From the NCBI RefSeq assembly GCF_027912675.1, contig NZ_CP115757.1, positions 1,674,001-1,738,000 of the forward strand: a stretch of 64,000 nucleotides of DNA, read 5' to 3'. The notes under the pieces were generated by a model. It was not told the origin of the DNA, did not search any database, and was given only the letters and a program-made list of their open reading frames with translations. Source of the DNA: Paracoccus sp. SCSIO 75233. GTDB lineage: Bacteria > Pseudomonadota > Alphaproteobacteria > Rhodobacterales > Rhodobacteraceae. A program made the translations under genes and the position numbers. This document shows, piece after piece, positions 1 to 64,000 of this stretch (its first letter is position 1; every line of letters begins with the position of its first letter).

Positions 1-273
1 CGCGCCGCCGGGATCCGCGCGGAGGTCTATCTGGGCAACCCGAAGAACTTCGGCAACCAGCTCAAATACGCCGATAAGCGCAGCGCCCCGATTGCCATCA
101 TTCAGGGCGGGGACGAGGCGGAACGCGGCATCGTCCAGATCAAGGATCTGATCCTCGGCGCAAAACTCGCCTCCGAGGTCAGCCATGAGGAATGGAAATC
201 CCAGCCCGCCCAGACGGAGGCCGCGCGCGAAAACCTCGTCGCCGCCGTGCAGGAGATGCTGGCAAGATGGTAA
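1..273 (+). CDS. hisS: Histidyl-tRNA synthetase, C-terminal end (partial)
   Basis: Only the last 90 residues are in the window, open at the left edge. They read as the anticodon-binding domain of class II HisRS: the [19 protein letters not shown] stretch followed by [10 protein letters not shown] and a helix rich in charged residues. The enzyme charges tRNA-His in the cytoplasm. The stop codon (271-273) overlaps the start of hisZ at 267, so the two are translationally coupled. Pairing with hisZ and hisG places an aminoacylation gene in a histidine-biosynthesis operon. The catalytic domain lies outside the window. Confidence 0.9.
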
Positions 274-1328
274 GCAAGGCCGCCAAGCAGGAGATCGGGC
301 AGCGCCTGCTCTCCGCCTTCCGCGAGGCCGGGGCGGCTGAGGTCGCGCCGGATATACTGCTCAACGCCGCCACGCTGCTCGATCTTTACGGCGAGGATAT
401 CCGCGCCCGCGCCTATGTCACCACCGATCCGGTGCGGGGCGAGGTGGTGCTGCGCCCGGATTTCACCGTTCCGGTCGTGCAGATGCATATGCAGGACGGG
501 GCCGAGCCCGCCCGCTACTGCTATCTGGGCGAGATATTCCGCAAGCAGGATCACGGCGACACACGCCCCGACACGCCACGCGACAATGAATATCTGCAAG
601 CAGGTTTCGAGATATTCGCACGTGATGAAGAGGCCGACGCCGAAATCTTCGCGCTGTTCCATAACCTGCTCGCCCCTTACGGGTTGCGCGCATCAATGGG
701 CGATATGGACATCCTGCTGGATGCGATCCGCGCCCTGCCCGTTTCCGATGCCCGCCGTGCGGCACTGCTGCACCATGTCTGGCGGCCGATCCGGTTTTCC
801 CGGCTGCTCGCCCGGTTCTCGGCCCCCGCCAGCCCGCGCGACCTGCCGGACAGCGATGCGCCCTGGACCGGCCTGCGCACCGGGTCCGAGATGGAAACCC
901 GCATCGCCACGCTCAACGCCGAACCGCAGGAACCGCCGCTGCCAGCGGAATGGAGCGACCGGCTAACCCGGCTCTTTGCCATCGACGCCCCGGCCCCCGA
1001 TGCGCTTGCCCAATTGCGCGGCATCACGGATGAACTCCCGGCGATTGCCGAGGCTGTGGACCGCCTTGCCCGGCGCCTCGACCAGATCGCGGCGCGCGGC
1101 GTCGATCCGGCCTCGATCCGCTTCGCCGCCAGCCACGGGCGGGAGACGATGGAATATTACGACGGCATGACCTTCACCTTTGAAGCCCAAAACCCCGACT
1201 GGCCCCCGGTCGCCTCCGGCGGGCGCTATGACGCGCTGACCGCCCAGCTCGGTCAGGGCCGCGCCATCCCGGCGGTTGGCGGTATCATCCGCCCCGGTTT
1301 GCTGGCAGTGATGGAGGCCACATGCTGA
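267..1328 (+). CDS. hisZ: ATP phosphoribosyltransferase regulatory subunit HisZ
   Basis: A 353-residue HisRS-like protein without tRNA-charging function. It partners the short form of HisG to make the first enzyme of histidine synthesis and confers feedback inhibition. The class II synthetase-like core is visible: [21 protein letters not shown], then GEIFRKQ and a long helical part ending in [12 protein letters not shown]. The start at 267 (MVSKAAKQ) overlaps the hisS stop; an upstream in-frame start at 192 would lie inside hisS and is not used. Its stop (1326-1328) overlaps the hisG start. The short hisG next door strongly supports HisZ rather than a second synthetase. Confidence 0.9.
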
Positions 1329-1999
1329 AGCTCGGCGTGCCGTCCAAAGGGCGGCTGATGGAAAAAACCTTCCAGTGGTTCGCGGATCGCGGCATCACCC
1401 TGTCGCGCAGCGGTTCCGACCGCGAATATGCCGGACGGGTGGAGGGCGCGGAACTGTCGCTGCTGCTGCTTTCGGCCAGCGAAATCCCCCGCGAACTGGC
1501 CTCGGGCCGGATCGATCTGGGCGTCACCGGCTCTGATTTGGTGCGCGAGAAACTGGCCGGCTGGCGCTCCGATGTGCGCGAGGTGGCACCGATGGGGTTC
1601 GGCCATGCCGATCTGGTGCTGGCGGTTCCCGCTGCATGGCGCGATTGTGAGAACCTCGACGATTTCGCCGCCATCACCCGGCAGTTCCGCGAAAATCACG
1701 GCTTCCGCCTGCGGATCGCGACGAAATATCACCGCCTCGTCCGCGCCTTCCTGTCGGAACATGAGGTCGCGGATTATCAACTGACCGACAGTCAGGGCGC
1801 GACCGAAGGCACCGTCGCCAATCTGACGGCCGAGGCCATTGCCGATATCACCAGCACCGGCGAGACGCTGCGCGCCAACCACCTGAAGATTCTGCCCGAC
1901 GCGCTGATCCACGCGAGCCAGGCGACCCTGTTTGCCTCAACAAAAGCCGATCAGACGAAAGTGGACAACTTCGCCACCCGCCTCTCAGCAAACGCCTGA
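1322..1999 (+). CDS. hisG: ATP phosphoribosyltransferase, short form (HisG_S)
   Basis: A 225-residue catalytic subunit that joins ATP and PRPP to give phosphoribosyl-ATP, the first step of histidine synthesis. It opens with the family signature LGVPSKGRLMEKT. The PRPP-binding loop is recognisable late in the protein as DSQGATEGTVANL, and DLGVTGSDLVRE lies in the first domain. The length fits the short class that lacks the C-terminal ACT-like regulatory domain and needs HisZ. It overlaps hisZ by 7 bases. A repeat-type hairpin element follows the stop directly. Confidence 0.93.
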   Translation: MLKLGVPSKGRLMEKTFQWFADRGITLSRSGSDREYAGRVEGAELSLLLLSASEIPRELASGRIDLGVTGSDLVREKLAGWRSDVREVAPMGFGHADLVLAVPAAWRDCENLDDFAAITRQFRENHGFRLRIATKYHRLVRAFLSEHEVADYQLTDSQGATEGTVANLTAEAIADITSTGETLRANHLKILPDALIHASQATLFASTKADQTKVDNFATRLSANA

Positions 2000-2014
2000 G
2001 CGGCTAAAGCCTCT

Positions 2015-2068
2015 TTCATCCTGGCAAAAATATCCCGCAGGGGTCCGGGGGCGCGCAGCCCCCGGCGG
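2015..2068 (+). repeat. 3'-end hairpin element, copy 1 (after hisG)
   Basis: Immediately after hisG the sequence holds a conserved block (ctggcaaaaatatcccg) and a hairpin with 8-bp arms CCGGGGGC (2045-2052) and GCCCCCGG (2058-2065). A related block in the same orientation relative to its upstream gene follows adk near 41.64-41.69 kb. Such post-gene elements are, to my knowledge, common in Rhodobacteraceae. It lacks a U-run, so termination is only one possible role; RNA stability is another. Confidence 0.6.
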
Positions 2069-2080
2069 TCACTTGGGCGA

Positions 2081-3433
2081 TCACTTCGCCGCGTCAAACA
2101 CCGGCTGATAGATCTTCTCCAACCGCGCCACGGCCTCGGCGGGCGAAATCTCCTCGGACATACCTGTTTTTCGCGAGGTCAGCTCGACCTTGTTCGCCTG
2201 CAGGCCGCGCGGGCCGACGGTGATCCGCCACGGCAGACCGATCAGATCCATCGTGGCGAATTTCGCGCCCGCCCGTTCGTCGCGGTCGTCATAGAGGACA
2301 TCGAACCCCTTCGCCGTCAATTCGCGATAAAGCGCCTCGCAGGCGGAATCGACGGAGCCGTCGCCCTGTTTCAGATTGACAATACCGACATGGAACGGCG
2401 TCACGCCCTCCGGCCAGACGATGCCCTTTTCGTCATGGCTCGCCTCGATAATCGCGCCGACAAGACGCGACACGCCGATGCCGTGGCTGCCCATATGGAC
2501 TGGCACGCGCTGCCCGTCAGGACCGACAACCGTGGCGCCCATGGGTTCGGAATATTTGGTGCCGAAATAGAATATCTGCCCGACCTCGATGCCTCGCGCG
2601 CTGCGGCGGCGCTCCTCCGGGATCTGGTTAAAGACCGCCTCGTCATGGGTTTCGTCGGTGCGGGCGTAACGGCTGGTGAATTCCTCCAGCACGGCCTGAC
2701 ACTGCTCGACGCTGTCATAGTCGATCTCGCGATCACCGAATTTCAGCTCGGTGATCTGGCTGTCATAGAACACTTCCGACTCGCCGGTCTCCGCCAGCAC
2801 GAGGAATTCATGCGTGTCGTCCCCCCCGATCGGCCCGCTATCGGCCCGCATCGGGATCGCCTGAAGCCCCATGCGCTCATAGGTCCGCAGATAGCTGACC
2901 AGATGCCGGTTATAGGCATGCAGCGCGTCTTCGCGGGTCAGGTCGAAATTATAGCCGTCCTTCATCAGGAACTCGCGCCCCCGCATGACGCCGAAACGCG
3001 GGCGGACCTCGTCGCGGAATTTCCACTGGATGTGATACAGCGTCAGCGGCAGATCCTTGTAGCTGTTCACATGGGACCGGAAGATGTCGGTAATCATCTC
3101 CTCATTGGTCGGACCATACAGCATGTCGCGCTTATGGCGGTCGGTGATGCGCAGCAATTCCTCGCCATAGGCATCGTAGCGCCCGCTTTCACGCCACAGA
3201 TCCGCCGATTGCAGCGTCGGCATCAGAACCGGGATGTGACCGGCGCGCTGCTGTTCCTCATGGACGATCTGCTCGATCCGGCGCAGCACCTTCTGGCCAA
3301 GCGGCAGCCAGGAATAGATCCCCGCTGCCTGCTGCTTGATCATCCCGGCGCGCAGCATCAGCCTGTGGCTGACGATCTGCGCCTCTTTGGGGTCTTCCTT
3401 GAGGACGGGCAGAAAATAACGCGACAGACGCAT
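2081..3433 (-). CDS. proS: Prolyl-tRNA synthetase (short, editing-domain-less type)
   Basis: A 450-residue class II synthetase that charges tRNA-Pro. It begins [15 protein letters not shown], followed by [20 protein letters not shown], typical of bacterial ProRS. Motif 2 lies around [19 protein letters not shown], and motif 3 is [16 protein letters not shown]. The C-terminal anticodon-binding domain runs from about residue 340. The large insertion (editing) domain of the roughly 570-residue E. coli enzyme is missing, which is normal for alphaproteobacterial and mitochondrial ProRS. It appears to be monocistronic or to share a transcript with the small gene upstream at 3511-3882. Confidence 0.95.
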
Positions 3434-3510
3434 GGGCGGGCCTTCCGTAACGGGTTTCCGCGACGGTTAGCCGATGCCCATGCGCGGGGCAAGGCCCATG
3501 CCGCCTGCCC

Positions 3511-3882
3511 TCAGCCGCCCCGCCCGATCCGGCCCAGATGGGTATGGCTGAAGCCCTCGCCGGTTTTCAGTCCGTATCCCAGCATCCGGTCAAGCCCGGC
3601 ATGGGCGAACCACAGCGCACCGAGCGCAATCATGAGACTGCTTCCCGAGACGCTCCCCAACATCAGAAGCAGCAGCCCGAACCCGTAGAAATGCAGGATG
3701 TTATAAACCGCAGCCCCGACCTTCGGACCCAGCGCATAGCCCGCAAAGCCGATATCCGGGGCGAAGAACAGCAGCAGCAACGCCCACCATGGGAGCCCTG
3801 TTCCGATGGCGTTCACCACCCAAAGCCCGGCCAGAAAGATGACCGCGCCTTCGACACGCTGCCAGATCACCACGCCTGTCAT
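3511..3882 (-). CDS. DUF4260-type small membrane protein
   Basis: A 123-residue hydrophobic protein with about four predicted membrane segments. Recognisable pieces are WALLLLFFAPDIGFAGYALGP, then AAVYNILHFYG, and the tail FAHAGLDRMLGYGLKT, which match my memory of DUF4260. Start chosen at 3882 because GAGGAG sits 8 bases ahead; a longer frame begins at 3951 but has no such site. No biochemical role is established for the family. It stands between proS and a divergent glycosyltransferase, and context adds nothing. Confidence 0.75.
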   Translation of the reverse strand: MTGVVIWQRVEGAVIFLAGLWVVNAIGTGLPWWALLLLFFAPDIGFAGYALGPKVGAAVYNILHFYGFGLLLLMLGSVSGSSLMIALGALWFAHAGLDRMLGYGLKTGEGFSHTHLGRIGRGG

Positions 3883-3968
3883 CGGGTTCGCTCCTCTATT
3901 GTCTGTTTTGCATCCGAATTGCATAACTGCCCTGCCGGATATGCCCGACATCTAGAGGAAAACTGCGG

Positions 3969-4928
3969 ATGCCGAAAAGACCCGAATTCTCTGCAGGTTT
4001 CTCGCCTCGGCATGATGTTGCCGTGATCGTCGCATGTGACGCGAATTATCTGCCCTATGCAGCGATCCCCGCTTTGCAGCTTGCCCGGCCGGGGCGCGAC
4101 TTCGACGTGCTGATCGGCGGGCCGGAGACGCTGGAGCTGCCGCAATTCCTGCGTGACGCCGGGATCGGCCATGTCGCGGCACTGGACGATACGATCATCG
4201 ATGCGCTGCCGACCGATGCCCGGCGTTCTATCGCGACCTATATGGAGCTGTTTCTCGCCCGCGCGCTGCATGGGGTCTATCGCCGGATCCTCGTCCTCGA
4301 CAGCGACGTGATCTTTGAGCGCGGCGATCCGGGCAGGCTCCTGCGCGCCGATATGCGGGGTCATGCGGTTGCGGCGGTGCGCGACAACCGGCAATGGCGC
4401 AGCCCGAAGCGCCGCGTGGCAGAGTTCCGCAAGCTGAACCGCCCCGCAGCCCCCTATTTCAACGCGGGCGTGGTGATGATCGACACCGAGGGCTGGGCCG
4501 GGGCCGGTCTGTCCGCCGAGGCCGCCGATTTCGCGCGCGATCATCTGGTGGGGCTGGGCCGGGATCAGGCGCTGATGAACGGCGTGCTTTATGGCAACTG
4601 GGCGGAGATCAGCCCGCTATGGAACTGGCAATTCACCTGGTCCTCGGCGCATCTGATGTCGATGGCCGATCCCTGCCTGATCCATTTCATCGGCCCGCAT
4701 AAACCGTGGCTGGACAGCGCCGATACCCGCGTGCCGATGCGGCTGCGCAAAGATTACGCCCGCATCCTGCCGGAACATTTCCCCGATGCGCCCCGCGGCA
4801 CGGCACTGGATCGCCGCCACTGGCCCGCAGGGCGGGAACTGGGAAAATCGCTGTTCAAGCAATGGCGCGCGGTCGGGCCGATGCTGGATTATCTGGGCCG
4901 GTTCGCGGATGAATATACATTGCTATAG
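3969..4928 (+). CDS. Glycosyltransferase family 8-like protein
   Basis: A 319-residue cytoplasmic glycosyltransferase with GT-A fold features. VAVIVACDANYLPY opens the nucleotide-binding fold; RRILVLDSDVIFERGD carries the metal-binding DXD (residues 111-113). YFNAGVVMIDTEGW and DQALMNGVLYGNW follow, and HFIGPHKPW near the C terminus is the family 8 histidine motif. Donor and acceptor are unknown; LPS or surface glycan assembly is the usual setting. It runs convergently with another glycosyltransferase at 5059-5856, but no polysaccharide operon surrounds them. Confidence 0.82.
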   Translation: MPKRPEFSAGFSPRHDVAVIVACDANYLPYAAIPALQLARPGRDFDVLIGGPETLELPQFLRDAGIGHVAALDDTIIDALPTDARRSIATYMELFLARALHGVYRRILVLDSDVIFERGDPGRLLRADMRGHAVAAVRDNRQWRSPKRRVAEFRKLNRPAAPYFNAGVVMIDTEGWAGAGLSAEAADFARDHLVGLGRDQALMNGVLYGNWAEISPLWNWQFTWSSAHLMSMADPCLIHFIGPHKPWLDSADTRVPMRLRKDYARILPEHFPDAPRGTALDRRHWPAGRELGKSLFKQWRAVGPMLDYLGRFADEYTLL

Positions 4929-4949
4929 ATGCCATTGACGCTTCGCATC

Positions 4950-5023
4950 GCTGTCGCGCCAGCGACAGCCACGCGTCCGCCCTCCCCCAGGCGGGCGCGT
5001 TGCGCGCCCACCAGGTCGGACGC
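4950..5023. other. Structured spacer between convergent genes (three nested/adjacent inverted repeats)
   Basis: Arms are visible at 4950-4957/4962-4969 (GCTGTCGC / GCGACAGC, 4-nt loop), 4973-4979/5017-5023 (GCGTCCG / CGGACGC), and within the latter 4993-4999/5003-5009 (GGGCGCG / CGCGCCC). No U-run follows on either strand. It lies between the two convergent glycosyltransferase genes and could stop or insulate transcription from both sides. Confidence 0.5.
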
Positions 5024-5058
5024 TCTGTGCTAAGCAGGTTCGGCAGCGACGGCCCAGC

Positions 5059-5856
5059 TTACTGCCACTTCTCCGAAATCCACCCCGCCGGCAGATAAAA
5101 ATGCCGCAGATGTTTCGCAACGCTCTCGCGCCGCCCGCCGTTGAATGTGGCTTTCAGATGATCCGCCGGAGAGCGGATCGGGTCTTTCTTCGACCACTGG
5201 CCGATCACCGCGTCATCCGGGTTCAGATGCCCGGCGAAGATCACCACTTTCGTCCCCTTCGGCACCCGTGGCGGCTGGATATAGTTCAGCGGAAACGGCG
5301 GGATACAGTGCAGCCGGAAATGGCTGACCCAGCCCTTCGGCCAGAACTTCACCCCGCCGGGCGCGTTATGGGTGACGAAGCGCTGCTCATAGCGGTATTT
5401 ATCGGCGGCAGCCTGCGGGTCGGCCAGAAACGCCTCCTGCATCGGTTTCAGCCGTCCGACCTGCATCCGGTAGATGGAGGTCTGCGCCAACCGCTCGAAC
5501 GGGGTGTTCGGGTTTTTCGCCGTGATCGTGTCGGAGGGATCGCCATAGTCGAAAAACTCGTCCAGATTGCCGGTCACGATCACATCCAAATCCATGAACA
5601 GCACCGTGCCGGTGATATCGCCCAGATCGCCCCAAAGCTGCGATTTCGGCCATTTTCCCGGCGTGTTCTTCGGCATCACGAAATCCGGGTCGGGCAAGGG
5701 CCGGGTCTCGACGCCCGGATCAATGCCATCGGTCTGATCCGTGAAACAGATCACCCGGAAAGGCGGAGTGATGTTGCGCGCCACCATGTTATAGAAGCGG
5801 TTCACATAGTCGGGCCCGTATTTCGTGCCCCATTTGATGCAGATAATCTGTTTCAT
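5059..5856 (-). CDS. Putative glycosyltransferase
   Basis: A 265-residue soluble protein. The N terminus IICIKWGTKYGPDYVNRFYN and the later VLFMDLDVIVTGNLDEFFDY (DLD at residues 89-91) resemble GT-A glycosyltransferases that use a metal-bound nucleotide sugar. Tryptophan/proline-rich blocks (WPKGWVSHFRLHC; YIQPPRVPKGTKVVIFAGHLNP) follow. The family is only recognised at this level; substrate unknown. It is the only gene on this strand here, convergent with the family 8-like gene. Confidence 0.65.
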   Translation of the reverse strand: MKQIICIKWGTKYGPDYVNRFYNMVARNITPPFRVICFTDQTDGIDPGVETRPLPDPDFVMPKNTPGKWPKSQLWGDLGDITGTVLFMDLDVIVTGNLDEFFDYGDPSDTITAKNPNTPFERLAQTSIYRMQVGRLKPMQEAFLADPQAAADKYRYEQRFVTHNAPGGVKFWPKGWVSHFRLHCIPPFPLNYIQPPRVPKGTKVVIFAGHLNPDDAVIGQWSKKDPIRSPADHLKATFNGGRRESVAKHLRHFYLPAGWISEKWQ

Positions 5857-5941
5857 GCAGTCATATTGGACATAATATGAGGCCGCGACAAGGACGGTCG
5901 GATATTTGCCCGTCCAAACGAAAGAGACGGCCCGAGAGCTG

Positions 5942-5969
5942 TTGACTCCGCCGCCATCCCGGCTATAAG
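5942..5969 (+). promoter_or_regulatory. Promoter of rpsD
   Basis: TTGACT (5942-5947) and TATAAG (5964-5969) are separated by 16 bases, a good match to the housekeeping sigma consensus. Transcription would start near 5976, leaving a leader of about 90 nt before the rpsD GTG. Confidence 0.65.
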
Positions 5970-5975
5970 CGCCGC

Positions 5976-6067
5976 TTCATTGGTGTTGGTGGCCCCTGCA
6001 AGGGGATGCCTGTCGGGGGAAACCCAAAGGACAACGCCCTTTTGAAATTGACAAAAGGAGATCAGCC
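5976..6067 (+). promoter_or_regulatory. rpsD leader
   Basis: The leader holds a short hairpin CCCCT-GCA-AGGGG and a GGGGGAAACCC block before the AAAGGAG ribosome site (about 6055-6061). Ribosomal protein S4 is a known autoregulator in other bacteria, so this leader is a candidate S4-responsive element; that is inference. Confidence 0.3.
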
Positions 6068-6688
6068 GTGACCAAACGCACGTCTGCCAAGTATAAAATT
6101 GACCGCCGCATGGGCGAAAACATCTGGGGCCGCGCCAAATCCCCGGTCAACCGCCGCGAATACGGCCCCGGCCAGCACGGCCAGCGCCGCAAGGGCAAGC
6201 TGTCCGACTTCGGCACCCAGCTCCGCGCCAAGCAGAAGCTGAAGGGCTATTACGGCGACCTGACCGAAAAGCAGTTCCGCCGCATCTATGCCGAAGCTGA
6301 ACGCGTCAAGGGCGACACCGGCGAAAACCTGATCGGTCTGCTGGAGCGTCGTCTGGACGCCGTCATCTATCGCGCCAAATTCGTGCCGACGATCTTCGCC
6401 GCGCGCCAGTTCATCAACCACGGCCATATCGAGGTGAACGGCAAGAAGGTGAACATCGCCTCTTACCGCGTCAAGGAAGGCGACGTGGTCTCGGTCCGCG
6501 AACGCTCGCGCCAGCTGGCCCTGGTTCTGGAAGCCGTTCAACTGCCGGAACGTGATGTCCCGGATTATGTCGAGGCGGACCACAACAAGATGACCGCGAC
6601 CTTCGTGCGCACCCCGGCCCTTGGCGATGTGCCTTACGCGGTGCAGATGGAACCGAACCTCGTGGTCGAATATTACGCGAAGAACTGA
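6068..6688 (+). CDS. rpsD: 30S ribosomal protein S4
   Basis: A 206-residue primary assembly protein of the small ribosomal subunit that binds 16S rRNA. It starts with GTG and reads [38 protein letters not shown] and [19 protein letters not shown] form the S4 RNA-binding domain. No zinc-binding cysteines are seen, as in the C-minus type. It stands alone away from the alpha operon, as usual in alphaproteobacteria, with its own promoter upstream and a strong terminator downstream. Confidence 0.97.
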
Positions 6689-6711
6689 TCTTCGCCGATC
6701 CGCAGAATTCG

Positions 6712-6736
6712 AAGGCCGCCCATCGGGCGGCCTTTT
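6712..6736 (+). terminator. Rho-independent terminator of rpsD
   Basis: An 8-bp GC stem GGCCGCCC/GGGCGGCC (6714-6721 and 6725-6732) with a 3-nt loop, flanked by AA/TT and ending in TTTT. Confidence 0.85.
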
Positions 6737-6756
6737 GCATGGCAGCCCCGTCAGGC

Positions 6757-7338
6757 TCAGCCCCCGGCCCCGGCGTCCAGAACCCCCAGCAGATAGCGGC
6801 GCGGCAGCACCAGCAGATCCGCAGGCGCGCTCCGGCACAGCGCCTTGCGCAGATAGACCCCGTCGATCAGCGCCGCCAGCGTCTCCGCCACCGGCTCCGC
6901 CTCCGGCCCAAGCAAGGCGCGCAGATCCACCAGCAGCGTCGAGCGCAGCCGTCGCTGATAGACCGCCAGCAGCCGCGCGGCTTCCGTATCCTGCTGGGCG
7001 AGAACGTAGAAATTCAGCCACGCCGCGACCGTATCGTCATCGAAATGCTCCGGGCCGAGACTGGCTTCCAGCACCGCCAGCAGCCGCGCCCGTGACCCCT
7101 CTGCCTCAGCCAATGCCTTGCGCACCGCGACGCCATAGCGGCGCAGGATCTCGCGCATGGCGGAAAGGAACATCATGTCCTTGGAGCCGAAATAATGATG
7201 CGCCAGTGCCGGGGACATCCCCGCCTCCCGCGCGATTTCGGCGACCGTCACGTCAATCGTGCCGGATCGCGCAATCGTTTGGATTGCGGCGTTGATCAAT
7301 TCGCTTTTTCGGGTATTCTCCCGCGCACGCTTACGCAT
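6757..7338 (-). CDS. betI: BetI-type TetR repressor
   Basis: A 193-residue TetR-family repressor. The N-terminal helix-turn-helix reads IDVTVAEIAREAGMSPALAHHYF, close to choline-sensing BetI; the C terminus (DTVAAWLNFYVLAQQDTEAARLL) resembles the BetI ligand domain. BetI represses choline uptake and glycine-betaine synthesis genes until choline is present. It is divergent from choXWV, and a perfect palindrome lies in the shared 80-bp gap. The betaine-synthesis genes betABC that often follow are absent here. Confidence 0.88.
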   Translation of the reverse strand: MRKRARENTRKSELINAAIQTIARSGTIDVTVAEIAREAGMSPALAHHYFGSKDMMFLSAMREILRRYGVAVRKALAEAEGSRARLLAVLEASLGPEHFDDDTVAAWLNFYVLAQQDTEAARLLAVYQRRLRSTLLVDLRALLGPEAEPVAETLAALIDGVYLRKALCRSAPADLLVLPRRYLLGVLDAGAGG

Positions 7339-7378
7339 CCGCGCACCTCGCGGTCGGTTTAGTGTTTTTTAACCCGGC

Positions 7379-7398
7379 TTGATTGACTGGTCAATCAA
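7379..7398. promoter_or_regulatory. Probable BetI operator
   Basis: A perfect inverted repeat with 9-bp arms TTGATTGAC and GTCAATCAA around TG. It lies 20 bases ahead of the choX start and 40 bases ahead of betI, so it could control both. The TTGATTGNNC-type core agrees with known BetI sites from memory. Confidence 0.75.
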
Positions 7399-7418
7399 TA
7401 AAATCAAGGAGAATAAAA

Positions 7419-8351
7419 ATGACCCGTATCGCCGCTTTCCTCGTAACCGCCGCCATCGCCCTGCCCGCCGCCGCGCAGGAGCCCGAGAGCTGCAAGAATA
7501 TCGTGTTCTCCGATGTCGGCTGGACGGATATCACCGCAACCACGGCGGTCGCGACGACCATCCTCGACAGTCTCGGCTATGAGACCGAGATCAAGGTTCT
7601 TTCCGTCCCGGTCAGCTATACGGCCATGTCGACCGGCGATGTCGATGTGTTCCTGGGCAACTGGATGCCGACGATGGAGGCCGATATTGCCCCCTATCGC
7701 GATTCCGGCACGGTCGACACGGTGCGCACCAATCTGACCGGCGCGAAATATACGCTGGCCACGAACAAGGCCGGGGCCGATCTCGGCATCACCGATTTCG
7801 CCAGCATCGCCCAGCATCAGGAGGCGCTTGACGGCAAGATCTACGGGATCGAGCCGGGCAATGACGGCAACCGCCTGCTGCTGGAGATGGTGGCAGAGGA
7901 TCAGTTCGGCCTGGGCACGTTCGAGGTGGTGGAATCCTCCGAACAGGGGATGCTGGCACAGGTCGCGCGCGAGGTGCGGGCGGGCAACCCGATCGTCTTC
8001 CTCGGCTGGGAGCCGCATCCGATGAATGCCGAATATGAGCTGACCTATCTCGAAGGCGGCGACGATGTGTTCGGCCCCAATCTCGGCGGGGCGGAGGTAC
8101 GGACCAATACCCGCGCCGGATATGTCGATGAATGCCCCAATGTCGGCCAGTTCCTGAAAAATCTGGAATTCACGCTGGAGATGGAAAATCAGATCATGGG
8201 CGCGATCCTGAATGACGGCGCCATGCCCGGCGACGCGGCAACCGAATGGCTGAAGGCCAATCCCGACGCCGCGACCCCGTGGCTGGAGGGCGTCACCGCG
8301 CAGGATGGCAGCGACGCCGCCGACATGCTCAACGCCGCACTGGAAGGCTGA
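7419..8351 (+). CDS. choX: Choline ABC transporter substrate-binding protein
   Basis: A 310-residue periplasmic binding protein of the OpuAC/glycine-betaine family. The signal peptide is MTRIAAFLVTAAIALPAAAQ. The mature part starts CKNIVFSDVGWTDITATTAV and includes VDVFLGNWMPTME, which matches ChoX-like proteins (aromatic box tryptophans for the quaternary amine). The start at 7419 is preceded by AAGGAG; an upstream in-frame start at 7383 would overlap the operator. First gene of choXWV, 8 bases before choW. Confidence 0.88.
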   Translation: MTRIAAFLVTAAIALPAAAQEPESCKNIVFSDVGWTDITATTAVATTILDSLGYETEIKVLSVPVSYTAMSTGDVDVFLGNWMPTMEADIAPYRDSGTVDTVRTNLTGAKYTLATNKAGADLGITDFASIAQHQEALDGKIYGIEPGNDGNRLLLEMVAEDQFGLGTFEVVESSEQGMLAQVAREVRAGNPIVFLGWEPHPMNAEYELTYLEGGDDVFGPNLGGAEVRTNTRAGYVDECPNVGQFLKNLEFTLEMENQIMGAILNDGAMPGDAATEWLKANPDAATPWLEGVTAQDGSDAADMLNAALEG

Positions 8352-8359
8352 GCCGCGCC

Positions 8360-9208
8360 TTGGAACAACTGACCGAACTGGTCACAGCCCATAAAATCCC
8401 GGTCGGCCAAACCGCCGACCGGGTTTTTGACTGGCTGGCCACCAATGCAACCGGGTTTTTCGACGCGCTTCACGCAGCGATCGAGGCCGGGATTGACGGC
8501 GTCCTGTTTCTGCTGACCGCGCCGCCTCCGTTTCTGTTCATCCTGATCGCGATGGCCGTCACCTATGCGTTGCAGCGCAGCGTGACGATCACGCTCGGCA
8601 TCGGGCTGGGTTTCCTGTTCATCCTCAATCAGGGCTACTGGAAGGAGACGATGGAGTCGCTGACGCTGGTGCTGTCGGCCTGTGTCGTCTGCATGGGGCT
8701 GGGCGTGCCCGCGGGCATCGCGCTCGCCCATCGTCCGAAACTCTATGAATGGGTGCGCCCGCTGCTTGATCTGATGCAGACGCTGCCGACCTTCGTTTAT
8801 CTGATCCCGGCTGTGGTGCTGTTCAATATCGGCATGGTGCCGGGGCTGATCGCGACCGTGATTTTCGTGCTGCCCGCGCCGATCCGGCTGACCCAGCTTG
8901 GCATCGCCTCCACCCCCGCGCCGCTGCGCGAGGCGGCCGTGGCCTTCGGCGCCACCCCGCGACAGCTTCTGTGGAAGGTGGAAATGCCAAGCGCCCTGCC
9001 CCAGATCATGACCGGGCTGAACCAGACCATCATGCTGTCGCTGTCGATGGTGGTGATCGCGGCACTTGTCGGCGCGGCAGGGCTGGGGGTGCCGGTGGTC
9101 CGCGCGCTCAACAGCGTGAATGCGGCACTGGGTTTCGAATCCGGGCTGGTGATCGTGGTGCTGGCTGTGATGCTCGACCGGGCCTTGCGCAGAAGGGAAA
9201 AACCGTGA
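8360..9208 (+). CDS. choW: Choline ABC transporter permease
   Basis: A 282-residue membrane permease. After an N-terminal soluble segment there are about six hydrophobic segments, and the permease EAA-type loop reads STPAPLREAAVAFGATPRQLLWKVEMPSALP across residues about 175-205. TTG at 8360 is taken as start, 8 bases after choX; no ATG or GTG in frame fits before the first membrane segment, and GGAAGG at 8342-8347 is a somewhat distant ribosome site. It overlaps choV by 4 bases. Confidence 0.85.
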   Translation: MEQLTELVTAHKIPVGQTADRVFDWLATNATGFFDALHAAIEAGIDGVLFLLTAPPPFLFILIAMAVTYALQRSVTITLGIGLGFLFILNQGYWKETMESLTLVLSACVVCMGLGVPAGIALAHRPKLYEWVRPLLDLMQTLPTFVYLIPAVVLFNIGMVPGLIATVIFVLPAPIRLTQLGIASTPAPLREAAVAFGATPRQLLWKVEMPSALPQIMTGLNQTIMLSLSMVVIAALVGAAGLGVPVVRALNSVNAALGFESGLVIVVLAVMLDRALRRREKP

Positions 9209-10203
9209 CCGCCATCGCCTTCGACAATTGCTCGATCATGTTCGGGGACCGGCCCGATACGGCGCTGAACCGCGCCGATGCCGGTCACGACCGCAGCGAG
9301 ATCGAGGCCGCGACCGGGCAGGTTCTGGGCGTCCATGATGCTTCGCTGAGCGTCGATGATGGGGAAATCGTCGTGCTGATGGGTCTTTCCGGCTCCGGCA
9401 AATCGACGCTGCTCAGGGCCGTGAACGGGCTGAACCCGGTGGCGCGCGGCGATGTGCGGGTCCGGATGGGGGACCGGATGATCTCCGTTCCCGGTGCGAA
9501 CCGGGCGACGCTGCGGGAATTGCGGCTGAACCATGTCTCGATGGTGTTCCAGCAATTCGGCCTGCTGCCGTGGCGCAGCGTGGCGGATAATGTCGGGCTG
9601 GGCATGGAACTGGCCGGCATGCCCCGCAGCCAGCGCGCGGCCCGCGTGGCGGAGCAGCTTGAACTGGTCGGGCTAGATGGCTGGGCGGATCGTCAGGTGG
9701 CGGAATTGTCGGGCGGGATGCAGCAACGCGTCGGCCTCGCCCGTGCCTTCGCAACACGCGCCCCGATCCTGCTGATGGATGAACCGTTCAGCGCGCTTGA
9801 CCCGCTGATCCGGGCGCGGCTTCAGGACGACCTGCTGGCGCTTCAGCGAACCGCGAAACGCTCCATCCTGTTTGTCAGTCACGATCTGGACGAGGCGTTC
9901 AAGCTCGGCAACCGCATCGCGCTGATGGAGGGCGGGCGGATCGTGCAGACCGGCACCGCGCGGCAGATCATGGCACAACCGGCGAATGATTATGTCGCGG
10001 CCTTCGTCGCCCATCTCAACCCGCTCGACGTGCTGACAGCGGGCGATCTGGCGCGCGAAGGCGATGCGACGGGCACGCCCCTGCCGCCGGATATGCCGCT
10101 GAAACAGGTGCTGACGGCGCTTGCCGAGCGTGAGGCGCTGCCGGTGGCGGGCGCGGGACGGATCACCCGCGCCGATCTGCTGCGGCGGCTGGCGGGGTCG
10201 TAA
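9205..10203 (+). CDS. choV: Choline ABC transporter ATP-binding protein
   Basis: A 332-residue ATPase. Walker A GLSGSGKST (60-68), Q-loop VFQQFGLLPW, signature LSGGMQQR and Walker B ILLMDEPFSALDP are intact. The N-terminal extension before Walker A is typical of ProV/OpuAA-like proteins. The C terminus keeps only a short CBS-like segment (GTPLPPDMPLKQVLTAL) rather than a full CBS pair, so osmotic gating through CBS domains is not evident. GTG start overlaps the choW stop (GTGA). Last gene of the operon. Confidence 0.87.
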   Translation: MTAIAFDNCSIMFGDRPDTALNRADAGHDRSEIEAATGQVLGVHDASLSVDDGEIVVLMGLSGSGKSTLLRAVNGLNPVARGDVRVRMGDRMISVPGANRATLRELRLNHVSMVFQQFGLLPWRSVADNVGLGMELAGMPRSQRAARVAEQLELVGLDGWADRQVAELSGGMQQRVGLARAFATRAPILLMDEPFSALDPLIRARLQDDLLALQRTAKRSILFVSHDLDEAFKLGNRIALMEGGRIVQTGTARQIMAQPANDYVAAFVAHLNPLDVLTAGDLAREGDATGTPLPPDMPLKQVLTALAEREALPVAGAGRITRADLLRRLAGS

Positions 10204-10221
10204 ACGGGTCGGACGTGCCGC

Positions 10222-11103
10222 TCAATGATCCGGCGGCAGACCGCGCTTCCGCGACTCGCGCCATGTGATATAGGTGATCGCCCCGATCATCACGCCGCCG
10301 CCCAGCAGCACCATCGGGTCGACCGGCTCCGCGAACAGCGCCACGTCCAGCAGGCTGGCCCAGATCAGTTGCAGGAATGTGACCGGCTGGGTCACCGACA
10401 TCGGCGCCGAGGCGAAGGCCCGCGTCATGGTATAATGACCCGTGGTCGCGAAAACCGCGACCAGACCAAGCCCGCCGATCTGTGCCCATGTCGGCGGCAC
10501 CCAGACGGCAAGGGCAATCGGCGCAAGCGCCACGGTCACGGTCAGCGACATCATCGCGACCACCACCTGCGCCGGGGCCCGAAGCGCCAGTTGCCGCGCG
10601 ATGAGGTAGGAAATCCCGAATGCAAAAGCCGCCGCGGTCTGCGCCAGATGACCGCTGTTCAGCTCCCGGACACCGGGCCGCAGCACGATCAGCGCCCCGA
10701 TCAGCGCCACACCGATGGCGATCCCGCGCCGCCATGACAGCAACTCGCCAAACAGCAGCGCAGCACCAATGGTGGCGATAATCGGGTTGAGAAAGCCGAT
10801 CGCCGTCACCTCGGCAATGGAGATCCGGGTCATGGCGTAAAACCACAGCATGACCGCCAGCACATGCAGCGCGCCCCGCAGGGCAAACGGTCCCAGCGTT
10901 CCCGCCGGCAGGCCCTGCCGCGCGATCTGCACCAGAACCGGCATGGTGAAGAAAATGCCGAACACGAAGCGGATGAAAGCCGATTGCGGCGCTGGCAGCC
11001 CTTGCCCGAAATGCTTGACCAGCGCGTTGACGAAAACGAAGCACAGCCCGGTCACAACCATCCACCCGATCCCGGCCAGATCGTTGCGCTGCGTCTCGTT
11101 CAC
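10222..11103 (-). CDS. EamA/DMT-family transporter
   Basis: A 293-residue inner-membrane protein with ten predicted helices in two EamA repeats (FAIRFVFGIFFTMP-like first half; second half from about residue 145). The family exports or imports metabolites such as amino acids, S-adenosylmethionine or others; substrate is not readable. It starts with GTG directly after the TAG of the LysE gene, so both are likely co-transcribed from the ArgP-facing promoter. Confidence 0.8.
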   Translation of the reverse strand: MNETQRNDLAGIGWMVVTGLCFVFVNALVKHFGQGLPAPQSAFIRFVFGIFFTMPVLVQIARQGLPAGTLGPFALRGALHVLAVMLWFYAMTRISIAEVTAIGFLNPIIATIGAALLFGELLSWRRGIAIGVALIGALIVLRPGVRELNSGHLAQTAAAFAFGISYLIARQLALRAPAQVVVAMMSLTVTVALAPIALAVWVPPTWAQIGGLGLVAVFATTGHYTMTRAFASAPMSVTQPVTFLQLIWASLLDVALFAEPVDPMVLLGGGVMIGAITYITWRESRKRGLPPDH

Positions 11104-11700
11104 CTAGTCACCCATTATCAGCCTGAGCGCGATAGACCACATAATAAAGGCGATGACCAGATCGAGGATCTGCCATGCACGGGGCCGCGCAAAGACCGGC
11201 GCAAGCAGCCGCGCCCCATAGCCGAGCGAGAAGAAAAACAGGAACGATCCGCTGATCGCACCGGCGGCAAAGGCGGTCTTGTTGGCAAAATCGGCAGAAA
11301 CCGCGCCAAGCAGCACGACCGTATCCAGATAGACATGCGGGTTGGCCCAGGTGATTGCCGCAACCGCCGCCATTGTCGGCCAGAACGCCTGCGCCTGTCC
11401 CGCAACCCGAAGCGCATCCCCACCCTTGAGCGCGGACATTGCGGCGCGCAACCCGTAGAGGATCAGAAACGCCGCCCCGCCCCATCTCATCGCTTCGGTG
11501 AACCATGGCGCGACCTGCGTCAGAAGCTCCGCGCCGAACACCCCGACGCTGACAAGGATCGCGTCGGAAATGGCGCAGAACAGCACCACAGGCAGGACAT
11601 GGCTGCGCAACAGCCCCTGTCGCAGCACAAAGGCGTTCTGCGCCCCGATGGCGACGATCAGCGATAATCCGGTGCCGAGACCTGCAAGATAAGCGTGCAT
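11104..11700 (-). CDS. LysE/ArgO-family amino-acid exporter
   Basis: A 198-residue membrane protein with six predicted helices. LGTGLSLIVAIGAQNAFVLRQGL and ILYGLRAAMSAL plus WANPHVYLDTVVLLG are characteristic of LysE/ArgO exporters of basic amino acids. It stands divergent from an ArgP/LysG-like LysR gene, the standard arrangement in which the regulator senses lysine or arginine and induces export. Divergent promoter region 11701-11784. Confidence 0.88.
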   Translation of the reverse strand: MHAYLAGLGTGLSLIVAIGAQNAFVLRQGLLRSHVLPVVLFCAISDAILVSVGVFGAELLTQVAPWFTEAMRWGGAAFLILYGLRAAMSALKGGDALRVAGQAQAFWPTMAAVAAITWANPHVYLDTVVLLGAVSADFANKTAFAAGAISGSFLFFFSLGYGARLLAPVFARPRAWQILDLVIAFIMWSIALRLIMGD

Positions 11701-11784
11701 GTTTAACCCTTTCGTTGCGCCCGTCTTGCATCAGCCGTCGAAATAAGTGAAATTCATTTTGATTTATCTGGATAAGAAATTCTA
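11701..11784. promoter_or_regulatory. Divergent control region between lysE-type exporter and argP
   Basis: An AT-rich 84-bp spacer containing AATAAGTGAAATTC and GATTTATCTGGATAA, rich in T-N11-A type LysR half-sites. It must carry promoters for both divergent genes; exact boxes are not clear. Confidence 0.4.
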
Positions 11785-12657
11785 ATGATCGACTACCCCG
11801 CCCTCGCGGCCTTGGCAGAGGTGATCCGGCGCGGTTCCTTCGACGCCGCCGCCCATGCACTCGGCATCACGCAGCCCGCCGTGTCCCAGCGGATCAAGTC
11901 GCTTGAGGCTCGGCTGGGACAGGTGCTGCTGGATCGCGGCCCGCCTGTGACCGCGACTGAGGCCGGGATGCGACTGGTCGCGCATCACGATCAGGTCCGT
12001 CTGCTGGAGGCGGGTCTGGCAGGCATCGCACCAGGCGACGCCCTGCCCCCGACCATCCGGGTGGCGGTGAATGCCGACAGCCTTGCAAGCTGGGCGATTG
12101 CGGCGCTGCCGCACGCGCCGGGGCTGCTGGATCTGGTGATCGACGATCAGGACCATGCCGAGGGGCTGCTGCGGGCGGGGCTGGTCAGCGCGGCGGTCAC
12201 GGCACAGCGCGGGCCGGTCGCCGGATGCGACAGCCACGCGCTCGGGGTGATGGATTACCTCGCTGTGGCGACGCCGGATTTCATTTCCCGCCATTTCCCC
12301 GACGGGATCACGGCAGAGGCGCTGCGGGCTGCCCCCGCGATCACCTTCAACAAGAAGGACGCGCTGCAAAATGAATGGGTGAAGCGGAATTTCGGCCAGC
12401 GGATCACCCTGCCGACCCATCTGATCCCGACGAGCGAGGCATTTGCGCAGGCGGTCAGGCTCGGCATGGGCTGGGGGATGAACCCTGAAATCCTGATTGC
12501 GGAGGATCTGCGCAGCGGTCGCCTGATCCCGCTATTGCCGGACACGAAACTCGGCGTGCCGCTATACTGGCAGATCGCGCGGATCATGGCCCCGGCGCTG
12601 ACCGATCTGACCCGCAATATCAGACGCACCGCCCGCGCGGCGCTGCGCCCTTTGTGA
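11785..12657 (+). CDS. argP: LysR-family regulator, ArgP/LysG type
   Basis: A 290-residue LysR-type regulator. Residues 1-60 form the winged helix (LAEVIRRGSFDAAAHALGITQ, then PAVSQRIKSLEARLG). The effector domain contains AVNADSLASWAIAAL, typical of ArgP/IciA and LysG. It is predicted to activate the divergent LysE exporter in response to lysine/arginine. A nested palindrome includes its stop codon. Confidence 0.85.
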   Translation: MIDYPALAALAEVIRRGSFDAAAHALGITQPAVSQRIKSLEARLGQVLLDRGPPVTATEAGMRLVAHHDQVRLLEAGLAGIAPGDALPPTIRVAVNADSLASWAIAALPHAPGLLDLVIDDQDHAEGLLRAGLVSAAVTAQRGPVAGCDSHALGVMDYLAVATPDFISRHFPDGITAEALRAAPAITFNKKDALQNEWVKRNFGQRITLPTHLIPTSEAFAQAVRLGMGWGMNPEILIAEDLRSGRLIPLLPDTKLGVPLYWQIARIMAPALTDLTRNIRRTARAALRPL

Positions 12658-12694
12658 TCACAGCCCCGAAATCACCGGGGCAACGTGATCACAA
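12652..12694. terminator. Bidirectional palindrome spanning both stop codons
   Basis: Outer arms TTGTGATCAC (12652-12661) and GTGATCACAA (12685-12694) enclose an inner stem GCCCCG/CGGGGC (12663-12668 and 12676-12681). Each outer arm contains a stop codon: TGA of argP (12655-12657) and TGA of yebC (12691-12689). No U-run, but the symmetric layout between convergent genes suggests transcript-end formation for both. Confidence 0.55.
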
Positions 12695-13432
12695 TTGCTC
12701 CGCAACCTCGTCCGAGAGATCGAAATTGCCGGTGACGTTCTGCACGTCGTCGTCATCCTCCAGCGTCTCGATCAGCTTCATCAGCTTCTGCGCCGTGTCC
12801 ATATCGGTCACTTCGGTCGGGGCCTGCGGTTTCCAGATCAGCTTCGCCGTCTCGGATTCGCCCAGAGCCTCCTCAAGCGCGGTCGAGACCTCGTTCAGGT
12901 CGGTATCGGCGCAATAGATCCAGTGGCCGTCATCATCGGATTGCACATCCTCCGCCCCGGCCTCGATCGCGGCCATCATCACCGTGTCGGCATCGCCTGC
13001 CTCAACCGGGTATTTGATCTCCCCCACGCGGTCGAACATGAAGCTGACGCTGCCGGTCTGGCCCAGATCGCCGCCATTCTTGGTGAAGGTCGAGCGCACA
13101 TTCGACGCCGTGCGGTTGCGGTTGTCGGTCATCGCCTCGACAATGATCGCGATACCATTCGGGCCGTAACCCTCATAGCGGATTTCGTCGTAATTCTCCG
13201 CATCGCCGCCCAGCGACTTCTTGATCGCGCGGTCGATGACGTCCTTGGGGACCGAGTTCGACTTCGCCTCTTTTACCGCCAGCCGCAGCCTCGGGTTCTT
13301 CTCGGGGTCGGGATCGCCCATCTTCGCGGCGACGGTAATCTCCTTCGCCAGCTTCGAGAACAGCTTCGACCGGATCGCGTCCTGGCGACCCTTGCGATGC
13401 TGAATATTCGCCCATTTTGAATGGCCTGCCAT
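12689..13432 (-). CDS. yebC: YebC/PmpR-family protein
   Basis: A 247-residue protein starting [19 protein letters not shown], the YebC hallmark, with [18 protein letters not shown] and the acidic C-terminal domain. Members were first described as DNA-binding regulators and more recently as factors helping ribosomes through proline-rich stretches. Convergent with argP; nothing suggests an operon. Confidence 0.95.
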
Positions 13433-13587
13433 GATAGATGGTCCTTAAACGTCAGCAGAAATCGGGTTTTTTGGGCTTTTAATCCAGCACGGGGGCCGAC
13501 CGCAAGGCATTGCGGAGCCGCGAACGCCATTGCACCATAAGCGGAGGCGGTTATCATCGCCACCTGATTGATGGCGAGGATTTCGCG

Positions 13588-15372
13588 ATGACCTTCCCCC
13601 AGATTGTCCTGTTTTCGATTTTCGGCGCGGTCATGGTGCTGATGTTCATCGGCAAATGGCGGCATGATCTGGTCGCCTTCGCCGGGCTGATGGCCGGCGT
13701 GCTTCTGGGCGTCGTACCGGGGGACGAGGCGTTCAGCGGTTTCGGCCACCCCGCGACGATGGTCGTGGCGCTGATCCTGATCACCACGGCGGGGCTGATG
13801 CGGTCTGGCGCAGTGGCGCGGCTCACGCGGCTGCTGGTCGATGCGGATCGCCCGATCAGCCTGCATATCGCGGTGATGGGCGGGATCGGCGGCGCACTGT
13901 CGGGGTTCATGAACAATATCGCGGCGCTGGCGATCCTGATGCCCATCGACATCCAGATCGCGCGCAAGGCGGGCCGCGCCGTCGGGCTGACGCTGATGCC
14001 GCTGGCCTTCGCCACCATCCTTGGCGGCATGCTGACGCTGATCGGGACGCCGCCGAACCTGATCGTCTCGGGCTTCCGGCAGGAGGTGCTGGGCGAGCCG
14101 TACCGGATGTTCCAGTTCCTGCCGGTCGGCGGCGCCGTCGCCATTGCCGGGATCGCCTTCGTGGCGCTGATCGGCTGGCGGCTGATCCCGCTGCATGACA
14201 AGGTGGATGATGGCAGCAACGCCGAAAACCTGCCGCGCGGCTATCAGGCCGAGCTGGTCGTGACCGAGGACAGCGCCGCGCTTGGCATGACGCTGGCCGA
14301 TCTGCGCGACAGCGCCCGCGCCTCGGATGCGTGGATCAACGCGCTCAGCCGCCATCACCATCGGGTCGAGGACGATCCCGCCACCGTGACCCTCGCCGCC
14401 GGCGACGTGCTGACCTTGCGGGCCGATCCCAATGCGCTGGACGATTTCCGGTCCTCGATGAAGCTGGCCTATCCCGATGGCCATTCCGAGGCACGCGCAC
14501 GCCCCCGCAGCGAACGCGGGGAATCGCTGATCGAATTTCTGGCGCCGCTGACATCCGACCTGACCGGACAGACGGTGCAGCAGGTCGGGCTGACCAATCG
14601 TTATAACTCGGTCCTGATGGGGATGCGGAGGCGGGGCGAGATCGTCACCGGAAACCTGCGCCGCCAGACCGTGCAGGCGGGCGATATGCTGCTGTTGCTG
14701 GTCCCCGAGGGGCGCGAGGAGCAGGTTCGTGGCGGGCTTGGCCTGCTGCGTCTGGACGGGGCCACGCGCTCGGTGATGCGCGAATGGCAGATGGCGATGA
14801 CGCTTGGTCTGTTTGTGGCCGCGGTCGTGCTGACCAGCCTCGGGCTGATTACCATGCCGATCGCGCTTGGCTGCGTGATCGTGCTTTATGTGCTGTTCGG
14901 GGTGCTGTCGATCACCGAGATTTACGACCATGTGGATTGGTCTGTCGTGGTGTTGCTGGGCTCGATGATCCCCTTGGGGCTGGCACTGGATTCGACCGGA
15001 GGTTCGGCGCTGATCGCCAGCGGGCTGGCCAGCGTGACGGCGGGATTCCCGGCATGGGTGGCGCTGGCGCTGTTGATGGTCACGACGATGTTCATGTCGG
15101 ATATTCTGAACAACAACGCGACCACGATCATTGCCGCCCCGGTTGGCATCCGTCTGGCCGAAAAGCTGGAGGTCAACCCGGACGCATTCCTGATGGGCGT
15201 CGCGGTCTCTGCCGCCTGTGCGTTCCTGACCCCCATCGGGCACCAGAACAACACGCTGATCATGGGCCCCGGCGATTATCGTTTCGGCGATTACTGGCGC
15301 ATGGGGCTGCCGTTGGAGGTGATCGTGATGCTCGTCTCCGTCCCGATGCTGCTGATTGTCTGGCCGCTATAG
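13588..15372 (+). CDS. SLC13/DASS-type anion permease with two RCK-C domains
   Basis: A 594-residue membrane protein. N-terminal and C-terminal transport halves flank two soluble TrkA-C/RCK-C-like domains at about residues 210-290 and 310-395. GFMNNIAALAILMPI and GTPPNLIVSG, and in the second half DILNNNATTIIAAP and TPIGHQNNTLIMGPG, are the paired SNT-like motifs of SLC13 transporters. Substrate (di/tricarboxylate, sulfate or other) cannot be told. ATG at 13588 with GAGGA 7 bases ahead. It converges with a paralogue only 9 bases away. Confidence 0.85.
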   Translation: MTFPQIVLFSIFGAVMVLMFIGKWRHDLVAFAGLMAGVLLGVVPGDEAFSGFGHPATMVVALILITTAGLMRSGAVARLTRLLVDADRPISLHIAVMGGIGGALSGFMNNIAALAILMPIDIQIARKAGRAVGLTLMPLAFATILGGMLTLIGTPPNLIVSGFRQEVLGEPYRMFQFLPVGGAVAIAGIAFVALIGWRLIPLHDKVDDGSNAENLPRGYQAELVVTEDSAALGMTLADLRDSARASDAWINALSRHHHRVEDDPATVTLAAGDVLTLRADPNALDDFRSSMKLAYPDGHSEARARPRSERGESLIEFLAPLTSDLTGQTVQQVGLTNRYNSVLMGMRRRGEIVTGNLRRQTVQAGDMLLLLVPEGREEQVRGGLGLLRLDGATRSVMREWQMAMTLGLFVAAVVLTSLGLITMPIALGCVIVLYVLFGVLSITEIYDHVDWSVVVLLGSMIPLGLALDSTGGSALIASGLASVTAGFPAWVALALLMVTTMFMSDILNNNATTIIAAPVGIRLAEKLEVNPDAFLMGVAVSAACAFLTPIGHQNNTLIMGPGDYRFGDYWRMGLPLEVIVMLVSVPMLLIVWPL

Positions 15373-15381
15373 GGCGAACGC

Positions 15382-17160
15382 TCAGAGCGGCCAGAAAATC
15401 GGGATCACGGTCGAGGCGGTCACCGCCATCAACAGGTTCAGCGGCAGGCCCACGCGGATGAAGTCGCTGAACCGGTAGCCGCCGGGACCGTAGACCAGCG
15501 TGTTGGTCTGATAGCCGATCGGCGTGGCAAAACTGGCCGAGGCACCCATCATGACGGCGATGATCAGCGGGCGCGGATCGACCTCCAGCGACAGCGCAAG
15601 GCTGATTGCGACCGGCGTCACGATCACCGCGACGGCGTTATTCGTGACGGTTTCGGTCAGCGCCATCGCCAGCAGATAGACCGCCAGCACAAGCGCCCAG
15701 TTCGGCAGATTGGCCAGAAGCGGCGCGACGCCGGAGACGATCAGTTCGACCGCGCCGGAATTGTCCAGCCCGACACCGACCGCAAGCATGGCGAAAATCA
15801 GCGCGAGCAGACGCCCGTCGACGAAGCTCAGCGCCTCATCGGCGTCGATGCAGCGCGTGCCCAGAACGATGGCGACCCCGGCAAAGGCCAGAAGCAGGAT
15901 CGGTGCCACATCCAGCGCCGACAGGATCACCACAGCCGCAAGGACCGCAACCACAATCGGCGCGTGGCGGCGGCGGAAGGCGCGGTCGGAGGGCGCGTTC
16001 ACCTCCACCATTTCCATATCGGCGGCGAGACGCTGAATATCGGCAGGCGCGCCTTCCAGCAGCAGCGTATCCCCGACGCGCACCACCAGATCGTCAAGCT
16101 GCCGCCCGATATTCTGGTTCTTGCGATGCGCGGCCAGCACATAGACCCCGTAGCGCCGCCGGAGCCGCATCGAACCGAGCGAGCGGCCGACCATGTGGCA
16201 GCCGGGGGTAATCAGCACCTCCACCGTCGAGGTCTGGACGGAGCTGAGCTTGTCGACCATGCGCAGATCCTTGTTGCCGTGCAGGCCCAGCACCTCCGAC
16301 ATCGGGGTACGCAGCACCACCCGGTCGCCCGCGTCCAGCGTCACCGCCCCCAGATCGCGCCTGAGCGAGGCGTCGCCGCGCAGAACGTCGATCACGCGGG
16401 CGTTTTCGCGGGAGAAAATGTCGATCTCCTCCAGCTTCTTGCCGACCAGCGCGCTGTCCTCCGGGATTGCAACCTCGGTGAAAAACTTCATCTTCGAGCG
16501 CCCGGAAATGAGCGAGGACATGGAATCCCGCTCCGGCAGGATACGCGGGGCGACAAACAGCAGATAGGTCAGCCCGACAGCCGCCATGCAAAGCCCGACC
16601 GGGGTAATCTCAAAAATCCCGAAGGCGGGCTGACCGGCCTGACGCGCCACACCATCAACGAGCAGGTTTGTCGAGGTGCCGATCATCGTCACCGTGCCAC
16701 CGAGGATCGACAGATAAGACAACGGCATCAGCAGCTTGGACGGGGATTGTTCAAGCTCCCGCGCAAGCTGGATGAAAATCGGCATCATCACCACCACCAG
16801 CGGGGTATTGTTGACGAAAGCCGACATCGCCAGCACGGTCGCCGACAGCCCGGCCAGCGTGACAAAGGGCCGCTCCTTCGCGTGGCGCGCGGCGTGCTGG
16901 CCGATCCAGTCCAGCGCGCCGGTGCGCACCAGCCCGCCAACGATGATGAACATGAAGGCAATCGTCCACGGCGCCGGGTTGGCGAGCACGTCGACTATTC
17001 GGTCGGCGGGAAGTATTCCCAGCGAAAGCAAAACCATAGCGCCGATAATTGCAGTAACTTCCGGCGGATAGATTTCGCGGATGAACAGGGTCAGCATGCC
17101 GGCGATAATGGCAATCGTGGCAATGGCGGACGCCGTCCCGGTAAGTTCGAAGCCGAACAT
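15382..17160 (-). CDS. SLC13/DASS-type anion permease with two RCK-C domains (second paralogue)
   Basis: A 592-residue protein with the same architecture as its convergent neighbour: FVNNTPLVVVMMPIF and GTSTNLLVDG in the first half, two RCK-C domains at about 215-295 and 305-380, and TETVTNNAVAVIVTP plus TPIGYQTNTLVYGPGGYRF in the second. About 11-12 membrane segments. The sequence differs substantially from its neighbour, so it is an old paralogue rather than a fresh duplication. Substrate unknown. Confidence 0.85.
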   Translation of the reverse strand: MFGFELTGTASAIATIAIIAGMLTLFIREIYPPEVTAIIGAMVLLSLGILPADRIVDVLANPAPWTIAFMFIIVGGLVRTGALDWIGQHAARHAKERPFVTLAGLSATVLAMSAFVNNTPLVVVMMPIFIQLARELEQSPSKLLMPLSYLSILGGTVTMIGTSTNLLVDGVARQAGQPAFGIFEITPVGLCMAAVGLTYLLFVAPRILPERDSMSSLISGRSKMKFFTEVAIPEDSALVGKKLEEIDIFSRENARVIDVLRGDASLRRDLGAVTLDAGDRVVLRTPMSEVLGLHGNKDLRMVDKLSSVQTSTVEVLITPGCHMVGRSLGSMRLRRRYGVYVLAAHRKNQNIGRQLDDLVVRVGDTLLLEGAPADIQRLAADMEMVEVNAPSDRAFRRRHAPIVVAVLAAVVILSALDVAPILLLAFAGVAIVLGTRCIDADEALSFVDGRLLALIFAMLAVGVGLDNSGAVELIVSGVAPLLANLPNWALVLAVYLLAMALTETVTNNAVAVIVTPVAISLALSLEVDPRPLIIAVMMGASASFATPIGYQTNTLVYGPGGYRFSDFIRVGLPLNLLMAVTASTVIPIFWPL

Positions 17161-17241
17161 TCAGCCCTCAAATCCGCAACCGGCATGGCCGGTCAATCGG
17201 CGCATCATTGGACGATCACGGGGGTGTGTGCAAGCGAAGCG

Positions 17242-18078
17242 TTAACTTTCACCGCCGATTGACGGCATCGCAGGGGCAAGCCTGCCGCCGTCGCGGACCG
17301 GCCAGATCTGGCGCGCAAGCCCGGTGCGGTCATCGGTTTCGACCATCACCCCACACAGGCTGACATCGCCCCCGGCTGGCGTGAAGCGCTCGCGGCTCAT
17401 GCCGGTGACAAAGCGGCGCATGGGTTCTGCCTTTTCCATGCCGATGACGCTGTCATAATCCCCGCACATCCCGGCATCGGTCAGATAGCCGGTGCCGCGC
17501 GGCAGGATTTGCGCATCGCCGGTCGGGACATGGGTGTGGGTGCCTGCCACAAGGCTGGCGCGCCCGTCGCAGAAATGCCCTGCCGCCATCTTCTCCGACG
17601 TTGCTTCGGCGTGGAAATCGATCATTACCGCCTGCACACCGGCCATCGCCCCCATCGGATGCGCCCGCAGGACCGTATCAAGCGCGGAGAACGGGTCGTC
17701 AAAGGCGCGTTTCATGAACACATTGCCCAGCACCTGCGCGACGAGGACCTTGCGCCCCCGCGACGCCTCGAACACGGCAACCCCGCGACCGGGGGCGTCC
17801 TTGGCGAAGTTGATGGGCCGCAGCACCCGCGGTTCCTTCTCGATAAAGCCCAGCATGTCGCGCTGATCGAAGGCATGATCGCCCAGCGTCACCACATCGG
17901 CGCCGGCGCTGAGCAGAAGCTGGGCATGCCCCCCGGTCAGCCCCATCCCGCCCGAGGCGTTTTCGCCGTTCACGATACAGAAATCGGCGCGCGTGGCGGA
18001 TTTCAGCCCGGCCAGACGATCCACAACCGCCGCACGACCGGCGCGGCCCATAACGTCGCCAAGAAACAATATCCGCAT
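17242..18078 (-). CDS. YmdB-like metallophosphoesterase (TIGR00282 family)
   Basis: A 278-residue cytoplasmic phosphodiesterase. Metal-binding motifs in order: FLGDVMGRAGR (D8), IVNGENASGGMG, TLGDHAFDQ (usually GNHxxD), DFHAEATSEK and AGTHTHVPTGD. Bacillus YmdB cleaves 2',3'-cyclic nucleotides; the function in alphaproteobacteria is undefined. The start at 18078 gives the conserved MRILFLGDV N terminus and a GGGGG ribosome site; a longer frame from 18228 would overlap the divergent chemoreceptor. Confidence 0.85.
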   Translation of the reverse strand: MRILFLGDVMGRAGRAAVVDRLAGLKSATRADFCIVNGENASGGMGLTGGHAQLLLSAGADVVTLGDHAFDQRDMLGFIEKEPRVLRPINFAKDAPGRGVAVFEASRGRKVLVAQVLGNVFMKRAFDDPFSALDTVLRAHPMGAMAGVQAVMIDFHAEATSEKMAAGHFCDGRASLVAGTHTHVPTGDAQILPRGTGYLTDAGMCGDYDSVIGMEKAEPMRRFVTGMSRERFTPAGGDVSLCGVMVETDDRTGLARQIWPVRDGGRLAPAMPSIGGES

Positions 18079-18215
18079 TCGCCCCCCTGCGAGTCGCCGG
18101 GAATTTAGGCGGCTGATAACGGAAAACGCTGAGCCTTTCCAGAAATTTGCCGGGAATAAAGCGGATTTTAATCTTTGATAGATAAAACCGTCGCCAGCAA
18201 ACCGAGAGGACGGCG

Positions 18216-19523
18216 ATGACCGAATCAATTCAGATTACCGACAGCGACCGGGTTCGCGCGCTGAGCAACGCGCAGGCCGTGATCGAGTTCAAGCCCGACG
18301 GGACAATTCTGGACGCCAATGAGAATTTCCTGTCCCTGATGGGTTATCGGCGCGACGATATTGTCGGGCGGCATCATCGCACCTTCGTGCGGCCAGACCA
18401 TGTGAACAGCATCGAATATGCCGATTTCTGGCGGCAGCTCAGCTCTGGCGCGGCCTTCACCGGCGAGTTTGAACGGGTGAACCGCGACGGTGCCCGGGTG
18501 TGGATAAGCGGCAGCTATGTGCCGCTGATCGACACGGCCGGACAGGTGCGCGGCGTGCTGAAGATGGCGACGGACATCACAGCGAAGAAACGCGCTGTCG
18601 AAGGGATTATCGACGGGCTGGTCCAGCTGGCTGACGGGAAGCTGACCTACCGGCTGACGCAGGACATGCCGGCGGAGTTCCTCGGCGTGCGGGACAATTT
18701 CAACCGGACGGTCGAGAATTTCGCCGGTATGGTCGAGGATATCCGCGAACGCGCCAGCATGATCCACAAGGAGGCCGCCCAGATCGCGCAGGGTGCCGAC
18801 GATCTGGCCAAGCGCGGCGAAAGCCAGGCCGCATCGCTGGAGCAGACGGCGGCGGCGGTCGAGCAGATATCGGGCAATACCGCCACCACCAGCGGCGCCG
18901 CGCAGGAGGTGAACGACGCCGCCCAGAACGCGGAGAAGGTGGTGAAACACGGCAATGACGTGGTCGCAGACGCGGTCTCCGCCATCGAGCGGATCGAGCA
19001 GCATACGAAAAGCATGGGCGAATTCACCACGGTGATCGAGAATTTCGCCTTCCAGACCAATCTTCTGTCCATCAACGCCGCCGTGGAGGCCGCCCGCGCC
19101 GGTGAGGTCGGCCGGGGTTTCGCGGTCGTGGCGCAGGAGGTCCGCAACCTCGCCCAGCAATCGGGCAAGGCATCGCAGAGCATCGCGGAGCTGATCGGGA
19201 AAAGCGAGAACGAGGTGAAATCGGGCGCCGATCTGGTCCGTCAGACCGGCACCGCGCTGAACGATATTCAGACCGCCGTGCGCGACGTGGTCGGCAACAT
19301 CTCCGGCATCGCGCACGCCACGGCGGAACAGTCGACCGGCGTGCAGGAGGTCTCCTCCGCGCTGGCGCATCTCGACGGGGTCAATCAGGCCAATCTGTCA
19401 ATGTCGGAAAACTACGCAACGGCAGCAAGCTCGCTGTCCTCGCAGGTCGACGAACTGACGCAGTTGCTGGAGAAGTTCGAAACCGACACGGCACGGACGA
19501 CCCCGATCCGGCAGGTGGCGTGA
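18216..19523 (+). CDS. Soluble PAS-containing methyl-accepting chemotaxis protein
   Basis: A 435-residue receptor without a membrane segment. A PAS domain covers about residues 15-125 (FKPDGTILDANENFLSLMGY ... DITAKKRA), followed by a linker and a long MCP signalling coiled coil. The kinase-contact tip is FQTNLLSINAAVEAARAGE then GRGFAVVAQEVRNLAQQSG. PAS domains in such receptors often hold FAD or haem, so oxygen or redox sensing is plausible. No CheR/CheB-binding pentapeptide is seen at the C terminus. No other che genes are in the window. Confidence 0.88.
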   Translation: MTESIQITDSDRVRALSNAQAVIEFKPDGTILDANENFLSLMGYRRDDIVGRHHRTFVRPDHVNSIEYADFWRQLSSGAAFTGEFERVNRDGARVWISGSYVPLIDTAGQVRGVLKMATDITAKKRAVEGIIDGLVQLADGKLTYRLTQDMPAEFLGVRDNFNRTVENFAGMVEDIRERASMIHKEAAQIAQGADDLAKRGESQAASLEQTAAAVEQISGNTATTSGAAQEVNDAAQNAEKVVKHGNDVVADAVSAIERIEQHTKSMGEFTTVIENFAFQTNLLSINAAVEAARAGEVGRGFAVVAQEVRNLAQQSGKASQSIAELIGKSENEVKSGADLVRQTGTALNDIQTAVRDVVGNISGIAHATAEQSTGVQEVSSALAHLDGVNQANLSMSENYATAASSLSSQVDELTQLLEKFETDTARTTPIRQVA

Positions 19524-19741
19524 CCCACAGGCAGTTGGCGGCGGCGGCAGGGAACCTGCCGTCGGCGATCATGCAATTGGGCAACCACAGGACGCGTTAT
19601 AAGTTCGCCCTTTGCGGACGCTCCGCCGAGACCAAAAGCTGATCATGGGCGACGGATACACTGGGAACGGTATATCACCCGCGATTCGTGATACAGGAAA
19701 CAGCGAAAAAGTGAATGATTTCAAAGGACGAATTTGAAAAA

Positions 19742-19816
19742 TGGCAGCCCGTAGGGGAATCGAACCCCTCTTTCCAGGTTGAAAACCTGGCGTCCTAACC
19801 GATAGACGAACGGGCC
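19742..19816 (-). tRNA. tRNA-Glu (UUC)
   Basis: 75 nt including encoded CCA. Acceptor GGCCCGU pairs with ACGGGCU (one G-U), the T arm has GGTTCGATTCC, and the anticodon stem CCAGG/CCTGG encloses the loop TTTTCAA with anticodon TTC. It lies just downstream of recJ on the same strand. Confidence 0.96.
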
Positions 19817-19920
19817 AGCCTTCGCGGCAAGGGGCGTTGCCCCGTGGCGTGGAGCGGTGTTTAGGTCAGCCGCGCCGGGGCTGCAAGACGAAAAATCGCC
19901 TTTCCGGAAAATTTCTTCCG

Positions 19921-21660
19921 CTAGAGCGAGGCCGCATCGTCGAGGCGCAGGCGGACGCGGCTGCGGCCGCCCCATTGCGACAGTTCCAGCTTGCCGGCGA
20001 TGTGGAAACGCCTGCCTTTCGCGCCCATCAGCGCCGGGCCGAGCGGGCCGGACATGGCACCCCAGGCGACCGCCTCCAGCGGGTTTTGCCCGCTCGCGCG
20101 GAACGTCGCGCGCAGGTGGCCGTCGCCCATGCCCGCCACGCTGTCCAGCAACAGATCAGAGAACGCATAGCGCGGCGCGGGGGCCGCCTGACCGAAGGGG
20201 CCTGCGGCCTCGATCATGTCCATCAGTTCGGGCGTGGCAGCGGCGGGTTCCATCAGGCCGGAGATGCGCAGATCGTTGACGCCGCTTCGCCCGGCCAGCT
20301 CCGGCGCGATCAGATCGGCCAGCCGCGCCATTGCCGCCTCGATCCCGGCGGCGGCGACGGTCAGACCGGCGGCCATTTTGTGGCCCCCGCCCTTCTCGAT
20401 CAGCCCTTCGGCGGCCAGACGCTGCACGGCATGGCCCAGATCGACCCCCGGCACCGACCGGGCGGAGCCCTTGCCGATGCCGTCTTCGACCCCGATCACC
20501 ACGGAGGGCAGATTGCTGCGTTCCTTGATCCTGGCGGCGACGATGCCGACGACGCCGGGATGCCAGCCCTCGCCCGCGGCCCATGACAGCACGCTGTCGC
20601 CGCGCGCCTCCACCTGCGCCAGCGCCTCCTCCCGGACGGCGGCTTCGATGGCGCGGCGGTCGCGGTTCAGGTCGTCCAGCATCTCCGCCAGTTTCCGTGC
20701 CTCCGCCGCGTCGACGGCGCTGAGGCAGCGGGCGCCGAGATCGGCCTTGCCGACCCGCCCCCCGGCATTGACCCGTGGCCCGAGCATGAAGCCCAGATGA
20801 AAGCTCGACGGTGCCGTATCCAGCCGCGACACATCCGAGAGCGCGACAAGCCCCGGACGCTGCCGCCGCGCCATGATCGCCAGACCCTGCCGGACGAAGG
20901 CCCGGTTCACCCCGATCAGCGGCGCGACATCGGCCACCGTGGCAAGCGCGACCAGATCCAGCATCGGGAGAAGCTGCGGTTCCTTTTTGCCCTGTTCCCG
21001 CAGCACCCGGCCTGCCTGTACCAGCGTCAGGAACACGACGCCCGCCGCGCAGAGATGGCCGAGTCCGCCATCCTCGTCCTGCCGGTTCGGGTTCACCACG
21101 GCGAGCGCGGGCGGCAGGGTCTCGCCGCCCAGATGGTGATCCAGCACGATCACATCCGCCGCGTCCGCCGCCGCCAGCGCATCATGCGACAGCGTCCCGC
21201 AATCGACGCACACGATCAGATCATGCGAGGCCGCAAGCTCCGCCATTGCAGGCGCATTGGGACCGTAGCCCTCATCTATCCGATCCGGGATATACAGCGT
21301 CGCATCCCGCCCCTGCTGGCGCAGCCAGTCGAGCAGCAGCGCCGCCGAAGACCCGCCATCGACGTCATAATCAGCAAAGATCGCAATCCGCTCCCCGCCC
21401 GTGGCCGCCGCAACCAGCCGCGCCGCTGCCGGTTCCATATCGCGCAGCAAAAGCGGATCGGGCAGCATGTCGCGCAAGGTCGGGGCGAGGTAGCCCGCGG
21501 CCTCCGCCACCACCACCCCCCGCTCGGCCAGAATGCGTGCGACCGGCAGCGGCAATGCGGCGGTTTGCGACAGGGCTTCGGCACGGCGGGTGACGTTGTC
21601 ATCCGGTCCGACCCAGCGGCGATGCGTGAGGGAATCTGAGACGTTGAGGAAATCGGTCAT
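19921..21660 (-). CDS. recJ: Single-stranded-DNA-specific exonuclease RecJ
   Basis: A 579-residue 5'-3' ssDNA exonuclease for recombination and mismatch repair. DHH-family motifs: IFADYDVDG (DYDVDG at 97-102), CVDCGTL, VIVLDHHLGGE (DHH), then the DHHA1 part with GPRVNAGGRVGKADLG and GGGHKMAAGLTV. The C-terminal OB-like domain ends with RVRLRLDDAASL. Near the other DNA repair genes 21.8-27.4 kb but in a separate unit, 101 bases downstream of pdeM. Confidence 0.95.
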   Translation of the reverse strand: MTDFLNVSDSLTHRRWVGPDDNVTRRAEALSQTAALPLPVARILAERGVVVAEAAGYLAPTLRDMLPDPLLLRDMEPAAARLVAAATGGERIAIFADYDVDGGSSAALLLDWLRQQGRDATLYIPDRIDEGYGPNAPAMAELAASHDLIVCVDCGTLSHDALAAADAADVIVLDHHLGGETLPPALAVVNPNRQDEDGGLGHLCAAGVVFLTLVQAGRVLREQGKKEPQLLPMLDLVALATVADVAPLIGVNRAFVRQGLAIMARRQRPGLVALSDVSRLDTAPSSFHLGFMLGPRVNAGGRVGKADLGARCLSAVDAAEARKLAEMLDDLNRDRRAIEAAVREEALAQVEARGDSVLSWAAGEGWHPGVVGIVAARIKERSNLPSVVIGVEDGIGKGSARSVPGVDLGHAVQRLAAEGLIEKGGGHKMAAGLTVAAAGIEAAMARLADLIAPELAGRSGVNDLRISGLMEPAAATPELMDMIEAAGPFGQAAPAPRYAFSDLLLDSVAGMGDGHLRATFRASGQNPLEAVAWGAMSGPLGPALMGAKGRRFHIAGKLELSQWGGRSRVRLRLDDAASL

Positions 21661-21761
21661 GGCAGGGCGTTGAAAGGCGTCATTCTTGGAGGGCTGTCTG
21701 TCACCATGTCGTAGGCCATCCCTATAGGGGCGTCCAGCAGAACCCCCTTGACCCTTCCGCG

Positions 21762-22403
21762 CTATCCCGCGCGGTTGAGCGGGATTGCCAGCGCCGCCCG
21801 GCCTGTCAGGATCGCCCGCCCCTCCGGCACCAGCGCGCTCAGGGCCGGACTGTCATGGCGCAGCCCGCCAGTATAGTGACCGAAGGCGGGCAGGATCACA
21901 TGCTGCGCGCCGATCAGGAAACAGGGGCGGCTGCGTCCGGCGAGCGTGGCTTTCGGGTGGTAATGACCCGAAATGTCCGGACCATCCCCGGCGATATGGC
22001 GCAGCGTGATACCGGCAAGCGCAATCTCCTCCGCCCCGGTCCGGGCGTCGTGATTGCCCGAGAGAAGCGTGCAGCGGCACCCGGCCATGATCGAATCGAG
22101 ATCGGCCCGGTCCTGCGGCGCCAACGCCTCCGCCGCCGCATCGTCATCATAGACGTCCCCCAGCAGCGCCAGATGCGAAGGAGAGACCGCCGCCATCTCC
22201 GCCCGCAGGCGCTGCAAGGTCTCGCGGCTTTCGAATGGCGGCAGAAGCGCGCCGCCGCGCCGCGCCATACGCTCGGATTTGCCCAGATGCAGATCCGCCA
22301 CGATCAGCATGTCCTGCGACGGCCAGTAAAGCGCACCGGAGGCGCGGGCGATGAAATCCTGCCCGGCAAATCGGAACGCGCAGCCATTCATATTGCCGTT
22401 CAT
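21762..22403 (-). CDS. pdeM: Ligase-associated metallophosphoesterase PdeM
   Basis: A 213-residue calcineurin-like phosphoesterase. Metal motifs: IVADLHLGKSE, LLGDVYDDD, LLSGNHDA and SGHYHPKA. Family members from this cluster have Mn-dependent nuclease/phosphodiesterase activity. It is the last gene of a four-gene repair operon; ATG overlaps the helicase stop (ATGA), supporting the 22403 start over an internal ATG at 22391. Confidence 0.9.
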   Translation of the reverse strand: MNGNMNGCAFRFAGQDFIARASGALYWPSQDMLIVADLHLGKSERMARRGGALLPPFESRETLQRLRAEMAAVSPSHLALLGDVYDDDAAAEALAPQDRADLDSIMAGCRCTLLSGNHDARTGAEEIALAGITLRHIAGDGPDISGHYHPKATLAGRSRPCFLIGAQHVILPAFGHYTGGLRHDSPALSALVPEGRAILTGRAALAIPLNRAG

Positions 22404-24796
22404 GCCGCCTCGCCCTCCAGCCCGGCCTCGGCCATCATCCGCGCGGCTTCCTCTTCCAGCAGGCGATCTTCGCCCATGCCGCGGATCGGGACCTTGCCGA
22501 CCTCCAGAAGAAGCGGCGCGGAGAGTGGCGTGACATGGGGCGGCGTGGCGTGAACGATCTCAGGTCGCGATGACAGCATCTCCTCAACCCGGCCAAAATC
22601 GACCAGCCCGCGCATCGCCTCTGACCGGGTCAGCCGCATCAGCAGATGATCGGGATCGTGGCGGCACAGCGTGTCATAGATGATGTCGCTGGAAAACGTC
22701 GCCTGCTTGCCGGATTTGCGCTGCCCCGGCAGGTTGCGCTGCAACAGCCCCGCCACCATCGCCACATTGCGGAAACTGCGCTTCATCACCGCGTTTTCGC
22801 CCAGCCAGTCATCCAGACCGTCGCGCAGCGCCTCCGGCGCGAAGAACGGCGCGGGATCGGTCACCGGGTCCATTGACCAGATCAGCAGCGCATAATCGGT
22901 GGCGACGAAGCCCAGCGGGCCAAGCCCCGCCTCCTCCATCCGCCTTGTGACCAGCAGTCCGAGCGTCTGGTTCGCGTTTTGCCCCGCAAAGCTGTAGGCG
23001 CAGAAATAGGCGCGGCCACGCAGGAAGCTCTCGCAGGTCAGCGTGCCGGGCTGCGGCAGGACGGAAATCTCGCGCTGCAATTCCAGCCAGTCCTGCGTAT
23101 GCCTGGGCAGCGCGTCCCAAGCATCGGGGTTGCCGATCAGCGCCAGAACCCGCGCCGACAACTCAGTCGAGGTGGCCAGCTTGGTGCCGCTGAACACCGC
23201 AATCCTCGGGGTTTTCGACGGCTGCGGCGTGACCTCGACCACCATTTCGCGCAGCCGGTCATATCGCACGGTTTGCCCGCCGATCAGGAAGGTGTCACCG
23301 GGGGCGAGACTGGCGGCAAAGCCTTCCTCAACCTCGCCCAGCGGGGCACCGCCATTGCGACGCCTGACCTTCAGCGTTTCGGTATCGGTGATGGTGCCGA
23401 TATTCATGCGGATCATCCGGGCAGCACGGGGATCACGCAGCTGCCATTTGCCGTCCCGTTCAACCAGCCTTTGCCAGCGGTCATAGGCACGCAGCGCATA
23501 ACCGCCGGTCGCCACGAAATCGAGGCAATCGTCGAATTGCGCCCGGCTGAGCGAGGCGTAAGGTCCGGCACTGCGGAACTCCGCAAACAGCGCATCCGCC
23601 GCGAATGGCCCGGCGCAGGCGGTTAGCAATATCTGCTGGCAGATCACGTCCAGCCCGCCCCATTCCCCGACCGGGCCGCGCCCCTCGCCATCCAGATCGC
23701 CCTCTGCCACGGCTTGCAGGGCGGCAACACACTCGATGATCTCGAAACGGTTCGCGGGCACGATCCGGGCTTTCGACGGGGCGTTATAACGGTGATTGGC
23801 CCGCCCGATGCGCTGCACCAGACGTTTCACGTTTTTCGGCGCGCCGACCTGAATCACCAGATCCACATCGCCCCAGTCGATGCCGAGATCGAGGCTGCCC
23901 GTCGCCACGACCGCGCGCAATTCGCCCGCCGCCATCGCAGCCTCAACCCGCGTGCGAACCTCCCGCGCCAAGGAGCCGTGATGCAGCCCGATGGGGAGGT
24001 TGTTGTCGTTGACCGCCCAGAGCGATTGGAAAAACAGCTCGGCCTGCGCGCGGGTATTGATGAAAACCAGAGTCAGCCGCGCGTCTTCTATCGCTGCCAT
24101 CACGTCGCGCGCGGCATAGCCCCCGCCCCCGCCGGACCAGGGCGGCGGGTGTGTCGTCTCCAGCATGGCAATGTCGGGCGCGGGACCGGGATCGGCCAGC
24201 ACGATGCGCGCCCCGCCCAGATATTGCGCAAGCGCCTGCGGGTTCTCGACCGTCGCCGACAGTGCGCTGACGGTCAGGTCGGGGGCAAGGCTGCGCAAAC
24301 GGGCGAGGCCCAGCATCAACTGCTCGCCGCGTTTGGATTCGGCAAGCGCGTGGATTTCGTCGATCACCACCCGCTTGAGGCTGCCGAAGATCTGCGGCGC
24401 CTCCGGGTAGGACAGCATCAGGGCGAGGCTTTCCGGCGTGGTCAGCAGGATCTGCGGCGGGTCGACACGCTGCCGCGCGCGGCGCGCGGCGGCTGTGTCG
24501 CCGGTGCGGTCCTCGATGCGGATGTCCAGATCCAGATCGGCAACCGGGCGCGACAGGTTCCGTGCAATATCATGGGTCAGCGCTTTCAGCGGCGAGACAT
24601 AAAGCGTGTGCAGCCCCGGACGGGCATCATCCATCAACGCGGCCAGCGTCGGCATAAACCCGGCCAGCGTCTTGCCCCCGCCGGTCGGCGCGATCAGCAG
24701 CGTGTCGTCGGTCGCCTCGAACAGCTCAAGCTGATGCGGGTGCGGGGTCCAGCCCTGCCGGGCGAACCAAGCGTCAATCGGGGCGGGCAGGCTCAT
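22400..24796 (-). CDS. Ligase-associated DEXH-box helicase (Lhr-core type)
   Basis: A 798-residue superfamily 2 helicase matching the Lhr core: Walker A APTGGGKT (36-43), Walker B/DEXH VIDEIHAL, SALSATVENP, the second RecA domain with LVFINTRAQAELFFQSLW, VVATGSLDLGIDWGDVD and VQRIGRANHR, then winged-helix and Lhr-specific domains. It translocates on single-stranded DNA, unwinding RNA:DNA hybrids in studied homologues. Coupled by ATGA overlaps to the ligase and to pdeM. Confidence 0.92.
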   Translation of the reverse strand: MSLPAPIDAWFARQGWTPHPHQLELFEATDDTLLIAPTGGGKTLAGFMPTLAALMDDARPGLHTLYVSPLKALTHDIARNLSRPVADLDLDIRIEDRTGDTAAARRARQRVDPPQILLTTPESLALMLSYPEAPQIFGSLKRVVIDEIHALAESKRGEQLMLGLARLRSLAPDLTVSALSATVENPQALAQYLGGARIVLADPGPAPDIAMLETTHPPPWSGGGGGYAARDVMAAIEDARLTLVFINTRAQAELFFQSLWAVNDNNLPIGLHHGSLAREVRTRVEAAMAAGELRAVVATGSLDLGIDWGDVDLVIQVGAPKNVKRLVQRIGRANHRYNAPSKARIVPANRFEIIECVAALQAVAEGDLDGEGRGPVGEWGGLDVICQQILLTACAGPFAADALFAEFRSAGPYASLSRAQFDDCLDFVATGGYALRAYDRWQRLVERDGKWQLRDPRAARMIRMNIGTITDTETLKVRRRNGGAPLGEVEEGFAASLAPGDTFLIGGQTVRYDRLREMVVEVTPQPSKTPRIAVFSGTKLATSTELSARVLALIGNPDAWDALPRHTQDWLELQREISVLPQPGTLTCESFLRGRAYFCAYSFAGQNANQTLGLLVTRRMEEAGLGPLGFVATDYALLIWSMDPVTDPAPFFAPEALRDGLDDWLGENAVMKRSFRNVAMVAGLLQRNLPGQRKSGKQATFSSDIIYDTLCRHDPDHLLMRLTRSEAMRGLVDFGRVEEMLSSRPEIVHATPPHVTPLSAPLLLEVGKVPIRGMGEDRLLEEEAARMMAEAGLEGEAA

Positions 24797-26373
24797 GTCA
24801 GTTCGGGCGGCAGCATGTCGCGCAAGGTCTCGATCCGGTCGGCCTCGCCTGCCGGCTTGTCGTCGCGGATGCGGCTGATCCGGGGAAAGCGCATCGCCAC
24901 GCCGGATTTGTGCCGGGTGGAGCGGTTCAGCCCTTCGAACGCGACCTCAACCACCTTCTTCTGCGCCACGGCACGGACCGGACCGAAGCGGTCCACGGTG
25001 TTGTTCCTGACGAAGCGGTCGAGATCCTTCAATTCTTCATCCGTAAAGCCGAAATACGCCTTGCCGACCGGCACCAGCTCGCCCCCGTCCCAGACCCCGA
25101 AGGTGAAATCCGAATAATAGCCCGAGCGTTTGCCGTGGCCCCGTTGGGCATACATCAGCACCGCGTCGATGACCATCGGGTCGCGCTTCCATTTGAACCA
25201 CGGCCCCTTGATCCGCCCGGCCTGATAGGCACTGTCGCGGCGTTTCAGCATGATACCTTCGATCACGGCATCAGGTGGCGCGGCCCGCAAAGCGGCAAGG
25301 TCATCCCATGTGCCGAAGGAAAGAAGCGGCGAGGCGTCGATGCGGCGGTCATCCAGCCCCTCGATGGCGGCCTCCAGCCGAACGCGGCGCGATGTGAACG
25401 GCATCTGCCGCAGATCGCGCCCGCCCCAGATCAGCAGATCATAGGCGCGCAGCCCCGCCGGATGGCTCGCCAGCAGCTTCTTTGAAACGGTCTTGCGGTT
25501 CAGCCTTTGTTGCAGATCACCAAAGCTGCCCACCTGATCGCCGCGCCGGACCAGCAATTCGCCGTCGATCACCCCGTCGAAGTCCAGCCGGTCGAGCAGA
25601 TCGGGAAACGCCCCGCCAATATCCTCGCCCGTCCGGGAATAGAGCCGCCGCGTGCCCTGATCGGACACCGCCTGAACCCGAATGCCATCCCATTTCCATT
25701 CGGCGGCGAAATCACTGGGGTCGAGCGCTTGCAGTGCGGCCAGATCGGTCGCGGTCGACAGCATCACCGGGCGGAACGGGGCAAGCGCCGCGGATTGGGG
25801 CTTATCGCCGCCCTCGGCCCACGCGAATAGCTCCAGATAGGGCGGTTTCAGACCGTGCCAGATTTCCTCGATTTCGGTCAGCGGCAGATCGCCATATTCC
25901 GCAAGCGCCGCCCGCGCCAGCCGGGCAGAGACCCCGACGCGCAGCCCGCCCGTGGCGAGTTTCAGATAGGCGTAACGCTCCGACGGGTTCAGCGCATCCA
26001 GCCGCGCGGCGATCAGCGCGGGCAGCCCGGCCTTGCCGGTGGATTGAAGTTCCCCGACCAGCATCGGCAATGGCAGGTCGGTATCATTTGGCGGCGTCTC
26101 CGGCGCGGGCCAGATCAGGGCAATCGTCTCGGCCAGATCGCCGACAAAATCGTAACTCGCCACGAAAAGCTGTTCGTCCACCCGTTCCGTCACCAGTCCG
26201 CGCAGCATCGACGGGGTCACGGCGCGCAGTTTCAGATCGCCGGTCAGCGCCGCAAGCGCCAGCCCCCGCTCCGGGTGAGGCGTCGCGCCGAAATAGCGGG
26301 CCAGCAGCCGCAGCTTGCCATTGCGCTGCGGGGTGAAGGCGAGCCGTTCGAGGAGATGGGCAAACTCGCGCAT
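24793..26373 (-). CDS. ATP-dependent DNA ligase (repair-cluster type)
   Basis: A 526-residue ligase with N-terminal DNA-binding domain, nucleotidyltransferase core and OB fold. Motif I is EWKWDGIRVQ with nucleophile K227; then LYSRTGEDI, VIDGELLV (III), EGIMLKRRDSAYQAG (IV) and WFKWKRDP (V). The end holds the OB-fold motif VVEVAFEGL and the RFPRISRIRDDK block. The start is set at 26373 (MREFAHLLERL), where ATG overlaps the exonuclease stop by one base. It adds to the NAD-dependent LigA expected elsewhere. Confidence 0.93.
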   Translation of the reverse strand: MREFAHLLERLAFTPQRNGKLRLLARYFGATPHPERGLALAALTGDLKLRAVTPSMLRGLVTERVDEQLFVASYDFVGDLAETIALIWPAPETPPNDTDLPLPMLVGELQSTGKAGLPALIAARLDALNPSERYAYLKLATGGLRVGVSARLARAALAEYGDLPLTEIEEIWHGLKPPYLELFAWAEGGDKPQSAALAPFRPVMLSTATDLAALQALDPSDFAAEWKWDGIRVQAVSDQGTRRLYSRTGEDIGGAFPDLLDRLDFDGVIDGELLVRRGDQVGSFGDLQQRLNRKTVSKKLLASHPAGLRAYDLLIWGGRDLRQMPFTSRRVRLEAAIEGLDDRRIDASPLLSFGTWDDLAALRAAPPDAVIEGIMLKRRDSAYQAGRIKGPWFKWKRDPMVIDAVLMYAQRGHGKRSGYYSDFTFGVWDGGELVPVGKAYFGFTDEELKDLDRFVRNNTVDRFGPVRAVAQKKVVEVAFEGLNRSTRHKSGVAMRFPRISRIRDDKPAGEADRIETLRDMLPPELT

Positions 26374-27380
26374 CACTCCGCCTCGTCCTCGTAACCCGCC
26401 AGATGCAGCGGGATCGCGGCGCGGCCCTGCAATTCGCACCAGCGGATCACGGCATCCTCGCGGCCATGCGTCACCCATGTCTCGGCCGGGTCAAGCTCTG
26501 TGATCGTTCGCGTCAGATCCGGCCAATCGACATGATCGGAGATCACCAGAGGCAGTTCCACCCCCCGCTGCCGCGCCCTTGCGCGCACCGACATCCAGCC
26601 GCTCGCGAAGGCAATGACCGGGTCGGGGAAACGCTGCGCCCATGTCGCCTCGAAAGCGGACGGCGGGGCGACGATGATCTGACCGGCGAAATCGGCCTTC
26701 TTCATGCTGTCGGTTGTGGCCGGGCGCAGATCGCCAAGCGGAATGCCTTCGGCCAGATGATAGTCGCACAGCTTCTGCAACGCCCCGTGAATGAAGATCG
26801 GCGCGTCCCAGCCGGCCTCGCGCAGCAGCATGATGACCCGCTGCGCCTTGCCAAGCGAATAGGCCCCGATCAGATGGGCGCGCTCGGGGAAGGCGCGGAC
26901 GGATTCCATCAGCCTGGCCATTTCCGATTGCGGGTCGGGATGGCGAAAGACCGGCAGGCCGAATGTCGCCTCGGTCACGAAGATGTCGCAGGGCACCGGC
27001 TCCCACGCCGCGCAGGAGGCATTCGGCACCCGTGCGTAATCGCCCGAGACCGTGACCCGCCTGCCCGTTGCGGTCAAGGAAATCTGCGCCGATCCCAGCA
27101 CATGCCCCGCCGGGTGAAAGCTGACCACGGCGTCACCGATCCGCATCTCCCCCACCTCCTCCTGCCGGGAGGCGGTGAAATCCGCACCATAGCGGATCGC
27201 CATGATGTCCAGCGTCTGCCGGGTCGCCAGAACCGCACCATGCCCCGCACGGGCGTGGTCGGCATGGCCGTGGGTGATCAGCGCGCGATCCACGGGCCGC
27301 ACCGGATCAATGAAGAAATCGCCCGAGGGACAGTAAAGCCCCTCGGGTTTCGGGATCAGGGGTGACGCCCCCCGCGCCAT
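26373..27380 (-). CDS. Ligase-associated DNA exonuclease (metallo-beta-lactamase fold)
   Basis: A 335-residue MBL/beta-CASP-like nuclease. The metal signature ITHGHADHARAG is intact; LGSAQISLTATGRRVTVSGDY and FVTEATFGLP follow, with VISDHVDWPDL and ETWVTHGRED near the end. The family processes DNA ends with the neighbouring ligase and helicase. First gene of the four-gene operon exo-ligase-helicase-pdeM. Confidence 0.9.
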   Translation of the reverse strand: MARGASPLIPKPEGLYCPSGDFFIDPVRPVDRALITHGHADHARAGHGAVLATRQTLDIMAIRYGADFTASRQEEVGEMRIGDAVVSFHPAGHVLGSAQISLTATGRRVTVSGDYARVPNASCAAWEPVPCDIFVTEATFGLPVFRHPDPQSEMARLMESVRAFPERAHLIGAYSLGKAQRVIMLLREAGWDAPIFIHGALQKLCDYHLAEGIPLGDLRPATTDSMKKADFAGQIIVAPPSAFEATWAQRFPDPVIAFASGWMSVRARARQRGVELPLVISDHVDWPDLTRTITELDPAETWVTHGREDAVIRWCELQGRAAIPLHLAGYEDEAE

Positions 27381-27857
27381 TTACGGCAGGGTAATGCTGG
27401 TATGGGTGCCCAGATCGGGCTGTTTGCCCGTGACCTTGGACTTCGCCACCTCGTAGAGAAATCCGAGCGCGCCCCCCTCCGTCACCCATATCTCGGCCTT
27501 GTTCGGCGTGTAGCGGACCAGTTGCAGGTCGGGGTCTTCCTTCCCCTCCTCGAACCAGCTTGACGCGACCATGCCCCAGACCGCGTCGAGCTTTTCCTTG
27601 TCGTCGGACAGGGACAATTCGCCCTCGATATCGGCATAAAGCCCCTTGCCGTCGCTGCAGATCATATAGCGGGCCTGCACCCCCTGCCCGGCAGCCGCCT
27701 TGGCCATCGGCGTATCCTTCGCCGTGATGAACCAAAGATCCGGGTCACCGTCGATCATATTATGCGACATCGGCAGGAAGCGGCCATCCACCTCCAGCAT
27801 GCCGGTGCGGATAGATTCCAGACGGTCGCGAAATTCTGTCTTGATCTCTTGAGTCAT
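27381..27857 (-). CDS. Pyridoxamine 5'-phosphate oxidase-fold stress protein
   Basis: A 158-residue general-stress-26-like flavin-binding protein of the PNPOx split-barrel. MLEVDGRFLPMSHNMIDGDPDL-like N terminus, then LWFITAKDTPMAK, and AVWGMVASSWFEEGKEDPDL, where the last block is typical of these proteins. The reaction is unknown; F420, FMN or FAD binding is possible. Second ATG at 27857 chosen because GAGGA lies 8 bases ahead; 27863 is too close to it. It ends next to the exonuclease start, so it may lead the same transcript. Confidence 0.78.
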   Translation of the reverse strand: MTQEIKTEFRDRLESIRTGMLEVDGRFLPMSHNMIDGDPDLWFITAKDTPMAKAAAGQGVQARYMICSDGKGLYADIEGELSLSDDKEKLDAVWGMVASSWFEEGKEDPDLQLVRYTPNKAEIWVTEGGALGFLYEVAKSKVTGKQPDLGTHTSITLP

Positions 27858-27920
27858 GGTCATAATCCTCGGTTGAACCTCGGATACAACCGTCACCCGT
27901 CACGCGGAGTTCCCCGCCGA

Positions 27921-28712
27921 TCAGTGGCCGAGGATCTGGCTGAGGAACAGTTTCGTGCGGTCGGATTGCGGATTATTGAAGAATTCCTTTGGGGTGTTCT
28001 GTTCGACGATCTGGCCCTGATCCATGAAAATAACCCGATCCGCGACCGCCTGCGCAAACCCCATCTCATGGGTGACGCACAGCATGGTCATCCCGGTTTC
28101 GGCCAGCTCGATCATCGTATCCAGAACTTCCTTGATCATCTCCGGGTCGAGCGCCGAAGTGGGTTCGTCAAACAGCATGATCTTGGGTTCCATGCACAGC
28201 GAACGCGCAATCGCCACGCGTTGCTGCTGACCGCCGGAAAGCTGGCCCGGATATTTCTGCGCCTGCTCAGGGATGCGGACTTTTTCCAGATACTCCATCG
28301 CCGTCGCCTCCGCCTGCCGCTTGGGCACCTTGCGCACCCAGATTGGGGCGAGCGTGCAGTTCTCCAGCACGGTCAGATGCGGGAACAGGTTGAAATGCTG
28401 GAAGACCATCCCGACCTCGGAACGCACCTTGTCGATATTCTTGATGTCGCTGGTCAGTTCGATCCCGTCGACAACGATCCGGCCCGACTGATGCTCCTCC
28501 AGCCGGTTGATGCAGCGGATCAGCGTCGATTTCCCCGAACCCGATGGCCCGGCGATGACGATCCGCTCACCCCGCCGGACGGTCAGGTCGATGTCGCGCA
28601 GGACGTGGAACTCGCCATACCATTTGTTCATCTGGTCGATTTCAATGGCGATCTCCGCCCCCATATCGGGCAGGCTGCGACGTTGTGCGGGGCTTTGGGT
28701 CACGTCAGACAT
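27921..28712 (-). CDS. aapP: General L-amino-acid ABC transporter ATP-binding protein
   Basis: A 263-residue ATPase of the polar amino-acid type. Walker [10 protein letters not shown] (55-63), Q-loop [10 protein letters not shown], signature [13 protein letters not shown] and Walker [15 protein letters not shown] are complete. It energises uptake through AapQ/AapM. Last gene of aapJQMP, starting 10 bases after aapM ends. Confidence 0.95.
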
Positions 28713-28721
28713 GGTGTTCCC

Positions 28722-30176
28722 TCAGTGGTTTTCGCGGCTCAGCCGGCGTTCGAGATACATCGAATAGCGCGACATGGAGAAGCAGATGACGAAGAAGATG
28801 GCCCCAACGAAGATGAACGGCTCCCAATAGATGCCCTTCCATTCGAAATTCGAGCGCACGAAGTCGGAAATCCCCTTTAGCGGATCGAACAGCCCGATCA
28901 GCCCGACCAGTGTCGTGTCCTTGAACATGCCAATGAAGGTGCCGACGATACCGGGGATGGAGATTTTCAGCGCCTGCGGCAGAATAATCAGCCGCTGCGC
29001 CTGCCAGTAGTCGAGGCCCAGCGAATCCGCCGCCTCATACTGGCCGCGCGGCAGCGCCGCCAGCCCGCCCCGGATCACCTCCGCCATATAGGCGGCGGCG
29101 AAGATGGTGACCATGATGATGACGCGCAGGATAATGTCGAAGCTGGTGCCGGGTGGCAGGAAATAGTTCAGCAGCAGCGAGGCGACGAACAGAAGCGTAA
29201 TCAGCGGCACGCCACGGATGAACTCGATAAAGATCACGGCGAAGACCCGGATCAGGAACATGTCCGACCGGCGGGCAAGCGCCAGCACGATCCCCAGCGG
29301 CAGCGACATGGCAATGCCCGACACGCCGATCACGATCGCCAGCAGGAAACCGCCGAAATCATGCGAGATGACGCGCGGCAGGCTGAGCGGCAGCGCCTCG
29401 CTCAGCAAATCCGCCACGGGCGTCGACAGAAGCCACCACCAGATCGCCGCCGCCACGATCCCGGCCAGAAGCGCCAGACCGCTACGCTCCTTCGGGACGG
29501 CGCGGGCGGCGAGATAACCTATGGCGATCCCGGCAAAAGTCAGCAGCGGATACCAGAGGCTGCCGCCCCAGAGTAACCAGATCGCAACCACCGGATAACA
29601 GACCGTGAAGACCAGCAGACGCTGCGGCGCATAATCCGCCAGCAGCAGCGCCACGGCAAACAAAGCGAACATCAGAACCGCCGACCAGTCCGGCACCTCC
29701 GTCAGCGCCATAAGGATCATCGTCAGCAGGCCGAGCACCGCCAGCACCCAGCGGCGGATATCGGGGTTGACGGAGAACAGCACCGGCGTGATCGCAATGA
29801 ACAGCAACCCCATCGTCATGACCGGACGCCAATATTCCGCGCGCGGATAGAAGCCGAACAGATATTGGTGCCAGCGCTCGCGGATCACGGCGAAACACGC
29901 CCCGCTCGCCCCCTCGCCCCATTTTTCGGCAATGATCTGGCGGCATTCGGCAAGGCTGTTCGCGTTCCACACCGAATGCGACAGCCAAGGCCAGAAATGA
30001 TCGAACAGGAACCAGATGATTGCGATGCCAAGAATGGTCAGCAACCCATTGAACCAGCTTGAAAACAGGTTCTCGCGCAGCCAGCGCAGGGCACCAACCT
30101 GACGATCCGGCGGCGTGGCCGGGGGCAACATGGTGTCGCGGACATAGGCGACGGATTCGGCGTGAATCTCGCTCAT
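28722..30176 (-). CDS. aapM: General L-amino-acid ABC transporter permease AapM
   Basis: A 484-residue permease longer than typical HisM-like subunits, with extra N-terminal helices and a periplasmic loop, as usual for AapM. Conserved blocks: VFIEFIRGVPLITLLFV, AAYMAEVIRGGLAALPRGQY and EAADSLGLDYWQAQRLIILPQAL (EAA loop that contacts AapP). It pairs with AapQ. Confidence 0.94.
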   Translation of the reverse strand: MSEIHAESVAYVRDTMLPPATPPDRQVGALRWLRENLFSSWFNGLLTILGIAIIWFLFDHFWPWLSHSVWNANSLAECRQIIAEKWGEGASGACFAVIRERWHQYLFGFYPRAEYWRPVMTMGLLFIAITPVLFSVNPDIRRWVLAVLGLLTMILMALTEVPDWSAVLMFALFAVALLLADYAPQRLLVFTVCYPVVAIWLLWGGSLWYPLLTFAGIAIGYLAARAVPKERSGLALLAGIVAAAIWWWLLSTPVADLLSEALPLSLPRVISHDFGGFLLAIVIGVSGIAMSLPLGIVLALARRSDMFLIRVFAVIFIEFIRGVPLITLLFVASLLLNYFLPPGTSFDIILRVIIMVTIFAAAYMAEVIRGGLAALPRGQYEAADSLGLDYWQAQRLIILPQALKISIPGIVGTFIGMFKDTTLVGLIGLFDPLKGISDFVRSNFEWKGIYWEPFIFVGAIFFVICFSMSRYSMYLERRLSRENH

Positions 30177-30177
30177 C

Positions 30178-31431
30178 TCATCGCTCCTTCAGCCGGACAC
30201 GGTTGTTGTAAATATTCATTACCCCGGAAATGGTCAGGCTGATTGCCAGATAGATAAGCATCATCAGCAGGATACTTTCCAACTCCCGCCCGGTCTGGTT
30301 GGCCGTGGTCCCACCCAGCGTGCCGCGCAGATCCATATAACCGACGGCAATTGCGAGTGAGCTGTTCTTGGTCAGGTTCAGATATTGCGAGATCAGTGGC
30401 GGCACGATCACGCGCAGCGCCTGCGGCAGGATCACCAGATTCATGGTCCGGTTTGGCCGCAGGCCAAGGGCATAAGCAGCCTCTGTCTGGCCCTTGTTCA
30501 CGGCAAGAATGCCTGCCCGCACGATCTCCGCAATGAACGCGCCGGTATAGAGCGACAGCGCCAGCCAGAGCGCGACGAAGGCGTTGTCCAGATTGATGCC
30601 GCCGCTGAAGTTGAACCCGGTCAGTTCCGGCACCTCCAGATACAGGCCGAACAGGAACCACAGCGCGACAGGCGGGACGACGAACAGCGCGAGAGTGATC
30701 CACCAGGTCGTCGGTCTGCGCCCGGTTTCCTCCTGTATCCGCTGCGCCCGCGCCAATAACCAGCGACGTATCAGCACCGCCGCGATCAGCAGCCCGATGA
30801 AGATGATCGACAGCCACGGGATCGCCAAGCGGCCGATTTGCAGCACGCCCGGCGAATGCTCCGCTACGATGGCGGGGATGGCCGTGTAACGATTGGTCGG
30901 CGCGATCACGCCAAAGACCATGTCCAGCCCATCCTCCCCCCGATAGGCGCGCGGGGTCGGGGTGATTTCCGTCAGAACGGCGAAAATGATCAGGATCCAG
31001 AGCAGCAAGGGAATATTGCGGAAAATCTCCACATAGACCGTCATAAGCCGCGCAAATAGCCAGTTCTTAGACAACCTCAGAACACCGGCGGCAACGCCGA
31101 TGATCGTGGCGGCGATGCAGCCCAAAAACGACACAAGCAGCGTATTCAGAAGCCCAATAATCGCGGCCCGCAGATGGGTGTCGTCGTTGTTATATGGGAT
31201 AAGCTGCTGCGGAATATCATATCCGGCGCGGGTAAAGAGGAACCGGAAATTAATGTCCTTGCCCAGATTGGCGAGGTTGGTCAGCGTGTTGTTGATCAGC
31301 CACCAGACAAGCGACATGACCAGTATCAGGACGATGACCTGAAAGGTGAGCGAGCGATAGCGCTTGTCGTAGATCAGCATGCTCAGCCGGAATGTCGGCT
31401 GGTCATGGCTGGCCGGAGCGCGGTCAGTCAT
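30178..31431 (-). CDS. aapQ: General L-amino-acid ABC transporter permease AapQ
   Basis: A 417-residue permease. FEIFRNIPLLLWI-like stretch (VEIFRNIPLLLWILII), TGAFIAEIVRAGILAVNKGQ and EAAYALGLRPNRTMNLVILPQALR give the permease core. ENS-type LTKNSSLAIAVGYMDL precedes the last helix. It is separated from aapJ by a terminator-like hairpin and ends one base before aapM. Confidence 0.94.
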   Translation of the reverse strand: MTDRAPASHDQPTFRLSMLIYDKRYRSLTFQVIVLILVMSLVWWLINNTLTNLANLGKDINFRFLFTRAGYDIPQQLIPYNNDDTHLRAAIIGLLNTLLVSFLGCIAATIIGVAAGVLRLSKNWLFARLMTVYVEIFRNIPLLLWILIIFAVLTEITPTPRAYRGEDGLDMVFGVIAPTNRYTAIPAIVAEHSPGVLQIGRLAIPWLSIIFIGLLIAAVLIRRWLLARAQRIQEETGRRPTTWWITLALFVVPPVALWFLFGLYLEVPELTGFNFSGGINLDNAFVALWLALSLYTGAFIAEIVRAGILAVNKGQTEAAYALGLRPNRTMNLVILPQALRVIVPPLISQYLNLTKNSSLAIAVGYMDLRGTLGGTTANQTGRELESILLMMLIYLAISLTISGVMNIYNNRVRLKER

Positions 31432-31488
31432 GCATTACTCCCTGTCGTCCGGTGCACGGGTTAGGTCCCGCTTTTTTCCGGCTTCTAT

Positions 31489-31517
31489 AAAAAACGCGCG
31501 GGGATGATCCCCGCGCG
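31489..31517 (-). terminator. Terminator/attenuator between aapJ and aapQ
   Basis: On the minus strand a 10-bp GC-rich stem (arms 31508-31517 and 31495-31504, loop of 3) is followed by six Ts (31494-31489). A classic intrinsic terminator, sitting inside the aap operon just after the binding-protein gene. Partial readthrough would give excess binding protein over permease. Confidence 0.85.
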
Positions 31518-31533
31518 CCAGAATATGTGCCGA

Positions 31534-32559
31534 TCAGCGGAACGGCATGGCGTACATCAGCCCGCCCTGGGTCCACTGCGCGTTCAGGCCACGCGCCAGC
31601 CCGATCGGGGTTTGTTCGCCGATGGTTGCGGCGAAGATCTCGCCGTAATTGCCGCCTGCCATGATGGCGCGCTTGGCCCATTCATTGTCCAGACCGATCA
31701 TCGCACCAAGATCGCCGGTGATGCCCAGCAAACGCTGCACTTCCGGGTTTTCGGAGCTTTTCGACAGCTCTTCGATATTCGCGGAGGTCACGCCGTATTC
31801 TTCAGCCGCGATCAGCGCATAAAGCGTCCAGCGGACGATGTCGCCCCAGTTATTGTCGCCATGACGAACGACCGGGCCCAGCGGCTCTTTCGAGATGATC
31901 TCGGGCAGGATCACATGGTCCTGCGGGTTCGCGAAGGCCGCCCGCGTCGCGGCAAGGCCGGAGGCGTCGGTGGTGTAGGCATCGCAGGCACCAGCCATAT
32001 ATTGCTGCTCGCCCTCGGCATTGCTTTCGATATTGACCGGCTGATACGACATATTATTGGCGCTGAAATAATCGGCCAGGTTCAGTTCGGTGGTGGTGCC
32101 GGTCTGGATGCAGATCGTCGCCCCGTCCAGCTCCTTGGCGGAGGAAACGCCAAGCTCACGCGGCACCATGAAGCCCTGACCGTCGTAATAATTGATCCCG
32201 GCGAAATCGAGCGTCAGGTCGGTATCGCGCGAGAATGTCCAGGTGGAGTTGCGCGCCAGCAGATCGACCTCGCCCGAAGACAGGCCGGTGAAACGGGTCT
32301 GTCCGGTCAGCGGCACATAGCGCACCTTGCTCGAATCGCCCAGAACCGCTGCGGCAACAGCCTTGCACAGGGAAATATCGAAGCCGGTCCAGTTGCCGTT
32401 CGCGTCGGGCGACGCGAAGCCGACCAGCCCCGGGTTCACCCCGCAATTCAACTCATCACGGGCCTTAACCTCGGCGAGCGTGTCGCCCTCCGCCCCAAAT
32501 CCGGCACTTGCCAGCGTTGCTGCGGTCGCAGCGGCGCCGAAAAACACGAATGTTTTCAT
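31534..32559 (-). CDS. aapJ: General L-amino-acid ABC transporter substrate-binding protein
   Basis: A 341-residue periplasmic protein. The signal peptide is MKTFVFFGAAATAATLASAG; the mature domain contains RDELNCGVNPGLVGFASPDA then GNWTGFDISLCKAVAAAVLG, and RNSTWTFSRDTDL, all typical of AapJ. It binds a broad range of L-amino acids. Start at 32559 gives the signal peptide; a longer frame from 32661 would prepend 34 polar residues. Confidence 0.95.
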   Translation of the reverse strand: MKTFVFFGAAATAATLASAGFGAEGDTLAEVKARDELNCGVNPGLVGFASPDANGNWTGFDISLCKAVAAAVLGDSSKVRYVPLTGQTRFTGLSSGEVDLLARNSTWTFSRDTDLTLDFAGINYYDGQGFMVPRELGVSSAKELDGATICIQTGTTTELNLADYFSANNMSYQPVNIESNAEGEQQYMAGACDAYTTDASGLAATRAAFANPQDHVILPEIISKEPLGPVVRHGDNNWGDIVRWTLYALIAAEEYGVTSANIEELSKSSENPEVQRLLGITGDLGAMIGLDNEWAKRAIMAGGNYGEIFAATIGEQTPIGLARGLNAQWTQGGLMYAMPFR

Positions 32560-32681
32560 GGAATACCCTTCCCGTTGCGGCGGCTGCACCGCCCTTCTGT
32601 TGCCAGCCCCGAGGGACCCGATAGGCGATATTGTGCCGATAGGGTTCGCTGCGTCAAGCATGCGATTCGTTTTTCCTGCCG

Positions 32682-33392
32682 CTAACGGCGAAGAAGATTC
32701 AGAAGATTTTCTGCATTTTGCATGGATTTGCGGCGGGCCAGCGCGACCTGATCGGCCTCGTCATCGTCGCCCCAGATCTCCGCCTGATAACGCTCATCTA
32801 TACGCGACAGATCGAACGCCTCATCCGCGCTCAGCCGCCCCTCAAGCACCGCGAGACCCAGTATCAGCGAGCCGGACAGCGTCACAAGGTCGTGCAGCGC
32901 GGTCAGCTCATAATGGCTCAGCCCGTCCAGCCGCGCCCGCAGTGCAAGGACCGCATCGGGGTTTTGCCCGACCGGCATCACCCCCTGCGTCACCACCAGC
33001 GATGCGTCATATTCCGCCGAAGCCCAGTCCAGAAGCGGGTCCCAGGCTTCGGCCTGCCGGGCCTGCAGATCCGCAGGCTCCGTCGCGCGATAACACAGCA
33101 AATCGGTGCCGCCATAATCTCCCAACATATCGGCAACGGCGGAAAACTGCGGCTCCACCTTCTCGACGGCAGAGTTCGCGGCACGGGTCAGCGGCATCAG
33201 ATCGGGTCGAATCACATCGTCCTGCGCATCCCATTCCGCGGCGATGGCCCGTGCCAGCGCCTCGTTCGGGATCACCAGATCGAGCTTGCCCGGCGTCATC
33301 ACCGGACGACCGTCAAGCGTCACACGCCAGCCAGCTGCAACTGGTTCCACTTCAGCGGTTTTCCAGAATCGCCGGGCCTTCCACTCGCTCAT
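32682..33392 (-). CDS. ATP12-family F1-ATPase assembly chaperone
   Basis: A 236-residue homologue of mitochondrial Atp12, which chaperones the F1 alpha subunit. RRFWKTAEVEPVAAGWRVTL then DGRPVMTPGK is the family N terminus; AIAAEWDAQ and MPLTRAANSAVEKV follow, then LLCYRATEP and DLVTLSGSLILGLAV. ATG at 33392 overlaps the HAD gene stop (ATGA) with GAGGA 9 bases ahead. Confined to alphaproteobacteria and mitochondria. Confidence 0.93.
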   Translation of the reverse strand: MSEWKARRFWKTAEVEPVAAGWRVTLDGRPVMTPGKLDLVIPNEALARAIAAEWDAQDDVIRPDLMPLTRAANSAVEKVEPQFSAVADMLGDYGGTDLLCYRATEPADLQARQAEAWDPLLDWASAEYDASLVVTQGVMPVGQNPDAVLALRARLDGLSHYELTALHDLVTLSGSLILGLAVLEGRLSADEAFDLSRIDERYQAEIWGDDDEADQVALARRKSMQNAENLLNLLRR

Positions 33393-34042
33393 TGCGCCCA
33401 TTCCTCGATCAGGCGCTGCAATTCCGGGTAATCCGAGGCGACATCCACCCCGGCGGCGCGCAATGTGGCGGCATCGTGATAGCCCCAGCAGACCCCGATG
33501 GCATCCGTCCTCGCCGAAGCCGCCATCAGCATGTCAAACTCCGTATCGCCGATCATGACCGAATCCTTTGGCGCCACCCCCGCCTCCGCACATGCACTCA
33601 GCAGCATTTCGGGATGCGGTTTCGAGGGGTGATTATCCGCCGTCTGGAGTGTCACGAAACGTCCATGAAGGTCATGATGGTCCAGCATCGCGTCCAGTCC
33701 ACGCCGCGACTTGCCGGTTGCCACGGCCAGCAGCAGATCGTCCCGCGTCCCAAGGGCATCGAGGCAGGCTCGTGCGCCATCGTAAAGCGGCGCTTCCTGC
33801 TCGATCCGGCGGGAGGCGAAGGAATCGCGATAAGCCTCGATCACCTCATCCACCTGCCCCTTGCGATCATCCGGCAGCAGCCGCGTGATCACGACCGGCA
33901 GGGACAACCCGACAACCGCCAGAATATCCGAACGCTGCGGCGCGACCAGCCCGACCGCTTCGAATGCCGCGCCCATTGCACCGACAATCATCGCCTGAGA
34001 ATCGACCAGCGTGCCGTCGACATCGAACACCACAAGTTTCAT
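33389..34042 (-). CDS. HAD-IA family hydrolase (phosphoglycolate-phosphatase-like)
   Basis: A 217-residue HAD phosphatase. Motif I VVFDVDGTLVDSQ gives the nucleophile and general acid aspartates; motif II is in LAVATGKSRRG, motif III Lys in the HPSKPHPEM block, and motif IV VMIGDTEFDM. Helical cap between motifs I and II. Substrate uncertain. Coupled by ATGA overlaps to rluA upstream and ATP12 downstream. Confidence 0.88.
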   Translation of the reverse strand: MKLVVFDVDGTLVDSQAMIVGAMGAAFEAVGLVAPQRSDILAVVGLSLPVVITRLLPDDRKGQVDEVIEAYRDSFASRRIEQEAPLYDGARACLDALGTRDDLLLAVATGKSRRGLDAMLDHHDLHGRFVTLQTADNHPSKPHPEMLLSACAEAGVAPKDSVMIGDTEFDMLMAASARTDAIGVCWGYHDAATLRAAGVDVASDYPELQRLIEEWAQ

Positions 34043-35082
34043 TCCATCTCCTCGAACGGGTCGGCGGGGACATCGTTTTCATGCCAGCCGAGCGTTTTCC
34101 ATGTGCGTTTCATGTGGTCGGGCAAGGGCGCGGTCAGATGGACCTGCGCTTTGGTGATCGGATGGGTGAAGGAAATGCTGCGGGCGTGCAGATGCAGTTT
34201 GCGGCTGATCTCTCCGCCCAGCTGCGCGCCCCAGCCATCGCCCAGATTTTCCTGCCCGGAGCCGCCATATTTGCCGTCGCCCACAATGGGGTGGCCCAGT
34301 TCGGCCATATGGGCGCGCAGCTGATGGGTGCGCCCGGTGATCGGGACCAGCGCACACCAGCTTGCCCGCTGCGCAAGATTGTCCAGAACTGCGTAATCAG
34401 TGGTGGCGCGCTTGGCCCCCTCGGTCGTCTGGATGTCACGCGGATGCACGGCGACCATCTTTTCACCCTCGCCGCCGCGCCCATGCCCGCCGGCCTTTAC
34501 AAGGCCAAAGCGGATCGTCCCCATGCGCGGGCTGGGCACGCCGGCGACGGCGGCCCAGTAGATCTTGCGGGTGGAACGGTGCCGGAACGCCTCTGACAGA
34601 GCGCGCGCTACGCGGTCTGTCCGCGCCAGCAACAGAACGCCGGAGGTGTCCTTGTCCAGCCGGTGAACCAGCTTGGGCTTTTCCTTGTAGCCGAATTTCA
34701 GCGCCTCGCTGAGCCCGTCCACATGCCGGTCGCCCTGCCCCGAGCCGCCCTGTGACGGCAACCCCGGCGGCTTGTTCAGCGCGATGATATGCTGGTCCTT
34801 CCAGATCACCGCCGCCTCGATCATCTTCGCATCATGATCCGAAATACGCGGCGTATCCGCCCTGGGCGCAGGCGCGTCGTGCAAGGGCGGCACGCGGACC
34901 TCCTGCCCGGCTTCGATGCGGGTACTGGCCTTGACCCGCCCGCCATCGACCCGCAATTCCCCCTTGCGGCACATCTTTTCAACCGCCCCCTGGGTCAGCT
35001 GCGGGAAACGCTTCTTCAGCCAGCGATCAAGCCTCTGATCCGCCTCGTCCGCGGAGATGCGGATGGTCTGCACCCCGCTCAT
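34039..35082 (-). CDS. RluA-family 23S rRNA pseudouridine synthase
   Basis: A 347-residue enzyme isomerising uridine to pseudouridine in large-subunit rRNA. An N-terminal S4 domain (RLDRWLKKRFPQLTQGAVEK, then GELRVDGGRV) precedes the catalytic domain with KLVHRLDKDTSGVLLLARTD (catalytic Asp in HRLDKDTSG) and ITGRTHQLRAHMAELGHPI. RluC is the closest expected member. The start at 35082 overlaps the crcB stop; the longer frame lies inside crcB. Confidence 0.92.
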   Translation of the reverse strand: MSGVQTIRISADEADQRLDRWLKKRFPQLTQGAVEKMCRKGELRVDGGRVKASTRIEAGQEVRVPPLHDAPAPRADTPRISDHDAKMIEAAVIWKDQHIIALNKPPGLPSQGGSGQGDRHVDGLSEALKFGYKEKPKLVHRLDKDTSGVLLLARTDRVARALSEAFRHRSTRKIYWAAVAGVPSPRMGTIRFGLVKAGGHGRGGEGEKMVAVHPRDIQTTEGAKRATTDYAVLDNLAQRASWCALVPITGRTHQLRAHMAELGHPIVGDGKYGGSGQENLGDGWGAQLGGEISRKLHLHARSISFTHPITKAQVHLTAPLPDHMKRTWKTLGWHENDVPADPFEEME

Positions 35083-35453
35083 GCCCAGATCCCCCGGCCA
35101 ACGGCCAGCCCGGCAATGACAGCAGCCAGCGACAGAACGACGGAGGCCACGATATAGATCGCTGCCCCGCCCGCCTGTCCCCGCTCCCACAAGGTCAGCG
35201 CGTCGAGCGAGAAGGCCGAGAAGGTGGTGAAGCCGCCCAGCACCCCGGTCAGCAGAAGCGGCGCATAGTGATTGCCCAACCGCTCAGCCATGAGCACGGC
35301 CAGCACGCCCATCACAAAGCTGCCGAGGATATTCACCACGCCGGTCGCGACCGGAAACCCGGGCCCGTGGACCGGGATCAGCCGATAGACACCATAGCGC
35401 GCCGAAGCACCGATTGCGCCACCGAGCGCCACTTGCAGAAACGGGTTCATCAT
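35079..35453 (-). CDS. crcB: Fluoride channel CrcB/Fluc
   Basis: A 124-residue four-helix membrane protein that dimerises to export fluoride. GGAIGASARYGVYR and NILGSFVMGVLAVL (conserved Asn), then GVLGGFTTFSAFSLDAL with the phenylalanine box residues, are all present. Start is one of two adjacent ATGs (35453/35450). A longer frame back to 35579 reads into repeats and is not used. The gene follows a repeat-filled gap; no fluoride riboswitch was recognised. Confidence 0.93.
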   Translation of the reverse strand: MMNPFLQVALGGAIGASARYGVYRLIPVHGPGFPVATGVVNILGSFVMGVLAVLMAERLGNHYAPLLLTGVLGGFTTFSAFSLDALTLWERGQAGGAAIYIVASVVLSLAAVIAGLAVGRGIWA

Positions 35454-35517
35454 GTGGGCTGAATGTGATGGCGTGGGGGCAAAGTCAACCTGCCGTGGGG
35501 CGGGGCGGTGCGGGGGC

Positions 35518-35541
35518 GGTGCGCTGAAGCGCACCCTACGG
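35518..35541 (+). repeat. Palindromic repeat element, single copy
   Basis: Arms GGTGCGCT and AGCGCACC around a 2-nt centre, followed by CTACGG. Same family as the array at 35701-35907 and the cluster at 39373-39555. Confidence 0.85.
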
Positions 35542-35656
35542 TTCAGGTGTGGGGGGCGGTGTGGCGCGTTGTGGGGCACCCGGCGATTTTGAAAAGGGGG
35601 GTGGTGGACGGTGCGTTGACGGGTACGCGACGGTTTTGGAAATGCGGGTTGTGGAT

Positions 35657-35680
35657 GGTGCGCTGAAGCGCACCCTACGG
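35657..35680 (+). repeat. Palindromic repeat element, single copy
   Basis: Identical 24-bp element (palindrome plus CTACGG) as at 35518, followed directly by the tail of the tandem unit (35679-35700). Confidence 0.85.
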
Positions 35681-35700
35681 GGTTGGAACGATTTGACCTG

Positions 35701-35907
35701 TAGGGTGCGCTTCAGCGCACCATGAACATCACCGACGGGGATGGAACGATCTGACCCGTAGGGTGCGCTTCAGCGCACCATGAACATCACCGACGGGGTT
35801 GGAACGATCTGACCTGTAGGGTGCGCTTCAGCGCACCGCAAACATCACCGACAGGGTTGGAACGATCTGACCTGTAGGGTGCGCTTCAGCGCACCATGAA
35901 CATCACC
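35701..35907 (+). repeat. 58-bp tandem repeat array, 3.6 units
   Basis: Units begin at 35701, 35759, 35817 and 35875 (last partial, 33 bp). Each starts with TAGGGTGCGCTTCAGCGCAC and continues with a conserved 36-37-bp tail ending GGAACGATCTGAC. The units differ at only a few positions, so the array is recent. An extra half-unit precedes it at 35679-35700. The conserved rather than unique inter-palindrome segments exclude a CRISPR array. Confidence 0.9.
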
Positions 35908-35935
35908 ACCCCATGACAACACCGATCCAGCCCCC

Positions 35936-37261
35936 TCACCCGCCGCGCTTGAGCCTCTGCTGCGTGAACCACTCCAGCCGCTTCTTCAACTCCCGCTCGA
36001 AGCCGCGTTCCACGGGGGCATACAACACCGGGCGCTTCATCCCCTCGGGGAAATAATTCTGCCCGCTGAAACCTTCCTCGGCGTCGTGGTCATAGGCGTA
36101 GCCCGCGCCATAGCCCTGCTCTTTCATCAGCTTGGTCGGCGCGTTCAGGATATGGGCAGGCGGCATCAGGCTGCCGGTCTTCTTCGCCTCGGCCCGCGCG
36201 GCCTTATAGGCCACATAGCCCGCGTTGGATTTCGGCGCGAGCGCCAGATAGATCACCGCCTGCGCCAGCGCCAGCTCACCCTCGGGGCTGCCAAGCCGCT
36301 CATAAAGCGCCCAGGCATCCAGGCAATGCCGCTGCGCCGCCGGATCGGCAAGGCCGATATCCTCGACCGCCATACGGGTGATGCGGCGGGCGAGATAACG
36401 CGGGTCCTCGCCCCCCTCCAGCATCCGGCCCAGCCAATAGAGCGCCGCATCCGGGTCGCTGCCGCGCACCGATTTATGCAGGGCCGAGATCAGGTTGTAA
36501 TGCTCATCCCCCGACTTATCGTATTTCGCCGCCCGCTTCATCAGCCGCGCCGACAGCGCGTCGGGGCCGAGCGGATCGCTGATCTTCCACGCCATCACCT
36601 GCTCGATCAGGTTCAGCGCCGCCCGCCCGTCGCCATCCGCCATCTCCAGAAGCGCCTCGCGCGCCGGGCCGGTCAGCGGCAGCGGGCGCCCGAATTCCTT
36701 CTCCGCCCGCTGCGCCAGCAATTCCAGATCGGCCAGCGACAGCCGCTCCAGCACGATCACCTGCGCGCGGGACAGGACAGCGGCATTGAGTTCAAAGCTC
36801 GGGTTTTCGGTCGTGGCCCCGACCAGCAGGATCGTGCCGTCCTCCATATGCGGCAGGAAACTGTCCTGCTGCGCCTTGTTGAAACGGTGGATTTCGTCGA
36901 CGAAAAGCAGCGTCCCGCCGCCCGTCTGACGGCGCAGCTTCGCTGCCTCGAACACCTTGCGCAGCTCCGGCACGCCGGAGAAAATCGCGCTGATCTGCAC
37001 GAAGGCCAGATCGGTCTCATCCGCCAGCAATCGCGCAATCGTTGTCTTGCCGACCCCCGGCGGTCCCCACAGGATCAGCGACGACAGGCTGCCCGCCGCA
37101 AGCATCGCGCCGAGCGGGCCGTCGCGATCCAGAATTTTACCCTGCCCGATGACCTCGGACAGGGTTCGCGGCCTGATCCGGTCCGCCAGTGGTGCGGACC
37201 GGATTGCGGCGTCTTTTTGGGGGAAACCCCGCCCTTCTGCTGTATCGAACAAATCGGCCAT
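35936..37261 (-). CDS. rarA: Replication-associated recombination protein A (RarA/MgsA)
   Basis: A 441-residue AAA+ ATPase of the replisome, related to clamp-loader subunits and eukaryotic WRNIP1. Walker A GPPGVGKTT (66-74), Walker B LLFVDEIHRFNKAQQD, sensor 1 VGATTENPSFELN and the C-terminal tetramerisation part with SVRGSDPDAALYWLGRML are present. Start MADLFDT at 37261; the frame extends 12 residues further without support. It lies 42 bases after luxI on the same strand. Confidence 0.94.
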   Translation of the reverse strand: MADLFDTAEGRGFPQKDAAIRSAPLADRIRPRTLSEVIGQGKILDRDGPLGAMLAAGSLSSLILWGPPGVGKTTIARLLADETDLAFVQISAIFSGVPELRKVFEAAKLRRQTGGGTLLFVDEIHRFNKAQQDSFLPHMEDGTILLVGATTENPSFELNAAVLSRAQVIVLERLSLADLELLAQRAEKEFGRPLPLTGPAREALLEMADGDGRAALNLIEQVMAWKISDPLGPDALSARLMKRAAKYDKSGDEHYNLISALHKSVRGSDPDAALYWLGRMLEGGEDPRYLARRITRMAVEDIGLADPAAQRHCLDAWALYERLGSPEGELALAQAVIYLALAPKSNAGYVAYKAARAEAKKTGSLMPPAHILNAPTKLMKEQGYGAGYAYDHDAEEGFSGQNYFPEGMKRPVLYAPVERGFERELKKRLEWFTQQRLKRGG

Positions 37262-37302
37262 GACGCTTGCAGAATAGGCCGACTGTCCAGGCGGCAAAAG
37301 GG

Positions 37303-37893
37303 TCAGTGGAGCTTCTGGGTCAAATTCGTCGCGACGACCTGGAAATCGCCATCGTCAAAGTTGAGCACAGGCCCCATCGCTTCCCCCTCCATGCCACAGC
37401 GACGGTACCACCGGGGCCAGCTTGCGTTGATCAGACCGATATGCCGTGAGGCGCCAAGTTCCCGCGCCGCCTGATTGAGCCCATCGATCAGCTGGGCGTG
37501 AACCCGGCGGCGGATATTGGTCGGCACGGCATGGCTGACGAAGACCCGGCTGGATTCCCAGACCAGATCGTCGACCGGCGCTTCGTCATGAAGCAGGTTC
37601 TGCGGGATCGAGCCGCCCAGAATGCCGCGCTGTGCATCGCGGATCATGTAGCTGTAGATGCCGCAGCGCGCCGTTGTCGGTGTCAGCCGGATACCGGCCA
37701 GCACCTCGCCACGCTCATGCACGGCAACCCAGCGCGAGGCCGGGGTATCGTACTGGTCGAACTCCATCCCCTCTGCCTGAGGCAGATCCCAGTTGTTCTG
37801 GACGATGAAGCTTTGACGGCGGGCGCGGAGTACATTTGCGAAAAGCTCACCGTGGCTGTGCATATTGCTGAAAGAAATCGTAGTCGTCTGCAT
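37303..37893 (-). CDS. LuxI-family acyl-homoserine-lactone synthase
   Basis: A 196-residue synthase making an AHL signal from SAM and an acyl donor. All classical conserved residues are found in order: R25, F29, W35, D46, D49, R69, E113 and R116 (the last in VWESSRVF). Start at 37893 has GGGAG 8 bases ahead; an alternative ATG 7 codons earlier lacks this. A luxR gene lies 60 bases upstream on the same strand. Acyl chain length and product are not readable. Confidence 0.9.
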   Translation of the reverse strand: MQTTTISFSNMHSHGELFANVLRARRQSFIVQNNWDLPQAEGMEFDQYDTPASRWVAVHERGEVLAGIRLTPTTARCGIYSYMIRDAQRGILGGSIPQNLLHDEAPVDDLVWESSRVFVSHAVPTNIRRRVHAQLIDGLNQAARELGASRHIGLINASWPRWYRRCGMEGEAMGPVLNFDDGDFQVVATNLTQKLH

Positions 37894-37953
37894 TGTCGTA
37901 TCTCCCGGGTTCATAAAGGGTGGCCCCCCGGGTGCAAATGCATTGGCGACGTC

Positions 37954-38565
37954 CTACAACAGTCGGTACTCCTTCGCCCGCTGAAGTGCTTCGGCTGTCG
38001 TTCTGGCCATAAGCCGCTCGCGGGCGGAAATGAGGCGAGCCTTGAAGGCACTTTCTGTTATGCCGAGCTTGGCTGCCGCTGCCGCATGACGATCACCCTC
38101 CGCGATGCACTGAAGGGCCTCGATCTGAGCCTTCGTCAGGCTCTCCGGCGGCTCCGTCACATCATGGAGCTGTCGGATCAGGTTCGAGATCTCATCGATC
38201 TCGGAATCCGTGTATTCGCGGTCATCGCGGGTCAGCCCGGCAATCGTCCGCGAGTTAATCGGGCCGCAGGACACGGCAACGCCATACTTCATACCAAACC
38301 GCGCCGCTTCACCCAGAATGTCAAACGGATCGGGAACCGGCAAAGCAGACCAGCGCACCGCGCCACTGGTCGAAAACCCCCAGGCGATCATCGGATCGCG
38401 CAATGCGTAAGCCCTGGCCGAATAATGATCCAGCCATTCGGGGTTATAGGTCTGAAACTTCATGATCGGCGCGGCAAAGCGGATATGAAGCGCAACATAA
38501 TACCCTGTCGACGAAAGCGGGGTGAGCTTTTTCACCAGGGCGGTTATCTCTGATCTTGAGGACAT
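37954..38565 (-). CDS. LuxR-family AHL-responsive regulator
   Basis: A 203-residue regulator, somewhat shorter than the usual 230-250. The ligand pocket residues equivalent to TraR W57, Y61, D70, P71 and W85 are W44, Y48, D57, P58 and W72, with exactly preserved spacing. The C-terminal HTH (LTKAQIEALQCIAEGDRHAA, then AAKLGITESAFKARL) is divergent: the usual RE.E is QIEAL and GKS is GDR. Base composition here and upstream is more AT-rich than the surroundings, a possible sign of transfer. It precedes luxI. Confidence 0.88.
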   Translation of the reverse strand: MSSRSEITALVKKLTPLSSTGYYVALHIRFAAPIMKFQTYNPEWLDHYSARAYALRDPMIAWGFSTSGAVRWSALPVPDPFDILGEAARFGMKYGVAVSCGPINSRTIAGLTRDDREYTDSEIDEISNLIRQLHDVTEPPESLTKAQIEALQCIAEGDRHAAAAAKLGITESAFKARLISARERLMARTTAEALQRAKEYRLL

Positions 38566-38582
38566 GACTATCTATTTATTCA

Positions 38583-38633
38583 ACTTGTCTCAAATTATGT
38601 CACTTCGACTGTGGCGCGAATCGGCAGACAAGT
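38583..38633. promoter_or_regulatory. Inverted 8-bp arms upstream of luxR
   Basis: ACTTGTCT (38583-38590) and AGACAAGT (38626-38633) are exact reverse complements 35 bases apart in the AT-rich luxR promoter region. They do not form a canonical 20-bp lux box; each could be a half-site or a regulator site. Confidence 0.35.
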
Positions 38634-38765
38634 GAAGAGTAATACTGCTTACAATCCACCAGATATAGGGCGATTGGGCAGGGATTGGATTAAAATCCCA
38701 ACCCGTAACGATAAATCGGCGGCTTCGTGAGGGGGTATTTTCCACAGAAACCGTGGAATTCCACG

Positions 38766-38795
38766 AAAAAACCCCGCTGCGCATCGGCAGCGGGG
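38766..38795 (-). terminator. Terminator of the alpha operon after rplQ
   Basis: On the minus strand a 9-bp stem (38795-38787 with 38780-38772, loop of 6) runs into six Ts. It ends the rplO-to-rplQ transcript 28 bases after the rplQ stop. Confidence 0.9.
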
Positions 38796-38822
38796 CTTAG
38801 AAATGCATACAATCTGCCGGAA

Positions 38823-39242
38823 TCAGTCCTCGGCAGCATCCTCGGCTTCAAGCCGGGCGCGGTCGGCGGCACCCTTGGCGTTCGGATCGCGGTCAACCAG
38901 TTCGATGATCGCCATCGGGGCCATGTCGCCATAACGGAAACCGGCTTTCAGAACCCGGACATAGCCGCCCTGACGGTCCTTGTAGCGGGCGCCCAGTTCA
39001 TCGAACAGCTTGGCGACATGCGCATCCTGCTTCAGCTGAGCGGCAGCCTGACGGCGGGCATGCAGATCGCCGCGCTTGGCAAGCGTGATCAGCTTTTCAA
39101 CGATCGGGCGCAGTTCCTTGGCCTTGGGCAGCGTGGTCTTGATCTGCTCATGCTCGATCAGCGAGCCGGCCATGTTGGCGAAGAGCGCCTTGCGGTGCTC
39201 GTGGGTACGGTTAAGGCGGCGATAGCCGCGTGCGTGACGCAT
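38823..39242 (-). CDS. rplQ: 50S ribosomal protein L17
   Basis: A 139-residue large-subunit protein lining the exit-tunnel region. [20 protein letters not shown] is the family N terminus; [20 protein letters not shown] follows, and the acidic tail ends in DAAED. Last gene of the alpha operon. Its ribosome site is AAAGGAG about 8 bases before the ATG. A 319-bp repeat-bearing gap separates it from rpoA, much larger than usual. Confidence 0.97.
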
Positions 39243-39372
39243 GTTGTTTCTCCTTTAACGTCTTTTGCTTTGTCCGGCGGCCCATGCGTGCGGGTCGCTC
39301 TCCTTGGGGCGGAATGCCCGGGTTTTGTACGGCGCGTGCGGGCACGCAACATACGGTTTTTTTGAGTTGTAA

Positions 39373-39515
39373 GGTGCGCTGAAGCGCACCCTACGGCTTG
39401 GCGGTTTGCGGGGTGCGCTGAAGCGCACCCTACGGGTTCTTGCGGCGGCGTAGGGTGCGCTTCAGCGCACCGCAAAACCGTTTACCTTGCACCGGTGCGC
39501 TAAAGCGCACCCTAC
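39373..39515. repeat. Cluster of four palindromic repeat elements
   Basis: Copies at 39373-39396 (+), 39412-39435 (+), 39451-39471 (inverted) and 39494-39515 (+, central A instead of G). Each has GGTGCGCT and AGCGCACC-type arms next to a CTAC/GTAG flank. Mixed orientation argues for independent insertion or rearrangement rather than simple tandem slippage. Confidence 0.88.
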
Positions 39516-39532
39516 AATCTCGCGCAACGTGG

Positions 39533-39555
39533 TAGGGTGCGTGTTCACACGCACC
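39533..39555 (-). repeat. Variant palindromic repeat with covarying arms
   Basis: The element keeps the TAGG flank but has arms GGTGCGTGT and ACACGCACC. Changes in one arm are matched in the other, so the palindrome is preserved. Confidence 0.8.
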
Positions 39556-39561
39556 ACCACA

Positions 39562-40578
39562 TCAGAACTGATCGTCGAACCGCTTCGCCAGATCCTCGAT
39601 ATTCTCCGGCGGCCAGTCGACCACATCCATGCCGAGATGCAGCCCCATGCCCGACAGCACTTCCTTGATCTCATTCAGGGATTTGCGGCCGAAATTCGGG
39701 GTGCGCAGCATTTCTGCTTCGGTTTTCTGGATCAGATCGCCAATATAGACGATATTGTCGTTCTTCAGGCAGTTGGCCGAGCGGACAGACAGTTCCAGTT
39801 CGTCGACCTTCTTCAGCAGACGCGGATCGAATTCCAGACCGTCATCGTCGCTTTGCGCGCGGGCCGCTTCCGGCTCATCGAAGTTGACGAAGACGGAAAG
39901 CTGGTCCTGAAGAATGCGCGCCGCATAGGCCACGGCATCCTCGGGCGTCAGCGAACCATCGGTTTCGATCTTCATGGTCAGCTTGTCGTAATCCAGCACC
40001 TGACCTTCACGGGTCGGGGTGACTTCGTAGCTGACCCGCTTGACCGGCGAGAAAATCGCATCGACCGGGATCAGCCCAATCGGCGCGTCCTCGGGACGGT
40101 TCTTGTCGGCAGCGACATAACCTTTGCCATTGCTGACGGTCAGTTCCATGTTGAACTCCGCCCCGTCATCGAGATGGCAGATGACATGGTCGCGGTTCAG
40201 GATGGTGATACCAGCGGTTTCCTGAATATCGCCGGCCTTGACCTCGCCCGGCCCTTTTGCGGACAGGGTCAGGCGCTTGGTGCCGTCGACATCCATCTTC
40301 AGCGTCACGCCCTTCAGGTTCAGGACGATATCGGTCACATCCTCGCGCACACCGGCAACGGAGGAGAACTCGTGCAGCACATTGTCGATCTGCACGCTGG
40401 TGATCGCCGCGCCTTGCAGCGAGGACAGCAGCACGCGGCGCAGCGCATTGCCCAGCGTCAGGCCGAAGCCACGCTCCAGCGGTTCAGCAACGACCGTCGC
40501 GGTGCGGGTCGCGTCAGCGCCGGTCTTGATGTCAAGCTGCGTCGGCTTGATCAGCTCGGCCCAGTTTTTATGGATCAT
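39562..40578 (-). CDS. rpoA: RNA polymerase alpha subunit
   Basis: A 338-residue subunit for polymerase assembly and promoter UP-element/activator contacts. N-terminal domain: [20 protein letters not shown], then [21 protein letters not shown]-terminal domain: [20 protein letters not shown] with [20 protein letters not shown]. Normal length and intact. It lies between rpsK and the repeat-bearing gap before rplQ. Confidence 0.98.
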
Positions 40579-40695
40579 GCGTTTGCCTCCATTCCAGTTC
40601 CATCCCCATGACCGAGGGTCGGAACGCCCGAGGTGAAATGCGAAAAACCCGCACGCGCAGCATAAACGCTGCGCGTGCGAGAATGACTTTGGCGA

Positions 40696-41085
40696 TCAGA
40701 CGCGGCGGCGCTTCGGCGGGCGAACGCCGTTATGCGCAATCGGGGTCACGTCGCGGATCGCGGTGATGTTGAAACCAACCGCAGCCAGCGCACGCAGCGC
40801 CGATTCACGACCGGAACCCGGACCCTGAACCTCGACCTCAAGCGTGCGGACGCCATGTTCCTGCGCCTTCTTGCCAGCATCCTCAGCGGCCATCTGGGCG
40901 GCGTAAGGGGTCGATTTCCGCGAACCCTTGAAACCCATCGTGCCAGCGGAGGACCACGAAATCGCGTTGCCCTGAACGTCGGAGATCAGGATCTTGGTAT
41001 TGTTGAACGAGCTGTTCACATGCGCGACGCCTGCCGCGATGTTCTTCCGCTCCTTGCGCTTTGCGCGCACTTTATCACGTGCCAT
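40696..41085 (-). CDS. rpsK: 30S ribosomal protein S11
   Basis: A 129-residue small-subunit platform protein. [20 protein letters not shown], then [10 protein letters not shown] and the C terminus [20 protein letters not shown] plus RRV. AAGGAGG lies just ahead of its ATG. Located 12 bases after rpsM in the alpha operon. Confidence 0.98.
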
Positions 41086-41097
41086 CTGCCTGCCTCC

Positions 41098-41466
41098 TTA
41101 CTTCTTCTTGCCGGCGATCGGTTTCGCCGGGCCCTTGCGGGTGCGGGCATTGGTATGGGTGCGCTGACCGCGGACCGGCAGGCCACGACGGTGGCGCAGG
41201 CCACGATAGGAGCCCAGATCCATCAGACGCTTGATGTTCATCTGGTTCTCACGACGCAGATCGCCTTCGACGGTCAGGTTGCCGTCGATATATTCGCGGA
41301 TCTGCAGAACTTCAGCATCGGAAAGTTCATTGACGCGGCGGGTCGGGTCGATGCCGACAGCTTCAATGATCTGGTTCGCGAAATGCGGACCAATGCCGTG
41401 GATATAGGTCAGTGCGATAGGGACACGTTTCCCCGTCGGAATGTTGACGCCAGCAATACGAGCCAC
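41098..41466 (-). CDS. rpsM: 30S ribosomal protein S13
   Basis: A 122-residue small-subunit head protein contacting tRNA and L5. [32 protein letters not shown] and the [20 protein letters not shown] tail are canonical. It uses a GTG start. The gap to adk upstream carries a promoter-like pair and an 11-bp hairpin, suggesting the alpha part can be transcribed separately. Confidence 0.98.
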
Positions 41467-41523
41467 GCGTTTTCCTTTTCATCGTTGCGGTTCCGTAGCA
41501 CCGGAACCTTTTTTCACAACCGA

Positions 41524-41549
41524 AGGCCCGAAAGACGGCTTTCGGGCCT
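41524..41549 (-). promoter_or_regulatory. Perfect 11-bp hairpin in the rpsM leader
   Basis: Arms AGGCCCGAAAG (41524-41534) and CTTTCGGGCCT (41539-41549) with a 4-nt loop. No U-run on the minus side, so it is more likely a leader structure or remnant terminator than a strong stop. Confidence 0.55.
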
Positions 41550-41591
41550 CATCGAGTTCACCGTGATGGTGATTCCCTTATGGGAAGCTGT

Positions 41592-41620
41592 CAGGTATGA
41601 CTGTATTGAGGTTTTGTCAA
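41592..41620 (-). promoter_or_regulatory. Candidate promoter for rpsM-rpsK-rpoA-rplQ
   Basis: On the minus strand TTGACA (41620-41615) and TACCTG (41597-41592) are 17 bases apart. The -35 is perfect, the -10 weak. It lies between the adk 3' element and the rpsM leader hairpin. Confidence 0.5.
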
Positions 41621-41637
41621 CCTCCATCCGCCGGAAT

Positions 41638-41688
41638 GGGGGCGCTGCCCCCGGCCTGCGGCCTCCCCCGGGATATTTTCGCCAGGCT
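41638..41688 (-). repeat. 3'-end hairpin element, copy 2 (after adk)
   Basis: Read on the minus strand, after the adk stop, CCTGGCGAAAATATCCCGG matches the block after hisG, followed by hairpins GGCC-N3-GGCC and GGGGGC-N3-GCCCCC (41638-41652). Same orientation relative to the upstream gene as copy 1. Confidence 0.6.
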
Positions 41689-41697
41689 AAAAGGCGT

Positions 41698-42351
41698 TCA
41701 GAGCTTCGCCAGAACCGCCGACATCTCCCCCGCCACGTCTTCGACGGCGGCAAGCCCGTTGACCGGGTGGAGCTTTTTCTTGGCGTAGTAATAACCGATC
41801 AGCGGCGAGGTTTTCTTGTAATATTCCAAGAGCCGGGTTTTCAGGCTGTCCTCGTTATCGTCGGCGCGGCGGCGCAGATCGGTCGAGCCGCAGACATCGC
41901 AGACGCCATCCTTCTGCGTCGGCCTGGTCTCGTCATGATAGACCTCGCCGCAATTGCCGCAGGTGTAGCGGCCGGTGATCCGTTTCACCAGCGCCTCGTC
42001 ATCGACCTGCATCTCGATCACGCCGTCGACCTTCTGACCCAGCCCGTCCAGCAGATCGCCAAGCGCGTCGGCCTGAGCCAGCGTGCGCGGGAAACCGTCG
42101 AAGATAAAGCCTGCGGCGTCGCTGTTTTCCAGCTTCTCGCGGATCAGGCCGACCACGATTTCATCGGTGACGAGTTGGCCCTTATCCATCACCTCGGCCA
42201 CGACCTTGCCCATTTCGGTCCCGGAGGAGCGCGCCTCGCGCAGCATGTCGCCGGTGGACAGCTGGACCAGCCCGCGTTCCTCGACCAGACGGCGCGCCTG
42301 CGTTCCCTTACCGGCCCCCGGCGGCCCGAGCAAAATAATGTTCACGGTCAT
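41698..42351 (-). CDS. adk: Adenylate kinase
   Basis: A 217-residue enzyme balancing AMP, ADP and ATP. P-loop [21 protein letters not shown], the [10 protein letters not shown] block and a LID domain with four cysteines ([10 protein letters not shown] and CDVCG), i.e. a zinc-binding LID as in Gram-positive and several alphaproteobacterial enzymes. Location between secY and rpsM is standard. Confidence 0.97.
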
Positions 42352-42383
42352 GACTTGGTCCCTCTCCCTCCTGATCCGGCGCG

Positions 42384-43757
42384 TCAGCGGCGCGCCGGTG
42401 CCTTGCGTTTCTTCGGCTTGTCACCCGGTTTGCGCTTGCCGCGCAGCTGGGACTTTTCAATCAGACCTTCATACTGATGCGCAAGCAGGTGGCTTTGGAC
42501 CTGGTTAATCGTATCCATCGTCACCGATACCACAATCAGCACCGAAGTGCCGCCGAAATAGAACGGCACCGAAAGCTGGCTGCGGATCACCTCCGGCAGC
42601 AGGCAGACGGCGGCCAGATACACAGAACCGATGGCAAGGATGCGGTTCACGACATAATCAAGATATTCCTCGGTCCGTTTGCCGGGACGGATACCGGGGA
42701 TGAAGCCGCCCTGATTTTTCAGGTTATCGGCGACGTCATCGGATTTAAACGCCACGTTCTGGGTGTAGAAATAGGCGAAGAAGATGATCATCGCGGCGAA
42801 GAAAACCAGATAAAGCGGCTGGCCGGGACCGAAATAGGCAAGGATGCGGGACATGATCGGCCCGGTCTGATTGCCGGAGAAGGTGGAGATCGTTATCGGC
42901 AGCAGCAACAGCGAACTGGCGAAGATCGCCGGGATGACGCCCGCCGGGTTGACCTTGATCGGCAGGTGGCTGGACTGGCCATCATAGACCTTCATGCCGA
43001 CCTGACGGCGCGGATACTGGATCGCGATCTTGCGCAGCGCGCGTTCCATGAACACCACGAATGTGATCACAGCGATAACCATCGCGATGATACCGATGAC
43101 CACCGGGGTGGAGATCGCGCCGGACCGGCCCTGACTGAAGAACTGCGCCAGGGCACCGGGGATTTCCGCGACGATGCCGACGAAGATGATCAGCGAGATA
43201 CCGTTACCGATGCCGCGCGCCGTGATCTGTTCGCCCAGCCACATCAGGAACATGGTGCCGCCGACCAGTGTGATCACAACCGACGCCTGGAAGAAGAAGC
43301 CCGGATCATGGGCAAGACCGCCCGCCTCCAGCGACTTCGCCAGACCGAAAGCCTGGAACAGCGCCAGCGCCACCGTCGCATAGCGGGTATACTGGTTGAT
43401 CTTCTTGCGCCCCTGCTCGCCCTCTTTCTTGAGCTGTTCGAGCGCGGGCACCATCGAGGCCAGAAGCTGCACGATGATCGAGGCCGAGATATAGGGCATG
43501 ATGCCAAGCGCGAAGACACCCATCCGGCCAAGCGCGCCGCCGGTGAACATCGACAGCATCCCGCCGATGCCGGAGCCTGCCTGCTCCATGAAATCGCGCA
43601 GCGCGGCACCGTCGATACCCGGAACCGGGATATAGGTGCCAAGGCGATAGATTATCAGCAGTCCAAGGGTGAACCAGATCCGCTGGCGAAGTTCCGTGGC
43701 CTTGCCGAGCGCCCCCCAAGAGAGGTTTGCGGCCATCTGTTCTGCGGCTGACGCCAT
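42384..43757 (-). CDS. secY: Preprotein translocase subunit SecY
   Basis: A 457-residue channel of the Sec translocon with ten membrane helices. [20 protein letters not shown], the plug/[20 protein letters not shown] region, [16 protein letters not shown] and the cytoplasmic loop with [20 protein letters not shown] are canonical. The basic C-terminal tail [18 protein letters not shown] is lengthened. Between rplO and adk. Confidence 0.97.
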
Positions 43758-43851
43758 ATTCTGCCCCCAAATTCGCGGGTCGTGATCGTAGCTGCGCCGC
43801 CGGACCCAAGCGAGATCCCGCGGCGCGAAAGGAAACTCAGTGGTCTATGTA

Positions 43852-43869
43852 AGGGGAGCAGCCTCCCCT
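43852..43869 (-). promoter_or_regulatory. Hairpin between rplO and secY
   Basis: Arms AGGGGAG and CTCCCCT around 4 nt in the 123-bp rplO-secY gap. It may modulate secY relative to rplO; no U-run. Confidence 0.35.
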
Positions 43870-43880
43870 CACAAGCATAA

Positions 43881-44366
43881 TCACTCCGCCGCAGCTTCTT
43901 CGCGGGCGGGGGTGGTTACGGTGATCTTGCCGCCGGCCTTTTCGACCGCTTCGATCGCCGATTTCGAGGCACCGGCGACGGTCAGGTCCAGCTTTGCCTT
44001 AAGCTCACCCTTGCCCAGCAGGCGGACACCGTCCAGCTTGCGGCGGATGACGCCGGAGGCGACCAGCGTGTCCTCGTTGACCGCGGCACTTGCGTCCAGC
44101 TTGCCAGCATCGACGAAGCTCTGAAGCTGGCCGAGATTGATGACGGCGAATTTCTTGGCGTTCGGCGCGGTAAAGCCGCGCTTCGGCAGGCGGCGATACA
44201 GCGGCATCTGGCCGCCTTCGTAACCGTTCAGCGCCACACCGGAACGCGAGGTCTGACCCTTGATGCCACGGCCGGCCATCTTGCCCTTGCCGGAGCCGGG
44301 ACCACGGGCGACGCGTTTTTTCTTACGGTTCGCGCCTTCATTGTCGCGAATTTCATGCAGTTTCAT
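43881..44366 (-). CDS. rplO: 50S ribosomal protein L15
   Basis: A 161-residue large-subunit protein. [20 protein letters not shown], then [20 protein letters not shown] and [17 protein letters not shown] are the family signature. Start at 44366 has AGGAG 8 bases ahead. The usual upstream neighbour rpmD (L30) is missing: the next gene on this strand is the PLD-family gene 201 bases away, so the spc operon is split here. Confidence 0.97.
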
Positions 44367-44567
44367 ATCGCTTCTCCTGAGCCGGAAACACCCCGCGAAG
44401 CGTGAAAGGGTGAACACGGCGTTTCTTGATTGTTGAGTCGGGGCGCAGCGCGCCACCGGGGGCATATATCGTCAGTTCACGCGCGGGACAAGGGCGGAGT
44501 TTACACCGCGCCCCTGCCCGGCATAACATGGCCGGATGCCGCGCCCGCGCCAGAACCGGAGCTCCGG

Positions 44568-46259
44568 TCACTTTTCATAAGGGCGCCCGGAAAAATAGCA
44601 GCGCCGCCGGGACATATCGACATCATCGAAATGCTTCGTCCACCAGTCATCCTCGCGCAGATGATTGAGCCTCAGCGTCGCGGCATTTCCGCGCCGGTTC
44701 AGGAAATCCCGGAAAGCGTGGTGGTTATACAGCCGCATATATTCACCAAGGTAAATATCCGCGACACGGGTATTGCCCCGGATCAGCAGCATATTCTCAT
44801 CGTTTTTGGTCGTCGAGGCGGCGGAGAAATTTGCCGAACCCGCGACGATCAGCGGGTCATCGGAAAGCGGGTCGATCAGCATGAATTTATTATGGACATA
44901 GCGCACATGGCTGTTCAGCCCGGTCAGCCGCTCCGCCAGCCACGTCCCCAGCCGGTCCTTACGCAGATGGGAGCCGATGCCGAAAAGGTTCTCCTCCTGG
45001 AAACGCAGAAGGCGGATGCGCCGCTCCTCCGCCTCCCGCTCCTCTTTCGTGCGGAAGGTCCGCGTCGCCCGCTCCATCAGAGCAAAGCGCAGCGGGGCGT
45101 TGCCGTTCCGGTAGACCTCCTTGAACAGATCATGCATGCCGAAGGCGAAGGTCATGAACAGCGCATCCTGCGCCTGCATGGCGCGTTCAGCGTACCATTC
45201 CAGCACATCCAGCGATCCGCGCGGGCTGAAGATACAACTTGTCCCCTCGGGCGGCTGGCCGTCCGGGGTGGGTGTCAGCGCGTCGATCCGGTCGCGGATC
45301 TCGGCAGCCATGGGGTCATCGGCGAGCATATCCCAGAAAGCGGCATATTTCGCCGCCAGATCGTCATGCTCGGCCACCTCACCGACATTCGACTGCCCGT
45401 AAATGCCGCCTTCGGAGAAATTCGTACCCCCTGTCCAGACCGAGACGGGCGTGTCGCCCCGGTAGCGGATGATGAATTTATTATGGCTGATCGCGGATTT
45501 CATCGACTGGCGTTCGATACAGAATTCCGCGATCCCCGCCTCCGCCGCCGCTGCCCGATTGGCATCGCGCGGAAAGACGACGCCATCGCTGTCGGGCTTG
45601 TCCTTGGCGTCATAGATCACGCGCAGATCGACGCCGCGATCCACGGCCTGCCGCAGGACGCGGAGGAACGGCAGGAAATGGAACTCATAGGCGCAGACCC
45701 GCAGCCTGTCGCCCGGCCCGGCGGCGTTGACGAAATCGCACATCGCCTCGAACAGCCCCCGCGAAAGCCAGCCCCAGGCCGGATCGTTGCGGTCTCGGGC
45801 CGAGGGTTTCCGGTTGCCGAACAGCCGCGCATATTGCTGGCTGCCGGCAATGCCGCGGTTGAAATGGACATCGTTCAACCCGCCCTCCGGGGCTTCGGTG
45901 GAAATGTCGAACCCGACCTCCCCCGCTTCCGTCAGTGCATCAGCTTCGCCCTTCAACGGTATGATCCGATAACGATAATTCCCGCCGGGCGTGGCGCCGT
46001 AATCGGACCACATGAAGCTTTGTATCGGGTGGTCCCGCGTCGAATGCAGCGCGCCCGGCGGCAATCCGGGATCGGTCGCCGCGAAGGTTTTCATGCCGGG
46101 CAGAAAATCATGCGCACCGCTGTCGAGATCGGTCTTGTGGATCGCAAACCCGGCCAGCCCGTCGCATTTCTCGCGCGGCCACGACCAGCCGAGCAGGACC
46201 ACATGACTGCCACTGACAGCCTGAGCGGTAAGATCGTCGGCTTCGTTCCTGACGCGCAT
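44568..46259 (-). CDS. Phospholipase D-superfamily protein with degenerate first HKD motif
   Basis: A 563-residue protein with two PLD-type catalytic halves. Motif 1 is HNKFIIRY at residue 259 followed by GGTNFSEGG; the Asp expected in HxKx4D is Tyr266. Motif 2 HNKFMLID at residue 456 is intact, followed by GSANFSAAS and NDEN. Residues 1-150 form an extra domain resembling fibronectin-like or unassigned folds. No signal peptide. Start at 46259 has GGAG 6 bases ahead; the longer frame overlaps the upstream gene. It trails the GT39/PAP2 operon by 79 bases. Substrate could be lipid, cardiolipin or nucleic acid. Confidence 0.78.
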   Translation of the reverse strand: MRVRNEADDLTAQAVSGSHVVLLGWSWPREKCDGLAGFAIHKTDLDSGAHDFLPGMKTFAATDPGLPPGALHSTRDHPIQSFMWSDYGATPGGNYRYRIIPLKGEADALTEAGEVGFDISTEAPEGGLNDVHFNRGIAGSQQYARLFGNRKPSARDRNDPAWGWLSRGLFEAMCDFVNAAGPGDRLRVCAYEFHFLPFLRVLRQAVDRGVDLRVIYDAKDKPDSDGVVFPRDANRAAAAEAGIAEFCIERQSMKSAISHNKFIIRYRGDTPVSVWTGGTNFSEGGIYGQSNVGEVAEHDDLAAKYAAFWDMLADDPMAAEIRDRIDALTPTPDGQPPEGTSCIFSPRGSLDVLEWYAERAMQAQDALFMTFAFGMHDLFKEVYRNGNAPLRFALMERATRTFRTKEEREAEERRIRLLRFQEENLFGIGSHLRKDRLGTWLAERLTGLNSHVRYVHNKFMLIDPLSDDPLIVAGSANFSAASTTKNDENMLLIRGNTRVADIYLGEYMRLYNHHAFRDFLNRRGNAATLRLNHLREDDWWTKHFDDVDMSRRRCYFSGRPYEK

Positions 46260-46338
46260 CGGGAACTCCGGTGATGAGATGCTGGTTACGGCCAGCTTAA
46301 CACACCCGGTCCCGGCGATTATGACGATTGCGCAACGA

Positions 46339-47781
46339 TCACCAACAACTTCCGGGGAGGAGATAGTCCGGAACCGACCGCATATCCTCTTGCGTTGCCG
46401 CGTCGCGGATCGGCAGGGGCGTGGCCTGCGACGCACATTCCTCCGGCAGCGATTTCGTCACCAGAACGACCGCACCCATTTCATCCGGCGCGGGACGGAT
46501 CATCTCATAGTGATTGCGCGGCGGACCGTCGGGCGGCAGCGCATAAACCCCGATGTCATCGTCGCGTAGCCGCCAGCTCAGCGTGGCGAGCGTCATGCGG
46601 TCATCCGACACGATCGCGCCCGCCCCTGCCGTCCGCGCGGCTTCGGTCAGTTGGGCATTGAATGCCGTGACCGCCTCGATCCTCGCATAGACCGGCTGAC
46701 CGCCAAGCCGCATCTGATCGGGCCACAGCGTCGTCGCGGGAAGCACAAGGCAAAAGATCAGGTTCACCAGCATCCCCGCCCGCGTCACGCGCGGCCAACG
46801 GGCCAGGCACCACGGCACGGTCACAACCGCCGCCGCGACGAAGGCGGGCGCGGCCCAGTTGCCATTCGCATCACGGATCAGGGCCTGCAAAGTGACCACG
46901 GCAAGGATCGCCGCCGACAGCGCAACGATGAACCGCTCCCCACGTCTGAGCGCGGCACGGATCGCAGGCACATATCCGGCGGCGAAGACCGGCCCGAAAG
47001 CAACGATCTGGACCGCCAGAAATTCCGCGACGCCGGACCAGTTCCATTCGATCCCGGCCCAACCGGCATTCTCCGCAGTATGACCAACGGTCACGAACCC
47101 GGCCCGCATATTCCAGATCAGATTGGGCGAGGCGATGACAAGCGCCAGCATCAGCGCGACAGCCACCCCTCGCCTCACTTCCCGCTCACCTCCCAGCAGT
47201 GCAAGCGGGATCAGCGCGATCACGAAATAAAGCATCGCATATTTCGCCAGCAGGCCCAGCCCGAGCGCAACGCCCAGAACGATGCCCCACGCCATGTTCT
47301 GCGGCTGCTGGCGAAGCCGGATCACAGCCCATAGCGCCACGGCGAATGCCGGCAGCAGCAGGTCGTCGGTGGAGACGAACAGGCTCAGCACACCGACACC
47401 GGGAAGGGTCGCATAGGCAGCCCCGGCCCAGACCGCTTCGGGCCGCTGCCACCAGGCACGCGCCGCAAGCCCGACGAAAATCGCGGCCAAGCCATGCCCA
47501 ATCGGCGCGGCAATGCGGACCCAGAACGCCGTATCCCCGCCAAGCGTCGTGAAGGCACGGATCACCCAGCCGATCAGCGGCGGTTTGGAGAAATATCCGA
47601 AGGCCAGCTCCTCACCCCAGAGCCAATATTGCGCCTCGTCCATGAACAGGTCAAGCGGGGTGAGCCGCAGGCAGATGATCCGCCAAAGCGTGATCCCGGT
47701 AATGACCGCAAGGCTCAGCGCCAGATGCCGCCGCGCGGACAGGTCGCGGAAACCGGACCCGCTGATCGCCGCGTCACTCAC
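46339..47781 (-). CDS. GT39-family (ArnT/PMT-like) glycosyltransferase, second of operon
   Basis: About 480 residues with 10-12 membrane helices. The catalytic acidic motif sits in the first periplasmic loop, LFMDEAQYWLWG (residues 46-57), and FGYFSKPPLIGWVIR follows, as in GT39 enzymes that use polyprenyl-phosphate sugars. A soluble C-terminal domain follows from about residue 390. Start unclear: GTG 47781 taken, TTG 47790 is an alternative; either overlaps the PAP2 gene stop. The acceptor is probably an envelope lipid or glycan. Confidence 0.82.
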   Translation of the reverse strand: MSDAAISGSGFRDLSARRHLALSLAVITGITLWRIICLRLTPLDLFMDEAQYWLWGEELAFGYFSKPPLIGWVIRAFTTLGGDTAFWVRIAAPIGHGLAAIFVGLAARAWWQRPEAVWAGAAYATLPGVGVLSLFVSTDDLLLPAFAVALWAVIRLRQQPQNMAWGIVLGVALGLGLLAKYAMLYFVIALIPLALLGGEREVRRGVAVALMLALVIASPNLIWNMRAGFVTVGHTAENAGWAGIEWNWSGVAEFLAVQIVAFGPVFAAGYVPAIRAALRRGERFIVALSAAILAVVTLQALIRDANGNWAAPAFVAAAVVTVPWCLARWPRVTRAGMLVNLIFCLVLPATTLWPDQMRLGGQPVYARIEAVTAFNAQLTEAARTAGAGAIVSDDRMTLATLSWRLRDDDIGVYALPPDGPPRNHYEMIRPAPDEMGAVVLVTKSLPEECASQATPLPIRDAATQEDMRSVPDYLLPGSCW

Positions 47782-49417
47782 CCGGCTCAAGCTGCATCGG
47801 CTTCACGCGCGAGAGCCACAGCCCGCGCAATTGCCGCCAGACACCCAGCGTCATCGCCCGCAGCATCGCGCCGGTCGTGGTCAGCACCCGCCACGCGGCC
47901 AGTAGCAGCGTATAGAGGTCCGAGGCGAGGCTCGGCACCGGGGCGCGGTAAGGTGAGGTCAGATAGGATTTCACCGACGCCATATCGCGATGCATCGCCG
48001 CGCGCGTCAACTGCCCCCGGATCGCGGTAATGCCGCACCAGCGGTAAGCGATCAGCGCGATCAGCACCATCAGCAGCACCGCGAAGACAGAGTCGCTCAG
48101 GAAATGCCGGCCCATTGCCACCCGCAGCGCAATCCCGAGCAGCGCAATGGCAAGCCCGACGGGCCAGACCCGGTAGCCCCGGCGGCGCAGCCACGGCCAG
48201 AAAATGCTGCCCACAACGATGGCGAGCATGGCAATCGCGGACCCCTCCCCCGACGGGAAGGAGCAGTTGGACAGGCACTGATCGGCGCGCTCGAATGGCA
48301 GGGTAAATACCATGTCGCCGCCAAACGCCTCGATATTCGCCGGACGGGCGCGGCCCCAATGGGATTTGAACACGCCGTTCACCAGCAGTCCCGGCCCGAT
48401 GGCGAAACAGGCGGCCGCATAGGCCGGCAGCGCGATCGGGATCTGCATCCGCCGCCCGAGCCGCCACCAGATGAGATACAGCACCAGCGCCGCCAGCGCG
48501 ACAAGCTGCGTGCCGCGCAGGAAGATATAGCGGATCACGGTCAGCGTCTGGTTCTCCGCCATCCAGAAGCCGCGTTCCGCATCGAAAAACAGACCGGAGG
48601 CCGCGATGTCGATCTGCGGCGCGGAGAAGAAGATCACCATTGCCGCATTCATCGCGATCAGCGTGCCGATCAGCAGCGACAGATAAAGCGGATCGCGCGT
48701 CCATGCCGTCCAAGACAGCCCGCGCGCAAAACGGACCGAGCGGGTCAGATTCCGGCTGCCGATGCGGTCGAAGACCGGGTCATGGCGCGGCGGGATCTGC
48801 CCGGTCAGCAGCAGCGCCCGGCCCAGCAGCCAGGTCGTCCCGGCGCCGAGCGCCAGCCCGACCAGCACGTCGGACGGGTAATGGCTGCCGGTCACGATCC
48901 GCGTCCCGGCGATGATCACAGCAATCGCCGCGATCAGCGTGACCCGCTTCGGGAACATCCAGCACAGGAACATCGCGACCGCGCCCACGGTCGTCGCATG
49001 GCCGGACGGGAAGCTGTTGAACGAGAAATCGAACCCGTAGGGCCGCATCGCGTAAGGGCCAAGCTCCGCAAACCATTCCGGCCGCGCCCTGCCGAAGCTG
49101 TGTTTCAGCAGCTGCACGGCAATGCCGCTCAGCAGGACGAACAGGAACAGCGCAACCGCCAGCCGCAGCGTGACCGACGCGCATCGCCGGGCGGAGGGGC
49201 TTTGCGACCGGATCTCGGTAAACGCTGCGGCAAGCGCGATCAGCGGCAGCAGAACCGCCAGCCACGCACTGTTGCCGAGCGCGGTCAGCTTGTGGGCGGC
49301 GGCGACGACGACTTCCGGCAAGGCGGGCAGCGCACGGATCGCCAGCGGGTCTATCGCGAAGAACACAAGCAACAGAAGCGACGCCAGCGCGCCCACCCTC
49401 AATTGTCGCGTGGTCAT
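47774..49417 (-). CDS. Tandem PAP2-domain lipid phosphatase
   Basis: A 547-residue membrane protein with two PAP2 phosphatase domains. Domain 1: K105-x6-RP, PSGH (137-140) and TRIVTGSHYPSD (H179, D183). Domain 2: K351-x6-RP, PSGE (388-391) and MGRHFLSD (H438, D442). The second domain, with GLFFDAERGFWMAENQ ahead, resembles lipid A phosphatases LpxE/LpxF; its general-acid His of PSGH is Glu. Predicted to dephosphorylate lipid A or recycle polyprenyl pyrophosphate in the periplasm. ATG 49417 overlaps the preceding GT39 stop (ATGA) with GAGGAG ahead. Confidence 0.85.
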   Translation of the reverse strand: MTTRQLRVGALASLLLLVFFAIDPLAIRALPALPEVVVAAAHKLTALGNSAWLAVLLPLIALAAAFTEIRSQSPSARRCASVTLRLAVALFLFVLLSGIAVQLLKHSFGRARPEWFAELGPYAMRPYGFDFSFNSFPSGHATTVGAVAMFLCWMFPKRVTLIAAIAVIIAGTRIVTGSHYPSDVLVGLALGAGTTWLLGRALLLTGQIPPRHDPVFDRIGSRNLTRSVRFARGLSWTAWTRDPLYLSLLIGTLIAMNAAMVIFFSAPQIDIAASGLFFDAERGFWMAENQTLTVIRYIFLRGTQLVALAALVLYLIWWRLGRRMQIPIALPAYAAACFAIGPGLLVNGVFKSHWGRARPANIEAFGGDMVFTLPFERADQCLSNCSFPSGEGSAIAMLAIVVGSIFWPWLRRRGYRVWPVGLAIALLGIALRVAMGRHFLSDSVFAVLLMVLIALIAYRWCGITAIRGQLTRAAMHRDMASVKSYLTSPYRAPVPSLASDLYTLLLAAWRVLTTTGAMLRAMTLGVWRQLRGLWLSRVKPMQLEPGE

Positions 49418-51072
49418 GATCCCGTCTCCTCGCATGTCGGATGTGCCGCTTGTGCCGGTCGGTAAAGCCGCAGCCGCACCTCCCGACCGTTGGAATAGTT
49501 GAGACCCGCAACCTCCGGCGCATCAGCCGTCGGGGCGTCCTGCGGCACCGCAATCCATGCGCCCGCCACCTGCCCGCTATCGACCAAGGCGCGCGCTGAG
49601 TCCGCGTCGGTCAGGATCGTATCGGTGCCAAGGCGGAACACTGCGCTCGGTTCATGAAACCCGGCCAGAGCGACCGGCCCGCGCGCGCAAAGATTGGCCG
49701 CGCTTTCCGCCGCCAACCGCTCCGAAATCCACAGCCGGATCATCGCCGGAAGCCCGGCCCAAGCCGCCGTCGCCAGCATGACCGCACCGCAAAGACCCAG
49801 CGAGGCGCATCCCCGCTCCCCCCGTCCGCGCCACAGCCAGAACAGCGCCGCGCCCCCCAGCAGCAGCGCCAGCACCCCGCCGGTCACGGCAAGGGGTGCC
49901 GCCCCGTCGCCAAGCCGCATCGGGCCGAGGATCATCAGCCCCGTCAGCCCCGTCAGCGTCAAAATGAAGATCAGCGCCCCGAGCAGCGCCGGCCAGCCGC
50001 GAAAAGCGGCAGCGCGGTCGATGAGTTGCACCGCGACGGCGGCCACGGCCAGCAGCAGCGCCGGATAGAGGTTCATCGGGTAATGCACCAGCTTCGTCGG
50101 CACCAGCTCCAGCACGATCCACGCCGGAATAACCCAGCCGAGGATCAGCCGCCCTGCCCGCGCCCTCCGGTTCCGCCACAGCCAGATCCCCGCCAGCGGC
50201 GCCAGCGCCGTCCAAGGCCAGAAGCTCAGCAGAAAGCCCAGCACATAGCTGCCCGGCGGCGAGCCGTGGCTTTCCTGACCGGAGGACAGTTTGGAACCGA
50301 AATCCTGAAGCAGCGAGGCGGTCAGGAACTGCCCGTCACTGATGATCGTGATGGCGATGAACCACGGCAGGGCAATCACCGCCATCAGCGCAAGACCCCG
50401 CAGCGGGTACAGCCCCGCCAGCCAGCTTGGTCTGCCATCCGTCAGCCAGAGCCACAGGACCAGCCCGGCCACCGGCAGCAGGATCACCGGCCCTTTCAGT
50501 AGCAGACCGCAGGCGATCGCGACCCAGAATATCGCCGCGACCCTGGCGGAGGACTGCCCCAGCCAGACCCGGAAGATCGCACCCATTGCCAGAACACTCG
50601 CCAGCAGCAGCGCCGCATCCGTCTTGGCCAGCCGCGCTTCCACCTGAACGATCAGGATCGTGGCCAGCATCCCGGCCGAGATCGCCGCCGCCCGGCCCCC
50701 GACCATCGGCGTTCCGGCCCAGATCAGCGCCACCGCCGCCAGTGCGGCTGCAATCAGCGAGGGCAGGCGATGCACCCACATCGGGGCATTCGCGCCCTGC
50801 CCGGTCAGCCTGATCGCCGCCGCCTGAAGCCAATAGCTGCCAGCGGGTTTCTTGTAGCGGGTCTCATCCTGAAAGCGGATGTCGATCCAGTCGCCCGAGG
50901 CCGCCATCTGCCGGCTGGCCTGCGCGAACCGCGCCTCGTCCCGGTCGGTCACTGGCAGGGTGGCGATCCCGGGTGCCAAAGCCAGCAGCGACAGCAGAAA
51001 AACCAGCGCATAAAGCGGCATGATCCGACCGCGAAAGCCGGTCTGGCCCGCGATGGCGTCATCCGCGATCAT
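49414..51072 (-). CDS. GT39-family (ArnT-like) glycosyltransferase, first of operon
   Basis: A 552-residue membrane enzyme close to ArnT: TLPVTDRDEARFAQASRQMA (DRDE at 43-46), SGDWIDIRFQDETRYKKPAG and SYWLQAAAIRL. ArnT transfers aminoarabinose from undecaprenyl phosphate to lipid A; here sugar and acceptor are unknown. Roughly 12 helices and a C-terminal periplasmic domain. Start at 51072, 4 bases after the LABN gene; 51021 is a second option. Followed by the PAP2 gene with an ATGA overlap. Confidence 0.84.
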   Translation of the reverse strand: MIADDAIAGQTGFRGRIMPLYALVFLLSLLALAPGIATLPVTDRDEARFAQASRQMAASGDWIDIRFQDETRYKKPAGSYWLQAAAIRLTGQGANAPMWVHRLPSLIAAALAAVALIWAGTPMVGGRAAAISAGMLATILIVQVEARLAKTDAALLLASVLAMGAIFRVWLGQSSARVAAIFWVAIACGLLLKGPVILLPVAGLVLWLWLTDGRPSWLAGLYPLRGLALMAVIALPWFIAITIISDGQFLTASLLQDFGSKLSSGQESHGSPPGSYVLGFLLSFWPWTALAPLAGIWLWRNRRARAGRLILGWVIPAWIVLELVPTKLVHYPMNLYPALLLAVAAVAVQLIDRAAAFRGWPALLGALIFILTLTGLTGLMILGPMRLGDGAAPLAVTGGVLALLLGGAALFWLWRGRGERGCASLGLCGAVMLATAAWAGLPAMIRLWISERLAAESAANLCARGPVALAGFHEPSAVFRLGTDTILTDADSARALVDSGQVAGAWIAVPQDAPTADAPEVAGLNYSNGREVRLRLYRPAQAAHPTCEETGS

Positions 51073-51076
51073 CGCG

Positions 51077-51409
51077 CTAGCGGACCGGCGTTTCCGCCAT
51101 CGCATCGGGCCTGCGCGCCTCGCGATGGATCAGGACAAGGTTGCGGATATAGACGATCAGCCCGCTGCCCTGACCGAGGATAAAGACGATGTCCTGCCGG
51201 TAAACCGCATAGGTGAACAAGAGCGCGCCGCCGATGATCGACAGATACCAGAAGGCGACCGGGATATAGGACCGGCCTGCCCGCTCCGACGCGATCCACT
51301 GGACCAGAAAGCGCGAGGCGAAGGCGATCTGCGCCGTAAGTCCAAGCACCACCCACCAGAACTCCCGCCAGCCTTCGATCTTGAGAAGCTCGAACATCGT
51401 TTCCTTCAT
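51077..51409 (-). CDS. Lipid A biosynthesis N-terminal (LABN)-domain small membrane protein
   Basis: A 110-residue protein with three membrane segments. FASRFLVQWIASERAGRSYI, then PVAFWYLSIIGGALLFTYAV and YRQDIVFILGQGSGLIVYIR are the LABN domain, known fused to LpxB or stand-alone beside polyprenyl-phosphate glycosyltransferases. Stand-alone function is not established; a role in handling or flipping the lipid-linked sugar is inferred from context (between GT2 and GT39 with a 4-base overlap). Confidence 0.85.
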   Translation of the reverse strand: MKETMFELLKIEGWREFWWVVLGLTAQIAFASRFLVQWIASERAGRSYIPVAFWYLSIIGGALLFTYAVYRQDIVFILGQGSGLIVYIRNLVLIHREARRPDAMAETPVR

Positions 51410-52224
51410 GGCTCGCTCCTGCCTGTGCGCGTCACGCCGATAGCGGCCCGGTCGATCTTCTTGCGCCGCCGGATCAGCCAGGCGACGCCGACCAGATCCG
51501 TAGCGCCGACAATGGCGCGCTGAAAATTGTTATATTTCGACCGCCCCGCCACACGCGGCGCATGGGCCACGTCGACAAGCGCGATCTCCCACCCGTCACG
51601 TTTGAACAGGGCGGGCAGAAATCTGTGCATGTGATTGAAATAGGGCAGCGCGAGATAGGCATCGCGGCGAAACGCCTTCAGCCCGCAGCCAGTGTCGCGG
51701 GTGCCGTCGCGCAAGACCCAGCCACGGATCCGGTTCGCCAGTTTCGAGGCGATCCGCTTCGACGCCGTGTCCTTGCGCCCGACCCGTTGTCCTGCGACCA
51801 GACCCAGATCGTCCGGCGCGGCAGGGTCAAGCAGCGGCGCGACAAGGCGGCTGATTTCCGATGGCGGGTTCTGCCCGTCCCCGTCGAGCGTGCAGATCAC
51901 CCGACCCCGCGCAACCTTCACCGCCTCATGCACCGCAGCCGACTGACCGGCGGATGCAGGCAGGGTCACGATGGTCATATCCAGTTCCGGGTGATTGCGC
52001 GCATAGTCGCGCAGCACCTCGCCCGTGCCGTCTTTCGACCCGTCATCGGTCACGCAGATCTCAAACCGCCCGGTTTCGGCGGCGGTCCTTGCGCAACCAT
52101 CAAGTAACTCTGTAACCGAGGCCGCCTCATCCCGCATCGGGATCACGACAGACAAACCCGGCCCTATATCAGCACGGACCGGCTGTGACGCCGGCAGCAA
52201 GCCTTCCTGTACCACGCGGTTCAC
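51406..52224 (-). CDS. GT2 polyprenyl-phosphate sugar transferase (DPM1/ArnC-like)
   Basis: A 272-residue GT-A enzyme. SVVIPMRDEAASVTELL, FEICVTDDGSKDGTGEVL, GRVICTLDGDGQNPPSEI (DXD) and DTGCGLKAFRRDAYLALPYF are diagnostic. The C-terminal part AGRSKYNNFQRAIVGATDLV ends with a short hydrophobic stretch and basic RRRKK, without the GtrA-type membrane domain. It should load a sugar onto undecaprenyl phosphate in the cytoplasm for the GT39 enzymes downstream. GTG 52224 has GAGG 8 bases ahead; 52233 GTG is too close to it. Confidence 0.85.
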   Translation of the reverse strand: MNRVVQEGLLPASQPVRADIGPGLSVVIPMRDEAASVTELLDGCARTAAETGRFEICVTDDGSKDGTGEVLRDYARNHPELDMTIVTLPASAGQSAAVHEAVKVARGRVICTLDGDGQNPPSEISRLVAPLLDPAAPDDLGLVAGQRVGRKDTASKRIASKLANRIRGWVLRDGTRDTGCGLKAFRRDAYLALPYFNHMHRFLPALFKRDGWEIALVDVAHAPRVAGRSKYNNFQRAIVGATDLVGVAWLIRRRKKIDRAAIGVTRTGRSEP

Positions 52225-52386
52225 GCTTGGCACCTCATTCGTTTTTGACCGCTCAACGCATGGTTAATGCAGTTCAGCGACGCTTCAGCGACGAATATAT
52301 GAATTTAAAATGACGGATAACCGACGGTTTCGTAACGCTGTCAACCGCTCCACCCGGACCAGCAATGTCAGGCAAGAAACCCGGTT

Positions 52387-53037
52387 TCAGTCCTTCGGGC
52401 GCAAATAGCCCAGTACCATCTCCGCCGCCTCATCGGCTCGGCGGCGCAGCCACGGCTCGTCCATCGGCAGACCGAAGACTGCCCGCAGGGTGTGGATATT
52501 CGACACCGGAAACCAGCAAAGCGAGGCAACGAAGATATAGAACTCCAGCGGGTCGGCATCGGCCCTGAACACGCCGTCCTTCGCGCCGCGTTTCAGCACC
52601 GTCTGAAGCCGGTCGACCAGAACCGATTGCACGGATTTCACATCGCTGATCTGCCGGATCGTCTCACCACCCAACAGGTTTTCGGTGTTCAGCATCCGGA
52701 TGAACCACGGTTTCTCGCGGAAATGGTCCATTGTGAAGCGCACCAGAGTCCGGATCGCGTCGTCGGGCGACAGATCGTCAAGCTGCAACTCCCGCTCGCC
52801 CTCGCGGATCTGGACATAGGCCTGTTTCAGCGCCGCGGCATAAAGCCCGTCCTTGTCGCCGAAATGATCGTAGATCAGCGGCTTGCTGACCCCGGCGGAA
52901 CTGGCGATCCGCTCGACCCGCGCGCCGGAATGGCCATAGGTGGAAAATTCCTCAAGCGCGGCCTGAAGGATCAGCCTGCGGCTCTGTTCGGCATCGCGCG
53001 GTCTGCGGGCGGGGGCGGGCTTGCTGTGGTCAGACAT
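52387..53037 (-). CDS. TetR-family regulator of the catabolic/TTT cluster
   Basis: A 216-residue regulator. N-terminal HTH: LILQAALEEFSTYGHSGARV, ERIASSAGVSKPLIYDHFGD. The C-terminal effector domain contains FREKPWFIRMLNTENLLGGE. It is the last gene on this strand after Gfo/Idh-DUF993-isomerase and is the natural candidate to bind the TTACCTAC palindromes at 56347 and 61682. Its ligand would be the substrate or an intermediate. A separate inverted repeat (53047-53070) precedes it. Confidence 0.85.
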   Translation of the reverse strand: MSDHSKPAPARRPRDAEQSRRLILQAALEEFSTYGHSGARVERIASSAGVSKPLIYDHFGDKDGLYAAALKQAYVQIREGERELQLDDLSPDDAIRTLVRFTMDHFREKPWFIRMLNTENLLGGETIRQISDVKSVQSVLVDRLQTVLKRGAKDGVFRADADPLEFYIFVASLCWFPVSNIHTLRAVFGLPMDEPWLRRRADEAAEMVLGYLRPKD

Positions 53038-53046
53038 ATTGCGAAC

Positions 53047-53070
53047 GGTTCCGTGCTGGCAGTCGGAACC
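53047..53070. promoter_or_regulatory. Inverted repeat upstream of the TetR gene
   Basis: Perfect 7-bp arms GGTTCCG (53047-53053) and CGGAACC (53064-53070) separated by 10 bases, starting 10 bases ahead of the ATG. Different from the TTACCTAC operators. Could be a regulator site or a leader hairpin. Confidence 0.45.
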
Positions 53071-53178
53071 CTATAGACGAGGCAGGATGGGGCCGCAAAC
53101 AGTTGCAGCCCGCATAGGCCCGAGAGGGAACCCCGCACCGCTTGGCAGCGCGGGACAGCCGGGTCGGACAGGCGCCGC

Positions 53179-54006
53179 TCAGCAAACCGTCCGCGCACGC
53201 TCGACGATGGTTTCCATCACCTCGTCCGCGTCGCGCGTCCACCAGTCCAGGGCCGAGAAGATTTCAACCTCGTTCAGCCCGTCGAATCCGTTCGCCTCCG
53301 CCAGTCCGCGCAGCCGGGGGATGTCGATCACCCCGTCCCCCATCATGCCACGGTCGGTCAGCATGTCGCGGGTCGGCACCAGCCAGTCGCAGATATGAAA
53401 CGCCATGATCCGCTCGCGCCCGGCGCGCTCAAGCTGCGCCTCGAGCTCGAAATCCCACCACACGTGATAGACATCGACCGCGCAGCCGATCCCCGGGCCG
53501 AGCCGGTCGCAGATATCGAGCGCCTGCCGCATCGTGTTCACGCAGGCCCGGTCGGCGGCATACATCGGATGCAGCGGCTCGATCGCGATCTTCATCCCGA
53601 CCTCGCGACCATATTCGAGCGTTTTCGCCAGCCCCTCCTCAACCATCCGCCATGCGGCTGGCAGGTCGCGGCTGTCCTTGGCCAGCCCGCCAACCACCAT
53701 GACGAGGCAGTCCGCCCCGATCTCCGCCGCCTCGTCAACGGCGCGGCGGTTATCGTCGATAACGGTCTGATCGACCGCACCGCGATCGGTGAACCAGCCG
53801 CCACGGCACAGCCCGGAGACGCTGAGCCCCGCCTCGCGGATCGCCGCTGCGGCCTTGCTGACGCCCATCTCCTGCAACTTGTCCCGCCACGGCGCGATGC
53901 CGCCGAAACCGTGGCGCTTGCAGCCCTCGATACACTGGGCAAGATCCCATTGCTCCCGCACGGTCGCCGTGTTCAGCGACAGCCGTTCCGGGGTGATCGC
54001 GCTCAT
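53179..54006 (-). CDS. Xylose-isomerase-like TIM-barrel sugar isomerase/epimerase (copy 1)
   Basis: A 275-residue AP-endonuclease-2/xylose-isomerase-like barrel. Metal ligands are recognisable as E in IAIEPLHPMY, D in GCAVDVYHVWWD, H in MAFHICDW and E in LNEVEIFS. Probably isomerises or epimerises a keto-sugar or keto-acid intermediate. ATG overlaps the DUF993 stop (ATGA), indicating co-translation. Confidence 0.83.
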   Translation of the reverse strand: MSAITPERLSLNTATVREQWDLAQCIEGCKRHGFGGIAPWRDKLQEMGVSKAAAAIREAGLSVSGLCRGGWFTDRGAVDQTVIDDNRRAVDEAAEIGADCLVMVVGGLAKDSRDLPAAWRMVEEGLAKTLEYGREVGMKIAIEPLHPMYAADRACVNTMRQALDICDRLGPGIGCAVDVYHVWWDFELEAQLERAGRERIMAFHICDWLVPTRDMLTDRGMMGDGVIDIPRLRGLAEANGFDGLNEVEIFSALDWWTRDADEVMETIVERARTVC

Positions 54007-55151
54007 ATCTCGACCCCACGCGCGGCAAAGACCGGACGCGCCCGCGCCGCCACCGTCTCCGGATCGGTGAACAGTCCGGCTGCGTTCCCCATGCGGATGA
54101 TGTCCGCCAGATGCAGCGTTGAGCGGGCGCTTTCCTGACCGCCGATCATGGTGAAGTGATCCTGATGGCCGGTCAGATAGGCCATGAACACCACCCCGGT
54201 CTTATAAAACCGCGTGGGCGCCTTGAAGATATGCCGCGAGAGCGGGACGGTCGGGGCGAAGGTGGCGTTATAGTCGTCCATCCGGCCCTCGGCCAGTTGC
54301 GACAAGGCCCGCGCCGCCGCCCCGGCAATCGGATCGAAGATACCGAGCAGCGCATCGGAATACCCCTCGTCGTCGCCCGCGATCAGATCGGGGTAGTTGA
54401 AGTCGTCGCCCGTATACATCCGCACGCCTTCCGGCAGGCGGCGGCGCATGGCGATTTCCTTTTCGGCGCTGAGCAGGCTGATCTTGATGCCGTCGACCTT
54501 GGCCGCATTCGCCTCGATCACCTGCAATGCGGTTTCCATCGCCGCCATGTGGTCGGCATTGCCCCAATAGCCCTGAAGGGCGGGATCGAACATCTCGCCC
54601 AGCCAATGCAGCACCGCCGGTTTCTGCAAACCGCCCAGCACGCGGGAATAGACGCGGATATAATCATCCGGCGATTTCGCCGCCTTCGCGAGCGCGCGGC
54701 TGGCCATCAGGATCACCTGACTGCCGGTCGCCTCGACCGCCTCGCATTGCTCCTCATAGGCGCGGATCACGTCGTCGACGGTCACATCCGGCCCCGGCGC
54801 GATATGATCGGTCCCGGCACCGGAGGCGATCAGATGACCGGCGGGCTTCGCGATCTCCATCGAACGCCGGATCAGCTCCAGCGAGGTCGGCCAGTCCAGC
54901 CCCATGCCCCGCTGCGCCGTATCCATCGCCTCGGCCACGCCGAAACCCAAGCCCCAGAGATATTCGCGAAACGCCAGCGTCCGGTCCCAGTCAACCGGCG
55001 TATCCAGCCACGGATCGGCATCGGCCAGCGGATCGGCGACCACATGTGCCGCCGCAAAGGCCGTGCGGTTCCAGTTGCCGGTCGCCTTCGGCTCCGGCCC
55101 GGCCTGCAAGGTGACAGCACCGCCCGGCAGGTTCAGGTTCAGCTTGCTCAT
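54003..55151 (-). CDS. DUF993, dihydrodipicolinate synthase-like protein
   Basis: A 382-residue protein. The barrel part contains VDGIKISLLSAEKE, where K223 is at the position of the Schiff-base lysine of the DapA/NanA family, then MYTGDDFNYPDLIAGDDEGY. An aldolase or dehydratase acting on a keto-acid is therefore plausible; no member is well characterised to my knowledge. Start at 55151 overlaps the Gfo/Idh stop (ATGA); the longer frame lies within that gene. Confidence 0.8.
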   Translation of the reverse strand: MSKLNLNLPGGAVTLQAGPEPKATGNWNRTAFAAAHVVADPLADADPWLDTPVDWDRTLAFREYLWGLGFGVAEAMDTAQRGMGLDWPTSLELIRRSMEIAKPAGHLIASGAGTDHIAPGPDVTVDDVIRAYEEQCEAVEATGSQVILMASRALAKAAKSPDDYIRVYSRVLGGLQKPAVLHWLGEMFDPALQGYWGNADHMAAMETALQVIEANAAKVDGIKISLLSAEKEIAMRRRLPEGVRMYTGDDFNYPDLIAGDDEGYSDALLGIFDPIAGAAARALSQLAEGRMDDYNATFAPTVPLSRHIFKAPTRFYKTGVVFMAYLTGHQDHFTMIGGQESARSTLHLADIIRMGNAAGLFTDPETVAARARPVFAARGVEI

Positions 55152-56308
55152 AGTCCCAGATCCTCCAGATCGACCCAGCGGCGCTCCTTGGAGCTTTGAT
55201 AGCCCGCCTCGGCCAGTTGTACGCCTTTCGCACCTTCGGCCAGCGTGTAGGACCACGGCGCGTCCTCGACCACATGGCGCAGGAATTGTTCCCACTGCAC
55301 CTTGAAGCCGTTATCGAAATGGGTGTTGTCCGGCACCTCTTCCCAGTCCTCGAAGAAGTCGAGCGGCTGCGGCATGTCCGGGTTCCACACCGGCTTGGGC
55401 GTGTTCACCCGATGCTGGCTGACGCATTTATGCAGCCCCGCCACGGCAGAACCATGCGTGCCGTCGATCTGGAACGTCACCAGATCGTCGCGGCGAACGC
55501 GGGTACACCAGCTTGAGTTGATATGGGCGACAATATCCCCGTCCGGCCCGTCCAGCAGGAAGGTCGCATAGGCGGCATCGTCGGCGGTCGCCTTGTAGCG
55601 CGCACCCGCCTCATCCACGCGCTCGGGGATATGGGTGAAGCCGAGACAGCTGACCGATTTCACCGGCGCGATCACGTTATCCAGCACATAGCGCCAATGG
55701 CAGAGCATGTCGGAGATCATGCCCCCGCCATCCTCGGCCCGGTAGTTCCAGCTTGGCCGCTGGGCTTCCATCCAGTCGCCCTCGAACACCCAATAGCCGA
55801 ACTCCCCCTTGACCGAAAGCATCCGGCCAAAGAACCCGCTATCCCGCAAACGGCGCAGTTTCAGCAGTCCCGGCAGGTCCAGCTTGTCATGCACGATGCC
55901 GTTCTTGACGCCCTTGGCCTTGGCGTGTTTCGCGATCTCGACCGCCTCGGTCAGGCCCTCGGAGACCGGCTTTTCGGAATAGACATGCTTGCCCGCGTCG
56001 ATGGCCCTGCGCAGCAGACCGGGACGCATCTGCGTCGACGCCGCGTCGAAGAAGATCGTGTCGTCCTTATTCGCCAGCGCCGCGTCCAGATCGGTTGTCC
56101 AGCGCTCGACGCCGTGACGTTTGGCCAATGCCTCGATCTTTGCCGCATTACGCCCGACGATAATCGGATCGGGCACCAGACGGTCGCCGTTTTTCAGTGC
56201 CACCCCGCCCTGTTCGCGGATCGCGAGGACGGAGCGGATAAGATGCTGATTCATCCCCATGCGCCCCGTCACGCCATGCATGATGATGCCGATTCTTTGA
56301 GTGCTCAC
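55148..56308 (-). CDS. Gfo/Idh/MocA-family NAD(P)-dependent oxidoreductase
   Basis: A 386-residue dehydrogenase. N-terminal Rossmann fold (IGIIMHGVTGRMGMNQHL), GKHVYSEKPVSEGLTEA with the EKP motif typical of the family, then the C-terminal substrate domain. Likely oxidises a sugar or sugar acid hydroxyl. GTG start 56308 with GAGGA 7 bases ahead. First gene of the Gfo-DUF993-isomerase-TetR unit, with operator and promoter at 56347-56382. Confidence 0.88.
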   Translation of the reverse strand: MSTQRIGIIMHGVTGRMGMNQHLIRSVLAIREQGGVALKNGDRLVPDPIIVGRNAAKIEALAKRHGVERWTTDLDAALANKDDTIFFDAASTQMRPGLLRRAIDAGKHVYSEKPVSEGLTEAVEIAKHAKAKGVKNGIVHDKLDLPGLLKLRRLRDSGFFGRMLSVKGEFGYWVFEGDWMEAQRPSWNYRAEDGGGMISDMLCHWRYVLDNVIAPVKSVSCLGFTHIPERVDEAGARYKATADDAAYATFLLDGPDGDIVAHINSSWCTRVRRDDLVTFQIDGTHGSAVAGLHKCVSQHRVNTPKPVWNPDMPQPLDFFEDWEEVPDNTHFDNGFKVQWEQFLRHVVEDAPWSYTLAEGAKGVQLAEAGYQSSKERRWVDLEDLGL

Positions 56309-56346
56309 CCGAAATTCCTCCCCTGATCAGACAGACTTCGTTAACA

Positions 56347-56382
56347 TTACCTACCAGTAGGTAATAAGTATGAAGCTGTCAA
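56347..56382 (-). promoter_or_regulatory. Promoter and TetR-type operator ahead of Gfo/Idh gene
   Basis: Palindrome TTACCTAC-CA-GTAGGTAA (56347-56364, perfect 8-bp arms). On the minus strand a perfect -35 TTGACA lies at 56382-56377, with the -10 region falling inside the palindrome. A twin site controls tctC at 61682-61722. The -35 overlaps the end of the enolase-superfamily gene. Confidence 0.72.
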
Positions 56383-57740
56383 TTCCCTTCGTCGTTCTGC
56401 ATCTCCGCCATCGCGTTCGATGCGCCAAAACCCGGCGCGGCAAGCGACGATATATTGACCGCCCCCGCCTTTACCGCCAGCGTCACCCGCTTGGCATCGC
56501 CGCGGAAAATGCCCGGATGCAGCTTCAGCATCCGCGCCCGTTCCGCCTCTGTCGCGCCCTGCATGCCGCCTGCGAAATGATGCCCGTTCCGCTCCACATC
56601 CGCGACGCCACAGGCTGAGGCCATCGCCGTGTCCTGCGTCCAGCACAGCCCCGGCTGACAGGTCAGATCCTCGCCGCTGAGCAAGGCCCCGGCCTGCCGC
56701 GCCCGCGCCATGTTCACAAGCGCCCGCAGCACCCCCTTGCAGCTTTTGATCGAGGTTCCGCCCCAGCCGAGCCGCAAGGCGTCCGCGAAGCTGTCCATGC
56801 CATCGTCGCTTTCGTCGATCACCAGCCTCGCGCCGAAATCCGCGCGGGTCGCCAGCGCGACATCGCGGGCAAAGGGCTGCTCGAAGAAGCGGATCTTGCC
56901 AGTCAGTTCCGCCAGACCGGGCGCGCGCAAGCGGTTCAGCAGGTCGCGGAAGGCGTCCGGCGTATATTGCTCATTCGCATCCAGCGTCACGCCGCCATCC
57001 ATATGGCCGCTCAGCACCGGCTGAAGTGCCAGAAGCCGCGCCGCATCCGCCTCCGGATCGCCTTTCAGCTTGATCTTCCATGATGTGATCCCGGTTGTGA
57101 TAATCACATCGGAAACTGTTACGGGCAGCCCGTCCTGCGGCGCGTCGGGGGGCGTTTCGACCAGCGGAGCATCGAATCCCACCGTGTGACGCAATGTGAT
57201 AGAATGCGGTTTCTCTATCGCATTCAGCGCGGCGTCATAGGCCTCCGGCGTCAGGTCGGCGGGCAGGATTTGTCCCAGCCCGAAGAGGTCCTGCCGCGCG
57301 GCGAGCCAGAACGGCTGCGCCACGCTGCGGCAGACCGCGTCGATCAGCGCCATCTCGATCAGGGCCGGCCCGAAACCGGCGGCGAGCGCGGGAACATCCG
57401 CCGGAAGATCGTCAATGACGGCCTGCCGCAGCCCGACGGACAATTCAGCGACCGAGCCACTCTGTCCGGTGATCAGCCGCGCGGCCGAGGCGACCGTGTG
57501 GCGCAATTCGTCTATCGTGTCGGCATTGCTCAACTCCGGGCGCTTGTCGAACCATCGGGGCACCATGAGCTGCGCGGCATATCCCGACACCTCCCGGCCC
57601 CCGATCACGGCGCGCAGCGTGCAATATGCTTCTGCCGTCTCCCGCACCTCGGTACTGCCGAACTGGAATGGCAGGCGCATCGTCACCGGACGCTCGGAAA
57701 TCTGCACATCAAGAACGGAGAGGCTTATCGGATCGCTCAT
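56379..57740 (-). CDS. Enolase-superfamily (mandelate racemase/MLE-like) enzyme
   Basis: A 453-residue enzyme, longer than the usual 370-400. Barrel residues of the MLE-type can be placed: K222-I-K224 (WKIKLKG), D254 (LDANEQYT), E287 (FFEQPF), D309/E310 (VIDESDDG) and K332/K335 (SIKSCKG). It probably abstracts a proton alpha to a carboxylate, to dehydrate or racemise a sugar acid. Overlaps the TIM-barrel gene upstream by 4 bases. Confidence 0.82.
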   Translation of the reverse strand: MSDPISLSVLDVQISERPVTMRLPFQFGSTEVRETAEAYCTLRAVIGGREVSGYAAQLMVPRWFDKRPELSNADTIDELRHTVASAARLITGQSGSVAELSVGLRQAVIDDLPADVPALAAGFGPALIEMALIDAVCRSVAQPFWLAARQDLFGLGQILPADLTPEAYDAALNAIEKPHSITLRHTVGFDAPLVETPPDAPQDGLPVTVSDVIITTGITSWKIKLKGDPEADAARLLALQPVLSGHMDGGVTLDANEQYTPDAFRDLLNRLRAPGLAELTGKIRFFEQPFARDVALATRADFGARLVIDESDDGMDSFADALRLGWGGTSIKSCKGVLRALVNMARARQAGALLSGEDLTCQPGLCWTQDTAMASACGVADVERNGHHFAGGMQGATEAERARMLKLHPGIFRGDAKRVTLAVKAGAVNISSLAAPGFGASNAMAEMQNDEGN

Positions 57741-58573
57741 GCCACAGCCCTTTCACATGCCCGCAGCGTGGCCGCCGCAATGGCAGCCGTCACGCGGGCG
57801 TCGATGACGGTCCTGAACGGCTCCACCCCGACGGGCTGCGACCAGCCGCTGTCACGCAACGCCGCGACGATCTCCGGGAACGGGTCGTCGCCGGTTCCGG
57901 GCGCGCCGCGATTGGTGTCGTTGGCGTGGATATGGCCGATCATCCCGGTTGGCACCCATTCGCGCAGCAGCCGGGCAACCGGCGGTTCGGTCAGACCGGC
58001 GGCGCTGATGTCGATCATGGTGCGGAATGCGGATTTGCCAACGGCATCGGCCAGCGCCGCGCCTTCAGCCACGGTGTTGATCACCTCCGTCTCAGCCGGT
58101 GACAGCGGTTCGATGCAATAGGTGATGCCCTTCCGCGCCGCCTCTGCCGCGACAGGGGCGAAAAATTCCGCCAGATGATCGCGCAGCGCGGCGTTCCCCA
58201 TCCCCTCCGGCCGCTTCCGCTGATTTGGCGAGCCATGCACCATCACCCGCCCGCCGAGATCGGCGCAAAGCCCGATCAGCGCCAGCAGAATATCCGCCGT
58301 CTCCGCCTGCCGCGCCGGGTCTGTGATCGACAGATCGGGATAGCCGCTCAGCAGCCAGTGCAGCCCGGTGACGCGCAGCCCGCTTTCCACGACCGTCGCG
58401 CGGATCTCCGCACGCGCGGCATCGCCCAGCAGATGCGGCGCCTCTCCAAGCGTTGAGGGCGCGAGTTCCAGCCCTATATAGCCAAGCGATTTCGCCACCT
58501 GGCATTGTTCCCGCAGCGACAGGCCCTCACCCGCCAGAAGCTCATTGCACAGGCTCAGATCAAGCATCGCCAT
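57737..58573 (-). CDS. Xylose-isomerase-like TIM-barrel sugar isomerase/epimerase (copy 2)
   Basis: A 278-residue barrel of the same family as 53179-54006 but clearly divergent from it. Metal ligands E in YCIEPLSPAE, D in MIDISAAG, H in GHIHANDTNRG and E in VGVEPFRT are all present. It overlaps the end of tctA by 14 bases and the enolase-superfamily gene by 4, so uptake and metabolism are translated together. Confidence 0.83.
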   Translation of the reverse strand: MAMLDLSLCNELLAGEGLSLREQCQVAKSLGYIGLELAPSTLGEAPHLLGDAARAEIRATVVESGLRVTGLHWLLSGYPDLSITDPARQAETADILLALIGLCADLGGRVMVHGSPNQRKRPEGMGNAALRDHLAEFFAPVAAEAARKGITYCIEPLSPAETEVINTVAEGAALADAVGKSAFRTMIDISAAGLTEPPVARLLREWVPTGMIGHIHANDTNRGAPGTGDDPFPEIVAALRDSGWSQPVGVEPFRTVIDARVTAAIAAATLRACERAVA

Positions 58574-60080
58574 GTCCCGTGATACGGCGTTTCAGCCTGC
58601 CGAATGTACGGCGGACGAAACCGAAATTGGACAGGATCGCGATGACGATGATCGCCACCAGCACCGCCGAGATCGGGCGAGTGAAGAACGGCGTCAGATC
58701 GCCATTGCTCAGCGTCAGGCTGCGCCGCAGATTGGTGTCGAGCATGGTGCCGAGAATGATCCCCAGCACCAGCGGCGCCATCGGGTATTTCATCTGCCGC
58801 AGCACGAAACCGATCAGCCCGAACGCGACCATGACATAGACATCGAACATCCGCTGCGACAGCGCATAGGGACCGATCACGCAAAGGGTGAAGACCAGCG
58901 GCATCAGATAGGCGTAAGGCACCCGCAGGACCTGCACGAACAGCCGTGTCATGCTGAGCCCGTAAATGGTCATCGCCACCGTCGCGAGGATCAGCATCCC
59001 GCCCATCAGGCTGATGAATTGCGGTTGCTCGATCATGATCATCGGGCCGGGGCGAATACCGTGGATGAACAGCGCCGCGATCAGCACGGCAGCACTGGCC
59101 GATCCCGGAACCGCCAGCGTCAGCGCCGGGATGAGCGAGCCGGGCACGACGGCACTGTTGCCGGTCTCTGCCGCGGTCAGCCCCTCGGTGCTGCCGTGGC
59201 CGTATTTCTCCGGCTCCTTGCTGACGCGCTTTGCGGCGGCGTAGCTGGCCCATGCGCCGATATCCTCACCGACGCCGGGTATCACGCCGACCAGCGTGCC
59301 GATGACGCCGGAGCGCAGCACCGTGATCCGGTAGCGCCACAACTCCCGGATGGAGGGCAGCACGCGGTCGGATTTGTCGCGAATGGCGGACACGACGCCC
59401 TGCTTGTGCCACATCGCGGTCATGATCTCCGCCAGCCCGAACACGCCGACCATGGCCGGGATCAACTGGATGCCGCCATTCATCTGCTGGGTGGGCGAGA
59501 AGCGGACATAGGCATGCAGCCCCTCCGATCCGATCATCGCCACCATCAGCCCCAGAATACCGGCGATATAGCCCTTGATCGGCGGGGAATCGACGGTGAG
59601 CTGGCCCGAGATCAGCACCCCGAACAGGGCCAGCCAGAACATCTCGTAACTGCCGAATTTCAGCGCCAGCTCGGCCAGCGGCGGCGCGATCAGCACCAGA
59701 ATGATGATCCCGACCAAGGTGCCCAACATGGAGCCTGCCGTGGCCAGCCCCATGGCCCGCCCGGCCCGCCCGCTTCGTGCCAGCGGATACCCGTCAAGCG
59801 AGGTCGCCGCACTGGCCGGGGTGCCGGGGATGTTCAGCAGGATCGCACTGCGCGAGCCGCCATAGATCGCCCCCATATACATGCAGATCAGCACCAGCAC
59901 AGCGGCGGTCGTGTCCATCGAGTAGGTCAGCGTTGTCATCAGCGCCACACCCATCGTTGCCGTCAGGCCGGGCAGCGCGCCCACCACAATGCCCAGCAGC
60001 ATCGACCATGCGACATGAAACAGCATGGTCGGGGTCATCAGGCTCCACAGCGCCGTGCCGAGTTCACCAAGCTGGCTCAT
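58560..60080 (-). CDS. tctA: Tripartite tricarboxylate transporter large permease (TctA)
   Basis: A 506-residue membrane protein with about 12 helices. GALPGLTATMGVALMTTLTY and NIPGTPASAATSLDGYPLAR then SGRAGRAMGLA are TctA signatures, repeated in diverged form in the second half. Uses ion gradient to import carboxylates delivered by the binding protein. ATGA overlap with tctB. Confidence 0.93.
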   Translation of the reverse strand: MSQLGELGTALWSLMTPTMLFHVAWSMLLGIVVGALPGLTATMGVALMTTLTYSMDTTAAVLVLICMYMGAIYGGSRSAILLNIPGTPASAATSLDGYPLARSGRAGRAMGLATAGSMLGTLVGIIILVLIAPPLAELALKFGSYEMFWLALFGVLISGQLTVDSPPIKGYIAGILGLMVAMIGSEGLHAYVRFSPTQQMNGGIQLIPAMVGVFGLAEIMTAMWHKQGVVSAIRDKSDRVLPSIRELWRYRITVLRSGVIGTLVGVIPGVGEDIGAWASYAAAKRVSKEPEKYGHGSTEGLTAAETGNSAVVPGSLIPALTLAVPGSASAAVLIAALFIHGIRPGPMIMIEQPQFISLMGGMLILATVAMTIYGLSMTRLFVQVLRVPYAYLMPLVFTLCVIGPYALSQRMFDVYVMVAFGLIGFVLRQMKYPMAPLVLGIILGTMLDTNLRRSLTLSNGDLTPFFTRPISAVLVAIIVIAILSNFGFVRRTFGRLKRRITGHGDA

Positions 60081-60562
60081 GGCAACCTCACAAGGAAGGC
60101 TTTTTCAAACAGCATGACCACGGCAAAAGCGGCGATCAGCCCGAATACCGCCGCCTGCGCCATGACCCTCGCCCGTGCGGATCCGGCGGTGTGCTGGTCC
60201 CACGAGAAGATCGTGGTGAACGCAGCGATGAAAACCGCCGTGGCCCAGTAGAACGGCAGCCAGCCGACCAGCACAAGCGCATAGAAACAGGTCAGCGCCA
60301 CGGTCAGACCAAGCCGCTTGGCCGAACCGTCACGGCCAAGCAGGACCGCGCCCTCCTCCGATTGCAGATCGGCCTGCAACCACAACAGCACCGCGCAGAC
60401 GGCAAGCGCCGCGCCCAGCAGCATGGGCATCAGCCCCGGAATGGATAACGGGTGAATCTGCCGGATCTCCAGCCGGTCCATCGTGAAACCGCCCACCAGC
60501 ATCGCGATGCCGAGCGCGAAAAAGACGCACGCCGTGATGCGATCCGCCACAGCCATTTTCAT
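60077..60562 (-). CDS. tctB: Tripartite tricarboxylate transporter small permease (TctB)
   Basis: A 161-residue protein with four helices: DRITACVFFALGIAMLVGGF, then LMPMLLGAALAVCAVLLW, LTCFYALVLVGWLPFYWAT and FGLIAAFAVVMLFEKAFL. Start at 60562 (ATG, GAGG 8 bases ahead) preferred over GTG at 60571. Overlaps tctA by 4 bases. Confidence 0.88.
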   Translation of the reverse strand: MKMAVADRITACVFFALGIAMLVGGFTMDRLEIRQIHPLSIPGLMPMLLGAALAVCAVLLWLQADLQSEEGAVLLGRDGSAKRLGLTVALTCFYALVLVGWLPFYWATAVFIAAFTTIFSWDQHTAGSARARVMAQAAVFGLIAAFAVVMLFEKAFLVRLP

Positions 60563-60638
60563 GGCATTCACCTCATGAGTTCAGGTTGTCCCGAAGGCCG
60601 CGGCAGGACGGACCCGCCGCGCCAGTGTTGAGCCGCGC

Positions 60639-61664
60639 TTATTCGGCGGCGCAGTCGATGCCGATTTCGGACGGATCGACGACAGCTTCGCCACGGGTAA
60701 CGCGGGCGCAGGCTTCTGCTTCCACCACCGGCAATGCGGCTGCAAGCGCATCCTCGCCATAGCTGGGCGCAAAGACCGCGCCGTTTTCATTGGCGTAGGC
60801 TTTCAGCGCCTCGCTTTCCATGACGTGATCCTGCCAGACCTGATCGACGGTGTCATAGACCTCCTGCGGCGCACCGACCGGGATGAACACCCCGAAGAAA
60901 TCCTGCGCGACATGAAAATCGGGCGCGAATTCGGTGATCGGCGGGATCGGGTCGCCGTCGCCGATTTCCAGCGGCGTGTCCGACAGCACCGTCAGCGGAC
61001 GCAGACGGCCGGCGCGGATCATCTCGGCCTGTTCCACGGCAAGCTGGGTGGTCGCCTGAACCTCGCCGCTGGCCGCCGCGATCACCGCCGGGTTGCCGCC
61101 GTCATAGGTGATCATCCGCGCGCCCGGCAGCTCTTCCGACAGCCCGTCCTTGATCGACGCCAGCGCCATGCCGCCAGAGCTGTTGACGCCTGCCGTGCCG
61201 ACCGTCACCTCGCCATCGCGCATCCCGCCCAGCAGTTCCTCGAAGCTCTGATATTCGCTGTCGGCATTCACGCTGACGACCGGCACATTCGCGACATGCA
61301 GGTAGATGCGATAATCCTCGATCGAGGTGTCCTGCAGCAGCCCGGTGATTGCATAGGTCGCGTTGTTGGCGATGGCATTCGCCGTCCAGGTATAGCCGTC
61401 GCGCGGCGCATCGAGCGCGGCCTGCGTCCCGATGGAGCCGGATGCGCCGGGCTGGTTGACCACCACGACCTCCACCCCGAGCGCCTCCTCCAGAATCGGG
61501 GCGACAACGCGCGTCACCTGATCGGTGGACCCGCCTGCCGCCCAGGGCACGATGATATTGATCGGCTTGTCAGGCTGCCACGCATATTCCGAATCCTGTG
61601 CGTTTGCAGCCACGGCTGACAGTGCAATTACCGCCGTGCAGGCAGCCATGCGAAACATAGACAT
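60639..61664 (-). CDS. tctC: Tripartite tricarboxylate transporter substrate-binding protein (TctC)
   Basis: A 341-residue periplasmic receptor. Signal peptide MFRMAACTAVIALSAVAANA; PINIIVPWAAGGSTDQVTRV, VVNQPGASGSIGTQAALDA and GTAGVNSSGGMALASI are Bug/TctC-type loops. The ligand, probably a hydroxy- or sugar acid, is not readable. First gene of the tctCBA-isomerase-enolase unit, with GGGGAGGA before its ATG and an operator upstream. Confidence 0.9.
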   Translation of the reverse strand: MSMFRMAACTAVIALSAVAANAQDSEYAWQPDKPINIIVPWAAGGSTDQVTRVVAPILEEALGVEVVVVNQPGASGSIGTQAALDAPRDGYTWTANAIANNATYAITGLLQDTSIEDYRIYLHVANVPVVSVNADSEYQSFEELLGGMRDGEVTVGTAGVNSSGGMALASIKDGLSEELPGARMITYDGGNPAVIAAASGEVQATTQLAVEQAEMIRAGRLRPLTVLSDTPLEIGDGDPIPPITEFAPDFHVAQDFFGVFIPVGAPQEVYDTVDQVWQDHVMESEALKAYANENGAVFAPSYGEDALAAALPVVEAEACARVTRGEAVVDPSEIGIDCAAE

Positions 61665-61681
61665 TCCATTCCTCCCCTTAA

Positions 61682-61722
61682 TTACCTACCGGTAGGTTAG
61701 AAGCGGTCCAGAGTCCTGTCAA
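61682..61722 (-). promoter_or_regulatory. Promoter and TetR-type operator ahead of tctC
   Basis: Palindrome TTACCTAC-CG-GTAGGTTA (61682-61699; one mismatch in the arms). On the minus strand TTGACA (61722-61717), 17-bp spacer and TAACCT (61699-61694) form a promoter whose -10 is the first half of the palindrome. A bound repressor would block it. Confidence 0.75.
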
Positions 61723-61785
61723 CTCTGCTGATCGGGCAATTTCACCGGGATTTTTCAGCCCGGAAAATCCGCTAAAACGCAGCAA

Positions 61786-61812
61786 AAACAAAGGCCGGGA
61801 TTGACCCCGGCC
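61786..61812 (-). terminator. Terminator downstream of the zeta gene
   Basis: Minus-strand stem GGCCGGG/CCCGGCC (61812-61806 with 61799-61793, 6-nt loop) followed by TTTGTTT. Confidence 0.75.
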
Positions 61813-61912
61813 CTTCGATCAGCACATATTCAAACAATCACGCCTGTCGCGGCGCAGAGAATCCCCTGACCCAATCCACGCGACCGGAAAACGCCGGACG
61901 CGATGCGTGGGA

Positions 61913-62227
61913 TCAGGATTCGTTGATGATCTGGTGGCGCGCGACGCCGACCAACTCGGCCATCTTGGCCCGGATCTGCGCTTCGTCAGCCTTGCCGGCG
62001 AGATCGGCGGACACCTTGCGGAACACGTCCTCATCGCCCGGCTCCTCGAAATCCGAGGTCACGACGCTCAGCGCATAGGCCTTGGCATCCTCGCCGGTTT
62101 TGCCCAGCACTTCCGCCGCCCATTCGCCCAGCAGGCGGTTGCGGCGCGCCTCGGCCTTGAATTGCAGGTCTGCATCACGGGCGAACTTGGCTTCGTAGGA
62201 ACGTTCGCGGTCGTCAAAGGTGGTCAT
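61913..62227 (-). CDS. DUF1476 protein, F1-ATPase zeta inhibitor
   Basis: A 104-residue, mostly helical protein. [20 protein letters not shown], then [20 protein letters not shown] and [16 protein letters not shown], and the acidic [13 protein letters not shown] closely follow the zeta subunit described in Paracoccus denitrificans, where its N-terminal segment inserts into F1 and blocks ATP hydrolysis. Monocistronic, divergent from purC, with a terminator about 100 bases on. Complements the ATP12 chaperone gene in this window. Confidence 0.9.
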
Positions 62228-62369
62228 CTCGGCCCTCCTGTTAGCTCGCCATTCATATGCCTACGCGCGGCCCTTATCGCAACCCTGTATTGCCGCGACC
62301 GCGCTTTATGCCTATAGGCTCAGCCACAGGCACGACAAACCCAACCGCCCCGAAAGGACTGCGCATCTC

Positions 62370-63128
62370 ATGGCACCACGGCGCAAGAAAATTTATGAAG
62401 GCAAGGCCAAGATCCTTTATGAAGGCACCGAGCCGGGAACGCTGGTGCAGTATTTCAAGGATGACGCCACGGCTTTCAACGCGCAGAAGAAGGCCACCAT
62501 CGAAGGCAAGGGCGTGCTGAACAACCGCCTGTCCGAGTTCTTCATGCAGGGGTTGACCAATATCGGCGTGCCGAACCATTTCATCCGCCGCATCAATATG
62601 CGCGAGCAATTGATCCGTCAGGTGGAGATCGTCCCGCTTGAGGTGATCGTTCGCAACTTCGCCGCAGGCTCGCTGTCGAAACGGCTGGGGCTGGAGGAAG
62701 GCACGCAACTGCCCCGCCCCATCGTGGAATACAGCTTCAAGAATGACGATCTTGGCGACCCGATGGTGTCGGAAGAATATGTGATCGCCTTCGGCTGGGC
62801 TTCGCAGCAGGATCTCGACGACATCGTATCGCTGGCACTGCGGGTGAACGACTTCCTGTCCGGCGTATTCTTCGGCGTCGGCATCAAGCTGGTGGATTTC
62901 AAGATCGAGATCGGCCGGGTCTGGGACGGCGATTTCATGCGGCTGATCGTGGCCGACGAAATCAGCCCCGATTCCTGCCGGCTCTGGGACGTCAAGACCG
63001 GGCAGAAGCTCGACAAGGACGTGTTCCGCCGCGATCTCGGCAATCTGACCGATGCATATACGGAGGTCGCGCGCCGTCTCGGCCTGATGCCTGCCGCGCC
63101 GCTGGCAAAACCGACGCTGATCAACTGA
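62370..63128 (+). CDS. purC: Phosphoribosylaminoimidazole-succinocarboxamide synthase
   Basis: A 252-residue SAICAR synthetase. [40 protein letters not shown], then [17 protein letters not shown] and [11 protein letters not shown] are canonical; [16 protein letters not shown] holds catalytic residues. Joins aspartate to CAIR in purine synthesis. Start 62370 has AAAGGA upstream; longer frame from 62220 overlaps the zeta gene. purS follows 11 bases later. Confidence 0.96.
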
Positions 63129-63139
63129 AAGGAACGCCG

Positions 63140-63379
63140 ATGAAGGCCCGTGTCACCATCATGCTGAAAGACGGCGTTCTGGACCCGCAGGGCGAAGCCA
63201 TCCGCCACGCGCTTGCCGGGCTGGGTCATGGCGGCGTGGACGGCGTCCGTCAGGGCAAGATCATCGAGCTGGACCTGACCGAAACCGACGCCGAGGCCGC
63301 GAAAGCCGAGGTCACCCGTATGTGCGAAGGCCTGCTGGCGAATACGGTGATCGAGAAATACTCGGTCGAACTGGTCTGA
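63140..63379 (+). CDS. purS: Phosphoribosylformylglycinamidine synthase subunit PurS
   Basis: A 79-residue small subunit of the PurSLQ FGAM synthase. KARVTIMLKDGVLDPQGEAI then RHALAGLGHGGVDGVRQGKI is the PurS fold. AAAGGA stands ahead of the ATG. purC-purS order is standard in alphaproteobacteria, where purQ and purL usually follow; here a gene on the other strand follows instead. Confidence 0.95.
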   Translation: MKARVTIMLKDGVLDPQGEAIRHALAGLGHGGVDGVRQGKIIELDLTETDAEAAKAEVTRMCEGLLANTVIEKYSVELV

Positions 63380-63418
63380 TCCGGCGCGCGCCGCCGCGTC
63401 GTCCTCAGCAGCAGCGCC

Positions 63419-64000
63419 TTACATCATTCCCGGCAGCACCAGATCCGGCGGCCTGTGGCCGTCGGCGAAGGTCTGGACGTTCAGGATCACCTTTTCGCCC
63501 ATCTCGATCCGGCCCTCGACCGTGGCGCTGCCCATATGCGGCAGCAGCATGACGTTTGGCAGGTTCCGCAGCCGCGGATTGGCTTCGTGCCCCTGCTCAT
63601 AGACATCCAGCCCCGCCCCCGCGATCTCACCTGCGCGCAGCATCCGGGTCAGTGCGTTTTCGTCGATCACCTCGCCGCGTGAGGTGTTGATGACTACGGC
63701 AGAGGGTTTCATCAGCTTCAGCCGCTGGGCCGAGAGCAGATGAAACGTCGCCGGCGTATGGGCGACATTGACGCTGACAATATCCATCCGCGCGAGCATC
63801 TGGTTCAGGCTGTCCCAGTATTTCGCACCCAGCTCCACCTCCGTCTCCCGGCGCAGACGGGTGCGGTTGTGGTAATGCACCTCCATGCCGAAAGCCCGCG
63901 CGCGGCGCGCGATGGCGCGCCCGATCCGGCCCATGCCGACGATGCCCAGCTTCCGGCCGCCCAGCCTGCCGCCCAGAAACGCCGTCGGCGACCAGCCCTC
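63419..64000 (-). CDS. D-2-hydroxyacid dehydrogenase (glyoxylate/hydroxypyruvate reductase-like), partial
   Basis: The last 194 residues are in the window; the N terminus lies beyond the right edge. NAD-binding motif GIVGMGRIGRAIARRARAFG, catalytic Arg in VVINTSRGEVIDE, and catalytic His in LLPHMGSATVEGR. Likely reduces glyoxylate or hydroxypyruvate. It runs convergently to purS. Exact substrate cannot be set without the N-terminal domain. Confidence 0.85.
   Translation of the reverse strand, partial: EGWSPTAFLGGRLGGRKLGIVGMGRIGRAIARRARAFGMEVHYHNRTRLRRETEVELGAKYWDSLNQMLARMDIVSVNVAHTPATFHLLSAQRLKLMKPSAVVINTSRGEVIDENALTRMLRAGEIAGAGLDVYEQGHEANPRLRNLPNVMLLPHMGSATVEGRIEMGEKVILNVQTFADGHRPPDLVLPGMM

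What the first reader, a model, noticed from the sequence alone, without database searches (positions are those of the whole stretch)
56347..61722. Twin TetR-type operators define the regulon of the catabolic cluster
TTACCTAC-CA-GTAGGTAA at 56347-56364 and TTACCTAC-CG-GTAGGTTA at 61682-61699 are nearly identical 18-bp palindromes. Each lies downstream of a perfect minus-strand TTGACA -35 and overlaps the -10 region of the promoter for one of the two operons in the cluster. No other copy was seen in the window. The simplest reading is repression by the TetR protein at 52387-53037.
Basis: partly seen in the sequence, partly recalled or inferred. Interest (0 to 1): 0.7.

Follow-up and report, generated by a model that had tools for sequence, protein, structure and literature searches.

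The report
Paired TetR operators of catabolic cluster
Two near-identical DNA switches sit on the two promoters of a nutrient-breakdown gene cluster, and comparison with related bacteria indicates that the repressor encoded in the cluster itself controls both.

Summary
In 13 genomes whose cluster TetR is ≥55% identical, the best-scoring site of every locus examined lies just before tctC or gfo. In 7 further genomes kept out of the motif it does so in 5; in the other 2 it precedes an operon with ABC-transporter genes where no tctCBA was found. A perfect TTGACA lies upstream of 14 of 21 sites. More distant cluster TetRs have a related site, GTAACY-N4-RGTTAC.

Two corrections. The operator unit is probably not the 18-bp palindrome as drawn but two overlapping TACC-N4-GGTA sites 4 bp apart (four TAC half-sites), as expected for a TetR binding as two dimers. 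And the 18-mer is not exclusive: in five other genomes it precedes operons with a cupin-like gene and an amine oxidase, with a different small TetR nearby in four. The −10 boxes match consensus poorly. Binding, repression, inducer and substrate are untested. A well-supported new local regulon of a known kind.

The parts
56347..56364 (.). operator O1 (TTACCTACCAGTAGGTAA), before the gfo operon; contains CTACC-AGTA-GGTAA at 56351-56364
61682..61699 (.). operator O2 (TTACCTACCGGTAGGTTA), before tctC; contains CTACC-GGTA-GGTAA on the minus strand at 61695-61682
56377..56382 (-). -35 TTGACA of the gfo-operon promoter, 12 bp from O1; overlaps the stop codon of the upstream gene
   Evidence: conserved in relatives
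61717..61722 (-). -35 TTGACA of the tctC promoter, 17 bp from O2
   Evidence: conserved in relatives
60639..61664 (-). TctC, solute-binding protein of a tripartite tricarboxylate transporter (first gene of operon 1)
   Evidence: Pfam PF03401
60077..60571 (-). TctB
   Evidence: Pfam PF07331
58560..60080 (-). TctA
   Evidence: Pfam PF01970
57737..58573 (-). sugar phosphate isomerase/epimerase-like TIM barrel
   Evidence: Pfam PF01261
56379..57740 (-). enolase-superfamily-like protein without a Pfam match (last gene of operon 1)
   Evidence: invariant KxK, DxN, E, DE, K in 21 sequences
55148..56308 (-). Gfo/Idh/MocA dehydrogenase (first gene of operon 2)
   Evidence: Pfam PF01408/PF22725
54003..55157 (-). 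DUF993 protein (start codon not settled; the listed ORF begins at 55295, the 384-aa reading used here at 55157)
   Evidence: Pfam PF06187; solved relative 4dnh
53179..54006 (-). second sugar phosphate isomerase/epimerase-like TIM barrel
   Evidence: Pfam PF01261
52387..53037 (-). TetR regulator (TetR_N + TetR_C_29), proposed repressor; helix-3 stretch VSKPLIYDHF at residues 50-59

Best explanation
The TetR protein at 52387-53037 is the local repressor of this cluster. It binds O1 and O2, which lie between the -35 and the start codon, and blocks the promoters of operon 1 (tctCBA, isomerase, enolase-like) and operon 2 (gfo, DUF993, isomerase, probably tetR itself). A small molecule, probably the imported compound or a pathway intermediate, releases it. 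Shown: the sites, their uniqueness in the genome, their conservation together with the TetR, the conserved -35. Inferred: binding, repression, induction, operon structure, readthrough into tetR (autoregulation). The DNA unit read by one dimer is most likely TACC-N4-GGTA. O1, O2 and about half of the close-relative sites carry two such registers 4 bp apart (four TAC half-sites), so two dimers probably bind one operator.
For: Only two copies in the genome at <=2 mismatches. In 13 genomes with TetR >=55% identical, a weight matrix that leaves the tested genome out puts the best site of the locus within 104 bp before tctC or gfo in 14 of 14 loci (G094 gives two loci, tctCBA-tetR and gfo-DUF993 about 43 kb apart, each with a site). 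Sites precede tctC in 13 of 13 and gfo in 7 of 13; in L058, the one of the 13 where tetR is the first cluster gene, a site also precedes tetR. Genomes kept out of the matrix: top site before tctC or gfo in 5 of 7, before an operon with ABC-transporter genes in 2 of 7. Perfect TTGACA upstream in 14 of 21 sites, >=5/6 in 20 of 21 (two of these at implausible 4 and 6 bp), against 0.2% and 7.7% of random stretches. TACC-N4-GGTA 11 seen against 0.32 expected, TACC-N8-GGTA 7 against 0.20. Sites picked on N4 alone show a second register at offset 4 (mean 5.24 of 8; >=6 in 8 of 17; next highest offset, 10, mean 3.82). SKP helix with TACC sites (7 of 13 loci); NKR helix with GTAAC-N6-GTTAC (25 of 49 loci, 0 of 13 SKP loci).
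Against: No binding or expression data. The -10 boxes are poor. The 13 genomes were chosen for a close TetR at the cluster, so its presence there is by construction; the independent figures are 7 of 7 and 62 of 80. O1 and O2 are not strictly paired: 6 of 13 near genomes have no gfo site. The SKP/NKR difference is a single event on the TetR tree; 24 of 49 NKR loci lack the exact GTAAC site, and an NKR paralogue of this genome has none near it. Over whole loci TACC-N4-GGTA is not enriched (18 places against 29 for its reversed control); its enrichment is confined to upstream regions. The same 18-mer stands beside a different TetR elsewhere. In the window tetR lies 141 bp after the preceding gene with no site of its own, so its inclusion in operon 2 is assumed.
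Confidence: 0.87

Rival explanations
1. The operator is a single-dimer site with the 18-bp symmetry drawn by the first reader (TTACC-N8-GGTAA), and the inner TAC/GTA half-sites only fill the spacer.
For: TACC-N8-GGTA is enriched almost as strongly as N4 (7 seen against 0.20 expected); 7 of 21 sites are perfect in that register against 10 of 21 for N4, 17 of 21 are >=7/8 in either, and mean matches are 7.14 and 7.29. In L061 (both sites) and L143 the N8 register is the better one (7 against 6).
Against: N8 is poor (6/8) where N4 is perfect: L056 tctC, L058 tetR, L142; L188 has CTACC-GAAA-GGTAA and a second TACC-ATAC-GGTA before tctC. Distant orthologues keep the N4 geometry (GTAACY-N4-RGTTAC).
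Confidence: 0.35
2. Another TetR-family protein of the genome, not the cluster-encoded one, binds O1 and O2.
For: 18 TetR_N matches in the genome; in other genomes of the same family the 18-mer stands beside a different, small TetR.
Against: Close TetRs found by a TetR-only search lie among the cluster genes in 7 of 7 family genomes, and the sites follow the cluster operons. The small TetR of L148 was not found in this genome (empty, no positive control). None of the 7 paralogue helices recovered from the 16 stretches scanned is SKP; the others were not recovered.
Confidence: 0.07
3. The site activates rather than represses (TetR-family activator).
For: A few TetR-family proteins activate (recalled).
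Against: In 18 of 21 sites the operator begins 9-21 bp after the best -35 match, where a bound protein would block polymerase.
Confidence: 0.05

Closest known systems
RutR (TetR family, E. coli)
   Same: Best named NCBIfam match (64 bits) and, after 3npi, the nearest solved structures (4x1e, 6z1b, 3loc); binds a ~16-bp palindrome at its target promoters (PMC10891134, passages).
   Different: Far below the RutR equivalog cut-off (64 against 368 bits); RutR's operator letters differ (recalled) and its targets are other genes.
DarR (mycobacterial/rhodococcal TetR-family repressor)
   Same: Binds as dimer-of-dimers on overlapping palindromes built of TXC half-sites read by a Lys-Gly pair of the recognition helix (PMC10636190, passages); the operators here hold four TAC half-sites and the helix has a Lys (K52) that is kept in most cluster TetRs (two NRR loci are exceptions).
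   Different: Residue after the Lys is Pro here (Arg in the far group), not Gly; ligand and targets unrelated; two-dimer binding not shown here.
QacR / CprB type TetR regulators
   Same: Two dimers on one operator, longer than the 15-17 bp sites of single-dimer members (PMC4150764, abstract and passages).
   Different: Their operators are 22-32 bp and in several cases non-palindromic (same source); here 18-22 bp and strongly palindromic; stoichiometry untested.
Small TetR beside cupin-like/amine-oxidase operons in the same family of bacteria
   Same: Almost the same 18-mer before the operon (L144, L145, L146, L148, L152).
   Different: Different TetR (in L148 only TetR_N matches; helix LTSAGVHHYF) and different genes. 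The TetR was seen near four of the five, about 5 kb away in L146, and not seen in L145.

Membership tests
TetR family of transcription regulators | N-terminal TetR_N helix-turn-helix domain | tested here: met
   PF00440 E 4e-14, 52.6 bits against a cut-off of 24
TetR family of transcription regulators | C-terminal ligand/dimer domain | tested here: met
   PF17938 TetR_C_29 E 5.8e-34 over residues 90-207
TetR family of transcription regulators | palindromic operator at the target promoter bound by the protein | tested here: inconclusive
   palindromes conserved at the promoters; binding not testable here
RutR | score above the RutR equivalog cut-off | tested here: not met
   64 bits against 368
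TetR regulators that bind as two dimers (QacR, CprB, DarR) | overlapping half-site registers in the operator | tested here: met
   sequence only: second TACC-N4-GGTA register at offset 4, >=6/8 in 8 of 17 sites picked on N4 alone; 11 of 21 in the hand-listed set
TetR regulators that bind as two dimers (QacR, CprB, DarR) | four subunits per operator | not testable with these tools
   needs footprinting or stoichiometry

The most novel reading that the evidence does not exclude
A TetR subfamily tied to DUF993 catabolic clusters reads a four-half-site operator (TAC-x-TAC-xx-GTA-x-GTA) as two overlapping dimers 4 bp apart. Within the family the half-site switched between TACC and GTAACY together with the recognition helix (SKP, NKR). 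The same operator also fronts the transporter operon when the transporter is swapped for an ABC type.
Probability: 0.45. Interest if true: 0.5.

Novelty: new member of a known kind. Interest (0 to 1): 0.36.

Why it matters
It gives a concrete, testable operator and regulon for a gene set built round DUF993, a Pfam family of unknown function; a full-text search of the open-access library for that name found no paper. It also gives a handle on the unknown substrate: in two genomes the operator stands before an operon with ABC-transporter genes where no tctCBA was found, and the inducer of the repressor should be the substrate or an intermediate of the pathway. The paired difference in helix and half-site is a small natural experiment in TetR recognition.

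Tried and rejected
Repeated-palindrome search within each locus: too noisy in GC-rich DNA to be used, although O1/O2 stood out in the window. Sequence search of solved structures for the enolase-like protein: no match. Other CTACC-N4-GGTAR matches in the own genome (C1:2354772 and C3:1406): no promoter setting recognised, taken as chance. Prediction that the NKR-type paralogue at C1:3051516 has GTAAC-N6-GTTAC near it: failed; 18 places at one mismatch in the genome, none near it, reversed control 87, and no qualifying palindrome in the 5 kb scanned.

Literature. Six 14-16-base operator strings: no paper of the library holds any (an earlier search, mixed in two short strings and showed 15 of 606 papers, none about a TetR operator by title). 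Papers linking this gene set to a TetR: two searches, nothing relevant among the 12 of 50 and 12 of 71 listed. Papers on 3-keto-glycoside and levoglucosan pathways with Gfo and isomerase proteins were seen in a search listing only, so no substrate is claimed.

Full report
Observation. A search with up to 3 mismatches finds only these two in the window, and 100 shuffles find none. In the 3.89 Mb genome they are the only matches at ≤2 mismatches. Minus-strand TTGACA lies 12 bp before O1 and 17 bp before O2. The −10 hexamers at 16-18 bp spacing are poor (2/6 and 3/6), and the consensus scan lists neither promoter.

Anatomy. All cluster genes are on the minus strand. Operon 1: tctC, tctB, tctA, an isomerase-like TIM barrel, an enolase-like protein. 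O1 lies in the 70 bp between that protein and gfo, and its −35 overlaps the stop codon. Operon 2: gfo, DUF993, a second isomerase-like protein, then, after 141 bp, the TetR. Operon structure is inferred from spacing and strand. The enolase-like protein has no Pfam match, but 21 aligned sequences keep K222xK224, D254xN256, E287, D309-E310 and K332, which resembles the enolase superfamily (recalled signature).

Comparative test. I searched 295 genomes of the family with the TetR: 7 besides this one have a relative ≥56% identical, and all 7 hits lie among cluster genes. Together, with one duplicate removed, 13 genomes have a close TetR: window, L055-L059, L061, G094 (L135/L136), G057 (L137), G152 (L139), G263 (L141), G007 (L142), G209 (L143). 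The TetR gene changes its place in the cluster. With a weight matrix that leaves the tested genome out, the top site of each locus (11-21 kb) is before tctC or gfo in 14 of 14 loci.

Because the seed sites were chosen by eye near those genes, I added genomes that gave no seed. Of nine non-duplicate stretches, seven have a TetR 58-71% identical; some are of the same genus as a seed genome (L182 with G152; L184 and L186 with L059; L188 and L189 with the window). The top site is before tctC or gfo in 5 (L182, L184, L186, L187, L188). In L183 it is 33 bp before the listed ORF start of an ABC solute-binding protein (about 135 bp before a more likely internal ATG), between it and a divergent Gfo gene. 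In L189 it is 23 bp before an aldehyde dehydrogenase gene followed by ABC-transporter genes. tctCBA was not found in either stretch.

Promoters. Of 21 near sites, 14 have a perfect TTGACA and 20 have ≥5/6 upstream, against 0.2% and 7.7% of random stretches of the same loci. Two of the 20 are at 4 and 6 bp and are not credible. Spacing is 16-17 bp in 11 of 13 tctC sites and 9-16 bp in 6 of 7 gfo sites. A repressor that covers the −10 would need this.

The DNA unit. A spacing scan in 39 upstream regions of the near group gives main peaks at N4 and N8: for TACC/GGTA 11 against 0.32 expected and 7 against 0.20. The 18-mer is TACC-TACC-GGTA-GGTA, so N8 and two N4 registers coexist, and over the 21 sites both fit almost equally (N4 mean 7.29, N8 mean 7.14 of 8). 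When sites are picked on N4 alone (17 of 39 regions pass; 2.9% of random stretches do), a second register appears at 4 bp (mean 5.24 of 8; ≥6 in 8 of 17); the next highest is offset 10 with 3.82. Single-register sites exist (L058 tetR, L056 tctC). More distant cluster TetRs (37-50%) have GTAAC-N6-GTTAC, i.e. GTAACY-N4-RGTTAC, 24 against 0.74 expected in 127 upstream regions. DarR binds as two dimers on overlapping palindromes of TXC half-sites read by a Lys-Gly pair (PMC10636190, passages), and CprB and QacR bind as two dimers (PMC4150764, abstract and passages).

Regulator and site differ together. Helix 3 reads SKP(L/M)IY in the near group and mostly NKRM(L/I)Y in the far group; six other loci read NRR (two), DKK, NKS, NKA or SKR, and one row has no helix. 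TACC-N4-GGTA occurs outside the cluster genes in 7 of 13 SKP loci and 3 of 49 NKR loci (Fisher p 3e-4); GTAAC-N6-GTTAC in 0 of 13 and 25 of 49 (p 8e-4); the 18 loci without a usable TetR have 1 and 3. Reversed-pattern controls over whole loci are 29 for the first (real 18) and 0 for the second (real 38), so only the second is enriched over whole loci. SKP loci form one clade, one change on the tree, support 0.989, so the p values overstate independence. Most Bradyrhizobium loci have NKR helices but no GTAAC site, and an NKR paralogue in this genome has none nearby. The helix alone does not predict the site.

Specificity of the 18-mer. At ≤2 mismatches it occurs at 27 places in 22 of 295 family genomes. 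Six are in DUF993 clusters (G000 two, G057 one, G094 two, G152 one). Five are before operons that hold a cupin-like gene and an amine oxidase (L144, L145, L146, L148, L152), with a TetR nearby in four (about 5 kb off in L146). Pfam was run on the cupin and amine oxidase of L148 and on the TetRs of L144, L146, L148 and L152; the rest is by resemblance in the ORF list. The other 16 places were not assigned to a regulon.

Verdict. The cluster TetR as repressor at O1 and O2 is the best reading (0.87). Two-dimer binding is likely but open. Of 61 genomes of the genus, this one included, 12 have a DUF993 gene; of four others fetched, two carry the TetR. The cluster is patchy and may be horizontally acquired (inference).

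Noticed in passing
L144, L145, L146, L148, L152 (other genomes of the family): Nearly the same 18-mer stands before operons with a cupin-like (Cupin_7 in L148) gene and an amine oxidase, with a different small TetR nearby in four of the five; a second regulon with a look-alike operator.
   Followed up: partly
window 56379-57740 (-): Enolase-like protein with no Pfam match but invariant KxK, DxN, E, DE and K in 21 aligned sequences; probably an unrecognised branch of the enolase superfamily.
   Followed up: partly
window 56377-56382 (-): The -35 TTGACA of the second promoter overlaps the TGA stop codon of the preceding gene.
   Followed up: yes
L183 15021-19338; L189 384-4406: Transporter swap: the operator precedes an operon with ABC-transporter genes (with a Gfo protein, or with an aldehyde dehydrogenase) where tctCBA was not found in the stretch.
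   Followed up: yes
L188 2876-2902: Two TACC-N4-GGTA sites 15 bp apart before tctC in a genome of the same genus, unlike the 4-bp overlap of the window.
   Followed up: no
window about 7162-7299 (-): A second TetR_N match lies in the window, far from the cluster (genome C1:1681162-1681299).
   Followed up: no
L189 4538-6535 (+): One ORF with both an IclR-type helix-turn-helix and a periplasmic binding protein domain next to the TetR.
   Followed up: no
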